Below, one piece after another: positions 1 through 64,000 of a DNA stretch of 64,000 nt. Numbering within the stretch: the first letter of the stretch is position 1; each line of letters begins with the position of its first letter. This DNA is from Williamsia sp. 1135 (GTDB taxonomy: Bacteria > Actinomycetota > Actinomycetes > Mycobacteriales > Mycobacteriaceae), in assembly GCF_002095395.1 (NCBI RefSeq), contig NZ_MJEI01000105.1, forward strand, positions 1 to 64,000. Direction: 5' to 3'. The notes under the pieces were generated by a model. The model saw nothing but the letters and a program-made list of their open reading frames with translations. It searched no databases and was not told where the DNA came from. Both the position numbers and the translations under genes were made by a program.

Positions 1-245
1 TCCGAGTAATCCTCCCGATTCAAAATCTCCAGAACGGCCTCTTGTTCCTCGGTGGCCAACGCCGCCGGCTGAAACCTCTGAGACTGCGGGGTCGGGTCTT
101 CAACGGGCGTGTAGTGCTTGTATCCCCGGGTGATCCGGTAGTAGGTCGAGCGGGCCACGCCGGTCAGATCACACGCCGCTGTGACCCCAATCCAGGTATG
201 GGCGGTCAGTGCGGTGACCAGCTCGATCAGGACAGATGATGTCGC
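1..245 (-). CDS. IS3-family transposase orfB, N-terminal part (cut by window edge)
   Basis: This frame overlaps the end of orfA in the -1 register and stays open to the window edge. About 80 residues are visible, beginning around LIELVTALTAHTW and including a VARSTYYR segment, typical of the helix-turn-helix region ahead of the DDE integrase core in IS3 orfB proteins. No ATG or GTG lies just upstream in frame, so orfB is probably made by programmed -1 frameshifting near the orfA stop, as in many IS3 elements; that is inference. The DDE residues lie outside the window. Confidence 0.7.
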
Positions 246-733
246 TTGAGCCAGGCCTGGTACTGCTCGGCGCTCATCAAAGCTGGTGGGATCTGCGGAC
301 CCTCGTCCTGGGTCGAGCTCTTGGTGATCCCGTCCAAGAGCTCGAAGGCTTTTCCCATGATCTCCAACGCCGCCTCGGACTGGTCGTTCTTCTTCTCCAA
401 CCGGGCGACTTTGGCGCGCAACCGGGCCAGCTCAGCGCGGTCTTGACTGTCCATGCGGTCCCTCGTCTTGGCGGCGGCAGCGACCATCGAGTCACTGAAC
501 GCACCGGACTCGCGGGCCTCTAACCACTCTCGCACGGTCGCCCTGGTCAAGTTGTACTCGCGCATCAACTGGGTTTTCGCGCCGCGCTGCACCGCAAGAT
601 CCCAGCGCTGCAAGAACGCAATCCGGAACGCAATCGGGAACGAACGGCGCCCTTTCGCTGACCGTCCAATCGGGATATCGATCGGGGTACTCAACAAATC
701 CATGTCACACTCCATCCCCACCACCCCTACCAC
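227..733 (-). CDS. IS3-family transposase orfA (DNA-binding subunit)
   Basis: The product is up to 168 aa; starts at 715 (MECDMDLL) or 703 (MDLLSTP) are equally possible. Residues about 30-75 form a helix-turn-helix (LTRATVREWLEA). Residues about 100-135 form a leucine-zipper-like coiled coil (LARLRAKVARLEKK) that usually mediates OrfA multimerisation. The C-terminus overlaps the orfB frame. The protein binds the element's ends and, with OrfB, catalyses transposition. Family assignment is by architecture. Confidence 0.75.
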   Translation of the reverse strand: MVGVVGMECDMDLLSTPIDIPIGRSAKGRRSFPIAFRIAFLQRWDLAVQRGAKTQLMREYNLTRATVREWLEARESGAFSDSMVAAAAKTRDRMDSQDRAELARLRAKVARLEKKNDQSEAALEIMGKAFELLDGITKSSTQDEGPQIPPALMSAEQYQAWLKRHHLS

Positions 734-841
734 TCCTGCTGTCTTACAACCAGGGTGGCAGGGAGGGTACCACCGGTGGGCGGTGCAGATTCGGGTGGAC
801 GACGGGGAAGAATCACCCGCTTCGGCGGTGTTGTGACGAAC

Positions 842-1255
842 ATGACACCTTCAGCTCTGGCACTGACCCCGCGACAACGTGAGCGTCTCGACTCCGAGGA
901 CGTCGTCTGGCTCACCACCATCAACGCATCGCAGACACTGGTTCCGACCCCGGTGTGGTTCCTGTGGTCTGGAGAGCAGTTTCTGATCTTCAGCGAACCC
1001 CGGACGCCCAAGCTCGCGAACATCGCGCGCGGCGGGGTGACGGTCAACTTCAACTGCACCAGCGGAGGTGGTGACGTGGCGGTGCTCACCGGTGACGCCG
1101 ACGAAGACCCGACTGGCCCTACGGGTGCTGAATGGGATGCGTATGTGAGCAAGTACCGGGAGGCAATGTCCGGTATGGACTACACCCCGGAAAAGTTCCG
1201 TGCCAAATACTCGACGTTGATCCGGGTCACCCCTCAACGTGTCCGGGGTTGGTGA
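842..1255 (+). CDS. Pyridoxamine-5'-phosphate-oxidase-like (PPOX) flavin/F420-binding protein, Rv3369-like
   Basis: The ATG at 842 gives 137 aa with the PPOX split-barrel pattern: an N-terminal helix (LTPRQRERLDSED), then VVWLTTINASQTLVPTPVWF, the paired strands that begin these flavin or F420-binding folds, then FLIFSEPRTPKLANI. Length and motifs match the small PPOX class exemplified by M. tuberculosis Rv3369. Members bind FMN, F420 or haem, and the substrate cannot be inferred. In M. tuberculosis Rv3369 neighbours dnaE2; here it lies between an IS3 element and mycP4 and converges on mycP4 with a 24-base gap, indicating rearrangement. An upstream extension to 755 is open but runs into the IS flank. 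Confidence 0.7.
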   Translation: MTPSALALTPRQRERLDSEDVVWLTTINASQTLVPTPVWFLWSGEQFLIFSEPRTPKLANIARGGVTVNFNCTSGGGDVAVLTGDADEDPTGPTGAEWDAYVSKYREAMSGMDYTPEKFRAKYSTLIRVTPQRVRGW

Positions 1256-1279
1256 GCGATCCAATCAGGTTCGCCGTGA

Positions 1280-2722
1280 TCAGTATTCGTCGGGATCGAG
1301 ACGGCGTAGCCGACGGGCCGGCATCGACACCGCCCATCCTGCCGCAAGCAACACCGCGCACACCCCGACGCCGATCAATGCGATGGCCTGTGGTCGGTGG
1401 TCTGCGGGCGGTGGCACCGCTGGCGCCGAGATAGGTTGCGGCACAGTCCAGTCGGATTCGGTGTCGGGGATCTCGTAGGTGAGGGCAGCCACCGGGTCGA
1501 TCACTCCGTGGCCCACCGTGTTGTCCCTTCCGATGCCCGGGGCATGAGCGGTACGGGTGATTCGCTCGATGACCTCTCCCGCGTCGAGGTCGGGGAACTT
1601 CGCACGGACGAGCGCCACCACGCCGGCAACGTACGGGGCGGCGAAGCTGGTCCCGTCGACACTCACCAGACCCTGCGCGCCCTCCTGGGCGTTCACCAAC
1701 CGGTTCGAGCCGCGGGTGCTGTCGAGACTCAGGATCGAGGTGCCCGGCGCGGCAACGCCGACCCAGGGACCGGCCAGGCTGAAGTCTGCGGGCGAACCGC
1801 CTTCGGATTCGACCGCCGCCACGCTGAGCACGTAGGGCGCATACCAGGCCGGGCTCGCGATCGTGGTGACCGTGTCCCAACCGTTCAGACCCGGATCAGC
1901 GGGATTCGGGGATGGATTCTGTTGCGAACACTGGGAGTTGGCGATCAGATTGCCCGCGGCGGCGACGACCACGACATTGCGGTCGAAGGCGTACTTCACC
2001 GCGGCACCGAGTTGCTTGTCGAACAGATTCGACCCGGACGGTCCGCAGGCCACCTCGGAGATGTTGATGATCGTGGCTCCCAGGCCAACCGCACGCACGA
2101 TCGCGTATGCCAGTGTCTGCACAGTCCCGTAACCGCTTCCCACGCTGGGATTGTCGCCTGGGTCCCCGGCGCGCATGCGGTCCTTCGGTTCGAATGCCGC
2201 GCTGGACTGCCTGATGGCGATGATCGAAGACTCGGGTGCCACGCCGGCGAAGGCGTCGCCCGGCGCGGGCTGGGCGCCGATGATCCCGGCCACCAGCGTG
2301 CCGTGACCGTCGCAGTCGTCGGTTCCATCGGAACGTGAGACATAGTCGCCGCCCGCGGTGATGCGTGGCAATCGTGGATGCCTCGTGACGCCCGTATCGA
2401 TGACCGCGACCCGCTGCCCGCCGCCGCGGCTGAAACGCCACGCTTCGGGGAGTCGCATCATCGTCTGCGCGGCCGATGGTTCGGTGATGTCCGTGCCAGG
2501 GGCCAGAATGGGCCTGGCACACAGCATCTTCTGTTCCGTGGGCTCAGGCGGTGCGACAGGCGCGTCCCGGACCAGTGCCGCGATGTCGACGACCGGTGGC
2601 GGGATCGCGGCGGCCGGTAGCGCAGGAAGTGCCGACAGCGCGGCTGTCGCGACGACCACTGTCACTCGAACGATGCGTGAATGCATCGATCCTGCCCGGC
2701 CGCCGGCGTGGTGCCGGCTCAT
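1280..2722 (-). CDS. mycP4: Mycosin, type VII secretion subtilisin-like serine protease (ESX-4)
   Basis: A 480-aa S8-family protease. Counting from the GTG one codon upstream, the triad is Asp110 (AVIDTGV), His141 (DGHGT) and the Ser in DGTSFAAPYVAG near residue 357. An N-terminal hydrophobic stretch (VVVATAALSALPALPAAA) is a signal peptide, and a C-terminal membrane segment (AIALIGVGVCAVLLAAGWAV) is followed by an arginine-rich cytoplasmic tail, the usual mycosin topology. The ATG overlaps the eccD4 stop (TGATG), implying translational coupling. An internal ATG at 2686, just before the signal peptide, is an alternative start. Mycosins stabilise the ESX membrane complex and can process substrates. 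ESX-4 assignment rests on its position by eccD/eccC and the rplM-rpsI operon. Confidence 0.9.
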   Translation of the reverse strand: MSRHHAGGRAGSMHSRIVRVTVVVATAALSALPALPAAAIPPPVVDIAALVRDAPVAPPEPTEQKMLCARPILAPGTDITEPSAAQTMMRLPEAWRFSRGGGQRVAVIDTGVTRHPRLPRITAGGDYVSRSDGTDDCDGHGTLVAGIIGAQPAPGDAFAGVAPESSIIAIRQSSAAFEPKDRMRAGDPGDNPSVGSGYGTVQTLAYAIVRAVGLGATIINISEVACGPSGSNLFDKQLGAAVKYAFDRNVVVVAAAGNLIANSQCSQQNPSPNPADPGLNGWDTVTTIASPAWYAPYVLSVAAVESEGGSPADFSLAGPWVGVAAPGTSILSLDSTRGSNRLVNAQEGAQGLVSVDGTSFAAPYVAGVVALVRAKFPDLDAGEVIERITRTAHAPGIGRDNTVGHGVIDPVAALTYEIPDTESDWTVPQPISAPAVPPPADHRPQAIALIGVGVCAVLLAAGWAVSMPARRLRRLDPDEY

Positions 2723-4206
2723 CACAGGTCGCGGACCGCTGCATAGAGGCCGAGAATCCAGAACAACAGCGGGACGATCGCCGCGATCAGCAGATACTCG
2801 AAGATCTCGACCATCCGGCGCATCACGGGTGAAAAGTCAGAGTGCGGTGCAAGGACGCCGCACACCAGCGCGACCACCGATGTCCCACCGAGGGCGACGG
2901 CGGCCAGGACGGTGTGCTCGCCGGGTCCGAAAGCCGTCTCGACGCAGACCACCGCCCACCCGAATGCACCGGCTCCGATGAGCACAGACGCCTGGGCAAG
3001 ATCAGTGTGAGACCGGCCCCGCAGGCAGAGCACGATCGCAATGATGGTCGCGAACACCGTGCCGCGCCAACTGAAGTCAGGAGTCGGGTATGCGACGAGC
3101 GCCATCCCGGCCACGGCGGCCGTGGAGGTGCCGATGATGAGCCCGGTGAGGTATCGGCCGGCCGTTCGCGTGCGCTGTTCGAGGGCGGCTGCGGAGGGAA
3201 GCGCCATGGCCCCGATGGCCCCGATGCCCTCGATTGCCGGACGCGGCGCGGAGTCCGCCGGATCGATCGCAGCGCCTGCCGTGGGCACCGGCGGCAGCGG
3301 TAGTCGCGCCAACAGGATGGTGATCCGCGACGCGAAAGAAGTGGCGAGAATCGCGAATGCGCACAACAGCGCCCCGATTCCGGCGGAGCCCGGCGACCAC
3401 AGCATCTGTACCGCACCCGCGCCGGCGCCGAACAGGGCAGCCGTGATCACCGCGGCGTGCACGAGGGGCCCTGCGGTCGAGATCCGGTACGACATCGCGG
3501 CGACGACCACGGCGACCGCGCACGCCAGCGTGAGGTGAGGCGCCCCGAAAGGGCCTGGCGGCAGCATCATTCCCGTCGCGAGGGCACAGGGGACCGCACA
3601 CAGTGAGCTGATCGCAGCCGTGGTGCGATCGAGGTAGTACCGACCGATCACGGCTCCGGCGACCACGTAAGCGAGGGTCACGAGCACTGCGATGGCCAGC
3701 GGCCACCAACTCTCGTGTTCGCTTCGCTCGCGCAACAGCGCCACAGCGAACAGGACGGATGCCGCTACGGCCACCACATAGCCCATCACCCGGGCGGCGA
3801 ACGCACTCCAACTGGCGAACTGGGCCTCGCCGAGTCGCGCGACGGCATCGATCACATCGTCGAAGAGCACCGCGGTCTCACGCGCGGGAACCGAGCGCAG
3901 GATCAGCAGATCCCCGTCCCGCACCCCCGCCTCGGACAATGTCCGGCCGGGCGCGATGGGCTCGCGGCCGACCCGCGCCAGCGTCCAGTGATCGCGAATG
4001 GGCATCGGCCGGGCCTCGGTGTCCTCGACATTCGGCGTCCGCGAACTGATCAGGGACACCAGGTCCGGGATCAGGGCGGCCACCGGCACCGCGGCGGGTA
4101 GCCCGACGTCGAACTGCGTCGTGCCACCGATGACCGACACCCGCGCCAGCGCAGGTTCGGCAGCGGCAGCGGCGTCCAACTCCGCCAAAAGGTCAGCAGC
4201 GGTCAT
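2722..4206 (-). CDS. eccD4: Type VII secretion integral membrane protein EccD (ESX-4)
   Basis: The 494-aa product begins with a ubiquitin-like cytoplasmic domain (about residues 20-105, including VSVIGGTTQFDVGLPA and LSEAGVRDGDLLILR) followed by about eleven hydrophobic helices, the standard EccD plan. The chosen ATG at 4206 follows a GGGGGA ribosome site; the frame stays open further upstream but that part is the repeat-containing spacer. EccD forms the core pore subunit with EccB, EccC and EccE. It is transcribed leftward with mycP4 and divergently from eccC4. Confidence 0.9.
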   Translation of the reverse strand: MTAADLLAELDAAAAAEPALARVSVIGGTTQFDVGLPAAVPVAALIPDLVSLISSRTPNVEDTEARPMPIRDHWTLARVGREPIAPGRTLSEAGVRDGDLLILRSVPARETAVLFDDVIDAVARLGEAQFASWSAFAARVMGYVVAVAASVLFAVALLRERSEHESWWPLAIAVLVTLAYVVAGAVIGRYYLDRTTAAISSLCAVPCALATGMMLPPGPFGAPHLTLACAVAVVVAAMSYRISTAGPLVHAAVITAALFGAGAGAVQMLWSPGSAGIGALLCAFAILATSFASRITILLARLPLPPVPTAGAAIDPADSAPRPAIEGIGAIGAMALPSAAALEQRTRTAGRYLTGLIIGTSTAAVAGMALVAYPTPDFSWRGTVFATIIAIVLCLRGRSHTDLAQASVLIGAGAFGWAVVCVETAFGPGEHTVLAAVALGGTSVVALVCGVLAPHSDFSPVMRRMVEIFEYLLIAAIVPLLFWILGLYAAVRDL

Positions 4207-4290
4207 GATTCCCCCCAAGAGATCCCCACCAGATTTCGAAACAATAGCGAATCCCTCGGACACCCGGCGACGAGAGACGATCTTCTCTCC

Positions 4291-4354
4291 GGTCGAGCTC
4301 CGCTCCGCTTCGTCTCCTGCCCTCTGGTCGAGCTCCGCTCCGCTTCGTCTCCTG
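4291..4354. repeat. Tandem 29-bp direct repeat in the eccD4-eccC4 divergent spacer
   Basis: Two exact copies of a 29-bp unit beginning ggtcgagctccgctccgctt occur at 4291-4319 and 4326-4354 (period 35). A shortened relative (gtcgagctccgcttcgtctc) is found at 48331-48351 in the leader of the PspC-domain gene. The unit carries inner palindromic potential (gagctc). Its placement in gene-start spacers suggests a dispersed intergenic repeat family, but a regulatory role is not shown. Confidence 0.8.
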
Positions 4355-4463
4355 TGGATAAACGGCACCCTTCGAGGTGCCCCGCACCGGCCCATGGTGG
4401 ATGATGTGCGGCCAGGGGATTTATTCGGTTCAGGGGTGGGGTTCGTACAACCATGATGTTTCG

Positions 4464-7400
4464 GTGACGACAGGGACGACCGAGGGATTCGTGCGGCGAG
4501 CGCGGGTCCCGGTACCACGTGCGCCCGGCGGCGAGGTCAACATCCAGGTGCCGCCGGATGTGCCTCGGGTGGTGCCCGGCAGTTTGCTGATGAAGATGAT
4601 GCCCGTGGTGATGGTGTTCGCCGTGGTCGGCATGATCTCGATGATGTTCGTGACCGGCGGACGCAACATGCTGTCGAATCCGCTGTTCATGATGTTCCCG
4701 ATGATGATGCTCATGTCGATGTTCGGCATGTACGCGGGCGCCGGGAACCGTGGCGGGGGCAAACGCGCGGCCGAGTTGAACGAAGAGCGCAAAGACTACT
4801 TCCGCTACCTGTGCCAGGTCCGTGACGAGGTGCACGAGACCGGCGCCGCGCAGCGCGAGGCCCTCGAATGGAGTCACCCCGAACCGGCCGCGTTGCTGGC
4901 GGTGGTGGGCGGACGGCGCATGTGGGAGCGGCGACGCGGCGACAGCGACTTCGGCCACGTCCGCGTCGGGGTCGGGTCGCAGCGGCTCGCGACGCGCCTG
5001 ATGCCACCGGAGACAGGGCCACTCGAGGACATCGAACCGGTGTCCGCGGTGGCGCTGCGCCGGTTCGTCCGGACACACTCGGTGGTCCACGGGTTGCCCA
5101 CCGCAGTGTCCCTGAGGGGATTCCCGGCGATCAACATCGAAGGGGCACGCCAAGAAACCAGGCAGCTCGCCCGGTCGATGGTGCTGGAGCTCTGCGCTTT
5201 CCACGGGCCCGATCAGTTGCTGATCGCCGTGGTCACCGCCGACCCCGGCGCCGAGGCATGGGATTGGTGCAAGTGGTTACCGCATCTTCAGCATCCGTAC
5301 GAGCGGGACGGTATGGGTTCGGCCCGGATGGTCTACCGGTCGCTGGCGGACCTCGAGGACGACCTCGCCGTCGACCTGCTCGAGCGAGGCCGCTTTTCCC
5401 GCTCGGCGCCTCCGAGCGCAGCGCGGGCGCAGCTCGTCGTGGTCATCGATGACGGATTCGTCTCCGGTGACGAACGTATCGTCGGCGACGCCGGCATGGA
5501 GGCGGTGTGCATTCTCGATCTCTCCGCGCCCACCGATGGTCTGGCCGTGCGCCGAGGACTGCAGCTGGTGGTGCGAGAGGGAAAGATCGGGGCGCGCAGC
5601 GCTTTCGGGGTCGAGGAGTTCGCCGACATGGACTCGCTCGGGGTCGCTGAGGCCGAAGCGTTCGCCAGGGCGATGGCCCGCTATCGTCTCGCCACCGCGG
5701 CCCAATTGGTGAACCTCGAACAGGAGGCCGCACCGTCGGATCCAGGTTTGATGAACCTGCTCGGCATCGCCGATGCGACCCGGCTCGATCCGCATACCGC
5801 GTGGGCGCCGCGCAGCGCCCGGATGCGGCTGCGGGTACCCATCGGTTATTCGGCCAGCGGTACCCCGGTGGAGATCGACATCAAAGAAGCGGCCGAAGGT
5901 GGGATGGGGCCGCACGGTCTGTGCATCGGTGCCACCGGGTCGGGTAAGTCGGAGTTCCTCCGGACCCTGGTGCTGTCGATGCTCGCCTCCCACTCGCCGG
6001 AAGCGCTGAACCTGGTGCTGGTCGACTTCAAAGGCGGCGCAACCTTTCTGGGTCTCGACTCGGCACCGCACGTGGCGGCGGTCATCACGAACCTCGAAGA
6101 AGAGCTGTCGATGGTCGACCGCATGCGCGACGCGCTCTCCGGCGAGATGAATCGGCGGCAGGAAGTCCTGCGAGCGGCCGGGAATTTCGCAAACGTCGGC
6201 GACTACGAGCGGGCCCGTGCGTCGGGTGCACCGCTCGAGCCGTTGCCGGCGCTGTTCATCGTCGTCGATGAATTCTCCGAACTGCTGGCGCAAAAGCCGG
6301 ACTTCGCCGATCTCTTCGTCGCAATCGGTCGACTGGGACGATCCCTGCACATTCATCTGCTGCTCGCCTCGCAACGACTCGAAGAGGGAAAGATGCGCGG
6401 GCTCGACAGTCACCTGTCGTATCGAATCGGCCTCAAGACGTTCTCTGCCAACGAGTCCCGTTCGGTCCTCGGTGTGCCGGATGCGTACCACCTGCCGAAT
6501 GTCCCGGGCTCGGGATATCTCAAGTGTGATTCTGCAGAACCCATCAGGTTCAACACGTGTTACGTCTCGGGTCCCTACACCCCGCCGACCGGGCTCGGAC
6601 TCGAATTGCTCCCCTCGATGGCGGGGGCCGGCCGGCTGAAGATGTTCACCGCCGACCGCATACCCGTGGATCCGGTTGTCGAACCAGAGATTCCGGTCTC
6701 GCACGAGCCTGAGCCCGTGCCCGTGCCCGAGCCCGTCTCGGGACCCGCGGTGCGGACCCTGCTCGACACCGTGCTCGACCGCATGGCCGGGCAAGGTCCC
6801 GCCGCGCACGAGGTGTGGTTGCCCCCACTGGATCAGCCGCCGACGATCGACATGCTGGTCCCGCACTGGCGCAGTCCGCAGGTCGGTCGCCTCGAGTTCC
6901 CGTTGGGGATCGTCGACCGACCCTACGACCAGCGTCGCGACATCCTGACCGTGGACGTGTCCGGGTCGAGGGGCAACGTCGCCATCGTCGGCGGACCTCA
7001 ATCGGGTAAGTCGAACGCGGTGCGGACCCTGATCCTCGGTGCCGCAGCCACCCATACGCCGGAACAGGTCCAGTTCTACTGCCTCGATTTCGGCGGCGGC
7101 AGCCTGGCCGGGATCGCCGGACTGCCGCACGTCGGATCCGTGGCGGGGCGATCGGACATGGATGCCGTGCGGCGGACCGTAGCGGAGGTGACGACCCTGA
7201 TCCGCTCGCGCGAGTTGCGTTTCGCCGATGCCGGTATCGAGTCCATGCGGGACTTCCGTTCGCGCCGCCGGGCCGGCGATTCCGTTCTCTCCGACGATGT
7301 TTTCGGCGATCTCTTCCTCGTTGTCGACGGGTACGCGGCCATCCGTGGCGAGTTCGAGTTTCTGGAGTCCCAGATCAACACGATTGTGGCGCAGGGGCTT

Positions 7401-8477
7401 TCGTACGGAGTCCACGTCATCCTCACGGCGGCGCGGTGGGCTGAGGTCCGCCCGGCAATCAAGGATCTGATCGGCAGCAGACTCGAACTGCGACTGGGGG
7501 ATCCGCTCGATTCGGAGATGGGTCGCAAGGTCGCCGGCCTGGTACCCGAAGGCCGTCCCGGTCGTGGTCTCACGGCGCAGCAGCTACACATGCTCGTCGC
7601 ACTGCCCCGAACCGACTCGGAAACCGGTCTCGATACCCTGAGTGCCGCGCTGGCGAGCACGGTCGCGGCCATCTCGGCCCTGTATCCCGGGCGTGCGGCG
7701 ATGGCCGTCCGCAAGTTGACCTCCCACCTCGAGAGGTCCGAGGTGCACACGCGCCTACGCGACGCCGACATCACGCTGGCACCGGGCGAGGTCGCGATCG
7801 GTGTCGGTGAGGCCGAACTCGCGCCGGTCATCCTCGACTTCCGGACCCAGCCGCACTTCCTGGTGTTCGCCGACGTGGAGCACGGCAAGACGAACCTGCT
7901 CCGAAACATCGTCGCCGGATTGATCGAGAACTCCTCTCCGGCCGAGACGAAGGTTGTCCTCGTCGACTACCGGCGCACGATGCTCGGTGTGATCGAGACC
8001 GATCACCTGGCGGGATATGCCACGTCCGCTCAGACCCTGACGCCGATGGTCACCGAGCTCGCAGCTTATTTCACTGCGCGCCTGCCGGGCCCGGACGTCA
8101 CCCAGCAACAGCTCCGCGACCGCAGATGGTGGTCGGGTCCGGACGTCTACATCGTCGTCGACGACTACGACATGGTGGCCACGGGAAGCGGGAATCCTTT
8201 GGCGCCGTTGCTCGATCTCTTGGCCCAGGCCCGCGACATCGGCCTGCATCTCATCGTCGCGCGTCGCTCGGGGGGTGCAGGGCGGGCCCTGTTCGACCCG
8301 ATCATCGGCCGACTCAAAGATCTCTCCTGTGATGGTCTCCTGATGAGCGGAGATCGGGACGAGGGGTATCTGCTCGGGAGGGTCCGCCTGCAGAAGTTGG
8401 TCCCGGGACGCGGGGAGTTGGTGTCCCGTTCGCGTCCGCAGGAGATGATCCAGGTCGCCCACATGTCGCCGCTGTGA
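4464..8477 (+). CDS. eccC4: Type VII secretion FtsK/SpoIIIE-type ATPase EccC (ESX-4, three ATPase domains)
   Basis: The GTG at 4464 (VTTGTTEGFVRRARVP) gives 1337 aa and removes an implausible Trp-rich extension. Two transmembrane helices lie near residues 40-90. ATPase domain 1 has an intact Walker A (GATGSGKSE) and a Walker B-like LFIVVDEF. Domain 2 has GGPQSGKS. Domain 3 has a degenerate P-loop, ADVEHGKT, with Ala replacing the first Gly. EccCa and EccCb are fused, as in ESX-4. EccC powers export and recognises WXG100-type signals. It is divergent from eccD4, and its stop overlaps the next start (GTGA). Confidence 0.92.
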   Translation: MTTGTTEGFVRRARVPVPRAPGGEVNIQVPPDVPRVVPGSLLMKMMPVVMVFAVVGMISMMFVTGGRNMLSNPLFMMFPMMMLMSMFGMYAGAGNRGGGKRAAELNEERKDYFRYLCQVRDEVHETGAAQREALEWSHPEPAALLAVVGGRRMWERRRGDSDFGHVRVGVGSQRLATRLMPPETGPLEDIEPVSAVALRRFVRTHSVVHGLPTAVSLRGFPAINIEGARQETRQLARSMVLELCAFHGPDQLLIAVVTADPGAEAWDWCKWLPHLQHPYERDGMGSARMVYRSLADLEDDLAVDLLERGRFSRSAPPSAARAQLVVVIDDGFVSGDERIVGDAGMEAVCILDLSAPTDGLAVRRGLQLVVREGKIGARSAFGVEEFADMDSLGVAEAEAFARAMARYRLATAAQLVNLEQEAAPSDPGLMNLLGIADATRLDPHTAWAPRSARMRLRVPIGYSASGTPVEIDIKEAAEGGMGPHGLCIGATGSGKSEFLRTLVLSMLASHSPEALNLVLVDFKGGATFLGLDSAPHVAAVITNLEEELSMVDRMRDALSGEMNRRQEVLRAAGNFANVGDYERARASGAPLEPLPALFIVVDEFSELLAQKPDFADLFVAIGRLGRSLHIHLLLASQRLEEGKMRGLDSHLSYRIGLKTFSANESRSVLGVPDAYHLPNVPGSGYLKCDSAEPIRFNTCYVSGPYTPPTGLGLELLPSMAGAGRLKMFTADRIPVDPVVEPEIPVSHEPEPVPVPEPVSGPAVRTLLDTVLDRMAGQGPAAHEVWLPPLDQPPTIDMLVPHWRSPQVGRLEFPLGIVDRPYDQRRDILTVDVSGSRGNVAIVGGPQSGKSNAVRTLILGAAATHTPEQVQFYCLDFGGGSLAGIAGLPHVGSVAGRSDMDAVRRTVAEVTTLIRSRELRFADAGIESMRDFRSRRRAGDSVLSDDVFGDLFLVVDGYAAIRGEFEFLESQINTIVAQGLSYGVHVILTAARWAEVRPAIKDLIGSRLELRLGDPLDSEMGRKVAGLVPEGRPGRGLTAQQLHMLVALPRTDSETGLDTLSAALASTVAAISALYPGRAAMAVRKLTSHLERSEVHTRLRDADITLAPGEVAIGVGEAELAPVILDFRTQPHFLVFADVEHGKTNLLRNIVAGLIENSSPAETKVVLVDYRRTMLGVIETDHLAGYATSAQTLTPMVTELAAYFTARLPGPDVTQQQLRDRRWWSGPDVYIVVDDYDMVATGSGNPLAPLLDLLAQARDIGLHLIVARRSGGAGRALFDPIIGRLKDLSCDGLLMSGDRDEGYLLGRVRLQKLVPGRGELVSRSRPQEMIQVAHMSPL

Positions 8478-9685
8478 ACGCGCCACCGATGCGCGCGGCG
8501 GTGGCCGACGTGGCTTATGACCATCTGGAGGTCGGCGGACGTCCGCAGCAACAGGTGGGCACGCTGGTGGCCGCGATCAACGCCTCGACGGTCGTCGTCG
8601 ACGGTGAACGATTGCATTCGGTGCAGGCGTGGAGGCGGCTGTTCGACCGGGCGCTGTCCGGTATCGATGACGTCACCGTCGCCCACCCCAGTACGTGGGG
8701 GACCACCCGGATCTCTGTGTTGCGGCAAGCCGCCACGGTGGCGGGCCGCGAGGTGGAGTTGGTCCCGCGTGCCGTGGTCATCGCGCGCTCGCATCTGGAC
8801 GCCACGGCTCAGCGGGCTCTCGTCATCGAGGTTGCCGGCCGCATCGACATCCACGAGGTCCGGCGCGGCGGTGGTGACTGGCGGATCGCGTCGACAACGG
8901 TTGCCACCGATCAGACCTACGCCGAGCTGGTGGCGGAACTGGCAGACAACGGGGTCGAGGCGATCCTGGTCGACGGGGCCGAATCCGGTGCGGTCGAATC
9001 CGTCCGCAACCGCATCGAGCACGAGACCGTGGTCGGCCGGGTGGCGTGCGTGCGCCGCGCTCTGGTCCACCGGTACGGGGGCGCCACCGCGGTACCGGCT
9101 CCCCTCACGGACGTCGGATCACCGTCACCTGCGGGGGCATCCCGGCGCAGACCGATGTTGGTGGCCGCAGCACTCACCGTCGTTGCGGCCGTCGCCGTGG
9201 TGATCGCCGTCGTCGTCGTGCGAGACGGACCCCAGCCGCAGGCAGCCGTGGTCGATCGGCAGGCGCAGGTCGGCCGCGTCTCGCTGGCGGTGCCAGGGGA
9301 TTGGCGGCAGAGCAGCGAACCGGCCGCCGAGGGGGTCGTATCGCGCACAACCTTCGCCGCCCCGGAGGATGATCGGCGCATCATCCTGCTCCAGAACGCG
9401 GTCCGCAGCACCTCGACGCTGTCGTCGGTGGCCGGCAGCCTGCGCAACCGCATCGATCAGCGCGGCGACGACGTGGTGCAGGAATTCTCCGCCAGCACCC
9501 GTTACGCGGGCCGGGAGGTGATCAGCTATCGCGAGGTGCCGGTGTCCGGCGGAGCCATCCGCTGGTATCTCGTAGTGGCGGCCGGACTGCAGGTCAGCGT
9601 GGGTTGTCAGGCCGGATCGGCAGGGGAGACCATCGACGAGCAGTGCATCATGGCGGTCGGTTCGGCGCGTATCGCCGATCGATGA
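8474..9685 (+). CDS. Type VII secretion-associated protein, Rv3446c family
   Basis: A 403-aa protein starting at a GTG that overlaps the eccC4 stop by four bases. Residues 1 to about 200 resemble an actin/Hsp70-like ATPase remnant (VDGERLHSVQAWRRLFDRAL, then EVELVPRAVVIARSHL). A single transmembrane helix follows at about 235-255 (LVAAALTVVAAVAVVIAVVVV), then an extracytoplasmic domain of about 150 aa with two cysteines near the end (VGCQAG, DEQCIMAVG). This matches the ESX-4-linked Rv3446c family, which immediately follows eccC4 in mycobacteria. Its function is unknown. In M. tuberculosis esxU and esxT come next; here only 185 bases separate it from rplM. Confidence 0.8.
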   Translation: MNAPPMRAAVADVAYDHLEVGGRPQQQVGTLVAAINASTVVVDGERLHSVQAWRRLFDRALSGIDDVTVAHPSTWGTTRISVLRQAATVAGREVELVPRAVVIARSHLDATAQRALVIEVAGRIDIHEVRRGGGDWRIASTTVATDQTYAELVAELADNGVEAILVDGAESGAVESVRNRIEHETVVGRVACVRRALVHRYGGATAVPAPLTDVGSPSPAGASRRRPMLVAAALTVVAAVAVVIAVVVVRDGPQPQAAVVDRQAQVGRVSLAVPGDWRQSSEPAAEGVVSRTTFAAPEDDRRIILLQNAVRSTSTLSSVAGSLRNRIDQRGDDVVQEFSASTRYAGREVISYREVPVSGGAIRWYLVVAAGLQVSVGCQAGSAGETIDEQCIMAVGSARIADR

Positions 9686-9870
9686 TCTCCGCGCCCCAGC
9701 ACTGCAGGTCGTGGGCGTTTTGACCCGCTGTGTGCCTGGCCGGTACTGTTGTCGGTTGGTACGCGACCGCCTGAAATCGGTGTAGTCGAGGCCTGGGTCC
9801 CCACTGGTCGCCAGGAACAACCTCTGCCGCGTGCCCGACCAGCTCCATCCGATCAGACAGAGGACTATCT

Positions 9871-10314
9871 GTGCCTACATACACCCCGAAGGCCGGTGAC
9901 ATCACCCGTACGTGGCATGTCATCGATGCCACCGACGTGGTGCTCGGCCGCCTCGCCGTGCAGAGTGCAACGCTCCTGCGCGGGAAGCACAAGCCGACCT
10001 ACGCACCCCACATGGATGGCGGCGACTTCGTCGTCATCATCAACGCCGAGAAGGTTGCCGTCAGCGGAAACAAGCGCGACGACAAATTGCTCTACCGTCA
10101 CTCCGGTCATCCGGGCGGCCTGAAGTCCCGCACTGTCGGTGAGACCATCGCGACGCATCCGGAACGCCTCGTCGAGAAGGCGATCATCGGGATGCTCCCG
10201 AAGACCAAGCTCGGAAACGCCATGGCATCCAAGCTCAAGGTGTACGCCGGTCCGAATCATCCCCACGTGGCTCAGCAGCCCGTCCCCTTCGAGATCACCC
10301 AGGTTGCCCAGTGA
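9871..10314 (+). CDS. rplM: 50S ribosomal protein L13
   Basis: A 147-aa protein with the L13 core: [46 protein letters not shown] and [14 protein letters not shown]. It binds 23S rRNA early in 50S assembly. The GTG start at 9871 follows a GAGGA-like site. The stop overlaps the rpsI start (GTGA), giving the conserved rplM-rpsI operon. Although ESX-4 lies upstream, the 185-base gap suggests a separate promoter. Confidence 0.98.
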
Positions 10315-10856
10315 CGGCGCCGGAGGAGCAGAACGTGTCCGATCAGACTGACGTGGCCGCCGAAGAAGTTGTGGCCGAAGAAGTTGTTGCCGAGTTCGGT
10401 GCCGACGACTACTCGGTCGACGACAGCGTCGACGCAGAGCCTGCCGCCACCCGCGCACCGGTCGAATTCGATCGCCCGATCCAGACCGTCGGCCGCCGTA
10501 AAGAGGCTGTCGTCCGCGTCCGGATGTCTCCGGGTACCGGCGGGTTCACGCTCAACGGCCGCACCCTCGAGGAGTACTTCCCCAACAAGGTGCACCAGCA
10601 GCTGATCAAGGCCCCGTTTGTCACGGTGGAGCGGAGCGACACGTTCGACATCGCTGCCAAACTGCATGGTGGCGGCCCGTCGGGTCAGGCGGGCGCCCTG
10701 CGTCTGGCCATCGCCCGCGCGTTGATCGAGGTCACTCCCGACGATCGTCCGGCCCTGAAAAAGGCCGGCTTCCTCACCCGTGACCCGCGTGCGGTGGAGC
10801 GCAAGAAGTACGGCCTGAAGAAGGCCCGTAAGGCTTCGCAGTACAGCAAGCGCTGA
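10311..10856 (+). CDS. rpsI: 30S ribosomal protein S9
   Basis: The C-terminal 130 residues are canonical S9: [56 protein letters not shown] and the basic tail ending SQYSKR, which reaches the P-site tRNA. The N-terminus has an acidic Ala/Val/Glu-rich extension of about 55 residues, with a short imperfect repeat ([14 protein letters not shown]), typical of mycobacterial S9. The start is the GTG overlapping rplM; an in-frame GTG at 10335 would remove eight residues. Confidence 0.97.
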
Positions 10857-10900
10857 TTTCTCTACAGGACCCGCGAGCACCAAGGCGGTCTTGGGCACAG

Positions 10901-10930
10901 GCAGGCGTTCAGGATTCACTGGACGCCTGC
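10901..10930 (+). terminator. Probable rplM-rpsI terminator hairpin
   Basis: A 12-bp stem, gcaggcgttcag paired with ctggacgcctgc with one G-U pair, has a 6-base loop and lies 45 bases after the rpsI stop. The downstream T-content is low (ctgttgcgttg), so termination efficiency is uncertain. Confidence 0.45.
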
Positions 10931-11007
10931 CTGTTGCGTTGAAGGACATATCAGGGTGCGGGTCGACCGGCTCGAACGCGTGAAGATCTCGAAGAAAGGG
11001 ATGGTCG

Positions 11008-12345
11008 ATGGGGCGACTGTTTGGAACCGATGGAGTCCGCGGCTTGGCCAACGCCGACCTGACGCCGGAGTTGGCGTTGTCGCTGGCCGAGGCCGCTGCT
11101 CGGGTACTCCCGGTGGGCGGTCATGATGGCCGCACGCGGCCGGTCGCCGTGGTCGGCCGCGACACGAGGGCGTCTGGTGAAATGCTGGACGCCGCAGTGT
11201 GCGCGGGGTTGACCGCTGCCGGTGTCGACGCCGTACGTGTCGGGGTCGTCCCGACGCCGGCCGTCGCCTACTTGACCGATTTCTATGACGCCGCATTCGG
11301 TGTGATGATCTCTGCGTCCCACAACCCCATGCCCGACAACGGGATCAAGTTCTTCGCTGCGGGTGGTCACAAACTCTCCGATGCTGCAGAAGATGCGATC
11401 GAGGCGGCCGCGGGGGCTGCGGTCGTGCGACCGACCGGTGCCGCCGTCGGACGTGTTCGCGACGCCGCCGACGGCATCGACGCCTATCTCGATCACCTGT
11501 CCGGCATCGTCGACGTGAACCTCAAGCCCGTGACGGTGGTCGTCGACTGTGCCCACGGTGCGGCGTACACCGCGGCGCCGCGGGCGTACCGCAGTGCCGG
11601 CGCCACGGTCATCGCACTCAGTGCCGAACCCGATGGCGAGAACATCAACCTCGACTGTGGCTCAACACATTTGGATCACGTGCGTGCCGCGGTGCTCGAC
11701 TACGGAGCCGATCTCGGTCTGGCCCACGACGGTGACGCCGACCGGTGCCTCGCCGTCGATGCTTCCGGTGCCGTCGTCGATGGCGACGCGATCATGGCCG
11801 TGCTCGCCAGCGCGATGAAGGATGCGGGCAGCCTCAAGGACGACACCCTGGTCGCCACCGTGATGAGCAACCTGGGCCTGCACTTGGCGATGACCGCCGC
11901 GGGAATCACCGTGCGCACCACCGCGGTCGGCGACCGCTACGTGCTCGAGGAACTCCGGAAAGGTGGCTTCTCCCTGGGCGGAGAACAATCGGGCCACGTG
12001 GTCATCCCATCGCACGGCACCACCGGCGACGGTATCCTCACCGGCCTGGCCCTCATGGGCCGGATGGCAAGTAGTGGAAAGTCGTTGGCGGAGTTGGCGT
12101 CGATCATGAACGCCCTGCCGCAGGTGCTGATCAACGTCCGTGTGGCCGACAAGAATGTGGTGGCAGCAGCGGAATCCGTACAAGCGGCCGTGGCCGACGC
12201 GGAGACGGAACTGGGCGCCACGGGCCGTGTCTTGCTCCGTCCCTCCGGCACAGAGCAATTGGTGCGGGTGATGGTCGAGGCCGCGACCGCAGAGCAGGCG
12301 CAGTCGGTGGCCGCGAGGATCGCTGCGGCCGTCGAGGCTGCCTGA
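11008..12345 (+). CDS. glmM: Phosphoglucosamine mutase
   Basis: The 445-aa enzyme converts glucosamine-6-phosphate to glucosamine-1-phosphate for UDP-GlcNAc and peptidoglycan synthesis. Visible motifs are the phosphoserine loop [16 protein letters not shown] (catalytic Ser near 101), the Mg-binding loop AHDGDADRC, the sugar-binding GGEQSGH and the phosphate-binding RPSGTE near the C-terminus. The N-terminus [12 protein letters not shown] is conserved. The start follows a GAAAGGGA site. It acts directly after GlmS, encoded at 23.0 kb. Confidence 0.97.
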
Positions 12346-12346
12346 A

Positions 12347-13042
12347 TTGTCCACTGCCGCGGCACATTCTGCCGTTTTGTTCGACTTCTCGGGAACACTT
12401 TTCCGGTTCACTGAACGCGCCGAGTGGTTCACGCACCTGCGCGATGGGTCCGGCAATCCGATACAGGGGCACACGCAGGCCGAGCTGATCCGCCGGATGA
12501 CGGCACCGGTGGGGATTCCCGTCGACCTCGACGACGAAGGCCGATACGCCTGGCAGCGCCGGGACCTCGACCCTGCGCTGCATCGACAGGCTTATCTCGC
12601 GGTCCTGCGGGGCTCGGGCCTCACCTTGCCCGGGCATGCGGAATCACTCTACGAGCGGGTCATCGATCCGCAGTCGTGGGAGCCGTATCCCGATACTGCC
12701 CGGTGTCTGCGCGCGCTGCGGTCTGCGGGCATCGGTGTCGGCGTGGTCAGCAACATCGCATTCGATCTCCGAGACGTCTTCGAGGTCCATGACATGGGCG
12801 GGCTCGTCGACACGTTCACACTCTCGTACGAGGTCGGCATCACCAAACCGGACCCGGTCATCTTCGCCTCCGCCCTGCGGAGCCTCGGCGTTGCGGGTCC
12901 GGGCGCACTGATGGTGGGGGACAGCGAAGAGGCGGATGGTGGCGCCCGCCGCGTGGGATGCGACTTCACGTTGGTCCAGCCGGTACCCGTGCCGCAGCGT
13001 CCCCGCGCCCTGCTCGATGCCGTGGCGCACCTGCTCGACTGA
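12347..13042 (+). CDS. HAD-superfamily hydrolase
   Basis: A 231-aa HAD-fold protein. Motif I is LFDFSGTLF, with the nucleophile Asp present but the usual +2 general-acid Asp replaced by Ser. Motif II is GVVSNIA, motif III lies around Lys in GITKPDPVIF, and motif IV is MVGDSEEAD. The +2 substitution is more typical of non-phosphatase branches such as dehalogenases and phosphonatases. The TTG start is one base after the glmM stop, so it is probably translated with glmM. The substrate is unknown. Confidence 0.75.
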   Translation: MSTAAAHSAVLFDFSGTLFRFTERAEWFTHLRDGSGNPIQGHTQAELIRRMTAPVGIPVDLDDEGRYAWQRRDLDPALHRQAYLAVLRGSGLTLPGHAESLYERVIDPQSWEPYPDTARCLRALRSAGIGVGVVSNIAFDLRDVFEVHDMGGLVDTFTLSYEVGITKPDPVIFASALRSLGVAGPGALMVGDSEEADGGARRVGCDFTLVQPVPVPQRPRALLDAVAHLLD

Positions 13043-13126
13043 AGTGGAACAGGCTGTTCGGGATCATTCTGGCGGGGGTATGGAACCGGCCCGGCCGGCG
13101 CTGCGTCTGATCCACGGGAGGGCGAG

Positions 13127-13453
13127 ATGACTGAGCAGACCAGGGTGGACCCAGAGGCGTTGCGAACACTGGGCAGTGTTTTCGGGCAAACAGCGGCGTC
13201 GGTGCACGTCGCCGCGACGGAGCTCGTGGACTGCGACTTCGGCGCGCACATGGGGAATCGGTACGGCACCCACGCGATGGACTACGCCGCAGGCATTCTC
13301 GCGGTGACCCAGTCGGTGAACGCACTCGTGGGCTCGTCCCGAACGTTCGGTGATGCGCTGACTGCGGCCGCAGACACCCTGGCGGGCCAGGACTCGTCGA
13401 ACGCGGCCGCGGCCACGTTCGTCGGTGGCGATCCGGGTCGCGTCGATGGGTAA
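13127..13453 (+). CDS. EspC/DUF2580-like type VII secretion target (Rv3440c position)
   Basis: The 108-aa, helix-rich, Ala-rich protein resembles small EspC/DUF2580-type ESX-associated proteins: an N-terminal VDPEALRTLGSVFGQTA helix and a second helix with GILAVTQSVNALVGSSRTFG. It lacks a clear WXG turn and an obvious YxxxD/E signal. A ribosome site (ggagggcgag) precedes the ATG. It occupies the position of Rv3440c after glmM and overlaps the next gene by eight bases (ATGGGTAA). Role as a secreted or chaperone-like partner is inferred. Confidence 0.6.
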   Translation: MTEQTRVDPEALRTLGSVFGQTAASVHVAATELVDCDFGAHMGNRYGTHAMDYAAGILAVTQSVNALVGSSRTFGDALTAAADTLAGQDSSNAAAATFVGGDPGRVDG

Positions 13454-14981
13454 CCCTCCGGCGCCGGCGGCGAGTGCTCTCGACGAAGAGCTGATGGCCG
13501 CGCGCGAGGTCGCCAGGGCGAGCGTGTGCTTCTTCGACAACGTTGCTCCGCTGGCCGGGCGGCTGGGGATCGACGCCTTCCCGGCATTCGACACGTTCTT
13601 GTCGCGATTCTCCGAGACGGAGGACATCAACACCCATCGGCTGCGTGCAGATGGGCGGATCCTCCAGAAAGTACACACCACTGCCTCCGCCCAGGTCGCC
13701 TACCAGCACGAGCAGGATGCGCCCTTGGTCGACTGCTGGCCCGACGGGTCGGGAACCGCTGCCCGCCAGCGGCTCTTGGCGCACCTACCCCGCGCTGACG
13801 CTGACCTCACGTCGCTGGGGGAGCTCGCGACCGGATTACTCGTGGCCGCCGACTGTATCGACATATCGCGGGTTGCCAAGTTCACTGCTATCGGAACCAT
13901 TGACGCGAAGATCCTGCTCGGTATGCCGATCAGCGCGTGGACAGGCATCGTCGAATCGCTGGCAACCGCTCCGCGAGAGGAACTACGCGCGGCGATCACC
14001 GCGGCGGTCAACCTGTTCACCTCTTCGGTCAACACCTGCGATCAGGCGGTGGAGGCCATCCTTTCCGGAGTCTGCACCGGCCTACAGGGCATCAACATCA
14101 CCGAATATCCGTGCGGTCAGCCGAGGCAATGCCCTCCTGCTGCCGCCCCCGGCACCGCGGTCGGCCCCGGTCCGGTCTGTGCAGACAGCCCTACGGTTCC
14201 GGGCAGTCCCGGCGGATCTGGAGGGTCGGCTGGATCGAGCTCGGGTACGGGTACGGGTACGCCGGCTGAGTCGGCGAGCGGGCCGCCGGCGACTCCCGCT
14301 GTGCCGGCGGCCGATCCCCGTGTCGGGACGGTGGTCGCGGCGGGGTCGGGTTCTGTCGCAGGTCAATTCACCGCACCGTCGGTTGCGCCATCGGGTGGCA
14401 CCGAGCTCCCCGAGCTCACCGGGGTGCTGGGCCCGCTTGTCGGAGCAGTCAGCCAGGTGGTGGCAGGGGCAGTGGTCGGTGTCGTCGATGCCCTGATTGC
14501 AGTGCAGTCCGAAGCTCAACCAGAGCAGCCAGGCGCCGGATCCGCTGGAGTTCCGCAGGTCCCCGGGCTCCCGGACGGGGCGCCGCCGGCTCCGGGGGAG
14601 AAGACTCTCGAACTCGAGCTCGGAGACGATGACCGTTCCTTGAGCCTGACCGTTGGTGGCGGTGGAACGTCCCCCGACGACGCAGATCAAGAGTGCGCGG
14701 ATGAGCCGGAAGAGTCCGGTCACCCCCTTGCGGTCGGCCCGGCCGAGAGCGGCACGACCGACGAGCCGAGCGAGAGGCAGAACTCACCACTTGCGCCAGA
14801 GCCCGGAACCGAGACCTGCCCGGTGCCGGTGACTCCTGGAACGGCTCCCGGCGGGTCGATCCCGACTCCACACCCGGCGCGACTACCGGAGCCGAGCACC
14901 CAGGTCGCGCCGCAGGCCACCGACCAGGGCCCGCCCGCACAGGGCGACGAAGGTCTTCTCGCCCTGGCAGGTGACCAATGA
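13446..14981 (+). CDS. Alanine/proline-rich protein, Rv3439c-like; candidate type VII substrate
   Basis: From the ATG at 13446 the product is 511 aa. About 225 N-terminal residues form a helical domain with several cysteines (SVCFFDN, LVDCWPDG, AADCIDIS, VNTCDQAV, SGVCTGLQ). The rest is low-complexity Gly/Pro/Ser/Thr-rich sequence (GGSGGSAGSSSGTGTGTPAE) interrupted by a hydrophobic stretch (LGPLVGAVSQVVAGAVVGVV). Gene order places it at Rv3439c, an Ala/Pro-rich protein of unknown function. It is coupled to the EspC-like gene upstream and overlaps the next gene by ATGA. No Sec signal peptide is visible, which fits type VII export if secreted. Confidence 0.6.
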   Translation: MGNPPAPAASALDEELMAAREVARASVCFFDNVAPLAGRLGIDAFPAFDTFLSRFSETEDINTHRLRADGRILQKVHTTASAQVAYQHEQDAPLVDCWPDGSGTAARQRLLAHLPRADADLTSLGELATGLLVAADCIDISRVAKFTAIGTIDAKILLGMPISAWTGIVESLATAPREELRAAITAAVNLFTSSVNTCDQAVEAILSGVCTGLQGINITEYPCGQPRQCPPAAAPGTAVGPGPVCADSPTVPGSPGGSGGSAGSSSGTGTGTPAESASGPPATPAVPAADPRVGTVVAAGSGSVAGQFTAPSVAPSGGTELPELTGVLGPLVGAVSQVVAGAVVGVVDALIAVQSEAQPEQPGAGSAGVPQVPGLPDGAPPAPGEKTLELELGDDDRSLSLTVGGGGTSPDDADQECADEPEESGHPLAVGPAESGTTDEPSERQNSPLAPEPGTETCPVPVTPGTAPGGSIPTPHPARLPEPSTQVAPQATDQGPPAQGDEGLLALAGDQ

Positions 14982-15358
14982 GTATCGCGGATCTCTTCGA
15001 CTCGATCGCCGAACGCGCACGGACAGAGACCGAGTCTGCGGTGCGCACCTACCGAGACCAACAACGCGCTCTCGAAGAACGACTACGGATCGCAGCCGAA
15101 AACGCCGACCATCGCCGCGGGAGTACCCGCGCAGCGATGGCGGCGCGGGGTGCAATCCTGTTGCCTGCCGACGACATCGACCTCAGTCCACACACACCGG
15201 CCCCTGGTGCGCCGGGTGCGGCCCCGGTGCCCGCGGCCGTCTCGTCGCCCACAGCGGTCCCCGTTGCCGAGGAACCGCGGCCGCCTCACCGCGATGTTGG
15301 TAAGCAGGACGGGACGATGGACTTCTCGTTCTCGAGCGGCTGGCTCACCGACCGCTGA
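14978..15358 (+). CDS. Small hypothetical protein, last gene of the EspC-like trio
   Basis: A 126-aa protein with a charged N-terminal helix (residues 1-50, RTYRDQQRALEERLRIAAEN) of coiled-coil character, a Pro/Ala-rich linker and a distinctive C-terminus, TMDFSFSSGWLTDR. No recognised domain. The start overlaps the previous stop (ATGA), so it is made together with the EspC-like and Rv3439c-like proteins and may be their partner. It converges on the downstream hydrolase gene. Confidence 0.6.
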   Translation: MSIADLFDSIAERARTETESAVRTYRDQQRALEERLRIAAENADHRRGSTRAAMAARGAILLPADDIDLSPHTPAPGAPGAAPVPAAVSSPTAVPVAEEPRPPHRDVGKQDGTMDFSFSSGWLTDR

Positions 15359-15371
15359 GCTCTCGGAGAAC

Positions 15372-16226
15372 CTACTTCCGGAGCAGTCGGGTCAGTGGAT
15401 CGATCAGGTCTTCTGTGCCTGGCGGAAGCGCGTCGGGGTCGACGGTCAAGAGTTTGCCGAGGCCGGCGTCCGGGTCGCTGAACGCGGCGTACGTGCTGTC
15501 CTCGGTGAGCTGGTGGAGCAGGAATCCGGTGAGGACGCCTCTGCTGATCTTCTGGGTCTTCCTGTCGTTGCCGCCGGCGCCGAGCTTGGACCGCACACTG
15601 AAACCTTCGGCCAGACCCCGGTTCTCGGTCCGCGGTGCCATCCGGAGCACCGTGTGATCGGCGCCGAGCGCACGCCGCAGGGCGAGTGCGTTGGACGTCA
15701 TCGACTCGAGTTCGCCTGGCGCGACGACGATCAGAGCCGGCACTGTGACCTCGCGCGCAGCAGGCAGGACCGCGCTGCTCGTCGGGGCCGGAAAGAGTGC
15801 GGCAAGTGCTTTGGCCCGATCGCTCCGGGCGGCCGCGAGAGTCGCGGCCGACGCGCCGAAACCGTGGCCGGCCAGACCCAGTCGATGCTTGTGCACGGTG
15901 ATATCGCCTGCACCCAGCCGGACCTCGCTGATCACCGACAACGTCGTCTCGAGGTCGGCAGCCAGCCCCTGATCCGACGCCAGCATGCCCTTTTCGGTGG
16001 TCGGAGCCGCGGCGACGATGCCCCACGACGCCAGGTGCGCCAGGGTCTTGTAGTACTGCTTGGCACCGGTGAGCCAGCCGTGACCGAAGGCGATTCCCGG
16101 GAGGTCTTTCCCCTCGGCGGGGGCATAGAGGGTGCCGGGTAAGCCGACGATCGCCATGTCGCCGCGCAGAACCTTGTGCGGTCCGGTCTTGGACAGCTGC
16201 GAAAGGAGCTTCTTGGGGTTGGCCAC
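15372..16226 (-). CDS. Alpha/beta-hydrolase-fold protein lacking the nucleophile serine (Rv3438-like)
   Basis: The 284-aa product has the dienelactone-hydrolase/chlorophyllase-like arrangement: oxyanion region GIAFGHGWLTG, then strand 5 and nucleophile elbow GLAGHGFGASAA. In that G-x-S-x-G elbow the central residue is Gly122, so the catalytic serine is absent. Its position after the Rv3439c-like operon and before glmS corresponds to Rv3438, a conserved protein of unknown function. It is leftward, 13 bases from the converging small gene. It is probably either non-catalytic or uses another residue. No signal peptide is seen. Confidence 0.7.
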   Translation of the reverse strand: MANPKKLLSQLSKTGPHKVLRGDMAIVGLPGTLYAPAEGKDLPGIAFGHGWLTGAKQYYKTLAHLASWGIVAAAPTTEKGMLASDQGLAADLETTLSVISEVRLGAGDITVHKHRLGLAGHGFGASAATLAAARSDRAKALAALFPAPTSSAVLPAAREVTVPALIVVAPGELESMTSNALALRRALGADHTVLRMAPRTENRGLAEGFSVRSKLGAGGNDRKTQKISRGVLTGFLLHQLTEDSTYAAFSDPDAGLGKLLTVDPDALPPGTEDLIDPLTRLLRK

Positions 16227-16346
16227 GATCTGACTCTAGGGGATCGTGCCTCCGACCGGCAGCACCCCCGGCCCGCTGCAGGGGTATTTTGACGGACCAC
16301 GCCATTCACCGCGCATTCGGGGCGCGAACTTGGCAGAGTAAACCGC

Positions 16347-17759
16347 ATGGATGCCAATGAGATCCGCAGTGCCTATCTCACGTTGATGACCGAACGCGGC
16401 CACACCGTGATTCCCCGCGCACCGCTTGTGCCCAAAGACGACCCGACCACGCTGTTCACAGGCAGCGGAATGCAGCCACTGCTCAAGTATCTGCTCGGCG
16501 CCGAACATCCCGCGGGGAAGCGACTTGCGGACTCGCAGACGTGCCTGAGGTCGCAGGACATCGAAGAGGTGGGCGACAATCGGCACACCACGTTCTTCGA
16601 GATGCTCGGGAACTGGAGTCTCGGCGACTACTTCAAGAGTGAGCAGATTCCGCTGTTCTGGCACTTCCTCACCGAGATCGTCGGTCTCGACCCGAATCGC
16701 ATCTATGTGACCGTGTTCTCGGGTGACCCCGAGAACGGGATCCCGCGCGATGACGAGAGTGCCGACATCTGGACCGAATTGTTCACCAAGGCGGGGGTTT
16801 CCGCCGACCGGGTGGTGCTGCTGACCGAAGAACACGGCAACGAGGTCGGTAATCAGGGCGCGCGGATCGCGTACTACAGCGACAAGAACTGGTGGTCGCG
16901 GTCCGGTGGACCGGAGACGATGCCGGTCGGCGATCCCGGCGGACCCGACAGCGAGGTCTTCTACTACTTCCCGCAGGTCGAGCACGACACCGCGTTCGGG
17001 AAGTACCCACATCAGAACTCCGACGGTGGGCAGTACATGGAGATCGGCAACTCGGTCTTCATGCAATACGCCAAGACGGTGGAGGGCTTCGCCGAATTGC
17101 CCAAGCTCAACGTCGATTACGGCGGTGGCCTCGAACGGATCGCGGCCGCGTCGATCGACAGTCCTGATGTGTACCGGATCAGTCTGCTGTGGCCGATCGT
17201 GCAGAAGATCGAGGAACTGTCCGGGGTCGGGTACGACGACAACACCGTGGCGATGCGGGTCATCGCCGACCACATCCGTGGCGCGGTCTTTCTCGCGGTG
17301 GACGGCGTGGTGCCGTCGAACAAGGAACAGGGATACGTGATGCGTCGGCTGGTGCGTCGAGCGATCCGGTTCGCTCACCAACTCGGCGTCCAGGACAAGC
17401 TGCTGACGCAGCTCGTGCCGGTGGTCGCGGACCTATACACCGACGCCTACCCGGAGGTCGCCGAGCGCCGCGAGAACGTGATCGAGGTGCTGGAGAAGGA
17501 GGAGCGGTCATTCCGTCGCACTCTCGGCAAGGGTCTGCGCGAACTCAAGCGGCTCGGCAAGACCGGTGAGACGGTGACCGGCAAGGATCTGTTCAAATTG
17601 TCCGACACCTTCGGGTTCCCGGTCGAGTTGTCTGCCGAGGAGGCCGTGACCCGTGGGCTGCCGATGACCGTGAATTGGCGGGCGGAGTTCGATGCGGAGA
17701 TCGAGGCACAGCGTGCTCGTTCGCAAGCCTCAACGAAGCTCGGGGCCACCGCCGACTGA
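16347..17759 (+). CDS. Stand-alone alanyl-tRNA synthetase catalytic and tRNA-recognition unit (AlaRS without editing or C-Ala domains)
   Basis: The 470-aa protein covers only the first half of AlaRS (normally 870-900 aa). It has the N-terminal class II catalytic domain (EIRSAYLTLMTERGHTVIP, LFTGSGMQPLLKYLLG, motif 2 TFFEMLGNWSLGDYFK, motif 3 DYGGGLERIAAA) and the helical acceptor-stem recognition domain (DHIRGAVFLAVDGVVPSNK, GYVMRRLVRRAIRF, LSDTFGFPVELS). It ends at the boundary where the editing domain would begin, so it looks like a natural domain protein, not a broken gene. E. coli AlaRS truncated at about residue 461 still charges tRNA-Ala, so activity is plausible. It converges on a DUF2254/MprF-like/esterase operon with a 30-base tail overlap. 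A second, full-length alaS is expected elsewhere. Confidence 0.85.
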   Translation: MDANEIRSAYLTLMTERGHTVIPRAPLVPKDDPTTLFTGSGMQPLLKYLLGAEHPAGKRLADSQTCLRSQDIEEVGDNRHTTFFEMLGNWSLGDYFKSEQIPLFWHFLTEIVGLDPNRIYVTVFSGDPENGIPRDDESADIWTELFTKAGVSADRVVLLTEEHGNEVGNQGARIAYYSDKNWWSRSGGPETMPVGDPGGPDSEVFYYFPQVEHDTAFGKYPHQNSDGGQYMEIGNSVFMQYAKTVEGFAELPKLNVDYGGGLERIAAASIDSPDVYRISLLWPIVQKIEELSGVGYDDNTVAMRVIADHIRGAVFLAVDGVVPSNKEQGYVMRRLVRRAIRFAHQLGVQDKLLTQLVPVVADLYTDAYPEVAERRENVIEVLEKEERSFRRTLGKGLRELKRLGKTGETVTGKDLFKLSDTFGFPVELSAEEAVTRGLPMTVNWRAEFDAEIEAQRARSQASTKLGATAD

Positions 17760-19103
17760 CGGCGACTGGCTGCCCGACTCCGACCCCAGGCCCTGTGGGT
17801 CGGCGACGCTGGCGAGGCGGATGTCGAGGTCGGTCTTCCACTCCGCCCGGACCTGCTGGTCGAGGGCGGCGAGCCGCTCGACCAATGGAGGATGCTGCGC
17901 CGGTGGTGTGCTGGCCTGAAGCGTCAGCAAGAGCGCCCGCAGCCTGCGCTGGACCTGCGTCGTATTGGTGCTGAAGTGCCGGATCTCGTCGGTGGCGAGG
18001 GACACGTAGTCGTTCCAGGTCCGCCGGTAGCCGTGCACCCGCGACAACACCTCCAGGGTCCGGTCGTTGCGTACCCGCGGGGCGAGGAGAAGCAGCAGGT
18101 CTTCGAGGTGGTCGATGGCCTGGACGGCGCGGCCCGGGTCGTTGATGGCGGGGGACAGGGCTTTGAGGGCGACGTCCACGATGGCCTGCAGTGCCGCAGA
18201 GGGACTGACCGCCGGCCGGTGGGCGTCGCCGAAACACATGGTCGCCAGGAGCTGCCGCTGCCTGATCTCGCTCAGGTCGTCCGAGTCCCCATACACCGCG
18301 AACAACGGAGCCTCGTAGGCGACGAAGTCACCGATGCGGGGCAAGACGTCGAGTTGCACGCCCCAACGCGTCCCGAGCCGCTGCAACTGCGGCAAATTGA
18401 TGGCCACGAGTACGCGGCCCTTGCTCGGCAGCCGCCGCAGCCGCACAAGGGTCATCGGGGCGTCGGGATCGATCGTCCCGTAGGGGGCCGGCGCCGCGAC
18501 GGCTCCGGCGGTCGGATCCGAGGACGCGTCGATGAACGTCCGCTTGATCGTCCTGTGCCCTTCATCAGCGATCCAGCGAAGCAACCTGGTGGAATTGAGG
18601 ATTCGGCCGACCTTGCTGACCAGCACCACGAACATGATCGCGCTCGCCACCGCGAGGAAGAGCGCGAACGCACCCGACGCGATCGGTGCCCGGTTGTCCT
18701 CCGACGCCATGTCGGAGGCGACGATCAGCGAGTAGACGAACGTCGCCAGGAAGAGTCCGTTGGACCATCGCATGATCGGATCCTGCTGCAGGACAGGGAC
18801 CACCCGCACCGAGACCTGGGTCGCACCGAATTGCATCGCCAGGGTGGTGGCGGTGAAGACGAGACCGGTCAGGGTGATCATCCCGCCCGCGATAGCGCTG
18901 AGCAGCGTGGCCATGGTTCCGGTGTCCACGGTCTCGGACTCTGTCGCGTTGTCGATGGCGCCGAAGACACCGGTCATCACCACGGCGAGGAAGATCAGCA
19001 TCACGGGCAGTCGCCAGATCCGTACAGAGCCCAGCCGGCGCTTGGTCCGGCGCCACCGCGCCCAGTCGGTGATGAGCCTGCCGAGATCGGCGACCGCCCG
19101 CAT
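17730..19103 (-). CDS. DUF2254 family membrane protein
   Basis: The 457-aa protein has four predicted helices in the N-terminal 170 residues (VMLIFLAVVMTGVFGAI, LSAIAGGMITLTGLVFTATT, LFLATFVYSLIVASDMA, FALFLAVASAIMFVVLVS). A large cytoplasmic region follows with the DUF2254 signatures FGATQVSVRVVP, IVDVALKALSPAINDPGRA and VHGYRRTWNDYV. Function is unknown. It starts nine bases after the MprF-like gene and belongs to the same leftward operon. Its 3' end overlaps the opposing AlaRS-like gene by 30 bases. Confidence 0.8.
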   Translation of the reverse strand: MRAVADLGRLITDWARWRRTKRRLGSVRIWRLPVMLIFLAVVMTGVFGAIDNATESETVDTGTMATLLSAIAGGMITLTGLVFTATTLAMQFGATQVSVRVVPVLQQDPIMRWSNGLFLATFVYSLIVASDMASEDNRAPIASGAFALFLAVASAIMFVVLVSKVGRILNSTRLLRWIADEGHRTIKRTFIDASSDPTAGAVAAPAPYGTIDPDAPMTLVRLRRLPSKGRVLVAINLPQLQRLGTRWGVQLDVLPRIGDFVAYEAPLFAVYGDSDDLSEIRQRQLLATMCFGDAHRPAVSPSAALQAIVDVALKALSPAINDPGRAVQAIDHLEDLLLLLAPRVRNDRTLEVLSRVHGYRRTWNDYVSLATDEIRHFSTNTTQVQRRLRALLLTLQASTPPAQHPPLVERLAALDQQVRAEWKTDLDIRLASVADPQGLGSESGSQSPSVGGGPELR

Positions 19104-19111
19104 CGCTGCGG

Positions 19112-21247
19112 CTATTCCCTGGTGGTCGCGAGTTTGATCATCTGACCGGGCGTGGCGTTCGGCAGGTAGGCACGGGTGAGCGCGACTCCGATGCGCGGTA
19201 GGTCACCCTCGTCCCGGAAGCACATGTACACCGGTTCGTAGCGAGGCTGGAACTTCATCTTGAACGCGTGCAACGACCGGAAGCCGTAGAACGGCTCCAT
19301 TGCCGCACCCATCATGTCGAGCATCCGGTCCATCGCCACCACCTCGCTGGTGTCGTCCTCGGCCCGTGCGAGCGGTGCCCCCGACAACGAGAGGATCTCG
19401 GCGCCCTCGGCTTTGAACGCGAGAGCGGAACTGGCGATGAGGAACTCGATGCACGACCGGAAGCCGTCGTCGCGGCGTCGCATCACGTCGAGGGTCCAGC
19501 CGCGCATGGTGTCTCCGCTACCGAAGACAGGCAGCCACGACAACACTCCGTGCACCGACCCGGTGTCGTCGATGGCCAGGGCCACCCGGACCTCGGGGTC
19601 GAGGGCCTCCTCGACACTGCCGAGCGTGAAGCCCATCTCAGGTAGGCCCTTGTCACCCACCCACTCTTCGGAGATCGCCCGCACCTGGGCCACGACTGCG
19701 AAGGGTTCGTCTTTCAAGGTCGTGAGTCTGAAGGTGATGCCCTCCTTCTTCGCCCGGTTGAGAGCCGATCGGATGTCTTGCCAGGGTTTGCCTTTGAAGG
19801 CCAGCGTCGGCAGGTCGATGATCGTGTCCTCGGCGATTTGCAGGGTTCGCCAGCCCATGTCGCGGGCGATGGAGGCGGTGGCCTCACTGACGGAGAACCA
19901 GCACGGGATTCGCGCGCTGTTCTCGGCCATGTCGGTGAACTCCCGAATGGTCTCCTCGAGTTTCTCGGGTGCGCAGACGGGATCGGCCAACGCGAGAACT
20001 GTGCCGGCGGGACGCTGGTAGCCGATCACACCTTCGCCGTCCTTGGTGAACGCGTACTGGTTGTTCTCCCAGGTGATCATCCAGCTCATGGTGCTGCCGC
20101 CGTACTTCTTCAGGAGGCTGCGGACCTGTTCTGCGGGATTCGAACCACCCATGCCCGCCATGGCTTTCCGGCTGTTCAGCGGGACCATGAACGCATAGCG
20201 GCCACCGAACAAGAGGGTCAGCTCGACGATCCAGAGCAGCCCGGTACCGACGGTGACGGCGCCCTTGCCTTCGAAACTCGAGGTGATCACGGCAATGAGG
20301 ACCAGGACCAGCAGGGCGATGTACAGCAGGCCGTAGACAACGGTGACCCACCAGGCCCATTTACGGCCTCGGCGGAGTTGGTCGGCGATGAGCAATACGA
20401 TCAGGACGCTGACTATCGAACCCCAGCTGAGGCTGTCGTTCGAGTCCGTCGGCCCGAACGGCCCGTCACCTGGGAACACCGCGACCGCGATGTTGACGAC
20501 TCCGATGAGAACCAGTCCGATGAAGCTGATCATCCGGATTTCCTGGCGCGTACGAGGCATGACGCCGGACTCGCTCTTGCTGAAGAACCGCTCGCCGATG
20601 ATCAGCATGACCACCACCGCGATCAGGTGGGTCACGTCCGCCAGCTTGCCTTCGAACAGGAACGAGATGGCCACGTAGGCAAGGAGAACTGCCCGGACCC
20701 GTAGGCGCCAAGGCGACTTCAGGGTGGCGCTGGCGGCGGCGATCGCGGCGACGATGGCGGTGGTGACACCCACGTCGCGCACCTCAGCGAGGTGATCGAC
20801 CCAGGCCCAGCTCGTCGGGCGGAAGATCGCGATGAAGGCGATGGCACCGAGCACACCGATGAGCTGACCCGCGATGGTGACGATCGCGACCCTGACCGTG
20901 CCAAGGAGCCATTCACTCCAGCCCACGACGATCGCGAACAGAAGGGTGATGAAGAGGTAGCTGAGCGGACTGGACTTGAACAACATGCCCGACAGGGGAG
21001 TCCACCATTTGCTCTCGGTCAGCGGTGGGTAGCCGTACGCGATGTCGTTGAACCAGCTCTTGTCGCCGACCGTCTCCCACAGGGCGCCGGTGACGATGCC
21101 GATGACGATGATCGCCACGACGACGGTGGTCGTGAACGGTACTTTGCGCGCGGTCCAGCTGATGGCACCGAACACCTTCGCGAGAGGCGATGGGGCCGCC
21201 GCCGGCTCGGACGGGGGTGCCTCGCTGGGGGTGTCGGTCGTGCTCAT
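19112..21247 (-). CDS. MprF-like aminoacyl-tRNA-dependent lipid transferase (DUF2156/LPG synthase C-terminal domain) with rhomboid-like membrane domain
   Basis: The 711-aa protein has an N-terminal membrane region (about residues 35-360) and a soluble GNAT-type LPG_synthase_C/DUF2156 domain (about 375-700). Diagnostic segments of the latter are WENNQYAFTKDGEGVIGYQR, NRAKKEGITF, EEWVGDKGLPEMGFTLG and the C-terminal FYGFRSLHAFKMKFQPRYEP. Such domains move an amino acid from charged tRNA to membrane lipid, lowering negative surface charge. The first six helices look rhomboid-like (WTPLSGMLFKSSPLSYLF, then GVLGAIAF) but the catalytic GxSG region reads GVTT, so a protease function is unlikely. The nearby AlaRS-like unit suggests alanine as donor amino acid; that is inference. 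Confidence 0.8.
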   Translation of the reverse strand: MSTTDTPSEAPPSEPAAAPSPLAKVFGAISWTARKVPFTTTVVVAIIVIGIVTGALWETVGDKSWFNDIAYGYPPLTESKWWTPLSGMLFKSSPLSYLFITLLFAIVVGWSEWLLGTVRVAIVTIAGQLIGVLGAIAFIAIFRPTSWAWVDHLAEVRDVGVTTAIVAAIAAASATLKSPWRLRVRAVLLAYVAISFLFEGKLADVTHLIAVVVMLIIGERFFSKSESGVMPRTRQEIRMISFIGLVLIGVVNIAVAVFPGDGPFGPTDSNDSLSWGSIVSVLIVLLIADQLRRGRKWAWWVTVVYGLLYIALLVLVLIAVITSSFEGKGAVTVGTGLLWIVELTLLFGGRYAFMVPLNSRKAMAGMGGSNPAEQVRSLLKKYGGSTMSWMITWENNQYAFTKDGEGVIGYQRPAGTVLALADPVCAPEKLEETIREFTDMAENSARIPCWFSVSEATASIARDMGWRTLQIAEDTIIDLPTLAFKGKPWQDIRSALNRAKKEGITFRLTTLKDEPFAVVAQVRAISEEWVGDKGLPEMGFTLGSVEEALDPEVRVALAIDDTGSVHGVLSWLPVFGSGDTMRGWTLDVMRRRDDGFRSCIEFLIASSALAFKAEGAEILSLSGAPLARAEDDTSEVVAMDRMLDMMGAAMEPFYGFRSLHAFKMKFQPRYEPVYMCFRDEGDLPRIGVALTRAYLPNATPGQMIKLATTRE

Positions 21248-21353
21248 CGGCGCCTTTCGTTCGTTGCCGGACCTGCGAGCCGTGACTCGCTGTGCGGGGT
21301 GAGTATGCGAGCGGTGTGCGGAATGTCGCTTGTAAACAGAATTATTGCCTAGT

Positions 21354-22640
21354 TCACGGCAAACCCAGGCGTTTGCCGAGCCATGGCATCTCGAGTTTGA
21401 GTCCAGCCGACCACACGGCGAACGAATGCCCGCCCGGAACGGTATCGAAATGAACGTCCATTCCTGCCGCCTGCGCTGCCTGGAACACCTGGGTCAGGCC
21501 CGGCCGGTACTCGGCATCGTCCTTACCGACGACGAACGCGCCTGCGACTCCGGGGAACTGCTTCGTCTTCATGATGTCCATCGGATTGACGGCGGTGAAC
21601 TTCGCCGAGTCGCCCCCGAAGGCCTGGTCGACGGTGCGTTTGCGATCACCGAGCGTCGGCTCGAGCTGCCCGGACATGTCGAGGAACGTCGGGTAGATCT
21701 CGGGGTAGTTGGTGGTCATCTGAAGCGAACACGTGCCGCCGTAGGAAAGCCCGCCGATCGCCCAGGCCTTGGGGTCGAAGTCGACCTGCAGGTTTGCCTT
21801 GGTCCAGTCCGGGACGTCCTTGGCGAGGTACGTGGCCACGTTGCCGAGTTTCGAGTCCATACAGAGCGGATTGGCGAGTTCGTCGCCGGTGGCGTCGGCG
21901 ACGACCACGATAGGGGACAGTCCCTCGTTGGCGCCGGCATATTGATCCATGGTCTGGGTGAGTCGACCGCCGACGAGCCAGTCCTCTGGCGAGCCGGGCT
22001 GCCCGGCCATCAGGACCAGGACCGGAAGCAGTGGCCGCGGTTCGGTGAAGTACGCGGGCGGCAGGTAGATCTTGGCGGGCCGGGCGTTGAAGTTCGAGGT
22101 CGCGCCGGGGATCGGGGCGGTGATGACGGCGCCCTCGGCGGGAAGACTGCTCGGCTTCTTCCATTGACTCAGTTCGACGGTCTTGATGTCGTTGTTGCGG
22201 GCCTCCTCGAGGGAGATCGTCTTGACGTTGTTGATCCCGAACACAGACCCCACCGTCGGGTACTCGCTGAAATGCTCGTTGATCTGCGAAAAAGCCATCG
22301 TCACGGCGAAGACGGTGGCCAGCACCGTGATGATCCGGCCGAAGACGCCGCTACCCCGGATCAGCCGGGGGACGAGCAGGAGGATCGCGAACACTGCGAG
22401 TCCGCCCCAGATGTAGCAGTTGAGCGGTATCGGGTCGGCGAACAGTTTCCACACGTCTTCGATGAGCCACTTGGCCAGGACCACCAGCAGTATCGACACG
22501 ACAGCCGCAAGGGGGACCACGTACAGGAGGTACACCTTCTGGAACAGCAGGACCAGCCACGCCAGTCCCAGGATTCCCAAGATGAGAATGGCCCACGGCA
22601 CCCAGCCGTCGAGCACCGATGTTTCCCACAGCCAGTTCAT
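21354..22640 (-). CDS. Membrane-anchored esterase (putative esterase/mycolyltransferase-like fold)
   Basis: The 428-aa product begins with four hydrophobic helices (residues about 12-130) followed by an extracytoplasmic alpha/beta-hydrolase domain of the PF00756 esterase type. The nucleophile motif is AIGGLSYGGTCS, an acidic residue is likely in VVGKDDAEY, and the catalytic His is in VPGGHSFAVW. Membrane-anchored or exported esterases of this fold include antigen 85 relatives. It is the first gene of the operon with the MprF-like protein (106-base gap). Aminoacyl-lipid hydrolases paired with aminoacyl-PG synthases are known (PA0919/PA0920 of Pseudomonas aeruginosa), so it may reverse or remodel the lipid product. 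A ribosome site gaaggacacc precedes the ATG. Confidence 0.8.
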   Translation of the reverse strand: MNWLWETSVLDGWVPWAILILGILGLAWLVLLFQKVYLLYVVPLAAVVSILLVVLAKWLIEDVWKLFADPIPLNCYIWGGLAVFAILLLVPRLIRGSGVFGRIITVLATVFAVTMAFSQINEHFSEYPTVGSVFGINNVKTISLEEARNNDIKTVELSQWKKPSSLPAEGAVITAPIPGATSNFNARPAKIYLPPAYFTEPRPLLPVLVLMAGQPGSPEDWLVGGRLTQTMDQYAGANEGLSPIVVVADATGDELANPLCMDSKLGNVATYLAKDVPDWTKANLQVDFDPKAWAIGGLSYGGTCSLQMTTNYPEIYPTFLDMSGQLEPTLGDRKRTVDQAFGGDSAKFTAVNPMDIMKTKQFPGVAGAFVVGKDDAEYRPGLTQVFQAAQAAGMDVHFDTVPGGHSFAVWSAGLKLEMPWLGKRLGLP

Positions 22641-22771
22641 TGGTGTCCTTCGGTGCCCTTGATCGTCGACGAGCCTGCAGGAAAAAGGTACCGGCTATCA
22701 GCGCGGAATACCTGGTTACAGAAGGGAAATGGCGCAATTGCCGACGATGCCGTGACCTGGCTGAGACGCAC

Positions 22772-22803
22772 AAAAAACGTCCACCGGAATTCGGTGGACG
22801 TTT
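22772..22803 (-). terminator. Intrinsic terminator upstream of the esterase/MprF-like operon
   Basis: A 12-bp perfect stem (22775-22786 with 22792-22803) around a 5-base loop is followed on the minus strand by six Ts (22777-22772). It is well formed for leftward transcription, yet lies 130 bases before the leftward esterase start. It therefore terminates a separate small transcript or acts as a leader attenuator. Confidence 0.75.
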
Positions 22804-22835
22804 GACGCCGACGGTGGTGGATCACTGACCACCAG

Positions 22836-22931
22836 TGGTGGAGGACATACGGATCGAACGTATCGATGGCGTCCCAACCGACGCATCCCCCTCGACTCCC
22901 GCGGGGTCTCACCCGTGAACTCCAAGAGTTC
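22836..22931 (-). ncRNA. Possible structured RNA with tRNA-like T-arm and CCA end
   Basis: Read on the minus strand, 22863-22847 forms a perfect T-arm: 5-bp stem atacg/cgtat with loop ttcgatc, and G53/C61-type closure. It is followed by a 7-base acceptor-like strand gtcctcc, then A and CCA (22839-22836). Upstream are a hairpin resembling a long variable arm (22887-22865, stem gatgcgtc with a one-base bulge) and a 6-bp hairpin (22931-22917, gaactc-ttg-gagttc). A matching 5' acceptor strand ggaggac and normal D and anticodon arms were not found, so it is not a complete canonical tRNA. It may be a tRNA remnant, a tRNA-mimic sRNA or a leader. The terminator 33 bases further on supports transcription. 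Confidence 0.35.
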
Positions 22932-23037
22932 GCTCACTGTAGCCCACAACTTCATTTCGTGTCATCTCGAATCACGAACTTCGTGCAGACGTTTGGAGAT
23001 TCTGTCCTGCCGAAGTCGGCAAGTACCCTGTAGCACT

Positions 23038-24900
23038 ATGTGTGGAATCGTCGGATACGTGGGCAAACGCGATGCTCTCGAGATTGTTGTCGAGGCACTG
23101 CGACGGATGGAATACCGCGGGTACGACTCGGCCGGCGTCGCAATTCTCGACGGGTCCGGACACACCGCGGTGGAGAAGAAGGCCGGGCGGCTCGAGAATC
23201 TGGACAAGGAACTCGCCACCCTCGGCCGAGACGCGTTCGCCGGTACGACCGGCATGGGACACACCCGATGGGCCACCCACGGTCGTCCGACCGACCGCAA
23301 TGCCCATCCTCACACCAGCATTGACGGCAAGATCGCGGTCGTCCACAACGGGATCATCGAGAACTTCGCCGCGTTGCGCGGGGACGTCGAGCAGGCCGGT
23401 ATCGAGTTCAGCTCCGACACCGACACAGAAGTCGCGGTCCATCTGATGGCCCTCCAGTACGCGTCGGGCCCTACCGCGGGTGACTTCGTCGGCAGCGCCT
23501 ACGCAGTGCTGGGCCGGCTCGAAGGCGCATTCACGCTCGTCTTCACCCACGCCGATCACGCGGACACGATCGTCGCCGCCCGGCGGTCGACACCGCTGGT
23601 CGTCGGGGTCGGGGAGAACGAGATGTTCGTCGGGTCGGACGTCGCCGCGTTCATCGAACACACCCGGGAAGCGGTGGAGCTCGGTCAAGACCAGGTGGTG
23701 GTGATCACGGCCGATACCTACAAGATCACGGACTTCACGGGCAATGTCGAGCCCGGCAGGCCCTTCCACATCGACTGGGACCTCGCCGCCGCCGAGAAGG
23801 GTGGCTACGACTACTTCATGCTCAAGGAGATCGCCGAGCAGCCGCAGGCGCTCGCCGACACCCTGCTCGGGCACTTCGAGAACGGGCGGATCATCCTCGA
23901 CGAGCAGCGCCTGACCGATGAGGATCTGCGCGACATCGACAAGATCTTCGTCGTTGCCTGCGGCACCGCCTATCACGCCGGACTACTGTCGAAGTACGCC
24001 ATCGAGCACTGGACGAGGCTTCCCGTCGAGGTCGAACTGGCCAGCGAGTTCCGGTATCGCGACCCGGTTCTCGATCGCTCGACCCTGGTCGTCGCCATCT
24101 CGCAGTCGGGTGAGACTGCGGACACCTTGGAGGCGGTGCGGCACGCGAAAGAGCAGAAGGCTCGTGTCCTGGCGATCTGTAACACCAACGGGGCCCAGAT
24201 CCCGCGCGAGTCCGACGCGGTGCTCTACACCCACGCCGGGCCCGAGATCGGCGTCGCCTCGACGAAGTGCTTCTTGGCGCAGATCACCGCGACATACCTC
24301 GTCGGGCTGGCACTCGCGCAGGCGCGCGGAACCAAGTACCCGGACGAGGTCGCCCGGGAGTTCGCTGCCCTCGAGTCAATGCCTGCCGCTGTCGAGAAGG
24401 TGCTCGAGACGGTCGAACCGGTTCGGGAATTGGCTCGCTCTCTGAGCGCCAGCCCCACAGTCCTCTTCCTGGGACGACACGTGGGTTACCCGGTGGCACT
24501 CGAGGGTGCGCTCAAACTCAAAGAACTGGCATACATGCACGCCGAGGGATTCGCTGCGGGCGAGCTCAAGCACGGTCCCATCGCCCTGATCGAAGACAAC
24601 CTCCCGGTCATCATCGTCATGCCGTCGCCCACCGGCAGAGCGGTGCTGCATTCGAAGATGGTCAGCAACATCCGCGAGATCCAGGCACGTGGTGCGACAA
24701 CCATCGTCATCGCCGAGGACGGCGACGACACGGTGCTCGACGTCGCTGACCACCTGATCCGGATCCCGCAGGTGCCCACCCTGCTGCAGCCTCTGGTGTC
24801 CACCGTGCCACTTCAGGTCTTTGCCGCCGCGGTCGCCCAGGCCAGGGGTTACGACGTGGACAAACCGCGAAACCTGGCCAAGTCCGTCACCGTCGAATAA
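23038..24900 (+). CDS. glmS: Glutamine--fructose-6-phosphate aminotransferase (isomerizing)
   Basis: The 620-aa enzyme makes glucosamine-6-phosphate from fructose-6-phosphate and glutamine. The ATG at 23038 is fixed by the catalytic Cys immediately after Met (MCGIVGYVGKRDA), the N-terminal nucleophile of the glutaminase domain (1 to about 235). Two SIS domains follow, with VACGTAYHAG, ISQSGETADTLEA, EIGVASTKCF and the C-terminal PRNLAKSVTVE. It feeds GlmM and ultimately peptidoglycan and arabinogalactan precursors. Two downstream genes lie in the same direction, nnr after 17 bases. Confidence 0.98.
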   Translation: MCGIVGYVGKRDALEIVVEALRRMEYRGYDSAGVAILDGSGHTAVEKKAGRLENLDKELATLGRDAFAGTTGMGHTRWATHGRPTDRNAHPHTSIDGKIAVVHNGIIENFAALRGDVEQAGIEFSSDTDTEVAVHLMALQYASGPTAGDFVGSAYAVLGRLEGAFTLVFTHADHADTIVAARRSTPLVVGVGENEMFVGSDVAAFIEHTREAVELGQDQVVVITADTYKITDFTGNVEPGRPFHIDWDLAAAEKGGYDYFMLKEIAEQPQALADTLLGHFENGRIILDEQRLTDEDLRDIDKIFVVACGTAYHAGLLSKYAIEHWTRLPVEVELASEFRYRDPVLDRSTLVVAISQSGETADTLEAVRHAKEQKARVLAICNTNGAQIPRESDAVLYTHAGPEIGVASTKCFLAQITATYLVGLALAQARGTKYPDEVAREFAALESMPAAVEKVLETVEPVRELARSLSASPTVLFLGRHVGYPVALEGALKLKELAYMHAEGFAAGELKHGPIALIEDNLPVIIVMPSPTGRAVLHSKMVSNIREIQARGATTIVIAEDGDDTVLDVADHLIRIPQVPTLLQPLVSTVPLQVFAAAVAQARGYDVDKPRNLAKSVTVE

Positions 24901-24917
24901 GGGCGCGACCACAGACC

Positions 24918-26399
24918 ATGATCGGTTACTTCAGTGCCGAGCAGATCCGGGCCGCCGAGGAGGCGACCGGAGACCTGCTCGAACGCGGTGTGCTGATGGG
25001 TCGGGCCGCGCATGCCGTCGCCGATGTCGTTGCAGCGGAACTGCGTTCGCGCAGCGGCGGTTGTTACGGTCGTCGTATCGGCGTGCTGGCGGGTGCCGGC
25101 GACAACGGTGGCGACGCGCTGTACGCGGCAGCGTTGCTCCGGCGCCGAGGGGTCCAGGCCGAGGCGATTCTGCTCGGCGGGGAGCGGACGCACGCCGCCG
25201 GACTGAAGAGCTTTCGGCGCGCCGGTGGACGTGTCGTCGAGACATTCTCTGCCGGAATCGATCTCGTGGTAGACGGAATCGTCGGCCTGAGTGGGAAAGG
25301 GCCCCTGCGGCCCGCTGCGGCCGCCATCGTCGAGTCCGTGACTGCGCCTATCGTGTCGGTCGACCTGCCGTCCGGGGTCGACGCGGACACCGGTGAGGTC
25401 ATCACCCCCGCCATCCGCGCTGCGGTCACCGTCACCTTCGGGGCATTCCGGATCGCGCATGTCCTCGCGGCGCCGCAATGCGGTCGAATGGTGTTGGTCG
25501 ACATCGGAATCAAGGCCCACGAGCCCACGCTGCGACAGCTGACCGACGACGAGGTCGCGCGGCTGTGGCCTCTTCCAGGCCCGTCAGACGACAAGTACAG
25601 CCAGGGTGTGGTCGGCATCGTCGCGGGGTCGGCTCGGTATCCGGGAGCCGGCGTGTTGTGTAGCGGCGCAGCGGTCTCGGCTACCTCCGGCATGGTTCGG
25701 TACGCCGGTACTGCAGGGCCACAAGTCCTTTCGCACTATCCTGAGGTGATCGCGACCGAAGAACCGGAAGATACGGGCAAGGTGCAGGCCTGGGTGGTCG
25801 GACCTGGTGCCGGCACCGAGGACACCGGATTGCGGCGCTTACGCCACGTGTTGGACACCGATGTGCCGGTCCTCATCGACGCCGATGGCCTGACGTTGCT
25901 GGCGCAGCATCGCGAGCTCGTCATCGGCCGCAGCGCGCCGACGCTGCTCACCCCGCATGCGGGGGAGTTCGCCCGCCTCACCGGCGCCGAGGTGGGTGCG
26001 GACCGGGTCGGGGCCGTGCGCGGACTCGCCGCCGAATTGGGTGTGACGGTGTTGCTCAAGGGCCGGTCCACCCTGATCGCCTCACCGGACGGAGATGTGC
26101 TGGTCAACGACGCAGGATCCTCGTGGGCCGCGAGTGCCGGCGCGGGCGACGTGCTCTCCGGCATCGCGGGCAGCCTGCTCGCCGCCGGTATCGCGGCCCC
26201 CCTCGCGGCCGCCGCCGCGGCGCGGGTCCATGCCCGTGCCGCGATCACCGCGTCCGCGGGATCGGCGTCGGCGCACACAGGGGCTGCCCCGATCGGGGCA
26301 TCGGCGCTGGTGCGGGCCGTATCACCGACGCTGCGCACGTTGCTCGCCGAGCGGACCCGCGACGCCGGCCCGGCCGGATGGGAAGATGACAAGCGATGA
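24918..26399 (+). CDS. nnr: Bifunctional NAD(P)H-hydrate repair enzyme (epimerase/ADP-dependent dehydratase)
   Basis: The 493-aa protein has an N-terminal YjeF/NnrE epimerase domain (about 1-210, [20 protein letters not shown] and [15 protein letters not shown]) and a C-terminal ribokinase-like NnrD dehydratase domain (about 225-480, [56 protein letters not shown]). It repairs damaged hydrated NADH and NADPH using ADP. The position between glmS and alr follows the M. tuberculosis order (Rv3433c). The alr ATG overlaps its stop. Confidence 0.95.
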
Positions 26400-27574
26400 A
26401 CTCTCCGGCGCTCGAGGCACACATCGATCTCTCCGCGGTGGCCCACAACATCGAGATCTTGCGGTCGCACACGACTGCGCAGATCATGGCGGTCGTCAAG
26501 GCCGACGGGTACGGACACGGCGCCGCGCAGGTGGCGCGAGCCGCTCTCGCGGCGGGCACGGCCGAACTCGGCGTGGCGACGATCGACGAGGCACTGGCCG
26601 TACGCCGCGACGGGGTGAGCGCACCCATCCTGGCCTGGCTGCACAGTCGAGGCTCCGACTTCGCCGGAGCGATCGACGCCGACGTCCAGGTCGGCGTCTC
26701 CTCGCCCAGACAACTCGACGCGGTGGTCGCCGCGGCCCGGGTGGTCGGTCGGACGGCCTCGGTGACGGTCAAGATCGATACCGGCCTGGCCCGCAACGGT
26801 GTCGCGCCTGCGGAATGGGATGAGATCGCCGCCGGGCTGGCGAAAGCGGTCGCCGAGCAATCGATCGTCCTTCGCGGTGCGATGACCCACCTGGTCCGGG
26901 GAGACGAACCGCAACATCCCGAGAACGACCTGCAGGCGCGGCGCTTCGACGAGGCCGTGGCCGACCTGGTTCGGGTGGGTGCGCGTCCGCAGGTGCAGCA
27001 CATCGCGAACTCGGCGGCGACACTGATGAGGCCCGATCTCGCCCGTGACCTGGTCCGGCCGGGCATCGCCGTCTACGGTCGTTCTCCGGCGCCCGAGTAC
27101 GGCGACTTCGGGCTGGTGCCGGCCATGACCCTCTCCGCCGAAGTTCTCTCTGTCAAGAAAATCAAGGCGGGGCAGGGGGTTTCATACAGTCACACGTGGG
27201 TGGCGCCGCGAGATACCACTGTCGCGTTGCTGCCGGCCGGCTACGCGGATGGGGTGCCACGGCTGGTGTCCAACCAACTCCGGGTCCACATCAACGGCCG
27301 CGGGTTCCCCGGCGTCGGCCGTGTCTGCATGGACCAGATGGTGGTCGATGTCGGACCCGACGGTGGCGGTGTCGTCGAAGGCGATCGGGCCATCCTGTTC
27401 GGGACGGGTGCCGGTGGTGGACCGACCGCGCTGGACTGGGCCGAGGCCATCGGCTCCATCGACTACGAGATCGTATCCGGCATCCGGGGTCGTACGATCC
27501 GCACGTACAGCAGCGAACCCGTAGGCACCCCCGACACCCGCCCGCGCAGCACCCACGACATCGGGGCAACATAG
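26396..27574 (+). CDS. alr: Alanine racemase
   Basis: The 392-aa PLP enzyme interconverts L- and D-alanine for peptidoglycan. The PLP lysine is Lys35 in [11 protein letters not shown], and the second catalytic base, Tyr, is in [11 protein letters not shown] near residue 263. C-terminal beta-domain motifs include [23 protein letters not shown] and ILFGTGAGG. The fold type III barrel is complete and normal length. It overlaps nnr (ATGA) and the next gene starts right after its stop, so the operon continues into the t6A genes. Confidence 0.97.
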
Positions 27575-28624
27575 ATGGAACGTTCTGGACGGCTCGAGAT
27601 CTTGGCCGGATCCGCCGGTGTCGCGACCCTCGGCGCCCTGGCGGTTGGTGCTGCGGTGCGTTCGATCACCCGGCGCGCACCGACGTCTGTGGATCCGAAC
27701 TCCATCGAGGACTTCGGTCTGATCTACGACGACCACGCGAGTATCGTCGTCGCCGATGACGGTGTGCCACTGGCAGTCCGGGAGGTCGGACCCTCGGATG
27801 CACCATTGACCGTCGTGTTCGTCCACGGATTCTGCCTGCGGATGTCGACATGGCATTTCCAGCGCCGCGACCTCGCCACGCAGTGGGGTGACGACGTACG
27901 CATGGTGTTCTTCGACCACCGCGGCCACGGTGAGTCCGGGCAGGCCTCACCCAAGTCGTGCACCATCACGCAGATGGCTGCCGACCTCGAAGCCGTCCTG
28001 CGGTCGGTGGTGCCCGTGGGACCGGTCGTCCTGGTCGGGCACTCGATGGGCGGGATGGCCATCATGGCTCTGGCGAGCAGACGTCCGGAGTTGTTCGGTT
28101 CCAGGGTGATCGGCGTGGGTCTGGTTGCATCCGCGGCGCACGGTATCGCCGAGGCGGGCCTTGGTCGCGGACTGCAGAATCCACTCGTCGATGCTTTCCG
28201 GCTCTCCGTGCGGCAAGCGCCCCGGGCGGTGGAGGCGGGCCGCGGGCTGACCAGGCTGCTGATGGCGCCGGTGCTGACCGCGGGCAGCTTCGGTTCGACT
28301 TTCCATTCTCCGGCGGTCGCCGAGTTCCTGGAGTCGGTGATCCAGCGCACCCGGATCGACACCGTCGTCAACTTCCTGCGTGCTCTCGAAGAGCACGACG
28401 AGACGGCCGGTCTGGCAGTGCTCTCCGGGATCGACACGATGGTGGCGTGTGGGTACGAGGACAAGGTGACGCCCTTGCCGAACTCGGTTGAACTACACAA
28501 CAAGTTGGGCCAGAAGTGTGAGCTCGTCGGGGTGGCCGACTGCGGGCACATGGTGATGTTGGAGAACCCCGCGGTGATCACCGCTGCGATCGCTGCGTTG
28601 GTCCGGAGGGTTGCCGGGCAGTGA
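27575..28624 (+). CDS. Alpha/beta hydrolase (lipase/esterase-like)
   Basis: The 349-aa protein has an N-terminal hydrophobic stretch (LAGSAGVATLGALAVGAAV), possibly a membrane anchor. A classical alpha/beta-hydrolase follows: HG oxyanion motif VVFVHGFCLRMSTW, nucleophile Ser157 in VLVGHSMGGMA, an acidic residue near ACGYEDKVTP and a C-terminal His in GVADCGHMVMLEN. Mycobacteria also carry a hydrolase between alr and tsaE. The substrate is unknown. It directly abuts alr, and its stop overlaps the tsaE start (GTGA). Confidence 0.85.
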   Translation: MERSGRLEILAGSAGVATLGALAVGAAVRSITRRAPTSVDPNSIEDFGLIYDDHASIVVADDGVPLAVREVGPSDAPLTVVFVHGFCLRMSTWHFQRRDLATQWGDDVRMVFFDHRGHGESGQASPKSCTITQMAADLEAVLRSVVPVGPVVLVGHSMGGMAIMALASRRPELFGSRVIGVGLVASAAHGIAEAGLGRGLQNPLVDAFRLSVRQAPRAVEAGRGLTRLLMAPVLTAGSFGSTFHSPAVAEFLESVIQRTRIDTVVNFLRALEEHDETAGLAVLSGIDTMVACGYEDKVTPLPNSVELHNKLGQKCELVGVADCGHMVMLENPAVITAAIAALVRRVAGQ

Positions 28625-29088
28625 GTTCCGAGCTGCGACCCCAGGGGGACCTGCCACATCGTCGGCAGTTGCCCACCGTCGACGACACCGAGGCCTTCGG
28701 CCGAGAACTTGCTGCCGAACTCGCGGCGGGCGACCTGGTGATACTCGACGGCCCATTGGGTGCGGGTAAGACCGCGATGGCGCGGGGCATCGGGGCAGGC
28801 CTCGGGGTGCAGGGCCGGATCACCTCACCCACATTCATCATCGCGCGCGAGCATCGGTCCGGGGGACCGGGCCGGCCGGCGATGATCCACGTCGATGCCT
28901 ACCGGCTCGGCGATCTCGGTGAACTCGATGCCCTCGACCTCGACACCGACCTCACCGATTCGGTGGTTGTCGTCGAATGGGGCGAGGGCGTCGCGGAGCG
29001 GCTCGCCGGACGGCACCTGCTCATCCGGCTGATCCGCGACCTGGACACCGACGAGCGCTCCGTCGACTACGGCTGGCTTCCTCGATGA
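28621..29088 (+). CDS. tsaE: tRNA threonylcarbamoyladenosine biosynthesis ATPase TsaE
   Basis: A 155-aa P-loop protein with Walker A GPLGAGKTAMARG (Lys50, Thr51), the TSPTFIIAREH segment and VVVEWGEGVAERL. TsaE drives ATP-dependent turnover of the TsaB-TsaD complex that installs the threonylcarbamoyl group on A37 of ANN-decoding tRNAs. The GTG start overlaps the preceding hydrolase gene; tsaB, rimI and tsaD follow. Confidence 0.95.
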   Translation: MSSELRPQGDLPHRRQLPTVDDTEAFGRELAAELAAGDLVILDGPLGAGKTAMARGIGAGLGVQGRITSPTFIIAREHRSGGPGRPAMIHVDAYRLGDLGELDALDLDTDLTDSVVVVEWGEGVAERLAGRHLLIRLIRDLDTDERSVDYGWLPR

Positions 29089-29179
29089 TGGGTCGTTCTG
29101 GCGGCGCCCACCTGGGCTTTCGTTCGCCAGAACAGCACATTATCGGGGTCCGGGTCAGGCGCGGGTAGGCTGGCTGATC

Positions 29180-29839
29180 GTGCTTGTGCTCGCCATTGAC
29201 ACCGCAACCCCCGAGGTCGTCACGGGGGTCGTCGAGGTGACCGACGATATCGGTCCGGTCGTCCGCTCGGAGCGCAGAGAACTGACCACCCGCGGCCACG
29301 CCGAGATCCTGACCACCCGGATTCTGGAGTGTCTCACCGAGGCCGGGGTGACACGCGCCGACCTGGACGCAGTCGTCGTCGGTCAGGGCCCGGGGCCGTT
29401 CACCGGCTTGCGGGTCGGACTGGCGACGGGAGCCGCGTTCGGCGACGCCCTGGGTATCGGAGTTCACGGCGTCTGTTCCCTCGACGCGATCGCGCTGCAG
29501 GAACCCGCAGTCCGGTCGCTGCTCGTCGTCACCGATGCCCGTCGCCGCGAGGTCTATTGGGCTCGATTCGTCGATGGGGTGCGCACCCACGGCCCGGACG
29601 TGCTGGCGCCCGGTGAGCTGAAGGCAGATCTGGCCGGCGAGAGCATCGACGCGGTGGCCGGCTCGCCGGCTCACGTTGCGCTGTTCGATCTTCCCGTCCG
29701 CACCGCGAGTGCGCCCACGGCTCTGAGCCTGGTGCAGGTGGCATTGCCCAATCTGGTGGCGAGCGTGGTCCCGGGGCCGCTCACGCCGCTGTATCTGCGC
29801 CGTCCCGATGCCGTTGAACTCAAGGATCGTGCGAAGTGA
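29180..29839 (+). CDS. tsaB: tRNA threonylcarbamoyladenosine biosynthesis protein TsaB
   Basis: The 219-aa ASKHA-fold protein has VLAIDTATPEVVTGVV at the N-terminus and the conserved VVGQGPGPFTGLRVGLATG loop, but lacks the metal-binding histidines of TsaD, as expected for the scaffold paralogue. The GTG start lies 91 bases after tsaE. The stop overlaps the rimI start (GTGA). Confidence 0.95.
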   Translation: MLVLAIDTATPEVVTGVVEVTDDIGPVVRSERRELTTRGHAEILTTRILECLTEAGVTRADLDAVVVGQGPGPFTGLRVGLATGAAFGDALGIGVHGVCSLDAIALQEPAVRSLLVVTDARRREVYWARFVDGVRTHGPDVLAPGELKADLAGESIDAVAGSPAHVALFDLPVRTASAPTALSLVQVALPNLVASVVPGPLTPLYLRRPDAVELKDRAK

Positions 29840-30311
29840 TCAGTGACCTGACGCCCCGCGATGCCGCGCGCTGCGCCGCGCTGGAGGCAATTCTGTTCGC
29901 CGGTGACTCGCCCTGGCCCGCAGAAGCGTTTCGCAGCGAAATGCTTGCCCCGCACAATCACTATTTCGCGGTTCGCGACGACGAGACGCTCATCGGATAC
30001 GCCGGGATCTCGGTTTTGGGGCCCACCGACCATCCTGAGTGCGAAATCCACACCATCGCAGTCGATCCCACCTTCCAGGGGCGCGGTCACGGGCGAGAGC
30101 TCCTCCTGGCTCTGCTCGAGGTCGCAGACCGGCATCACGCGGAGGTGTTCCTGGAGGTCCGCACGGACAACGAGACGGCGATCGAGATGTACCGCCGCAA
30201 CGGTTTCGAGCAGGTCGGTGTGCGTAAAAGGTATTACCAGCCGAGCGGTGCCGACGCCTACACGATGCGCCGGCCCGCGGTCGCCGTCGCTGCGGCAAAG
30301 GAGCATCTCGC

Positions 30312-30315
<4 letters not shown>
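29836..30315 (+). CDS. rimI: GNAT N-acetyltransferase, RimI-like
   Basis: The 159-aa GNAT domain shows the acetyl-CoA pyrophosphate loop in [18 protein letters not shown] and a C-terminal [23 protein letters not shown], the signature of RimI-type N-alpha-acetyltransferases. RimI classically acetylates ribosomal S18, but actinobacterial members act on other N-termini. Its place inside the tsaB-tsaD operon is conserved. It is coupled by overlap at both ends. Confidence 0.92.
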
Positions 30316-31343
<1,028 letters not shown>

Positions 31344-31424
31344 CCCCCGGGTTGGTTCTCGGTGAACCCCTGACAGCGCCGGTGTGGTGGGCGCATGCTC
31401 GAGGCAGACCACGGAGGGCCGGCG

Positions 31425-32282
31425 ATGACGAACACACCAGGCGATCAGCAACTCAGGACCCAGCTGCACGAGGTGTGGAACTCGGTGGCGTCGGGTTGGG
31501 CGGCCAACATCGATCACATCGAGCAGCGAGGCGCCGGGGTCACGGACCTGATGCTCGACGCCATCGGACCGGAGCCCGGCCGGCGCATTCTCGAGCTCGC
31601 GTGCGGAACCGGTGCCACCGGTCTTGCCGCGGCGCGTCGGTTCGGTCCCGGGAGCATGGTGACTGTGTCGGATGTGGCGCCTGACATGGTGGCGGTGGCC
31701 GCCGAGCGCGCCGCGGAACTGGGTGTTGGCAACGTCGCGACAACGGTGCTCGACATCGAGCAGATCGAGATGCCCGACGGCGTGTTCGACGCGGTTCTCT
31801 GCCGAGAGGGGCTGATGTTCGCGGTCGATCCGGGGCGCGGACTCGCCGAGATCCGTCGCGTCCTCATGCCGCGGGGCCGGGTGTCGGTGGCGGTCTGGGG
31901 TGCGCGCGACAAGAACCCGTGGCTCGGGGTGCTGTTCGATGCGGTCAGCGCAGAGCTGGGGTTCGCGGTACCGCCACCTGGCCTGCCGGAGCCGTTCTCG
32001 CTGTCTGATCCGGGCCGTCTGCGTGAATTGTTCGTCGCTGCAGGTTTTCTCGACGTCACCATCACCGAGGCCTACGACCCGTTCGTCGCCCCTGACTTCG
32101 AATCGTGGTGGGTGCGGGTGTCGGCGATGTCCGGCCCGCTCGCGACGATGCTGAAAGCGATGAATCCCGACATGGCAGAGTCGCTGACCGGACGGCTCCG
32201 GGAGCTGGTTGCTCCCTACGAGACCGATGCCGGCGTCGAATTGCCCGGACTGGCAATGGTTGCCTCCGCACACCGAGACTGA
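31425..32282 (+). CDS. SAM-dependent methyltransferase (class I)
   Basis: From the ATG at 31425, preceded by a good ggagg site, the protein is 285 aa. It has the SAM motif I ILELACGTGATGLAAA, motif II acid in VTVSDVAPDM, and the UbiE/methyltransferase_11 segment FDAVLCREGLMFAVDPGRGLAEIRRVLMPRGRVSVAVWG. The substrate is unknown. An upstream ATG at 31395 is possible but has a poorer context. It is the first of three accessory genes (with MarR and MFS) absent from this place in M. tuberculosis. Confidence 0.85.
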   Translation: MTNTPGDQQLRTQLHEVWNSVASGWAANIDHIEQRGAGVTDLMLDAIGPEPGRRILELACGTGATGLAAARRFGPGSMVTVSDVAPDMVAVAAERAAELGVGNVATTVLDIEQIEMPDGVFDAVLCREGLMFAVDPGRGLAEIRRVLMPRGRVSVAVWGARDKNPWLGVLFDAVSAELGFAVPPPGLPEPFSLSDPGRLRELFVAAGFLDVTITEAYDPFVAPDFESWWVRVSAMSGPLATMLKAMNPDMAESLTGRLRELVAPYETDAGVELPGLAMVASAHRD

Positions 32283-32298
32283 GCTCGTGGGGCCGTCC

Positions 32299-32745
32299 TC
32301 AATGCGAGGTGGCGGTAGATGTGCCCAGTTCTGCTGCGCCGCAGAGTGATCCCGATGTGCAACCGTCGGCCTCTGCGCGCAGGATTGCGCGCTGTACGGG
32401 CTTTGCCGAGTCGTAACGGTTTCGGCCTTCGGTGGTGAGTTCGGTGAACACCGATCGACGGTCTCCGGCACACATCGATCGCTCGACCAGCCCGTCTTTT
32501 TCCAGACCGGCAACGAGGCGGGACAGTGCACTCTGGCTCAGGTGGACCAGTCCGGCGAGCTCGCTCATACGCATCTTCGCATTGTCGGCAGCGGCCAGGA
32601 GTTCGAGCACCTCGAACTCGCTGTTGGAGATCTCGTGGGAAGACTGCAACGCGCGATCGAGGTCGCACTCGAGGCGGTGATAACGCACCGAGAGCATGTG
32701 CCAGGCCTTGGCCAGGTCATCGTCGCTTCGCTGCGGGTCGGACAT
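32299..32745 (-). CDS. MarR-family transcriptional regulator
   Basis: The 148-aa winged-helix protein has the MarR pattern: ISNSEFEVLELLAAAD, MRMSELAGLVHLSQSALSRLVAGLEKDGLVERS (helix-turn-helix) and wing GDRRSVFTELTTEGR. Divergent from an MFS exporter with an extended palindrome in between, it is presumably the exporter's repressor. The C-terminal tail after residue 120 is Gly/Thr/Ser-rich and shorter in helix than typical. The ligand is unknown. Confidence 0.88.
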   Translation of the reverse strand: MSDPQRSDDDLAKAWHMLSVRYHRLECDLDRALQSSHEISNSEFEVLELLAAADNAKMRMSELAGLVHLSQSALSRLVAGLEKDGLVERSMCAGDRRSVFTELTTEGRNRYDSAKPVQRAILRAEADGCTSGSLCGAAELGTSTATSH

Positions 32746-32784
32746 GAGGGCATGATATCAGATGCAATCGAATTAATGTCGTCT

Positions 32785-32810
32785 GCATTTTATGTCGACA
32801 CATTAAATGC
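32785..32810. promoter_or_regulatory. Likely MarR operator between marR and the MFS gene
   Basis: An inverted repeat with 11-base arms, gcattttatgt and acattaaatgc (10 of 11 paired), flanks a 4-base spacer. It is AT-rich within a GC-rich genome and sits in the 85-base divergent spacer, as expected for MarR-family operators. A weaker tgca-bounded repeat lies at 32762-32788. Confidence 0.65.
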
Positions 32811-32830
32811 GTATGCATATAGTTCCGTCC

Positions 32831-34327
32831 ATGACTGTTGATCTGAATCGAAAGCGACCTCCCGACGGGCCCTCCGGCTCCCCGCAGACGCCCGAACACG
32901 TCACCTCGCCAGGCGGGTGGAGCGGAAAGATCTGGCTGTTGCTCGTCGTGCTGGCCGGCGCCCTATTCCTCGACGGTCTGGACGTCTCGATGGTCGGTGT
33001 CGCACTGCCGTCCATGGGCGGCGACCTCGGAATGGACCAGACCCAGCTCCAGTGGATCGTCAGCGGCTACGTGCTCGGATACGGGGGATTGCTGCTGCTC
33101 GGCGGCCGTGCCAGCGACCTACTCGGGCGCCGGACCGTCTTCCTGTCCGCATTGGCGGTATTCGGTATCGCGTCGGTGGTCAGTGCGGCCACCGAGATCG
33201 ATTCCCTGATCATCGCGCTTCGCTTCGTCAAGGGCGTGGCGGCGGCGTTCACCGTCCCGGCCGGACTCTCCATCATCACCACGACCTTCGCGGAGGGTCC
33301 GGCACGCAACAAGGCGCTGTCGATCTACACCGTCTGCGGTGCCAGTGGGTTCTCGCTGGGGCTCGTGTTCGGCGGGCTACTCACCGAGTTGTCCTGGCGC
33401 GCGACGCTGATCTTCCCTGGCCCGGTCGCCATTGCACTGCTGGTGGTCGGTGCTCGGGTCATCCCGAAGTCGTCGCGCAAACCCTTCAGCTGGGCGCACT
33501 TCGACGCCATCGGTGCGATCACGAGCACTGCCGCGCTGCTGACGCTGGTCTACGCGGTCGTGCAAGCACCCGAGGTCGGGTGGGCGGCCTCGTCGACGAT
33601 CGTTCTGTTCCTCGTCGCAGCGGCACTGGCCGCCACGTTCATCGCGGTCGAGGTCCGGCACCGGCACCCTTTGCTGCGCTTGGGAATCCTGCGTTCACTC
33701 ACCCTTGTGCACGCCAACCTGTCGGCGGCTGCGATGTTCGGAGGGTACGTCGCGTTCCAGTTCGTGGTCACGCTGTACCTCCAGGATTCGCTGGGATGGT
33801 CGCCGATCCAGATGTCCCTGGGCTTCTTGCCGGCCGGGCTGTTGGTCGTCGCGAGCGCCTTCTTCATGGATCGGATCCTGGACCGGGTGAGTACGCGCAT
33901 CCTCATCGCAGCCGGCTTCGTGGCGTTCCTCGTCGGGTACCTGTGGTTCCTGCGGGTCGAACCGGGCGCGAGCTATGTGGTGTTCCTGCTTCCCACGATC
34001 GTCTTCCTCGGTCTCGGATTCGCCATCACCTTCCCGTCCGTCAACTCGCAGGCGACAGCCGGTGTCTCCGACGACGAGCAGGGCCTGGCGTCGGGACTGG
34101 TCAACACGAGCATCCAGATCGGCGGCGCACTCATGATGGCGGTGATCACCGCCATCCTCGGCAGCGCCGAGCCGGGCAGGTCGGGGGAGCTGATCGGCGG
34201 CATGGTCCCGGCGATCACCGTGATCGCGGCCCTCACCGTCGTCGCACTACTCGGAACGGTCGTGGTCCTGGCCCTCGAACGTCGTCGCAGCACGAGGAAA
34301 CCGAACGCGTCGGCGGTCTCAGGATGA
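32831..34327 (+). CDS. MFS drug exporter, DHA2 (EmrB/QacA) type
   Basis: The 498-aa membrane protein has about 14 helices and the DHA2 marks: LDGLDVSMVGVALPSMGGDL in helix 1, WIVSGYVLGYGGLLLLGGRASDLLGRRTVF with motif A, and motif C region GASGFSLGLVFGGLLTEL. It should export small hydrophobic or drug-like compounds using the proton gradient. The ATG at 32831 is preferred because the earlier in-frame ATGs at 32807 and 32813 fall in or beside the operator. It is regulated by the adjacent MarR protein. Confidence 0.88.
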   Translation: MTVDLNRKRPPDGPSGSPQTPEHVTSPGGWSGKIWLLLVVLAGALFLDGLDVSMVGVALPSMGGDLGMDQTQLQWIVSGYVLGYGGLLLLGGRASDLLGRRTVFLSALAVFGIASVVSAATEIDSLIIALRFVKGVAAAFTVPAGLSIITTTFAEGPARNKALSIYTVCGASGFSLGLVFGGLLTELSWRATLIFPGPVAIALLVVGARVIPKSSRKPFSWAHFDAIGAITSTAALLTLVYAVVQAPEVGWAASSTIVLFLVAAALAATFIAVEVRHRHPLLRLGILRSLTLVHANLSAAAMFGGYVAFQFVVTLYLQDSLGWSPIQMSLGFLPAGLLVVASAFFMDRILDRVSTRILIAAGFVAFLVGYLWFLRVEPGASYVVFLLPTIVFLGLGFAITFPSVNSQATAGVSDDEQGLASGLVNTSIQIGGALMMAVITAILGSAEPGRSGELIGGMVPAITVIAALTVVALLGTVVVLALERRRSTRKPNASAVSG

Positions 34328-34354
34328 GACGTTTGCACCCTGCGACCTTGAGTG

Positions 34355-34381
34355 CTGGCACTCGCATGTATAGAGTGCTAG
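34355..34381 (+). promoter_or_regulatory. CIRCE element (HrcA operator) upstream of groES
   Basis: ctggcactc, nine bases, gagtgctag: the 9-N9-9 arrangement of CIRCE with 7 of 9 positions per arm matching TTAGCACTC/GAGTGCTAA. An extra inverted half-site directly before it makes gagtgc-tg-gcactc (34350-34363), so several half-sites overlap. HrcA would repress groES-groEL1 here. It lies about 125 bases before the groES start. Confidence 0.88.
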
Positions 34382-34507
34382 TTGGCACCCAGTGAGGTTC
34401 CGGCACCCGCGACGACGGGACCGATCCAGGCGCCGTATACGTGCATCAGCAGCTGACAGGGTCCGGACACCGGACCCGAACTACCCCGAAAGTGGAGGGC
34501 TCACATC

Positions 34508-34807
34508 GTGGCGAGCGTGAACATCAAGCCGCTTGAGGACAAGATCCTCGTTCAGGCCAATGAGGCCGAGACGACGACTGCGTCCGGCCTGGTCATCCCC
34601 GATACGGCCAAGGAAAAGCCGCAAGAGGGCACCGTTGTCGCCGTTGGCGAAGGACGCGTGAACGAGCAGGGCAACCGGATCCCGGTCGACGTCAAAGAAG
34701 GCGACACCGTCATCTACAGCAAGTACGGCGGCACCGAGATCAAGTACTCCGGCGAGGAATACCTGATTCTCTCGGCGCGTGACGTGCTGGCAGTCATCTC
34801 CAAGTAA
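34508..34807 (+). CDS. groES: Co-chaperonin GroES
   Basis: The 99-aa Hsp10 starts at a GTG ([16 protein letters not shown]) preceded by ggaggg. The mobile loop lies around [15 protein letters not shown], followed by [13 protein letters not shown] and a C-terminal [13 protein letters not shown]. It caps GroEL. The upstream CIRCE indicates HrcA control. An intrinsic terminator separates it from groEL1. Confidence 0.98.
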
Positions 34808-34843
34808 CTCGGGTTCTTCGAGCAATCGAGACACGAGTTGGAC

Positions 34844-34884
34844 AACCGCCCCGGCGTCCCCATGCGGGGGTTGCCGGGGCGGTT
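34844..34884 (+). terminator. Hairpin terminator or attenuator between groES and groEL1
   Basis: A perfect 12-bp stem (aaccgccccggc with gccggggcggtt) encloses an inner hairpin and is followed by ctgttttccc. It lies inside the groES-groEL1 spacer, 47 bases before groEL1, so it could reduce groEL1 transcription relative to groES or act as an mRNA processing site. Confidence 0.65.
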
Positions 34885-34915
34885 CTGTTTTCCCTCACTT
34901 TTTCCAAATTTCTAG

Positions 34916-36559
<1,644 letters not shown>

Positions 36560-36575
36560 CGTTTGCAACGTCTCG

Positions 36576-36615
36576 AAAAGCGGCGTCTCGACCACTCGGT
36601 CGAGGCGCCGCTTTT
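36576..36615 (+). terminator. Intrinsic terminator after groEL1
   Basis: An 18-bp stem (aaaagcggcgtctcgacc with ggtcgaggcgccgctttt, one G-U) with a 4-base loop runs into a T-tract. The A-rich left arm also makes it work for leftward transcription from whiB3, which converges. Confidence 0.9.
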
Positions 36616-36656
36616 TCAGCTCGATCGTCGATCGATCTATGGTCGAGAAGGTGGCG

Positions 36657-36953
36657 TCAGCTGGCGATACGGCGGCCCACGCCACGTTTCATCAGGATCC
36701 CACGCTCGGACTCGGACAGTCCGCCCCAGATGCCGTAGGGCTCGGCCACGGCGAGTGCATGCTCCCGGCAGGCTGCGACCACCGGACATTGGTGGCAGAG
36801 TTCCTTGGCGCGGCGCTCACGCTGCGCACGGGCTCGGCCGCGTTCACCGTCGGGATGGAAGAACATCGATGAGTCGACGCCACGGCACAGGCCCTTCATC
36901 TGCCAATCCCAGATGTCGGCGTTCGGTCCGGGTAGGTGGTTTGGCTGAGGCAT
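36657..36953 (-). CDS. whiB3: WhiB-family iron-sulfur regulator, WhiB3-like
   Basis: The 98-aa protein carries the four WhiB cysteines (GLCRGVDSS, then ELCHQCPVVAAC) that hold a [4Fe-4S] cluster, the GIWGGLSESER turn and a basic C-terminus (MKRGVGRR) that contacts DNA. The position next to groEL1 and upstream of sigD matches Rv3416 whiB3, a redox-responsive regulator that works with the sigma-70 subunit. It is leftward, converging on groEL1. Confidence 0.93.
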   Translation of the reverse strand: MPQPNHLPGPNADIWDWQMKGLCRGVDSSMFFHPDGERGRARAQRERRAKELCHQCPVVAACREHALAVAEPYGIWGGLSESERGILMKRGVGRRIAS

Positions 36954-37398
36954 CTGCGTGCTCCTCTATAACGTGCCGTGAGGCGTAATTGAGACCAATT
37001 GCGACCGGAAACAACTTTGTTTTCCGGTGTCTCACTTACCGTATGCAAATCCTGGAAATGGAGTCAACAGCCGGTCATTTCGCCATTCGAAGACGTCGAT
37101 TTCGGACGATGTTAACCAATCGTTTAATGGACGACGCGTCGTTTGCGGCACTGCTATCAGCTGGGATCGGATTCGGACCGATCAGTAAAAGTCCAGTTCA
37201 AACGACATTTCCATGCTGATTTGCACACGGATTCAAGGCCGGGAACGGGCAGTCAGGGCGACTTCGCCCAGAGGCCGCAATTTACCTGGCGGACATATCT
37301 GGTTGATCTGGAATTGACATCACGGAGTCGTTTCGGCACTTTTCGGTAAGTTAAATTCAGGCTAATTCGGATGACCGAAGTGTGATGTGAGGAGAGCG
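36954..37398. other. Gene-free divergent spacer between whiB3 and the Rv3415c-like gene
   Basis: About 445 bases, clearly more AT-rich than its surroundings, with no supportable open reading frame. It must hold the whiB3 and rightward promoters. A nested inverted repeat sits at 36991-37033. Further AT-rich tracts (gttaaccaatcgtttaatgg near 37110; gtaagttaaattcaggctaa near 37347) could be regulator-binding or promoter elements but match nothing I can name. Confidence 0.7.
36991..37033. promoter_or_regulatory. Nested inverted repeat in the whiB3 leader
   Basis: Perfect 8-base arms accggaaa (37004-37011) and tttccggt (37021-37028) are enclosed by outer arms gagac (36991-36995) and gtctc (37029-37033). 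On the whiB3 mRNA strand this would form a hairpin about 40 bases before the start codon. It could be an operator or leader structure; no family match is known to me. Confidence 0.45.
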
Positions 37399-38229
37399 AT
37401 GCAGGTCACACTACCCGCGATCGCGTTCGGCGGCAGCGCGAGAGCGTGCCCGATTCCCGCCGCGCCCGACCCCTGGGCGACCTGGTTTCGGGCCGTGGCG
37501 CTCGGTGGTGCCGGACGCTACGCCGCGGCGGCGGGAGAACTCGGCCGACTCGACGTGGCGGGTGCGGACGACGTCCTGAGATCGTTCGCGCTCTCCACGA
37601 GGGCGGCACACCGCAGGCAGGCGGGCCGCCATCACCACGCCGTCGCCGACGACGCGCAAGCATTGCTCCTGGCCGCCGGGCGACGCCGGGCTGATCCGAC
37701 ACCCGTAGTAGAGGAGCGCCGCACCGCGGCCTTGTGTGACGCCCTGACCGGTCTGGCTGCCGACAACCTGGGTCGCGGCATGTTCGGGGCGTCCGGTCGG
37801 CTGCTGGACAGGGTGGATCAGATCCTGGACGCACAGGGCCGGGAGTCCGACCGCAACTGGATCTGGGGTGGGCGAACGGAGCTCAGGTCGCACTGGGTCC
37901 GGGCGGAGTTGGCGATGTTCACCGGCGACGCGGCCGAAGCCGGACGACATGCCCGGGCGGCGGAGGCCATGAGTGCCGCCTGTCCGTCGATCCGGCACGT
38001 CATCAAGACCGATCTCATCGCAGCGGCGGCCGCCGCCACCGCCGGAGATGTCCGGCAGGCGGGCGCGCGGGCGTCGCGGGTGACCGACCAGGCGATCGAG
38101 TTCGGTCAACTTCCGTTGGAGTGGGCGGCGGCCAAACTGCTGGACGGGATCGGGGCCGGGGAACAGTGGTCGGGGAGAGCGCAGCAACTCGGGGCGCAGC
38201 TGAAGCTACAAGGCGCTGCAATGGACTAG
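37399..38229 (+). CDS. Conserved actinobacterial protein of unknown function (Rv3415c-like)
   Basis: A 276-aa Ala/Arg-rich, mostly helical, soluble protein without transmembrane segments. Helical pairs such as WFRAVALGGAGRYAAAAGELGRL and LRSHWVRAELAMFTGDAAEAGRHA suggest TPR-like repeats. The length and place, between whiB3 and sigD, match M. tuberculosis Rv3415c (unknown function). The ATG at 37399 follows gaggag; a GTG at 37387 is the alternative. It lies 127 bases before the chosen sigD start and may share its promoter region. Confidence 0.75.
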   Translation: MQVTLPAIAFGGSARACPIPAAPDPWATWFRAVALGGAGRYAAAAGELGRLDVAGADDVLRSFALSTRAAHRRQAGRHHHAVADDAQALLLAAGRRRADPTPVVEERRTAALCDALTGLAADNLGRGMFGASGRLLDRVDQILDAQGRESDRNWIWGGRTELRSHWVRAELAMFTGDAAEAGRHARAAEAMSAACPSIRHVIKTDLIAAAAAATAGDVRQAGARASRVTDQAIEFGQLPLEWAAAKLLDGIGAGEQWSGRAQQLGAQLKLQGAAMD

Positions 38230-38356
38230 TGGCGTGAGCCACCACGCGAGCCGCCAGTGGCTTGCTGGATAAGCTACTAGCGACGTACCGCGGGGGAAAA
38301 CGCCCCTGCGTGGCCTGCACCAGTTGGCGAAGGTAACGCGGAGACATCAGCGAGCG

Positions 38357-38944
38357 ATGATTTTTACAGGTGACGAGTTGGACCGAGCGGTGACTGCGGC
38401 AGCGCAGGGCGACCGGTCAGCTCTCTCCGATGTTCTCGAGAGTGTCCGACCACTGGTGGTGCGTTATTGCAGGGCCAGGGTCGGAGGTGGTGAGCGGCAT
38501 TCGCTCTCCGCCGACGATGTGGCGCAGGAGGTCTGCATGGCGGTCATGACCGCGCTGCCCCGGTATCAGGACCAGGGCAGACCGTTCATGGCGTTCGTGT
38601 ATGGCATCGCGGCGCACAAGGTGGCAGATGCCCACCGCGCGGCCGGACGTAACAAGTCCGAGCCGGTGGAAGATATGCCCGAACGAATGGACACCGGCGA
38701 CGGTCCGGAACAGCGGGCACTCGATTCGGACGCCGGCAGGCGGATGGACGAACTGCTGGCCAAGCTCCCCGAGAAGCAGCGCGAGGTGCTCGTGCTGCGA
38801 CTGGTGGTGGGGCTGTCGGCGGAAGAGACGGCCGCAGCTGTCGGAAGTACGGCCGGCGCGGTCAGGGTTGCCCAGCACCGGGCATTGGGCAAGTTGAAAA
38901 ACGAGTTTTCGAAAGGTGGTGAGGGCAATGGGCATTGGACGTGA
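38357..38944 (+). CDS. sigD: RNA polymerase sigma factor SigD (ECF type)
   Basis: The 195-aa ECF sigma factor contains region 2 (LSADDVAQEVCMAVMTALPRY, FMAFVYGIAAHKVADAHRAAGR) and region 4 (LPEKQREVLVLRLVVGLSAEETAAAVGSTAGAVRVAQHRAL). The wording closely follows mycobacterial SigD, linked to stationary-phase and starvation response. ATG 38357 is preferred; an in-frame TTG at 38324 would add eleven residues. The anti-sigma gene overlaps its end by 17 bases. Confidence 0.94.
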   Translation: MIFTGDELDRAVTAAAQGDRSALSDVLESVRPLVVRYCRARVGGGERHSLSADDVAQEVCMAVMTALPRYQDQGRPFMAFVYGIAAHKVADAHRAAGRNKSEPVEDMPERMDTGDGPEQRALDSDAGRRMDELLAKLPEKQREVLVLRLVVGLSAEETAAAVGSTAGAVRVAQHRALGKLKNEFSKGGEGNGHWT

Positions 38945-39845
38945 TCGACGCGGAGACCGCGATCGACGGGACGACAGGCGAGTGGCGGCTGTGCCCTCGC
39001 CCAGTACCGACTCGATCGACGAGGACTCGATCCCGGTGAACCTGGGAGCAGTGCGTGCCGACGACGAGTTCATCGACGCGCTGCTGTCCAAGCCGATCGT
39101 TCCCGCACAGACTCCTGTCGACTACGAACTGGCGTCGTTGCTATCCGACTGGCGCAGCGACATCATGGCGCAGCCGCTGCCGACAGGTCCGACGCTGGAA
39201 GAGGTCGAGGCCGGGATCGAGTCGCGGCGCCGAGCCGACTCGCGTCGCAGATCTCTTCGGCTCGTGCGATTCACCGCCGGCGCGGCCGCGGGTTTCGCGA
39301 TCCTGTTCGGCGGGGTCAGCGTGGTCGCCCACAACGCGGCACCCGGCGACGCCTTGTGGGGCGTCAAAGAGGTGATGTTCGGTGCCGATGCCTCGGCCAC
39401 CCAGGCGGTCGCCGATGTGCAGGCGAACATCGATCGCGCAGAGCAGTCGTTGGCCGCCGGTGACAAGCCGGCCGCGACGACGTTCCTCGATCGCGCCCAG
39501 TCGCAGCTCGGCGATGTCCGTGCCGAAGACGAGCGAAAAGCACTGCAGGGCAGGATCGACGACGTTCGGGGCAAGCTTGCGGTCCCGGCGAGCACCACCA
39601 CGACCCCCGAGAAGTCGACCAGCACTTCGACCCCTCCACCTCAGACGTCGGTAGCAGAAGAGCCGACGGTGACGGTGACGGTCCCGCAGGAGACCGTGAC
39701 CATCACGCCTCCCGAGACCTCGACGTCCGAGCCCCCCGTCTCGACGTCGCCGTCCGGTCCGACCATCGTCAGTGAGCCGCCGACGGAACCGAACCCGTCC
39801 AGTAGCAGCAGTAGCGTTCCGCTGCCGCCTCCCGCTCCGAACTGA
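38928..39845 (+). CDS. rsdA: Anti-sigma-D factor RsdA (membrane protein)
   Basis: The 305-aa protein has a cytoplasmic N-terminus of about 115 residues that would bind SigD (DDEFIDALLSKPIVPAQTPVDYELASLLSDWR). One transmembrane helix follows (FTAGAAAGFAILFGGVSVVA), then an external helical segment and a Thr/Pro/Ser-rich C-terminal tail with valine-rich repeats (VTVTVPQETVTITPPE). Order and topology match Rv3413c RsdA. The C-terminus lacks the Val-Ala-Ala degron of M. tuberculosis RsdA. The start is the ATG within the sigD coding end, after a ggtgagg site. Confidence 0.92.
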   Translation: MGIGRDRRGDRDRRDDRRVAAVPSPSTDSIDEDSIPVNLGAVRADDEFIDALLSKPIVPAQTPVDYELASLLSDWRSDIMAQPLPTGPTLEEVEAGIESRRRADSRRRSLRLVRFTAGAAAGFAILFGGVSVVAHNAAPGDALWGVKEVMFGADASATQAVADVQANIDRAEQSLAAGDKPAATTFLDRAQSQLGDVRAEDERKALQGRIDDVRGKLAVPASTTTTPEKSTSTSTPPPQTSVAEEPTVTVTVPQETVTITPPETSTSEPPVSTSPSGPTIVSEPPTEPNPSSSSSSVPLPPPAPN

Positions 39846-39855
39846 GTCCCGACAC

Positions 39856-39891
39856 AAAAGCAGCGCCGCGAACGATCGCGGCGCTGCTTTT
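39856..39891 (+). terminator. Intrinsic terminator after rsdA
   Basis: A perfect 15-bp stem, aaaagcagcgccgcg with cgcggcgctgctttt, six-base loop, ends in a T-run. It is symmetrical and serves the converging DUF5319 gene too. Confidence 0.92.
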
Positions 39892-39921
39892 ATGTTGAAC
39901 GATTTGTGTTGAACGAAGAGC

Positions 39922-40314
39922 TCAGTCGTCGTCTCTGGCGTGCATCATCGCGTCGGCGTACCCGCGGCAGTAGTCCCACGTGACATAGGCCTCGGGGCAG
40001 GGATCGACGGCGGGCTCATGTGGCCGTACCGTGCCCTCGACGAGAAGCTGCAGCAGATTGGCGCGGAGCATGTCCCAGTCGTGATAGTGATCGAGTTGAC
40101 AATCGTCGCAGACCACCACCAGCCCGCGGATTCCGCGGCGGTGGAGCAATGCCTCATAGACCGCGAGATCGGCGAGGTCTTCTTCGATCGCCATGCGCTC
40201 GTTGGCGTCCAAGGGCTCACCAGGCGGGGCGGCGTCGAGCGCTGCAGACGGATCCCCGCCGGGATCGTCGGCGAAGGGGTCCGGTGGCAGTCCCGGAGGC
40301 AGATGATCTCGCAC
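39922..40314 (-). CDS. DUF5319 family protein (Rv3412-like)
   Basis: The 130-aa acidic protein starts at a GTG, VRDHLPPGLPPDPFADDP, the family's conserved beginning. It has a pair of cysteines (VVVCDDCQLDHYHDWDML) suggesting a small metal site, and a C-terminal CPEAYVTWDYCRGYAD. Function is unknown, but its position between sigD-rsdA and guaB2 is conserved in Mycobacteriales. The open frame reaches 40464, but the upstream part is not conserved in character. Confidence 0.8.
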   Translation of the reverse strand: MRDHLPPGLPPDPFADDPGGDPSAALDAAPPGEPLDANERMAIEEDLADLAVYEALLHRRGIRGLVVVCDDCQLDHYHDWDMLRANLLQLLVEGTVRPHEPAVDPCPEAYVTWDYCRGYADAMMHARDDD

Positions 40315-40455
40315 GCTGACCACGGTAGTCAGCCTCACCCCACCGGCGCCACTCTGTGCGCTGGGTGAATGACCGGCGCCGCGCGCCTGTCGGCACCGGT
40401 CGTCTCGTTCACCCCAGGTCGCAGGCCGTCCGGGCGGCTGCCGCCGAGCAGATAG

Positions 40456-42072
<1,617 letters not shown>

Positions 42073-42121
42073 GTCCGTCGTCCCGTCTCTGACCGACCAG
42101 TAGCAACGAAAGGCACTCCAA

Positions 42122-43264
42122 GTGCGTGATCACGTCGATATCGGCATGGGCAGAACAGCCCGGCAGACATTCGAGCTCGGTGACATCAACATCGTTCCGT
42201 CTCGCCGGACGCGCTCGTCCAGTGAGGTCTCGACCACGTGGCAGCTCGACGCCTATCGCTTCGACACCCCGATCCTGGCCCACCCGACCGATGCGCTGAT
42301 CTCTCCGCAGTCGGCCATCGAGCTGGGTCGGCTCGGCGGGCTCGGGGTGCTCAACGGTGAGGGGCTGTGGGCCCGGCACCACGACGTCGAGGACAAGATC
42401 GCGCAGGTTGTCGAGATCGCGGAGAACGATGTCGACCCCTCCGCGGCAGTTCGCAAACTCCAGGAACTGCATGCCGCGCCGATCGATCGTGATCTGCTGT
42501 CCGCGGCCGTCTCGACGATTCGCGATGCAGGCGTCACCACCGCTGTGCGGGTCAGTCCACAGAAGGCTGCCGAGTTGACCCCGGTCCTGGTCGCGGCAGG
42601 TGTCGAGCTGCTCGTCATCCACGGCACGATCATCTCGGCCGAACATGTCTCGAACGACGGTTCCGAGCCGCTGAACCTCAAGACGTTCATCGCTGACCTC
42701 GACGTGCCGGTGATCGCCGGTGGTGTCCACGACCATCGCACCGCCCTGCATCTGATGCGCACCGGAGCTGCGGCCGTGATCGTCGGCTACGGGTCGACGG
42801 CCGGGTCGACCACCACCGGCGAGGTGCTCGGTATCGGGGTGCCGATGGCCACGGCGATCGCCGACGCCGCCGCCGCCCGGCGTGAGTACCTCGACGAGAC
42901 AGGTGGCCGGTACGTGCACGTCATCGCCGACGGTGACATCCACACCTCCGGTGAGCTCGCCAAGGCGATTGCCTGCGGCGCCGATGCGGCGGTGCTGGGC
43001 TCGCCGCTGGCCGCGGCCGCGGAGGCACCCGGCCGTGGTTACTACTGGCCCGCCGCTGCCGCCCACCCATCCATGCCGAGAGGCGCGCTCCTCCCGGTGT
43101 CGACGGATGCCGGTCGTCCCTCGCTGGAGACGGTCCTGCACGGGCCCACCGATGACCCGTTCGGGCACCTGAACATTGTTGGTGCGCTGCGCCGTTCGAT
43201 GGCCAAGGCGGGCTACTCCGACCTCAAGGAGTTCCAGAAGGTCGGGCTCTCCGCCTGTAACTGA
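42122..43264 (+). CDS. guaB3: GuaB3-type IMPDH-family oxidoreductase
   Basis: The 380-aa barrel protein (MRDHVDIGMGRTARQTFE) has the IMPDH/GMPR fold without CBS domains. The loop that carries the catalytic Cys in GuaB2 reads GYGSTAGSTTTGE, with no cysteine. Otherwise the C-terminal half is conserved (MATAIADAAAARREYLDETG, ADGDIHTSGELAKAIACGAD). The GuaB3 family is typical of actinobacteria and cyanobacteria. Its exact reaction is disputed, and the lack of the Cys argues against standard IMPDH chemistry. GTG start. Confidence 0.93.
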   Translation: MRDHVDIGMGRTARQTFELGDINIVPSRRTRSSSEVSTTWQLDAYRFDTPILAHPTDALISPQSAIELGRLGGLGVLNGEGLWARHHDVEDKIAQVVEIAENDVDPSAAVRKLQELHAAPIDRDLLSAAVSTIRDAGVTTAVRVSPQKAAELTPVLVAAGVELLVIHGTIISAEHVSNDGSEPLNLKTFIADLDVPVIAGGVHDHRTALHLMRTGAAAVIVGYGSTAGSTTTGEVLGIGVPMATAIADAAAARREYLDETGGRYVHVIADGDIHTSGELAKAIACGADAAVLGSPLAAAAEAPGRGYYWPAAAAHPSMPRGALLPVSTDAGRPSLETVLHGPTDDPFGHLNIVGALRRSMAKAGYSDLKEFQKVGLSACN

Positions 43265-43341
43265 CGCCCTGCTCGGAGCCGTCGAATCGTCGCGAGTGAC
43301 AGGCATTACATCGCACGTATGTGACAAGGTACGATGGCAAG

Positions 43342-45141
43342 ATGTCTGTATCACGCGGTAACGGTTACTCACAGCCCGAGCAAACCGTTCCCGGCGCGGA
43401 TCACGATTTCGATGTGCTGGTCATCGGATCGGGGTTCGGCGGGAGCGTCAGTGCGTTGCGGCTGGTCGAGAAGGGCTACAGGGTCGGTGTCGTCGAAGCA
43501 GGTCGACGTTTTACCGACGAACAGTTCGCCAAGACGAGCTGGCGACTGCACAAATGGCTGTGGGCACCCAAGTTCGGGATGTTCGGCATCCAGCGCATCC
43601 ACCTCCTCAAAGACGTGATGATCCTGGCCGGATCCGGGGTCGGCGGGGGATCGCTGAACTACGCGAACACCCTGTACAAACCGCCGACGCCCTTCTTCCA
43701 GGATCCGCAGTGGGCGCACATCACGGACTGGGAGGGCGAGCTCTCGCCCTACTATGACCAGGCCCGTCGCATGCTCGGTGTGGTGACCACCCCGATCGAG
43801 ACCCACGCTGACCGCGTCATGCGCAAGGTCGCCGACGACATGGGCGTCGGGGACACGTTCGGTCCGACCCCGGTGGGGGTGTTCTTCGGAGCAAAGTCGG
43901 GCGGAACCGGTGCGCCCGGTGAGAGAGTGGCCGACCCCTACTTCGGTGGGGCCGGTCCGGACCGCACGGTCTGCACAGAGTGCGGTTCGTGCATGACGGG
44001 CTGCCGCGTCGGCGCGAAGAACACTCTGCTCAAGAACTATCTCGGACTGGCCGAATCCGCAGGCGCGACGATCATCGACCGCACCACGGTCACCGGCCTC
44101 GAGCCCCAGTCCGACGGCAGCTGGCGGGTGCGTACGTCGAGGTCTGCTGCGTGGGGACGGCTCGGGGCACGCAAGAGAACGATCACCGCAGCTCAGGTGG
44201 TCGTCGCCGCGGGTACGTTCAATACTCAGAAGATCATGCATCTGGGCAAGGAGAGCGGATCACTCCGGAACGTCTCCGACACTTTGGGTCTGCTGACACG
44301 CACCAACTCCGAGTCGATTCTGGGAGCGATGCGCCGAGAGTACGACCCGGCGCAGGACTTCTCCGAAGGCATCGCCATCACCTCTTCCTTCCATCCGGCT
44401 CCCGACACGCATATCGAGCCGGTCCGGTATGGCAAGGGCTCCAACGCGATTGCGCTGTTGCAGACGTTGCTGACCGATGGTGAGCCGGGTCGATCGCGGC
44501 GGCTGAAGTTTCTCGACAAGGCTCGCGAAGAGGGACTGGGCAGTCTGCTGCTGTTGTTCAAACTCCGTAAGTGGAGCCAGCGCACGGTCATCCTCCTGGT
44601 GATGCAGAACCGGAACAACTCGTTGACGACCTTCGTGCAGAAGTTCGGGCCATGGAAGTTCGTGAACAGCAAGCAGGGGCACGGTGAGCCCAATCCGACG
44701 TGGATCCCGGCGGGCAACGAGGCCACCGAGCGGGCGGCGGCGCAGTTCGACGGACTGGCCGGCGGGACGTGGGGCGATGTGTTCAACATGCCGCTGACCG
44801 CACACTATCTCGGTGGTTGTGTGATCTCCGACAACCCGGACACCGGGGTCGTGGATCCGTACCACCGGGTGTGGAACTACCCGACCCTGCACATCACCGA
44901 CGGTGCGGCGATCTCGGCCAACCTGGGTGTCAACCCGTCGTTGTCGATCTGCGCGCAGGCGGAGCGGGCAATCGCTCTGTGGCCCAACCAGGGGGAAGAC
45001 GACAAACGCCCGCAGCAGGGTGCTCCGTATCTCCGGATCGCGCCGACCCGACCCAATGCGCCGGTCGTCCCGGAAGATGCACCGGGTGCCCTGCACCTGC
45101 CGCTGACGGTCGTGCAGAAGCCCACCGAGGTCAGTGCATAG
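43342..45141 (+). CDS. choD: GMC oxidoreductase, cholesterol-oxidase-like (ChoD)
   Basis: The product is 599 aa from ATG 43342; a GTG at 43321 would add seven residues. FAD-binding Rossmann motif VLVIGSGFGGSVSALRLVEKG, then the GMC signature MILAGSGVGGGSLNYAN. A cysteine cluster CTECGSCMTGCRVGAKNT resembles an iron-sulfur ligand set seen in ChoD-type enzymes. The C-terminal HYLGGCVI and HITDGAAISANLGVNPSLSICA hold the active-site His/Asn region. M. tuberculosis choD (Rv3409c) occupies the same place but its oxidase activity in vivo is debated. Confidence 0.93.
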   Translation: MSVSRGNGYSQPEQTVPGADHDFDVLVIGSGFGGSVSALRLVEKGYRVGVVEAGRRFTDEQFAKTSWRLHKWLWAPKFGMFGIQRIHLLKDVMILAGSGVGGGSLNYANTLYKPPTPFFQDPQWAHITDWEGELSPYYDQARRMLGVVTTPIETHADRVMRKVADDMGVGDTFGPTPVGVFFGAKSGGTGAPGERVADPYFGGAGPDRTVCTECGSCMTGCRVGAKNTLLKNYLGLAESAGATIIDRTTVTGLEPQSDGSWRVRTSRSAAWGRLGARKRTITAAQVVVAAGTFNTQKIMHLGKESGSLRNVSDTLGLLTRTNSESILGAMRREYDPAQDFSEGIAITSSFHPAPDTHIEPVRYGKGSNAIALLQTLLTDGEPGRSRRLKFLDKAREEGLGSLLLLFKLRKWSQRTVILLVMQNRNNSLTTFVQKFGPWKFVNSKQGHGEPNPTWIPAGNEATERAAAQFDGLAGGTWGDVFNMPLTAHYLGGCVISDNPDTGVVDPYHRVWNYPTLHITDGAAISANLGVNPSLSICAQAERAIALWPNQGEDDKRPQQGAPYLRIAPTRPNAPVVPEDAPGALHLPLTVVQKPTEVSA

Positions 45142-45165
45142 CCGCGGCGCGTTTAGACTGGTCCG

Positions 45166-46761
45166 GTGACGGACAGCGCAGATTCAGGTGTGGAAGCAGT
45201 GGCCCCGCGACCGGTGCTGGTGGTCGACTTCGGTGCTCAATACGCCCAGTTGATCGCCCGACGGGTACGCGAGGCGAGGATCTTCTCCGAAGTGATCCCG
45301 CATACCGCGTCCATCGAAGAGATCAAAGCGAAGAACCCTGTGGCGCTGGTTCTTTCGGGCGGTCCGGCATCGGTGTACTCCGAAGGTGCGCCGGAGATCG
45401 ACAACGACCTCTTCGAGCTGGGTCTCCCGGTGATGGGGATCTGTTACGGGTACCAGGCCATGGCCAATGCCCTGGGCGGAGTCGTGGCCAACACCGGCGG
45501 CCGTGAGTTCGGGCGGACGACGCTGACCACCGCAGGCGACGGAGTGCTGCACTCGGGAACCCCCGAGCAGCAACCGGTTTGGATGAGTCACAACGACGCC
45601 GTGCAGGAGCCGCCGCCTGGGTTCACCGTCACCGCCTCGACCCCGGGTGCACCGGTCGCCGCGTTCGAGTCACTGGAACGGCGGATGGCCGGCGTCCAGT
45701 ACCACCCAGAGGTGATGCACACGCCACACGGACAGCAGATCCTGACCAGGTTCCTCTACGAGGTCGCGGACCTCGCACCCACCTGGACGGCGGCAAATAT
45801 CGCCGACGCGCTCGTGGAACAGGTCCGGTCCCAGATCGGGGACGGCCTGGCCATCTGCGGTCTGTCCGGTGGTGTCGACTCCGCGGTGGCGGCGGCCCTG
45901 GTCCAGCGCGCCATCGGAGATCGATTGACCTGCGTCTTCGTCGACCACGGTCTGCTGCGGGCGGGAGAGCGCGAGCAGGTCCAGCAGGACTTCGTCGCTG
46001 CCACCGGCGCGCGTCTGGTCACCGTGGACGCCGAGGAGACCTTCTTGCGGGAATTGGCGGGGGTGAGCGATCCGGAGGCCAAACGCAAGATCATCGGCCG
46101 CGAGTTCATCCGGTCCTTCGAAGGCGCGATCACCGATGTCCTCGGCGATCGGGCGGCGCACGGCGACAAGGTCGACTTCCTCGTGCAGGGGACCCTGTAC
46201 CCGGACGTCGTGGAGTCCGGTGGAGGCAGCGGGACGGCCAACATCAAGAGCCACCACAACGTCGGTGGGTTGCCGGAAGATCTCGAATTCAGTCTCGTCG
46301 AACCGTTGCGCCTGTTGTTCAAGGACGAGGTCAGGGCGGTCGGCCGGGAACTGGGTCTGCCCGAGGACATCGTTGGGCGGCAACCTTTCCCGGGGCCTGG
46401 TCTGGCGATCAGGATCGTCGGCGAGGTCACCGGCGAACGATTGGCGTTGCTGCGCAAGGCCGATCTGATCGCTCGCGAGGAACTGACGACCGCCGGACTC
46501 GACAACCAGATCTGGCAGTGCCCGGTGGTTCTGCTGGCCGATGTGCGCAGTGTGGGCGTCCAGGGCGACGGGCGGACCTACGGTCACCCGATCGTCCTGC
46601 GGCCGGTGTCGAGCGAGGATGCGATGACCGCGGACTGGACGCGGATTCCCTATGAAGTTCTGGAGATCATCTCGACCCGGATCACCAACGAGGTGCCTGA
46701 GGTGAACCGGGTGGTGCTCGATGTGACCAGCAAGCCGCCGGGCACGATCGAGTGGGAGTGA
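45166..46761 (+). CDS. guaA: GMP synthase (glutamine-hydrolysing)
   Basis: The 531-aa enzyme converts XMP to GMP. The class I glutaminase domain (1 to about 205) has the catalytic Cys in [13 protein letters not shown] and a His/Glu pair in [11 protein letters not shown]. The ATP-pyrophosphatase domain has the P-loop [15 protein letters not shown], and the C-terminal dimerisation domain ends with PPGTIEWE. Full length, GTG start. It closes the guaB2-guaB3-choD-guaA group. Confidence 0.98.
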
Positions 46762-46765
46762 TCGA

Positions 46766-46987
46766 CTAACTCTCCGTCGGCGAGGCGGGCGTCGACTTCT
46801 TCGCATCGGAACCCCTGCCGCGGCCACCGCTGAAGATCAGGGTGAGTCCGACGATGACCGTGATACCGAGGATGACCCACGGACCGGCCCCTGACCCGTC
46901 GATGTCGGGCCCGCCGAGCAGTCCCCAGACGGCGACGAGCGCGACGCCGATGCCGACCAGGGCCTGGGTGGGCGAGAACTTACTCAC
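46766..46987 (-). CDS. Small two-helix membrane protein downstream of the PspC gene
   Basis: From GTG 46987 the 73-aa product has two transmembrane helices (ALVGIGVALVAVWGLLGG and WVILGITVIVGLTLIFSGG) and a charged, Ser/Thr-rich tail. It starts inside the end of the PspC-like gene (8-base overlap) and is probably co-translated with it. No known family is recognised; a role in the EsrISR-like system is guessed from position. Confidence 0.65.
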   Translation of the reverse strand: MSKFSPTQALVGIGVALVAVWGLLGGPDIDGSGAGPWVILGITVIVGLTLIFSGGRGRGSDAKKSTPASPTES

Positions 46988-48329
46988 GGATGACCTCCAC
47001 GTTGCCGATGGTTGTGTCGGCATCGATGGTCAGCACCGGACCGGCCGTCCCGTCCGTGCCGCCGTCGAGGCCGTCGGGGCACTTCGCCTCGCCGATCGCC
47101 GCATCGCACGTGGTGCGCAGATTCATGTCCTTCGGCGCGATGACCTTGAACTCACCGACGCCCAGGTCGATGACCACCTTCTTGTCCGCTGTGAGGTCGA
47201 CGGCAGTCAGATCGAGCTGGCCGGACCCCATCATCAGCGTGTACCCGTCCCGGATGTCGGCGCTCGTCAATGGCTTCCAATCGCGGTCACCGACCGGGCC
47301 GGACGGCATTCCGTCGATCAGCGAGGCCACCACGACGAAGCCGGCCATCGCGATCGCCACCGGGATCAACCCCGCGCCGCGTCGGAGGAAGGCGCCGACC
47401 AGGAGTCCCGCAGCGACCACCGCCAGTCCGATCGAGGCCACCTTGACCGGGTCGAGCCACTCGGTGCCGACTGAAATCGCGGTAGCCACACCGGTGGCGA
47501 TGACGGTGAGACCGAGCACAATCGGGGTGAACCTGGAGTGAGGGCGGGCGTCGGTCTCGGGCGGCTGCGTCGGTTCGGGTAGATCCCATGCAAACGGAGC
47601 TGCTCCCAACGGATCCCACGCCGGCGGTGTCGGGACGAGCGGGTCCTGCGCGCTGCCGGGTGAATCTTCTGTCGCACCCTCGGAAGCGACGGTTCCATCA
47701 CTCGCCGGCGCGTCCTTCAGCCACGCCCGTGGAGTCCAGCGCTGGAACGCTTGTCCGGCCTCATCGATCCCGCCGGTCGTCTCCTGCCACCAGGACCCGG
47801 GCGCAGCGGAGTGTGCGACGGGTCGCTGACCGACCGTGTCGGCACTGGTGCCCGGTTCCGCGACCGGGGTTCGTTGGTACAGCAGCCACCACCCCAGCGC
47901 CATCAGAGCGAGTCCGGCAACCCCGCCGCCGCTCCAGGCCAGATGAGGCCCGGCGACCAACGCCACGACCACGACGATGACGATGCCGACGATGGTCGGG
48001 GGATGTGACGATGCATGCCGGAATCCGTGGAACAGGCGGTTGGCATGAGTGTCCTGAGCAGGAGCTCCGGCGGACGCAGACCCCTCGGGCAACAGGATCC
48101 ACGCAGCGATGTAGATCAGGATGCCTGCGCCGCCGAAAAGGGCCGAGACGATTAAAGCGACCTTGACCAGGGTCGGGTCGACCTTGTATCGCAGGCCGAT
48201 CCCGGTGGCGACACCCGCGATGGACGAGCCGGCCGCCGCACGGGCAGGTCGGGTACGCCAGATGTTGTGAAGCTCGTCCGAATTGAACGGCGAACCACTC
48301 TTGGTGCGTTGATTCTCGGTATTCGTCAT
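46980..48329 (-). CDS. PspC-domain membrane protein, EsrI/LiaF-like
   Basis: The 449-aa protein has an N-terminal PspC domain (IWRTRPARAAAGSSIAGVATGIGLRYKVDPTLV) and about six further helices separated by a Pro/Ala-rich linker. The C-terminal extracytoplasmic part is LiaF-like (DWKPLTSADIRDGYTLMMGSGQLDL, VVIDLGVGEFKVIAP). It diverges from a PspC-domain histidine kinase gene. The arrangement matches the EsrISR system next to guaA in Corynebacterium glutamicum, in which EsrI is the inhibitor. The start at 48329 is nearest the conserved domain; an ATG at 48359 is possible. The repeat at 48331-48351 supplies the ribosome-site region. Confidence 0.8.
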   Translation of the reverse strand: MTNTENQRTKSGSPFNSDELHNIWRTRPARAAAGSSIAGVATGIGLRYKVDPTLVKVALIVSALFGGAGILIYIAAWILLPEGSASAGAPAQDTHANRLFHGFRHASSHPPTIVGIVIVVVVALVAGPHLAWSGGGVAGLALMALGWWLLYQRTPVAEPGTSADTVGQRPVAHSAAPGSWWQETTGGIDEAGQAFQRWTPRAWLKDAPASDGTVASEGATEDSPGSAQDPLVPTPPAWDPLGAAPFAWDLPEPTQPPETDARPHSRFTPIVLGLTVIATGVATAISVGTEWLDPVKVASIGLAVVAAGLLVGAFLRRGAGLIPVAIAMAGFVVVASLIDGMPSGPVGDRDWKPLTSADIRDGYTLMMGSGQLDLTAVDLTADKKVVIDLGVGEFKVIAPKDMNLRTTCDAAIGEAKCPDGLDGGTDGTAGPVLTIDADTTIGNVEVIRE

Positions 48330-48330
48330 C

Positions 48331-48351
48331 GTCGAGCTCCGCTTCGTCTCC
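48331..48351. repeat. Shortened copy of the 4.3-kb repeat unit, in the EsrI-like leader
   Basis: gtcgagctccgcttcgtctc at 48331-48350 matches the 4291/4326 repeats except for a five-base deletion (tccgc). It overlaps the ribosome-binding region of the leftward gene. Confidence 0.6.
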
Positions 48352-48505
48352 GTCTTCATGGTCGGGCCGGCCTGAAGTTCATGCCTCAATTCTGGGCATT
48401 GCGCGGCGGCCTGACCATCGGGATTCACCCTGATCTGCCCCCTGGACTTCGATCTGGGTAACAACCCTGATGTGCACAGCGGTCCTCGCGTGCAAGTATC
48501 GAGTG

Positions 48506-49759
48506 ATGCCCACAGTCGAACGCGTGCACCGCCGCGATGGTGGCCGTGTCATCGGCGGTGTCGCCGGTGGCGTGGCCGATCACCTTGGCATGGATGCATT
48601 TCGGGTGCGGGTCGTCTTCGTGATCCTGAGCGCGCTGGCCGGGGCGGGCGTATGTGCGTATGGGCTGCTCTGGTTCATGTGCCCGCCCGGCACCGATACC
48701 GAACCGCCGAGCAGTTCCGAACGCAGGCAAGGCGTCGGTCTGGCCATCGTCGGTGTCGTCGCCGTGGTGTCGGTCGGTTTTGTGGCATCCGGAACACCGG
48801 CGCAGTTCCTCATCCCGCTGGTCGTCGTCGCCGTCGGGGCCTCGCTGGTCTGGCGCGAACTCGACTCCAGTTGGCGTCCGCGATCAGGATCGGCGCGGGC
48901 GTTGACCTGGACCCGGATCGCCGGTGGCGCAACACTTGTGGTGGTGGGTCTCGTCGTCGTCGTCCTCGCCGGCAACAACCGGATCGGTGGGCTGAGCGCA
49001 ACGTTGCTCGCGGTCGCGGCGACGGTCCTGGGTGTGTTGCTGCTGACCATCCCGTTGTGGTTACGCATGGCACGGATGCTCGGCGCCGAGCGGGCCGCCC
49101 GGATTCGCACCGCGGAGCGAGAAGAAATTGCTGCACACCTTCATGATTCGGTTCTGCAGACGCTCGCGCTGATCCAGAAACGTTCTGCCCACGGAGACGA
49201 GGTGCAGCGTCTGGCGCGCAGCCAGGAGCGGGAGTTGCGCAACTATCTGTTCGGGGGTGTCGGTCCGCAGAGCGAATCGCTGACAGCCGCGTTGAAGTCG
49301 GTGGCAGCCGAAGTCGAGGACCACTACGGCGTCGAGGTCGAGGTGGTGACCGTCGGGGATGTCACTGCCGACGACCCGTCCTGGAGTACCGAACAACGCC
49401 GATGGGCCGCCCTCATCGCGGCCTCGCGGGAAGCCCTCGTCAACGCCGCCAAGCATTCCGGGGAACGATCGGTCGACGTCTACGCCGAGGTCGATGGCGA
49501 TCTGGTGGAGGTGTTCGTCCGCGACCGCGGCGTCGGTTTCGATCCAGACCAGGTCCCGGAGGATCGGCGCGGGGTGTCGGGCTCCATCAAGGGCCGGGTA
49601 CAGCGACACGGCGGTACCGTTGACATCAAGTCGACGCCGGGTCGCGGGGTCGACGTGCGGATGGCCATGCCGCGCGGGAGCGAGCCCTCGGGCGCCCCCG
49701 ACGGCGGTGAGGACACCGAATCCATCCGGGAAACGGTGAATCGAGAGCGGGAGAGATGA
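48506..49759 (+). CDS. Sensor histidine kinase with PspC domain, EsrS/LiaS-like
   Basis: The 417-aa kinase starts with a PspC domain (RRDGGRVIGGVAGGVADHLGM) and one helix, followed by several more helices to residue 185. A HisKA_3 phosphoacceptor (His213 in HLHDSVLQTL) and HATPase (SREALVNAAKHSG, DRGVGFDPDQ) follow. Kinases of this class detect envelope stress and pair with NarL-type regulators. The ATG at 48506 is preferred over 48470. The next gene overlaps by ATGA. Confidence 0.87.
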   Translation: MPTVERVHRRDGGRVIGGVAGGVADHLGMDAFRVRVVFVILSALAGAGVCAYGLLWFMCPPGTDTEPPSSSERRQGVGLAIVGVVAVVSVGFVASGTPAQFLIPLVVVAVGASLVWRELDSSWRPRSGSARALTWTRIAGGATLVVVGLVVVVLAGNNRIGGLSATLLAVAATVLGVLLLTIPLWLRMARMLGAERAARIRTAEREEIAAHLHDSVLQTLALIQKRSAHGDEVQRLARSQERELRNYLFGGVGPQSESLTAALKSVAAEVEDHYGVEVEVVTVGDVTADDPSWSTEQRRWAALIAASREALVNAAKHSGERSVDVYAEVDGDLVEVFVRDRGVGFDPDQVPEDRRGVSGSIKGRVQRHGGTVDIKSTPGRGVDVRMAMPRGSEPSGAPDGGEDTESIRETVNRERER

Positions 49760-50427
49760 GCGGGCGAAGCGAGCCGTATCGGGTGTTCTTGGTGGACGAC
49801 CACGGTGTGTTCCGTTCGGGGGTGCGAGCCGAACTTGCCTCGGAGAACGACATGCAGGTGGTCGGGGAGGCCGGCGCGGTGGCCGATGCCGTCACAGGAA
49901 TCCTGCAGTCGAGTCCGGACGTGGTGCTGCTCGACGTGCACATGCCCGCCGGTGGTGGCATCGCGGTGCTCCGGGGGATTGCCGACGCAGCCCCGGAGAA
50001 GGCCCCGGTGTTCCTGGCGCTCAGCGTGTCTGATGCCGCTGAAGACGTGATCGCGACGATTCGGGCCGGTGCGCGCGGCTATGTGACCAAGACGATCGGT
50101 GGACCGGAGCTCGCGGATTCGGTGCGACGCGTCGCCGACGGGGATGCTGTGTTCAGCCCGCGGCTCGCCGGGTTCGTGCTCGATTCCTTCACAGGGCGTT
50201 CTCCGCTGCCCGAACCACATCTCGACCCAGAGCTCGACTCCCTGACACCCAGGGAGATGGAGGTCTTGCGACTGCTCGCCCGCGGGTTCACCTACCGTGA
50301 GATCGCCGAGGATCTGGTGATCTCGATCAAGACGGTCGAGACACATGCGTCGAATGTGCTGCGAAAGACTCAGCAGTCCAACCGAAATGCACTGACCCGA
50401 TGGGCTGCCAACCGCCATATCAGTTGA
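49756..50427 (+). CDS. NarL/LuxR-family response regulator, EsrR/LiaR-like
   Basis: The 223-aa regulator has a receiver domain (FLVDDHGVFR, phospho-Asp60 in VVLLDVHMP) and a LuxR helix-turn-helix at the C-terminus (LTPREMEVLRLLARGFTYREIAEDL, VETHASNVLRKT). It is co-translated with the kinase. The locus structure (PspC protein divergent from kinase-regulator) indicates a three-component envelope-stress system. Confidence 0.9.
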   Translation: MSGRSEPYRVFLVDDHGVFRSGVRAELASENDMQVVGEAGAVADAVTGILQSSPDVVLLDVHMPAGGGIAVLRGIADAAPEKAPVFLALSVSDAAEDVIATIRAGARGYVTKTIGGPELADSVRRVADGDAVFSPRLAGFVLDSFTGRSPLPEPHLDPELDSLTPREMEVLRLLARGFTYREIAEDLVISIKTVETHASNVLRKTQQSNRNALTRWAANRHIS

Positions 50428-50444
50428 TACCCGCAGATCTCAGG

Positions 50445-50512
50445 CAAACCCAGTCGCTTCAGGCAGGTTCAGGTGTTGCAACACCTGGGTGTGCCTGGAA
50501 CGGCTGGGTTTG
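50445..50512. terminator. Long nested hairpin between esrR-like and the kinase gene
   Basis: Three nested paired blocks are visible: caaacccag (50445) with ctgggtttg (50504), caggca (50460) with tgcctg (50492), and a perfect 18-base palindrome, caggtgttgcaacacctg, at 50470-50487. It fills the space between two converging genes and probably terminates both, though T-runs are short. Confidence 0.6.
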
Positions 50513-50513
50513 T

Positions 50514-51701
50514 TCAGCGGATGACTGCGATCAAGGTGATGGCGATCGCCGCGAGCACCACGAAGACCAGGAACACCGCGGCGGCGAGGCCGAGGTGCCG
50601 TGACTGCTGTTGTGGTGGTTGCTGTCCGAAGACGGGATACGACGGTTGCGAGTGCTGAGTGACCTGCCAGGGGTCGGGGGCGACGGGTGCATAGGGGTGT
50701 GGGGCATCCTTCCGTGCTGCACCGGATGACGTGACCGCGGGGAGGCCGGACTCGGTGGTGGTGGGGATGCGCCGGGTCGGGGGGCGTTGCGGCCGGTTCG
50801 ATGAGGTGCGATCGAGTGGACTCGTCAGGATCATCGCCGTGTTGCCGTTGTCGCCCGCGGCCACCTGCGCGAGTCGGTCGCGAACCTCGGCCATGGTCGG
50901 GCGCCGGGCGGGGCTGGGTTCGAGCATGGCGAGCAGTGCGCCTTCGAGGTGACCCGACCGCCTCGGTGGGTTGATCTCGCCCCTTGCCACCCGGTGCAGG
51001 AGGACCAGCGAATTGTCATCGATGCCGAAGGGCGGCTCACCTTCGGTGGCGGTGAAGAGCGTGGAGCCGAGCGAGTAGACGTCGGATGCCTCGGAGGGAT
51101 CTTCTCCGCGGGCGACCTCCGGCGCAAAATATGCCGGGGTGCCGGTGATGACCCCTGTCTGGGTGAGTTGGACATCGTCCTTCGATCGGGAGATGCCGAA
51201 GTCTGTGAGTTTGACCAGGCCGGCGTTGCGGCCTTCGGCGATCAGGATGTTGCCCGGCTTGATGTCGCGATGCAGGATCCCGGCGGCGTGTGCCTCGGTC
51301 ATCGCATCCGCGATCTGGGCTCCGATCTGCGCGACCTGGTGGACGGGCAGGGTGCCGGTCTGATGAAGGATCTCGGCGACGCTGCGCGAGGGCAGGTACT
51401 CCATCACCAGCCATGGCTCACCCGACTCCAGGGCCACATCGTGCATGGCGATGGCATTGCGGTGACTGAGCCTGGCGGCGATCCGGCCCTCCCGCATCGC
51501 TCGCTGACGCATCTGGGCGGCTGAGTCCTCGGTCATGCCTGCCACCGAGAGGACCTGTTTCACGGCGACCTCGCGGTCGAGCAAGGTGTCGTGTGCCAGC
51601 CACACGGCGCCCATGCCACCGCCGCCGATCATCGAGCGCAGCCGGTAGCGCCCGGCGACCAGATAGTCCGGGCCGGGAACGCGGTATTCGGAGGCGCTCA
51701 C
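50514..51701 (-). CDS. Membrane-anchored Ser/Thr protein kinase (Hanks type)
   Basis: From GTG 51701 the 395-aa kinase has the glycine loop SMIGGGGMGAVWLA, Lys48 in REVAVKQVL, the catalytic loop ILHRDIKPGNIL (Asp146), DFG (Asp167) and an activation-loop Thr in TQTGVITGTPAYFAPE. The juxtamembrane part is Pro/Thr-rich, and a single helix (LGLAAAVFLVFVVLAAIAITLI) sits almost at the C-terminus, leaving no extracellular sensor. It is not one of the PknA/PknB genes by context. It converges on the EsrSR-like pair. The open frame extends 294 bases further up but lacks coding character. Confidence 0.88.
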   Translation of the reverse strand: MSASEYRVPGPDYLVAGRYRLRSMIGGGGMGAVWLAHDTLLDREVAVKQVLSVAGMTEDSAAQMRQRAMREGRIAARLSHRNAIAMHDVALESGEPWLVMEYLPSRSVAEILHQTGTLPVHQVAQIGAQIADAMTEAHAAGILHRDIKPGNILIAEGRNAGLVKLTDFGISRSKDDVQLTQTGVITGTPAYFAPEVARGEDPSEASDVYSLGSTLFTATEGEPPFGIDDNSLVLLHRVARGEINPPRRSGHLEGALLAMLEPSPARRPTMAEVRDRLAQVAAGDNGNTAMILTSPLDRTSSNRPQRPPTRRIPTTTESGLPAVTSSGAARKDAPHPYAPVAPDPWQVTQHSQPSYPVFGQQPPQQQSRHLGLAAAVFLVFVVLAAIAITLIAVIR

Positions 51702-51835
51702 GTGTCCGACCTTAGTGGACTGGTGAGGCTCAAGTGGACCCTGTGCCTGGTGTGTGCGACTCGCCCGTACAAATCGGGCCGACGCGCCGGACGATGTTGA
51801 CGCTTGTCGGAGGGCTGTCCTACGCTCAAGAAAGT

Positions 51836-51851
51836 TCGAAAATGTGTTCGA
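51836..51851 (+). promoter_or_regulatory. LexA/SOS box upstream of imuA'
   Basis: tcgaaaatgtgttcga fits the mycobacterial SOS box (TCGAAC-N4-GTTCGA) with one substitution, a for c in the left arm. It lies 67 bases before the imuA' start. LexA repression and DNA-damage induction are expected. Confidence 0.8.
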
Positions 51852-51918
51852 GTTCTGACGGTGGCCACCTTCCCTGAGCCGCTTCCTCATCTCGGTGAGG
51901 AGTGATCTGGAGGGTGCG

Positions 51919-52716
51919 ATGCGGGCGATGGAGACAGTCCCGGACAAGGCTGCGAAGCTGGCGATGTTGCGGCAGACCCTGGCTTCGGCAACCACCAGGG
52001 CACGATCGGAATCAATTGTGCCACAACGTCAGATGTCGGCGGTGACGACGCCGCAGGAGAAGTACTCGGATCGGGATCGGCTTGCTGTTCCGCCTGTGCT
52101 CGAACAGTTGTTGCCTGCGCAGGGGTTGGTGAGGGGCACGGTGGTGGCGCTGGAAGGAGCGCGTTCACTGCTGCTTTCATTGATCGCTCAGGTGAGTGCT
52201 GACGGCGGACATGTTGCGGTGATCGGACAGCCGCAACTGTGCTTGCTGGGGGTGGTGGAGATGGGCGGTGATCTATCCCGGATCGCGGTGATACCAGACC
52301 CTGGCCCTGACCCCGTCGAGATCGCCGCGGTGTTGCTCGACGGGCTCGATCTGGTGGTGGCCGGACTCGGCGGCATCTCGGTGCCGCCGTCCCGCAGTCG
52401 CGTGGTGATGGCTCGTGCGCGCAGTAAAGGCGCGGTCCTGGTGGTCACCGACGGTACCTGGTCGGGGGCACATGTGAAGCTGCAATCCAGGGTCTGTGAC
52501 TACCGCCATCAGCCTGTTGCGCGGCGGCGTGGTTACGGCCGCCTCGGTGGGGTGTCGTTGACGGTGCGCTCGGTGGGGCGTGGTTTTGCCGGTGCCAGCA
52601 CCCGACTCGATGTGGTCGACAGTGGGGGACGGGTCCAGTTGCTGGACGCCGTTGCTGAGCAACATGATTCGGTTTCTGCGTCGCAAGAATCGGCCACCAT
52701 GAAGGTGGCGCTGTGA
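51919..52716 (+). CDS. imuA': ImuA' mutasome component (RecA/SulA-like)
   Basis: The 265-aa product, preceded by a clear ggaggg site, has the degenerate RecA-like core of ImuA' (LEQLLPAQGLVRGTVVALEGARSLLLSLIAQVSADGG, a P-loop-position region lacking the Walker lysine). In mycobacteria ImuA', ImuB and DnaE2 form the SOS translesion module for damage-induced mutagenesis. It matches Rv3395c after guaA in order. The stop overlaps imuB (GTGA). Confidence 0.88.
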   Translation: MRAMETVPDKAAKLAMLRQTLASATTRARSESIVPQRQMSAVTTPQEKYSDRDRLAVPPVLEQLLPAQGLVRGTVVALEGARSLLLSLIAQVSADGGHVAVIGQPQLCLLGVVEMGGDLSRIAVIPDPGPDPVEIAAVLLDGLDLVVAGLGGISVPPSRSRVVMARARSKGAVLVVTDGTWSGAHVKLQSRVCDYRHQPVARRRGYGRLGGVSLTVRSVGRGFAGASTRLDVVDSGGRVQLLDAVAEQHDSVSASQESATMKVAL

Positions 52717-54293
52717 GCGGTCGGGTGTTCGGTCTCTGGTGTCCGGATTGGCCGGCGGTGGCCGCGGCGTCGGACATCGATCTCTCTCCTGATCAGCCGG
52801 TCGCGGTGCTGGGTGCGGGGCGGGTGATCGCGTGCTCGGCATCGGCGCGGGCGTTGGGGGTGCGCCGGGACATGCGTAAACGTGATGCCCAGGCCAGGTG
52901 TCCGCAGTTGACGGTGGCCGACAACGATCAGTGCCGTGATGCCCGGTTGTTCGAGCCGGTGGTGGCGGCGGTGGCCGAGCTGATTCCTCTCGTGGAGGTC
53001 CTGCGACCCGGTCTGCTGGTATTGCCTGCGCGCGGTGTCGCACGGTATTTCGGCAGTGAGGAGATCGCCGCAGAGAAACTGACGGACATCGTCTCCGCAT
53101 GCGGTATCGAATCCCAGGTCGGGATCGCCGACGAGCTCTTCACCGCGATCATCGCCGCCCGGCGCGGCATGGTCATCCCGGTGGGCGCAGGCGCCGATTT
53201 CCTTGCCCCGCTGCGCATCTCCGAATTGGCGGTGGAGCCCAGCATGTGTGCAGATGATCGACTCGCGCTGGTCGACCTGTTGTGGCGGATGGGACTTCGG
53301 ACGATCGGCGACTTGGCCGGTCTGTCGGCCGCGGACGTGGCCACCCGATTCGGGGCCGACGCCATATACGCCCACCGCACGGCGCGGGCCATGCCGCAGC
53401 GTCCGCCGTCCGGTCAGGCGCCCCCGCCAGACCTGGTGGTGGAGCACCAGTGCGACCCGCCCGTGGATCGAGTCGACGCCGCGGCGTTCATCGGCCGCCG
53501 ACTGTCGGCGCAACTACACGATGTGCTCGCGGCGGCGTCGGTTGCCTGCACCAGGCTCACCGTGCAGGCGGTCACCGACAGCGGTCGCGAGTACTCCCGA
53601 ACCTGGCGCTGTGCCAATCCGCTCACTCCCGATGCGACGGCCGACAGGATCCGCTGGCAACTGGAGGGCTGGCTGTCCGGGCGCAATGCCGCGGACCGGC
53701 CGGATGGGCCGGTGGTGTTGCTGCGTCTCGATCCGGTGGAGGTGATCAGTTCGGGTGCACTGCAATTGGGTTTCACGGGTGGTGGACTGACAGGAGGGGA
53801 CGGGGAAGTGGCCGAACGGGTGCGTCGGGCTCTGGTGCGGGTGCAAGGGCTGCTCGGTGGAGATCGGGTGCAGATACCCCTTCGCAGTGGGGGCCGTGGT
53901 CCCGGACAACAGATCACCCTGGTGCCGTTGGGTGACGAACTCGTGCCCGCGGCAGACCCGCAGGCACCGTGGCCGGGACGGGTACCGGGACCGTCCCCGT
54001 CGATACTGCCGATGGCGCCGGTGAGTGTGCGAGATGCCGAGGATCATCCGGTGGAGGTCACCGGACGCGGTGGTTTCACCCGGGAACCGGCCAGTCTCAC
54101 CTGGGGCAGCCGGACCTGGCGGCTGAACTGGTGGGCCGGTCCCTGGGCCACCGACGAGAGATGGTGGTCCGAGTCAGAAGCGGGCTCACACGGTGGCTCG
54201 TATGCCAGAGCTCAGGTGCTGCTCGAAGATTCGCGGGCGCTGCTACTGCACTATCAGCAGGGGCAGTGGACGGTGGAAGGAGTGTATGAGTAG
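52713..54293 (+). CDS. imuB: ImuB, catalytically inactive Y-family polymerase-like adaptor
   Basis: The 526-aa protein starts VSGRVFGLWCPDWPAVAAAS, where polymerases of this family have the catalytic aspartate motif; the acidic residues are missing, as in ImuB. The fingers and palm remain (LGVRRDMRKRDAQARCPQL, LVDLLWRMGLRTIGDLAGL helix-hairpin-helix). ImuB links DnaE2 and ImuA' to the beta clamp. GTG start, coupled to imuA'. The C-terminal DUF6504-like region ends the protein. Confidence 0.92.
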   Translation: MSGRVFGLWCPDWPAVAAASDIDLSPDQPVAVLGAGRVIACSASARALGVRRDMRKRDAQARCPQLTVADNDQCRDARLFEPVVAAVAELIPLVEVLRPGLLVLPARGVARYFGSEEIAAEKLTDIVSACGIESQVGIADELFTAIIAARRGMVIPVGAGADFLAPLRISELAVEPSMCADDRLALVDLLWRMGLRTIGDLAGLSAADVATRFGADAIYAHRTARAMPQRPPSGQAPPPDLVVEHQCDPPVDRVDAAAFIGRRLSAQLHDVLAAASVACTRLTVQAVTDSGREYSRTWRCANPLTPDATADRIRWQLEGWLSGRNAADRPDGPVVLLRLDPVEVISSGALQLGFTGGGLTGGDGEVAERVRRALVRVQGLLGGDRVQIPLRSGGRGPGQQITLVPLGDELVPAADPQAPWPGRVPGPSPSILPMAPVSVRDAEDHPVEVTGRGGFTREPASLTWGSRTWRLNWWAGPWATDERWWSESEAGSHGGSYARAQVLLEDSRALLLHYQQGQWTVEGVYE

Positions 54294-54462
54294 GGCTTTG
54301 AGCAGGGACGATACGCGTGATCAACGCTCGGATGCTTAGTTTTGCTCATGATGGTGCCAATCCTTGGTTGCCTGACCGATCGGGTCTTTCCTGGTCGAGT
54401 GCTCGAATCAGGGCCCGCGAAACCGCCTCCGAACGGCGCTGACAACTCGAAGGACGTACACC

Positions 54463-55831
54463 ATGAGCCGTGAACTTCATCTGGGCGGATTTCTGATCGC
54501 CTCGCCCGTCACCCACTCCCATGCTGCGTGGCGACATCCCGGATCGACCACGGAGTTCTTCTCGCCCGAGCACTATCACCGCGTGGGGCGGATCCTCGAG
54601 CGGGGCAAATTCGACTTCGCGTTCTTCGCCGATCTACTGGCTGCGCCACTGCGATTCGGTGACGATCAGTCCGAACCGTTGCGCCGGGGAACGCAGGCCG
54701 CCGCCACCCTCGATCCCAGCATCGTCGCCGCCAGCATCGCGGCAGTCACAACGCATCTGGGCATCGCGATCACCAAGTCGACAACGTACTTCCACCCCTA
54801 CGAGCTGGCACGGGTCTTCGGTTTGCTTGACCACCTCTCCCGCGGCCGCGTGGCGTGGAACATCGTCACGTCGCTCACCCAGGCAGAAGCGTTCAATTTC
54901 GGCTTCGACGAGCATGTCGCCCATGGCGAGAGGTACCTCAAGGCGGAAGAATTCGTGCAGGCCGCCATCAAACTGTGGTCGGCATGGGACGAGGACGCAG
55001 TCGTAGCGGACAAGACCTCCGGAGTGTGGGCCGACCCCGACAGAGTGCGCACCGTCGACCACGAGGGTGAGTTCTACCGTACCCGCGGTCCGCTGAACCA
55101 GCCGCGATCGCCGCAACATCGGCCGGTGTTGATCCAGGCCGGATCATCCTCCACCGGAAGAGATTTCGCTGCCCGCTGGGCGGAGGCGATCTTCGAGATC
55201 GATCCCACCCCCGGAGGGTCGTCGCGCCTACTACGACGACGTCAAGTCGCGCGTGGTCAACGTCGGCCGCAATCCCGACCACGTCAAGATCCTGCCGTCG
55301 TTCATCCCGTTCATCGGTGAGACCGAGTCGATTGCCCGCGAGAAACAGGCATTCCACAATGAACTCGCTGATCCGATCTCGGGTCTGATCACGCTATCGG
55401 TGCACACTGATCACGACTTCTCGCAGTACGACCTCGACGCACCTCACGAGGATCTCACTGTGGCCGGTTCGCAGGGCCTCTTCGACGTGGCCCGCAGGCT
55501 CAGCCAACGCGACAAACTCACCGTCCGCGACATCGGCAAACTGTATGCCCAGGGCGTGATGCTCCCGCAGTTCGTCGGAACCGCATCGGATGTGGCCGAC
55601 GAGATCGAGGCCGGTTTCACCGGTGGTGAGGCCGATGGCTACATAGTCTCCACGGCGCAGACACCGGGCACATTCAACGACTTCGTCGACTATGTGGTGC
55701 CCGAGCTGCAGCGCCGCGGTCTGTTCCGCACCGAGTACACCGGATTCACCCTGCGTGACCATCTCGGCCTGGGCCATCCGAACGACGACCTCCCCGCCGA
55801 CGTGCGTGAACAGGGACTTGCCGCAGTCTGA
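54463..55831 (+). pseudogene. LLM-class flavin-dependent monooxygenase (NtaA/DszA-like), frameshifted
   Basis: Two overlapping frames together encode one complete protein of about 455 aa. The first (54463-55320) covers the N-terminal barrel (LASPVTHSHAAWRHP-type start, AWNIVTSLTQAEAFNFG, VLIQAGSSSTGRDFAARWAEAIF). The second begins where the first loses sense (EGRRAYYDDVKSRVVNVGRN) and runs to 55831. A single extra G at 55213-55214 (acccccggagg) explains the switch. The family uses FMNH2 to oxidise sulfur or nitrogen compounds. The gene is otherwise intact, so this may be a recent mutation or a sequencing error. It is rightward, between imuB and the converging serpin gene. Confidence 0.85.
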
Positions 55832-55890
55832 TCACTCACCTCGCGTCGGTCCCTGTGGAAGACAACACCCATGTCCGGGTGCGGGGGCCG

Positions 55891-57150
55891 CTACCGGGGC
55901 TTGGTCATCGTGCCGAGGAAGAGTGGCAAACCTGTTGCGGTGTCGATGATCTGGAAGACTAAAGGCCGGTTCGCGACAAAGAACTCAGCGGGTTCCTGCG
56001 GCGGCAACGCGGTGACGCCGACGTCGATCTGGGTGACCGATGCCGCGAGAGTTCCCTTCTCTCCCACGGTGATGGTGCTGTTCTGTGCTGCTGCCGTGAC
56101 CGTGAGTTGCGGACTGATCGCAGTCAGATCGGCTTTGTCACCGAACAGATCGCGCACACCGAGCTGTTCCAGGGTGGCCTTCAGGTCCACGGCGGTCGTG
56201 ATGTCCCATTTCGGCAAGCTCACCGCGACCGACGTCTCCGGCGCCGACCGAAGGGCATTCGAGGCGTCTGTGAGTGCCCCATCGGCGAAGAAGGTGTCCA
56301 CGCCCGTCTCCGGAAGGAACACCTGCATCGCCAGGCCGGCCGAGTACGGCAATTGCACACCAGTCCAGCCAGCTCCACGACCGAACGGCACGTCGACAAC
56401 TGCGTTCATCATCTCGACGTCGCCGACAGCGCCGTTTGCGGGGGTGAAGTCAGCGGGAGCGGTGGATGCGGGGGAGAACGGCTGCTGCCATGCGGCGGCG
56501 AGGAATACGGTGGACAGCAGGCTGATCACGGTCTCGGGATCGTAGGTCGTCGGGGTTTCGGAGATCTGGCCACCGGTGTTGATCGACAACCACTTGTTGA
56601 TGGCCGCCTCCGTCTGCGACGCGGCGAAATCAACCGGGTAGACCCCACTGTCGAAGACGCGCCCCAGAGTCGCGAGGTAGTCCTGACCGACCTCGAGTGA
56701 CTCGTCGATGAAGATTCCGGTGGCCTCGTGGAACACCGGTGGCGTCGGAGGGTTCTCCTTGTCGACGTCACCGGGATTGCCGTCGACCCGGTCGAGTTGA
56801 CCGATCATCGCCGCGATGGCGTCGTCGTCGGTCACGCCGAGCGCCGCATCGAGTTCGGCAGCGGTGGTGCCCCCTGCGCCTGCGCGCAGCATCTGCAGCG
56901 CGAGCATCGCACCCCACGGTGAAACCACCTTGTTGGCGTCCAGTCCGGTCTGCCGCAGCATGTCGACACCGAACCCGGTGGTGTCCTCGACCAGTTCGTT
57001 TGCGGCGCTGCGTACCTCGTCGATGCCGATTTCGTCGAAGCGCACTCCGGAGGCTTTGGTCAGTTGCGCAGTGGAGGTTGCCTCCGCGCCCTGCGCGCAC
57101 GCGGTGACCGTCAGTGCGGCGGCGACGACCACCGTCCACAGCGGTTTCAT
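55891..57150 (-). CDS. Serpin-family lipoprotein (serine protease inhibitor)
   Basis: The 419-aa protein has a lipoprotein signal peptide (VVVAAALTVTAC, lipid-modified Cys18). The serpin core includes NKVVSPWGAMLALQMLRAGA, AAINKWLSINTGGQI, FLAAAWQQPF, LPYSAGLAMQVFLPE and AEFFVANRPLVFQI. The reactive-loop hinge is VGEKGTLAASV, with small residues suited to inhibitory loop insertion, and the scissile site is likely within DVGVTALPP, so a small or hydrophobic P1. It overlaps the upstream gene (ATGA). Target protease is unknown. The mycosin in this window is a conceivable relative of the target class, but this is speculation. Confidence 0.9.
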   Translation of the reverse strand: MKPLWTVVVAAALTVTACAQGAEATSTAQLTKASGVRFDEIGIDEVRSAANELVEDTTGFGVDMLRQTGLDANKVVSPWGAMLALQMLRAGAGGTTAAELDAALGVTDDDAIAAMIGQLDRVDGNPGDVDKENPPTPPVFHEATGIFIDESLEVGQDYLATLGRVFDSGVYPVDFAASQTEAAINKWLSINTGGQISETPTTYDPETVISLLSTVFLAAAWQQPFSPASTAPADFTPANGAVGDVEMMNAVVDVPFGRGAGWTGVQLPYSAGLAMQVFLPETGVDTFFADGALTDASNALRSAPETSVAVSLPKWDITTAVDLKATLEQLGVRDLFGDKADLTAISPQLTVTAAAQNSTITVGEKGTLAASVTQIDVGVTALPPQEPAEFFVANRPLVFQIIDTATGLPLFLGTMTKPR

Positions 57151-58274
57151 GCGTTCGCCCCGCGGGCGGTCACCGGCCATCTGGTCAGTGTGCCGTGATG
57201 GTCGACGATCACCAATTCGTCGGTCAGATTGACTGCTGTACATACGTGATTGGGAGCCAGTCGCACCCGGTCGCCCAACCGGGGCCGCTCAGCAGAATCG
57301 GTGAAATCGACGGTCGCGTGGTGCTCAGACAACGACGTGACGCGGGCGTCGCCGAACTCCGGCAATCGACCGCCCCCGGTGGTCCAGGCCGGGTGATCGG
57401 CTCCGACGGCCTTGCTGCCTGCGTCGAGGACGGCTTTGTTGCCGTCCAGATGTACAACGGTCGTCACGACGGTCAGTGCCACGTCTGGCAACGAGCACAC
57501 ACCCAGCTCCACCTGCTGGGCATCGTTGAAGGGATAGACGCCGGGTCGGATCTCCGTGAGCACGGTGGGATCGGCGTGGGCAACCGACGGCGTCGATCCG
57601 CCACTCCTGATCACCGGGTCGATGCCGACCGCCCGCAGAGATTGGGCAGCCATGGCCAGCGCATTGGCCTCCTGGATTCCGACCGCCGCCGGCCTGCCCG
57701 GAAAGTAGCTGTGTCCTGGGAACGTGAAGATGCCGAGGACCTGCAGACCGGCCGCCGCGGCGCTGTGCCCGATGTCGCCCGCCCGCTGTGGGTGGACGCC
57801 GGTGCGGTGCTGGCCACTGTCGACCTCGACGACGACTCGTGCGTGTGGCAGGTAATGCGCCAGACGGGCGGCGCCGGCAGTGGAATCGACCGCGAGCAGG
57901 ACCTCGGCGTGCTCCATGATCGCGCGGAGCCTGCGGGCCTTGCCCTCGGTGAGCCACAGGGGATAGGCGATGAACAGGTCGGTGACCCCTGATGCTGCGA
58001 AGATCTCGGCCTCACCAATGGTGGCCACCGTCAAACCGATTGCGCTGCGGGAGATCTGACGGGCCGCCAGTTCCGGGCTCTTGTGGGTTTTTCCGTGTGG
58101 TCGGAGCGCGAAACCGGCGGCTGATGCGAACTCGGCCATCCGGTCGAGGTTGGCGTCCAGCACCACTTCGTCCACCACGGCCAATGGGGTGTCGAGTCCT
58201 GCGGTTGCGGCCAGGACTCTGGAGATGCGGCCGATGTCGGTGCCGCTGGGGGAATCTTCTGAAGGAGCTACCAC
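57147..58274 (-). CDS. Fold-III PLP enzyme, D-threonine aldolase/D-serine dehydratase-like
   Basis: The 375-aa protein has the alanine-racemase-type barrel with the family motif LRPHGKTHKSPELA (PLP lysine 62 or 65). Next are HSRVVVEVDSG-like VVVEVDSGQHRTG and a C-terminal D-serine-dehydratase-like domain with the metal pair His-x-Cys in APNHVCTAVNL. Such enzymes cleave D-threonine or dehydrate D-serine-type beta-hydroxy D-amino acids. It overlaps acrA1 (7 bases) and the serpin gene (4 bases), so all three are co-translated. Confidence 0.85.
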   Translation of the reverse strand: MVAPSEDSPSGTDIGRISRVLAATAGLDTPLAVVDEVVLDANLDRMAEFASAAGFALRPHGKTHKSPELAARQISRSAIGLTVATIGEAEIFAASGVTDLFIAYPLWLTEGKARRLRAIMEHAEVLLAVDSTAGAARLAHYLPHARVVVEVDSGQHRTGVHPQRAGDIGHSAAAAGLQVLGIFTFPGHSYFPGRPAAVGIQEANALAMAAQSLRAVGIDPVIRSGGSTPSVAHADPTVLTEIRPGVYPFNDAQQVELGVCSLPDVALTVVTTVVHLDGNKAVLDAGSKAVGADHPAWTTGGGRLPEFGDARVTSLSEHHATVDFTDSAERPRLGDRVRLAPNHVCTAVNLTDELVIVDHHGTLTRWPVTARGANA

Positions 58275-60394
58275 GAAATCCCTGGTATTCGGTTCAACGT
58301 CTTACGGGTCATCCGGCGGGCGCCACTTTCGACCATCGCCACCCGGGCCGGTCGGGCGAGTGCATGGGCGCGGTCGCGTACGCCGTGCGCCCGTGTGATC
58401 ACGTCTGTTTCCCGATTTGATTCGGAGGCTTCGTCTTTGCCTTGGGCGGCCGCGGAATCAGGGAAGAGCAGATAACCCTGATGGTGCAGTCGGCCGGTCA
58501 GCTTCGGAGTGAGGAACTGACCGATCTGTGCGAGCGTGCCGAGTGGGGTGTCGATACGGCGTGGCTTCTCGACGATGCCGCGCACCACGATCGCCGCCGC
58601 GGTGTGTGGACTGAGGACCCGCGCATTGTCATACGCCTCGGTGGGCGCGATCATCTTTGTCCGCGTGAGCGGCATGTGGATGTTGGTGAACGTGATGTGG
58701 TCGGAGAGCGTTTCCGTGGCGGTGACATCGCTGAACGCCTCCAGGGCAGCTTTCGACGCCACGTACGCGGCAAAGCGCGGTCCGCGCGCCTGCACACCGA
58801 TACTCGACACATTCACGATGTGCCCGACGTTGCGCTCCTTCATATGAGGCAACAATGCCAGAGTCAGGTGCACCGCGCCGAAGTAATTGACAGCCATTGT
58901 TCGTTCGTAATCATGACTGCGGTCCACCGCGTCGATGGTCGCCCGCCGAATCGAGCGCCCGGCGTTGTTCACGAGGACGTCGACGTGGTCGTGTTCGGTC
59001 AGTATTGCCTTGATCGTGAGGTTTACCGCCTCGCTGTCTGTGATGTCGCAGGGGTAGGCGTATGCCTCGCCGCGGTGTCCGTTTTGTTCAGTCTGTTCGG
59101 ATCGCAGCTCATCGACTGCCGCCGCGAGTTCGTCGGCGCCACGCGCCAGCAGGAAGACCACGGCGCCCTTGCGTACGCATTGCCGAGCGGTCTCCTTGCC
59201 GATACCCGTCGAACCCCCGGTGATCAGTATGTGCAAGTCGGCGAGCGGGCCTGCCGGATTGCGCCGGCGGTGTCGATTGGGGTCGAGGTGCTCATGCCAG
59301 TACCGCCAGAGGTTCGGTCCGTAGTCGGCGAGATCGGGTAGGGCCACCCCGTAACCGGCCAGGACTCCGAAGGTCTTGTCGGCCTTGAAGGTCGTGGGGA
59401 TCGAGAGGGTGTCGAGGATGGCGGGCGGGATGCCCTGCTGCCGGGCGATGAGATCCCGTCCGGTCCGGATCATCCCGTGCGAGCTGCGGTCGACGACCGG
59501 CGCAACGAATCGGTGGGGCACCAGGTCGCGGCCGTGCGGTCCGGCGAATGCTGGCGCGATCGCGTTGTACATCTCGGTGATCGTCTGGGGGTGCGGACTG
59601 ACGAGATGGAACACCTCGCCGCCGGGATCTGGAGTTCCGGGCGGTGCCTCGGCCAGATCGTGACGCATGAGGGTCACCAGTGCTTCGGCGACGAAATCGA
59701 CGGGCACCATGTTGGTCAGACCCATGTCGGGCATGGGGATGGTCCATCGAGAGGGGAGGCGGCCGAGTTCGCGCAGATAGCCGAAGAAGTAGTACGGCCC
59801 GTCGACCTTGTCCATTTCGCCGGTGACAGAATCGCCCACCACGATCGCAGGCCGATATACCCGCCAGCGCAGGTCTTCGGCATCGCGGACCAGTCTCTCG
59901 GATTCGAACTTGGTGCGGTGATAGGGAGATGGGAACTGTTGTCCCAGATCGAAATCGGCTTCGGTGAACTCGCCGACATGGTCACCTGCGACCGCGATCG
60001 AGGACACGTGATGCAGCATCGCGCCGCGTTCGCGTGCGAATGCGATGACCCGGGCCGTGCCGTCGACATTGGCGGATTGCTGATCGGCAGCGCTCGCGGC
60101 CATGTCGTAGATCGCACCCAGGTGCAGGACGTGTTCGATGTTCGACAGGTCGTGTGCGGTGGTGTCGACGCCGAGATCTGCCGCGGTCAGGTCACCCTCG
60201 ACGGCCGTGATGCGATCGCCGCCCGGCCAGTCGGCCCTCGCAGTGGTCAATCGCTTCACAGAGCCCGGCCGGACCAACATGAACACCGTCGAGTCGGCCC
60301 CGTTTGCCCCTTCGGCCTCGAGAGCGGCGAGTAGTAGGGGCAGAACCCGGCGGCCGATGAAACCGGTGCCACCGGTGATGAAGTAGTCGGGCAT
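58268..60394 (-). CDS. acrA1: AcrA1-like fatty acyl-CoA reductase/short-chain dehydrogenase fusion
   Basis: The 708-aa protein is chosen to start at ATG 60394, after a strong aaggagg site. An extended-SDR, male-sterility-type reductase domain (residues 1 to about 380; YFITGGTGFIGRRV, SPYHRTKFESERL) is followed by a classical SDR domain (about 410-660; ILITGGSTGIGKETARQ, LVNNAGRSIRRA, AAYVASKAALEAFSD) and a basic tail. The architecture matches Rv3391 AcrA1, proposed to reduce acyl-CoA in cell-envelope lipid or wax metabolism. It is the first gene of a leftward operon divergent from dnaE2. Confidence 0.9.
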   Translation of the reverse strand: MPDYFITGGTGFIGRRVLPLLLAALEAEGANGADSTVFMLVRPGSVKRLTTARADWPGGDRITAVEGDLTAADLGVDTTAHDLSNIEHVLHLGAIYDMAASAADQQSANVDGTARVIAFARERGAMLHHVSSIAVAGDHVGEFTEADFDLGQQFPSPYHRTKFESERLVRDAEDLRWRVYRPAIVVGDSVTGEMDKVDGPYYFFGYLRELGRLPSRWTIPMPDMGLTNMVPVDFVAEALVTLMRHDLAEAPPGTPDPGGEVFHLVSPHPQTITEMYNAIAPAFAGPHGRDLVPHRFVAPVVDRSSHGMIRTGRDLIARQQGIPPAILDTLSIPTTFKADKTFGVLAGYGVALPDLADYGPNLWRYWHEHLDPNRHRRRNPAGPLADLHILITGGSTGIGKETARQCVRKGAVVFLLARGADELAAAVDELRSEQTEQNGHRGEAYAYPCDITDSEAVNLTIKAILTEHDHVDVLVNNAGRSIRRATIDAVDRSHDYERTMAVNYFGAVHLTLALLPHMKERNVGHIVNVSSIGVQARGPRFAAYVASKAALEAFSDVTATETLSDHITFTNIHMPLTRTKMIAPTEAYDNARVLSPHTAAAIVVRGIVEKPRRIDTPLGTLAQIGQFLTPKLTGRLHHQGYLLFPDSAAAQGKDEASESNRETDVITRAHGVRDRAHALARPARVAMVESGARRMTRKTLNRIPGISW

Positions 60395-60491
60395 TGATGC
60401 GCTCCTCCTTGAAAGGTGAAGCCCCGCCAGAGGCGCTGTCCCCACCCGCGAACCGACATTGATGTTACGAGGGTAACAGGTAACTTGTTTA

Positions 60492-60507
60492 TCGAATATG
60501 TGTTCGA
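60492..60507 (+). promoter_or_regulatory. LexA/SOS box upstream of dnaE2
   Basis: tcgaatatgtgttcga is an excellent match to the mycobacterial SOS box, and differs from the imuA' box only at one base. It sits 11 bases before the dnaE2 ATG, so transcription presumably starts very near the start codon, possibly a nearly leaderless mRNA. Confidence 0.9.
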
Positions 60508-60518
60508 TAGACTGAGGT

Positions 60519-63500
60519 ATGGGCTGGCACAATGGCCCTCCGACCTGGTCGGAGATGGAGCGAGTTCTTTCCGGACGCCCGACTGCTGGTGGGCGGCCGG
60601 GTGAGACCTTCGCCGGTGACGGTGGTGACAGCCCGGCCTGGTCGCGCAAGCGGGGGCCGTATGAGGCAGGTGCCCTTCATCGTGGGGTTTCTGACACTCG
60701 GTACGCCGAATTGCACGCCCACACCTCCTACAGTTTTCTCGATGGCTCCAGCAGTCCGGAAGAGATGGCCGAAGAGGCTTACCGGCTCGGGCTGGAAGCG
60801 CTGGCGATCACCGATCACAACGGTTTCTACGGGGTGGTGCGCTTCGCCGAGGCAGCCCTGGAATGGGAACTGCCGACGGTCTTCGGGTCCGAACTCTCGC
60901 TGGAACACGACTCGGCCCGGACGGGGGTGGCCGACCCGGATGGTGCGCATCTGCTGGTGTTGGCCCGCGGCCAGGAGGGCTACCGGAGATTGTCCCGGCA
61001 ACTCGCGGACGGGCACATGGCGGCGGGCGAGAAGGGGTTGCTCAGATTCGACATCGACACTCTGGCGCAGGCCGCGGCCGGGCACTGGCTGATCCTCAGC
61101 GGTTGTCGTAAAGGAACAGTGCGACAAGCTTTGTCGACCGGCGGACCGTCGGCTGCGGAAGCGGCATTGCGTGACCTGATCGAGAAGTTCGGTCGCGACA
61201 ACGTGGTGATGGAGTTGACGGCGCAGGGCGCAGCCGATGACGACGAGCGCAATGCCGCACTCGCGTGGGTGGCCCGGCGCAACCGCGTTGCCACGGTGGC
61301 CACCACCGGTGCCCACTTCTCGGCGCCACATCGTCGGCGGCTGGCGATGGCGATGGCTGCGGTCCGCGCCAGACGCAGCCTCGACGACATGGACGGCTGG
61401 CTCGGCCCGCTGGGCGGGGCACATCTGCGCAGTGGCGATGAGATGATGCGATTGCTCAGTGCGCATCCCGACGCCATCGACAACGCCGCGATGCTGGCCC
61501 GGGACCTGGTGTTCGGGCTGCATCTGATCGCGCCCAAGTTGCCGCCGTTCGATGTGCCCGAGGGTCACACCGAGAGTTCGTGGCTACGCGAACTGACGGC
61601 CAGGGGAGCGCTGGAGAGGTATGGCCCACCTCAGAGTCATCCCAAGGCATATCAGCAGATCGAACACGAGTTGAACGTGATCGATTCACTGGGATTCCCT
61701 GGCTATTTCCTGGTGGTACACGACATCGTCTCGTTCTGTCGTACCCACGACATCCTTTGTCAGGGTCGTGGCAGTGCGGCGAACTCGGCGGTCTGCTACT
61801 CCCTCGGGGTCACCGCGATCGATCCGGTGGGGAACAGTCTGTTGTTCGAACGATTCCTGTCCCCGGCCAGGGACGGCCCGCCGGACATCGATGTCGACAT
61901 CGAATCGGACCGCCGTGAAGAAGCGATCCAGTACGTGTATCAGCGGTACGGCAGGCAGAACGCCGCGCAGGTGGCCAACGTGATCACGTACCGCGGCAAG
62001 TCGTCGGTCCGCGACATGGCCCGTGCGCTCGGCTATTCGGTGGGACAGCAGGATGCCTGGAGCAAACAGGTGCAGCGGTACGACAAGGCCCAGCCGACCG
62101 ACAGTGACATCCCCGATGATGTGCTCGATCTGGCCGGTCAGATCAACGGCATGCCGAGACATCTGGGGATCCACTCCGGTGGCATGGTGATCTGCGACCG
62201 GCCCATCGCCGATGTGTGCCCCACCGAATGGGCCCGGATGCCCAATCGCAGCGTGCTGCAATGGGACAAAGATGATTGTGCTGCAATCGGATTGGTGAAG
62301 TTCGACCTGCTGGGTCTCGGCATGCTCTCGGCCATCCACTACGCCATCGACTTTCTCGCCGAGCACCGCGGCATCCACGTCGACCTGGCGAAGATCGACC
62401 TCACCGAGCCGGCGGTCTACGACATGCTCTGCAAGGCAGACACCGTAGGGGTGTTCCAGGTGGAGTCGCGGGCGCAGATGGCGACCCTGCCCCGGCTCAA
62501 GCCCCGCGAGTTCTACGACCTCGTCGTCGAGGTCGCGCTGATCCGGCCGGGCCCGATCCAGGGCGGTTCGGTGCACCCGTACATCCGGCGCCGCAACGGC
62601 CTGGAAGAGCCCACCTGCGAACACCCCTCGATGGAACCGGCATTGCGCAGGACGCTCGGGGTGCCACTCTTCCAGGAACAGCTGATGCAACTGGCAGTGG
62701 ACGTCGCCGGATTCAGTTCCGCTGAAGCCGACCAGCTGCGACGGGCGATGGGGTCGAAGCGTTCCCCGGAGAAGATGGAGCGACTGCGGGCACGGTTTTA
62801 TCAGGGGATGAAAGAGCTGCACGGCATCACTGGCGAGGTGGCCGACCGCGTCTTCGAGAAGATGGCTGCATTTGCCAATTTCGGTTTCCCGGAAAGTCAT
62901 TCGCAGAGTTTCGCCTCGCTCGTGTTCTATTCGTCCTGGCTCAAACTCCATCATCCCGCCGCGTTCTGCGCCGCCCTGATCAAGGCGCAGCCCATGGGTT
63001 TCTACTCACCACAGTCACTGGTCGCCGATGCCCGAAGGCACGGCGTCAAGGTGCACGGGCCGGACGTCAACTTGTCGCAACCGCACGCGGACCTGGAGAA
63101 CGCGGGCTTGGACGTCCGGCTCGGCCTGGGCTCGGTGAAACACATAGGTATCGACCTGGCCGAGGCGATCGTCGCCGAACGCGAATCAGGTGGGGCGTTC
63201 ACCAATGCCGCCGACCTCTCCCGGCGCTGCGACGTCAACACCCGGCAGCTCGAGGCGCTTGCGACCGCGGGTGCACTCGAGTGCTTCGGGACCAGTCGGC
63301 GCCAAGCTCTCTGGGATGCGGGTGCGGCAGCGCAGGAGAAGTCCGATCGGCTCCCGCTGCACGAGATCAACACCTCGCCCACGCTGCCGGGGATGAGCGA
63401 TGTCGAGATGGCCGCCTCGGACGTCTGGGCCACCGGGGTCAGCCCAGATAACTACCCGACCGAGTTCATCAGGCCCCAACTCGATGCGCTGGGCGTGATC

Positions 63501-63806
63501 GCGGCCGTCGATCTGCTGTCGGTACCCGACGGCTCGCGGGTGCTCGTCGGGGGAGCGGTCACCCACAGACAGCGGCCCGCCACCGCGTCAGGGGTGACCT
63601 TCGTGAACCTCGAAGACGAGACCGGGATGATCAACGTGGTCTGCTCGGTGGGGTTGTGGGCCAAGTACCGCAAACTCGCCCAGACGGCCCCGGCCCTGCT
63701 GATCCGCGGCCGGGTGCAAAACGCTGAAGGAGCCGTGACCGTGGTGGCAGAACGCCTCCAACGCATGGACTTGAGAGTAGGAACCCGCTCCAGAGACTGG
63801 GCTTAA
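60519..63806 (+). CDS. dnaE2: Error-prone DNA polymerase DnaE2
   Basis: The 1095-aa C-family polymerase begins MGWHNGPPTWSEMERVL, typical of DnaE2. It has a PHP domain (ELHAHTSYSFLDGSSSPEEM, ITDHNGFYG), the polymerase core (CQGRGSAANSAVCYSLG; catalytic PDIDVDIESDRRE; FQVESRAQMATLPRLKP), a helix-hairpin region and an OB fold near the C-terminus (VTFVNLEDETGMINVV). It performs translesion synthesis with ImuA'/ImuB. SOS-controlled. The 3' end is complete. Confidence 0.97.
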   Translation: MGWHNGPPTWSEMERVLSGRPTAGGRPGETFAGDGGDSPAWSRKRGPYEAGALHRGVSDTRYAELHAHTSYSFLDGSSSPEEMAEEAYRLGLEALAITDHNGFYGVVRFAEAALEWELPTVFGSELSLEHDSARTGVADPDGAHLLVLARGQEGYRRLSRQLADGHMAAGEKGLLRFDIDTLAQAAAGHWLILSGCRKGTVRQALSTGGPSAAEAALRDLIEKFGRDNVVMELTAQGAADDDERNAALAWVARRNRVATVATTGAHFSAPHRRRLAMAMAAVRARRSLDDMDGWLGPLGGAHLRSGDEMMRLLSAHPDAIDNAAMLARDLVFGLHLIAPKLPPFDVPEGHTESSWLRELTARGALERYGPPQSHPKAYQQIEHELNVIDSLGFPGYFLVVHDIVSFCRTHDILCQGRGSAANSAVCYSLGVTAIDPVGNSLLFERFLSPARDGPPDIDVDIESDRREEAIQYVYQRYGRQNAAQVANVITYRGKSSVRDMARALGYSVGQQDAWSKQVQRYDKAQPTDSDIPDDVLDLAGQINGMPRHLGIHSGGMVICDRPIADVCPTEWARMPNRSVLQWDKDDCAAIGLVKFDLLGLGMLSAIHYAIDFLAEHRGIHVDLAKIDLTEPAVYDMLCKADTVGVFQVESRAQMATLPRLKPREFYDLVVEVALIRPGPIQGGSVHPYIRRRNGLEEPTCEHPSMEPALRRTLGVPLFQEQLMQLAVDVAGFSSAEADQLRRAMGSKRSPEKMERLRARFYQGMKELHGITGEVADRVFEKMAAFANFGFPESHSQSFASLVFYSSWLKLHHPAAFCAALIKAQPMGFYSPQSLVADARRHGVKVHGPDVNLSQPHADLENAGLDVRLGLGSVKHIGIDLAEAIVAERESGGAFTNAADLSRRCDVNTRQLEALATAGALECFGTSRRQALWDAGAAAQEKSDRLPLHEINTSPTLPGMSDVEMAASDVWATGVSPDNYPTEFIRPQLDALGVIAAVDLLSVPDGSRVLVGGAVTHRQRPATASGVTFVNLEDETGMINVVCSVGLWAKYRKLAQTAPALLIRGRVQNAEGAVTVVAERLQRMDLRVGTRSRDWA

Positions 63807-64000
63807 GTTTGTCTGCTCGCTCCGCTCGCTTGTCGGTGTGGCCATCAGGCGGTCGTTCTTCCCTTCTCCTCACCTCGCTGGCGCTCGTTCGTCGGCAGTC
63901 CAGAACAACCGCGGCCACCCCTCCCGGGTCCTCCTACCGCTGCGCTCGCTCAGACCCTCGTGCGTGGTTCCGTCGACCGTGCCGAAACTCCCGCCGACCG
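63807..64000. other. Right-edge non-coding segment with gctcg/ctccgctcg-rich repeats
   Basis: No gene is visible in the last 194 bases. The sequence contains short degenerate units (ctgctcgctccgctcgcttg, ctcgctggcgctcgttcg, cgctgcgctcgctcag) typical of low-complexity intergenic repeats in GC-rich actinobacteria. No terminator with a T-run was recognised. Confidence 0.5.

What the first reader, a model, noticed from the sequence alone, without database searches (positions are those of the whole stretch)
16347..22640. Candidate tRNA-dependent lipid alanylation module: editing-free AlaRS, MprF-like transferase, esterase and DUF2254 protein
A stand-alone AlaRS (470 aa) ends precisely before the editing domain and converges on an operon for a membrane esterase, a LPG_synthase_C (DUF2156) aminoacyl transferase and a DUF2254 protein. 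MprF-type enzymes consume aminoacyl-tRNA. LysX in mycobacteria fuses a LysRS to its MprF domain, a precedent for a dedicated synthetase. Esterases next to aminoacyl-PG synthases are known as hydrolases (PA0919/PA0920). I infer that the AlaRS unit charges tRNA-Ala for lipid alanylation and the esterase recycles or remodels the product. The unfused arrangement would be a split form of the LysX idea.
Basis: partly seen in the sequence, partly recalled or inferred. Interest (0 to 1): 0.8.

Follow-up and report, generated by a model that had tools for sequence, protein, structure and literature searches.

The report
Proofreading-free alanine synthetase for membrane lipids
Some actinobacteria carry a second, shortened alanine-loading enzyme, apparently acquired from the Saccharibacteria lineage, that lacks its proofreading part and often sits beside a gene that attaches amino acids to membrane lipids, which suggests a private alanine supply for the membrane that still has to be tested at the bench.

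Summary
Window 16347-17759 encodes a 470-aa AlaRS with a complete catalytic/tRNA-recognition core and nothing after it; the genome also has an AlaRS of about 890 aa. It faces an esterase (PF00756), a non-LysX DUF2156 lipid aminoacyl-transferase and a DUF2254 gene. The esterase-transferase pair resembles corynebacterial pesT/alaDAGS; DUF2254 is accessory (3 of 8 Williamsia loci). New here: the short AlaRS is no truncated host copy. It nests within Saccharibacteria-type AlaRS, which have a compact editing domain joined to the core, as two separate actinobacterial clades that each lack exactly that domain. In 28 of 52 short-AlaRS genomes a DUF2156 gene lies within about 8 kb, in both clades, once as a same-strand pair 7 nt apart, twice as LysX. 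One Williamsia genome lacks AlaRS, transferase and esterase together at this site. dN/dS is about 0.07. Best explanation: a dedicated, editing-free Ala-tRNA supply for lipid alanylation, a trans version of LysX. Against universality: no linkage in 24 of 52, and Brachybacterium and Brevibacterium have the short AlaRS but no detected DUF2156 gene. No activity was tested.

The parts
16347..17759 (+). Short AlaRS (470 aa): catalytic and tRNA-recognition core only; no editing domain, no C-Ala
   Evidence: PF01411 positions 1-433 and nothing else; aligned over residues 4-461 to E. coli AlaRS fragment 3hxu; nests in Saccharibacteria-type AlaRS; dN/dS about 0.07
19112..21247 (-). DUF2156/LPG_synthase_C (MprF-type) aminoacyl-tRNA:lipid transferase, 711 aa, non-LysX clade
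   Evidence: PF09924 E 8.9e-75; grouped with non-LysX actinobacterial transferases, apart from LysX (quick tree)
21354..22640 (-). Esterase (PF00756) with hydrophobic N-terminus and GLSYGG nucleophile-type motif (seen in the translation), 428 aa
   Evidence: PF00756 E 4.2e-15; next to DUF2156 in 8 of 8 Williamsia genomes that have the module and in other genera
17730..19103 (-). DUF2254 membrane protein, 457 aa; accessory passenger, 8 bp after the DUF2156 gene
   Evidence: PF10011 E 5.7e-68; between AlaRS and DUF2156 in G000, G002 and G007 only, not in the other 5 Williamsia genomes

Best explanation
The short AlaRS is a second, dedicated alanyl-tRNA synthetase that loads tRNA-Ala for the neighbouring MprF-type transferase. 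The transferase moves the alanine onto a membrane lipid (diacylglycerol or phosphatidylglycerol, as for corynebacterial AlaDAGS), and the membrane esterase trims or reverses the modification outside. The AlaRS was acquired from the Saccharibacteria lineage and then lost its editing domain. Proofreading is dispensable if the charged tRNA goes to a lipid rather than the ribosome, so Ser- and Gly-tRNA-Ala may also be made and some Ser/Gly lipid is predicted. Shown here: gene content, ancestry, clean loss of the editing domain twice, recurrent linkage, purifying selection, retention of key residues. Inferred: charging, channelling to the transferase, identity of the lipid, side and direction of the esterase.
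For: Linkage to DUF2156 in 28 of 52 short-AlaRS genomes, in both AlaRS clades; 6 changes of the adjacency state on the tree (22 of 49 rows scored adjacent, the LysX neighbour of G174 counted, G055 and G594 not). In 9 Williamsia genomes the canonical alaS lies on another contig than the DUF2156 genes or (G008) over 600 kb away. G780 carries a 7-nt AlaRS-transferase pair; in G174 a LysX gene follows on the same strand. Empty site in G001. The gene set stays together at different sites: beside glmS in Williamsia, away from it in the 4 g9 genomes checked. In family f39, 22 of 22 short-AlaRS genomes have PF09924 against 24 of 58 sampled without (p 3.5e-7). Alanine-activation and tRNA-recognition residues kept in P0001. 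A mini-AlaRS of this architecture is active (PMC10036535, passages). AlaDAGS of corynebacteria makes Ala-DAG/Ala-PG (PMC10580965, passages).
Against: 24 of 52 short-AlaRS genomes show no DUF2156 within about 8 kb, including 5 of 5 of genus g6, where the gene sits among cobalamin-type genes. Brachybacterium and Brevibacterium have the short AlaRS but no PF09924 hit. 36 of 51 f1 genomes with a full-length P0003-type transferase have no short AlaRS, so the canonical AlaRS must suffice there. The genes are convergent or divergent in most linked loci, so co-transcription is not implied. The f39 co-occurrence weakens when only genomes of at least 3.5 Mb are compared (22/22 against 10/15, p 0.007) and is not corrected for relatedness. 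E. coli N461, the comparable fragment, binds tRNA poorly and fails to complement yeast (PMC10036535). Five linked proteins (four g9 and G283) have lost the conserved Asn for G3:U70. One linked genome, G283, is 7% contaminated and its contigs in question group with g9.
Confidence: 0.62

Rival explanations
1. The short AlaRS is a spare or inhibitor-resistant AlaRS for translation, like AcmD of the ascamycin cluster, kept under exposure to AlaRS-directed compounds; its place near lipid genes is secondary.
For: Patchy distribution (23 of 301 in f1; 22 of 299 in f39). Retained in two genomes without any DUF2156 hit and in the g6 cobalamin region. AcmD precedent (PMC12945691, passages).
Against: Recurrent linkage to DUF2156 in two clades and to different transferase types including LysX. 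Two independent losses of editing would be costly for a translation enzyme (inference). No obvious biosynthetic cluster around the loci, judged by eye from the gene lists only.
Confidence: 0.17
2. The short AlaRS no longer charges tRNA for any pathway but is a neofunctionalised aminoacyl-transferase or ligase, as AcmF is.
For: AcmF is likewise an AlaRS core without editing domain, with a hydrolase gene in its cluster (PMC12945691). Some sublineages lost otherwise conserved residues (motif-3 Glu to Ala in 5 rows, G3:U70 Asn in 5 rows).
Against: AcmF changed an active-site Asn and Asp; the Asn and Asp that I take to be equivalent, the motif-2 Arg and the motif-3 Arg are kept in all 31 short rows examined (the 19 f39 rows read later were not scored).
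Confidence: 0.08
3. Linkage without function: the AlaRS travels as a passenger on mobile segments that also carry lipid-modification genes.
For: AlaRS, transferase and esterase are present or absent together at one site in Williamsia; DUF2254 comes and goes at the same locus; horizontal origin is well supported.
Against: The adjacency state changes 6 times on the tree, with differing transferase types and orientations; strong purifying selection.
Confidence: 0.13

Closest known systems
AlaDAGS and PesT of Corynebacterium (tRNA-dependent Ala-DAG/Ala-PG synthesis)
   Same: DUF2156 transferase of the non-LysX actinobacterial type with an esterase; AlaDAGS activity and the C. glutamicum delta-pesT delta-alaDAGS strain seen in passages of PMC10580965. 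That PesT is an esterase adjoining alaDAGS is recalled, not seen
   Different: No dedicated AlaRS appears in the passages seen (the term AlaRS occurs 0 times in that paper's main text)
LysX (MprF fused to LysRS)
   Same: A synthetase dedicated to an MprF-type lipid transferase
   Different: Here separate proteins, AlaRS instead of LysRS, of foreign origin and without editing. The window genome and G001 also carry DUF2156 open frames of LysX length (1128-1201 aa)
Tupanvirus mini-AlaRS (TuAlaRS)
   Same: Only catalytic and tRNA-recognition domains, no editing or C-Ala; shown active and able to replace yeast AlaRS (PMC10036535, passages)
   Different: Viral, derived from the amoeba host; lacks the conserved Asn/Asp pair that the window protein keeps
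AcmD/AcmF/AcmE of ascamycin biosynthesis
   Same: AlaRS supply, tRNA-dependent transfer and a hydrolase that removes alanine, encoded together (PMC12945691, passages)
   Different: Acceptor is a nucleoside sulfamate; the transferase AcmF is itself an AlaRS derivative judged unable to activate alanine; AcmD is reported as an extra AlaRS with greater resistance to ascamycin
Saccharibacteria-type AlaRS (best NCBIfam match of P0001: NF002436, below its cut-off)
   Same: 55-61% identical to P0001 over the core; parent lineage in the tree
   Different: Retains a compact tRNA_SAD editing domain

Membership tests
Alanyl-tRNA synthetase (class II core) | Catalytic and tRNA-recognition domains (PF01411) with alanine-activation residues | tested here: met
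   motif-2 Arg, pocket Trp, Asn, Asp and motif-3 Arg kept in all 31 short rows examined
Alanyl-tRNA synthetase (class II core) | Charges tRNA-Ala | not testable with these tools
   Needs an assay
Full-length canonical AlaRS | Editing domain (PF07973) and C-Ala | tested here: not met
   Only PF01411 found in P0001; ORF ends at 470 aa
MprF/aaPGS (DUF2156) transferases | LPG_synthase_C domain (PF09924) | tested here: met
   E 8.9e-75
AlaDAGS (alanine-specific DUF2156) | Falls with the Corynebacterium non-LysX homologues, apart from LysX | tested here: inconclusive
AlaDAGS (alanine-specific DUF2156) | Transfers alanine to DAG or PG | not testable with these tools
   Needs lipid analysis
LysX | Synthetase fused to the DUF2156 protein | tested here: not met
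   P0003 has no synthetase domain; G174's neighbour, a true LysX, has one
PesT-like esterase | PF00756 fold and linkage to a DUF2156 gene (definition from recall) | tested here: met
PesT-like esterase | Acts on aminoacyl lipids | not testable with these tools
   Needs an assay
AcmF-like transferase | Loss of the active-site Asn and Asp | tested here: not met
   The Asn and Asp taken as equivalent are kept in all 31 short rows

The most novel reading that the evidence does not exclude
Actinobacteria have at least twice captured the alanyl-tRNA synthetase of the Saccharibacteria lineage (whose cultured members are described as epibiotic parasites of other bacteria, abstract), discarded its proofreading domain each time, and placed it beside lipid aminoacyl-transferases as a private, error-tolerant source of Ala- (and Ser-/Gly-) tRNA. 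This would insulate membrane modification from translation and widen the set of aminoacyl lipids.
Probability: 0.45. Interest if true: 0.87.

Novelty: new variant of a known kind. Interest (0 to 1): 0.74.

Why it matters
How MprF-type enzymes divert aminoacyl-tRNA from translation is stated as an open question in a 2023 review (PMC9976931, passage). A transferase with its own unfused, editing-free synthetase would make that question directly testable: remove the private synthetase and see whether lipid modification stops while translation goes on. Two independent losses of an editing domain after transfer would also be a natural experiment on when proofreading is dispensable. Transfer from a lineage described as epibiotic parasites of bacteria would be a case of the smaller partner's translation gene being put to a new use.

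Tried and rejected
DUF2254 as a module part: rejected, at this locus in 3 of 8 Williamsia genomes. P0005 hydrolase (15372-16226) as a part: rejected, it is a flank kept at G001's empty site.

'Truncated copy of the host's own AlaRS': rejected, 35% identity to the genome's own AlaRS against 55-61% to Saccharibacteria-type, and tree placement.

'Esterase occurs only where the short AlaRS occurs': written as a note after on flanks of 1.5 kb, then dropped, because one search shows the esterase about 2.2 kb from DUF2156 in g23 genomes and beside the other DUF2156 type in g6.

AcmF-like dead enzyme: held unlikely on residues. Leu-to-Met change that abolishes serine misactivation (PMC12143591, abstract and passages): by eye on the alignment the Leu is kept in P0001, so no such compensation is seen there. 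Dedicated tRNA-Ala nearby: none in 49 loci, none in the window; genome-wide not examined. Promoter/terminator scan: no more than shuffles.

First tree: three rows (L148, L149, L152) were translated in a wrong frame; replaced. Smith 2015 and Fields & Roy 2018, the most likely places for a prior mention, are not held, so absence from print rests only on searches, several with capped listings.
Full report
OBSERVATION. The window holds, in this order, glmM (11008-12345), an alpha/beta-hydrolase-like gene (15372-16226, -; only weak Pfam matches), the short AlaRS (16347-17759, +), DUF2254 (17730-19103, -), DUF2156 (19112-21247, -), esterase (21354-22640, -), then glmS and alr (+) (the names glmM, glmS and alr are my reading of the translations). 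The genome belongs to the genus of G005, whose contig length (294113) is that of a Williamsia soli C17 contig. It has two AlaRS genes: an open frame of 891 aa and the 470-aa one. The short protein matches PF01411 only, over the first 433 of 552 positions, and aligns with the E. coli fragment 3hxu over its residues 4-461. So it is a complete catalytic plus tRNA-recognition unit, not a random break.

ORIGIN. The nearest relatives outside Actinobacteria are AlaRS of Patescibacteria, above all Saccharibacteria (55-61% identity; the best 80 of 588 relatives were kept), against 35-36% to the canonical AlaRS of Williamsia genomes. The Saccharibacteria-type enzymes are 626-660 aa; one row (L086) was called from a later start at 586 aa. 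One search shows the core running directly into what one search identifies, for L074, as tRNA_SAD (PF07973). Actinobacterial short forms read end at 460-481 aa, rows cut by a locus edge aside; later ones are 459 aa (L151) to 488 and 494 aa with glutamine-rich tails (L279, L283). In the tree of 81 rows the 49 short forms fall into two clades: A (27 rows: Williamsia, g9, Pseudonocardia, g6, g23, and members of f29, f39 and f40) and B (22 rows: Brachybacterium, Brevibacterium and f39 including Subtercola). Both are nested within the Saccharibacteria-type group (100/100), each with its own editing-bearing relatives (A with L072, 100/96; B with L074 and L075, 100/99). Loss of editing needs two changes. 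A single short clade is rejected by the AU test (p 0.0107; p 0.0039 on the smaller set). Caveats: the relatives are mostly metagenome bins, L072 and L073 are named only 'bacterium' and L075 only 'Patescibacteria group', and the AU values are moderate.

IS IT A WORKING ENZYME. dN/dS between the window and G008 is 0.068/0.991 for the short AlaRS, 0.102/0.990 for DUF2156, 0.141/0.929 for the esterase, and 0.074/0.926 for the canonical AlaRS. In 31 short rows (two identical) the motif-2 Arg, the pocket Trp, the Asn and Asp of the amino-acid site (Asp235 of E. coli is named in PMC12143591) and the motif-3 Arg are kept; the 19 f39 rows read later were not scored. P0001 also keeps the Asn and Asp that align with the G3:U70-reading pair (which positions these are is matched by motif and recall). 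Exceptions: five rows of f39/f40 have motif-3 Glu to Ala; five rows (L032, L033, L040, L042 of g9, and L038 of G283) have lost the G3:U70 Asn; L176 has Val to Asp in the pocket. A viral AlaRS with the same two domains is active and replaces yeast AlaRS, while the E. coli N461 fragment binds tRNA poorly and does not (PMC10036535, passages).

NEIGHBOURHOOD. A DUF2156 gene lies within about 8 kb in 28 of 52: Williamsia 8 of 8, g9 6 of 6, G283, G585, G594 (6 kb away), both Pseudonocardia, 7 of the 19 new f39 loci, and LysX in G174 and G055 (Pfam on G174's). G283 is 7% contaminated and its AlaRS and DUF2156 group with g9, so it may be g9 DNA. It is not seen in 24: 5 of 5 of g6 (which includes Rhodococcoides fascians; between cobN-like and cobG-like genes, names my reading), G411, G490, G565, G654, G071, Brachybacterium, Brevibacterium, and 12 f39 loci (several beside what reads as dcd). 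Flanks are cut short by contig ends in G071, Brevibacterium (L082) and L292.

Orientation varies: convergent in Williamsia, Pseudonocardia, G141, G151 and six f39 loci, divergent in the other four g9 loci, G283 and G585. In G780 the AlaRS and an 888-aa transferase with an N-terminal VTT (DedA-type) domain lie on one strand 7 nt apart. In G174 LysX is the next gene on the same strand; the gap is 77 bp to about 330 bp depending on its start. In G654 a PF00756 esterase follows the AlaRS on the same strand after 46 bp. In four f39 genomes (G951, G864, G745, G911) a hydrolase gene (Abhydrolase_3 in the one scanned) precedes the AlaRS on the same strand by 58 bp. On the tree the adjacency state, with 22 of 49 rows scored adjacent, needs 6 changes. 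As a control, in 9 Williamsia genomes the canonical AlaRS lies on another contig than the DUF2156 genes or, in G008, over 600 kb from them.

PRESENCE AND ABSENCE. In Williamsia, 8 of 9 genomes have both short AlaRS and the P0003-type transferase; G001 has neither, only DUF2156 open frames of LysX length, and only a weak esterase homologue elsewhere (E 2.5e-46). In G001 the hydrolase flank and glmS are about 160 bp apart, and AlaRS, transferase, DUF2254 and esterase give no tblastn hit in the 19-kb region, with glmM, glmS and alr in place. In the four g9 genomes checked the genes are away from glmS, so the group persists at different sites. In f1, 21 of 23 short-AlaRS genomes have a P0003 homologue at E 1e-100 or better, against 109 of 278 without; for g6 and G055 this is the C-terminal-only type of match, not next to the AlaRS. 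The two exceptions (G071, G174) still have two PF09924 genes each. Full-length P0003-type matches occur in 51 f1 genomes by my count of the list, 15 of them with short AlaRS. In f39, 22 of 22 with short AlaRS have PF09924, against 24 of 58 sampled without (p 3.5e-7); limited to genomes of at least 3.5 Mb the second figure is 10 of 15 (p 0.007). Neither comparison corrects for relatedness. Of the 20 short-AlaRS genomes, 18 have PF09924; Brachybacterium (G660) and Brevibacterium (G661) do not.

WHAT IT IS. The transferase falls in the non-LysX clade of actinobacterial DUF2156 proteins, together with those of small-genome g3 species (presumably Corynebacterium) and of g6, well apart from LysX (a quick tree). 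Passages of PMC10580965 state that many Actinobacteria of the CMN group have two MprF paralogues, homologous to AlaDAGS and LysX, that AlaDAGS makes Ala-DAG, with Ala-PG also lost in its mutant, and that a C. glutamicum delta-pesT delta-alaDAGS strain was used. That PesT is the adjoining esterase is recalled. The esterase-transferase pair is therefore a known kind; the added piece is the AlaRS. The simplest reading is a trans-acting counterpart of LysX: a synthetase reserved for the lipid enzyme. Loss of editing fits a product that does not go into protein. It predicts Ser- and Gly-lipids as by-products, as AcmF makes seryl- and glycyl-ascamycin from mischarged tRNA (PMC12945691, passages).

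LIMITS. No activity, expression or lipid evidence exists here. The one-way linkage means the private AlaRS is optional. Unlinked and DUF2156-free cases show that at least some short AlaRS do something else or act in trans. Ten searches of the paper library listed nothing that describes this short AlaRS, but several listings were capped (20 of 115, 20 of 35, 12 of 140, 10 of 36). I read listings, abstracts and passages only, and two key papers are not held.

Noticed in passing
L295 (G780), 8037-12132: Short AlaRS followed after 7 nt by an 888-aa protein fusing a VTT (DedA-type) domain to a DUF2156 transferase; possibly a flippase-transferase fusion with its own synthetase.
   Followed up: partly
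L159 (G174), 7746-12862: Short AlaRS followed on the same strand by a true LysX (DUF2156 plus LysRS), so one locus carries both an AlaRS and a LysRS beside a lipid transferase; the gap depends on the uncertain LysX start.
   Followed up: partly
L032, L033, L038, L040, L042: Loss of the conserved Asn that aligns with the G3:U70-reading residue, all in loci with divergent AlaRS and transferase; tRNA recognition may have changed.
   Followed up: no
L147, L150, L151, L174, L177 (f39/f40 short AlaRS): Motif-3 Glu replaced by Ala in all five, the other scored residues kept.
   Followed up: no
L154, L166, L167, L068, L069 (genus g6): Short AlaRS between cobN-like and cobG-like genes (names my reading); no DUF2156 nearby.
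   Followed up: no
L081 and L082 (Brachybacterium, Brevibacterium): Short AlaRS downstream of what read as ribonucleotide reductase (nrd) genes; both genomes gave no PF09924 hit, so another role is likely there.
   Followed up: partly
L286, L287, L288, L290 (f39): A hydrolase gene (Abhydrolase_3 in L286, the one scanned) lies 58 bp upstream of the short AlaRS on the same strand: a Pfam family other than PF00756 in what may be the esterase's place.
   Followed up: partly
L277, L281, L282, L284, L285, L289, L291 (f39): A tRNA-Gly (CCC) gene lies 0.5 to 3.2 kb from the short AlaRS in all seven; probably shared synteny, not examined.
   Followed up: no
window 17730-19103: DUF2254 gene present at this locus in only 3 of 8 Williamsia genomes and overlapping the AlaRS 3' end by 30 bp.
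   Followed up: yes
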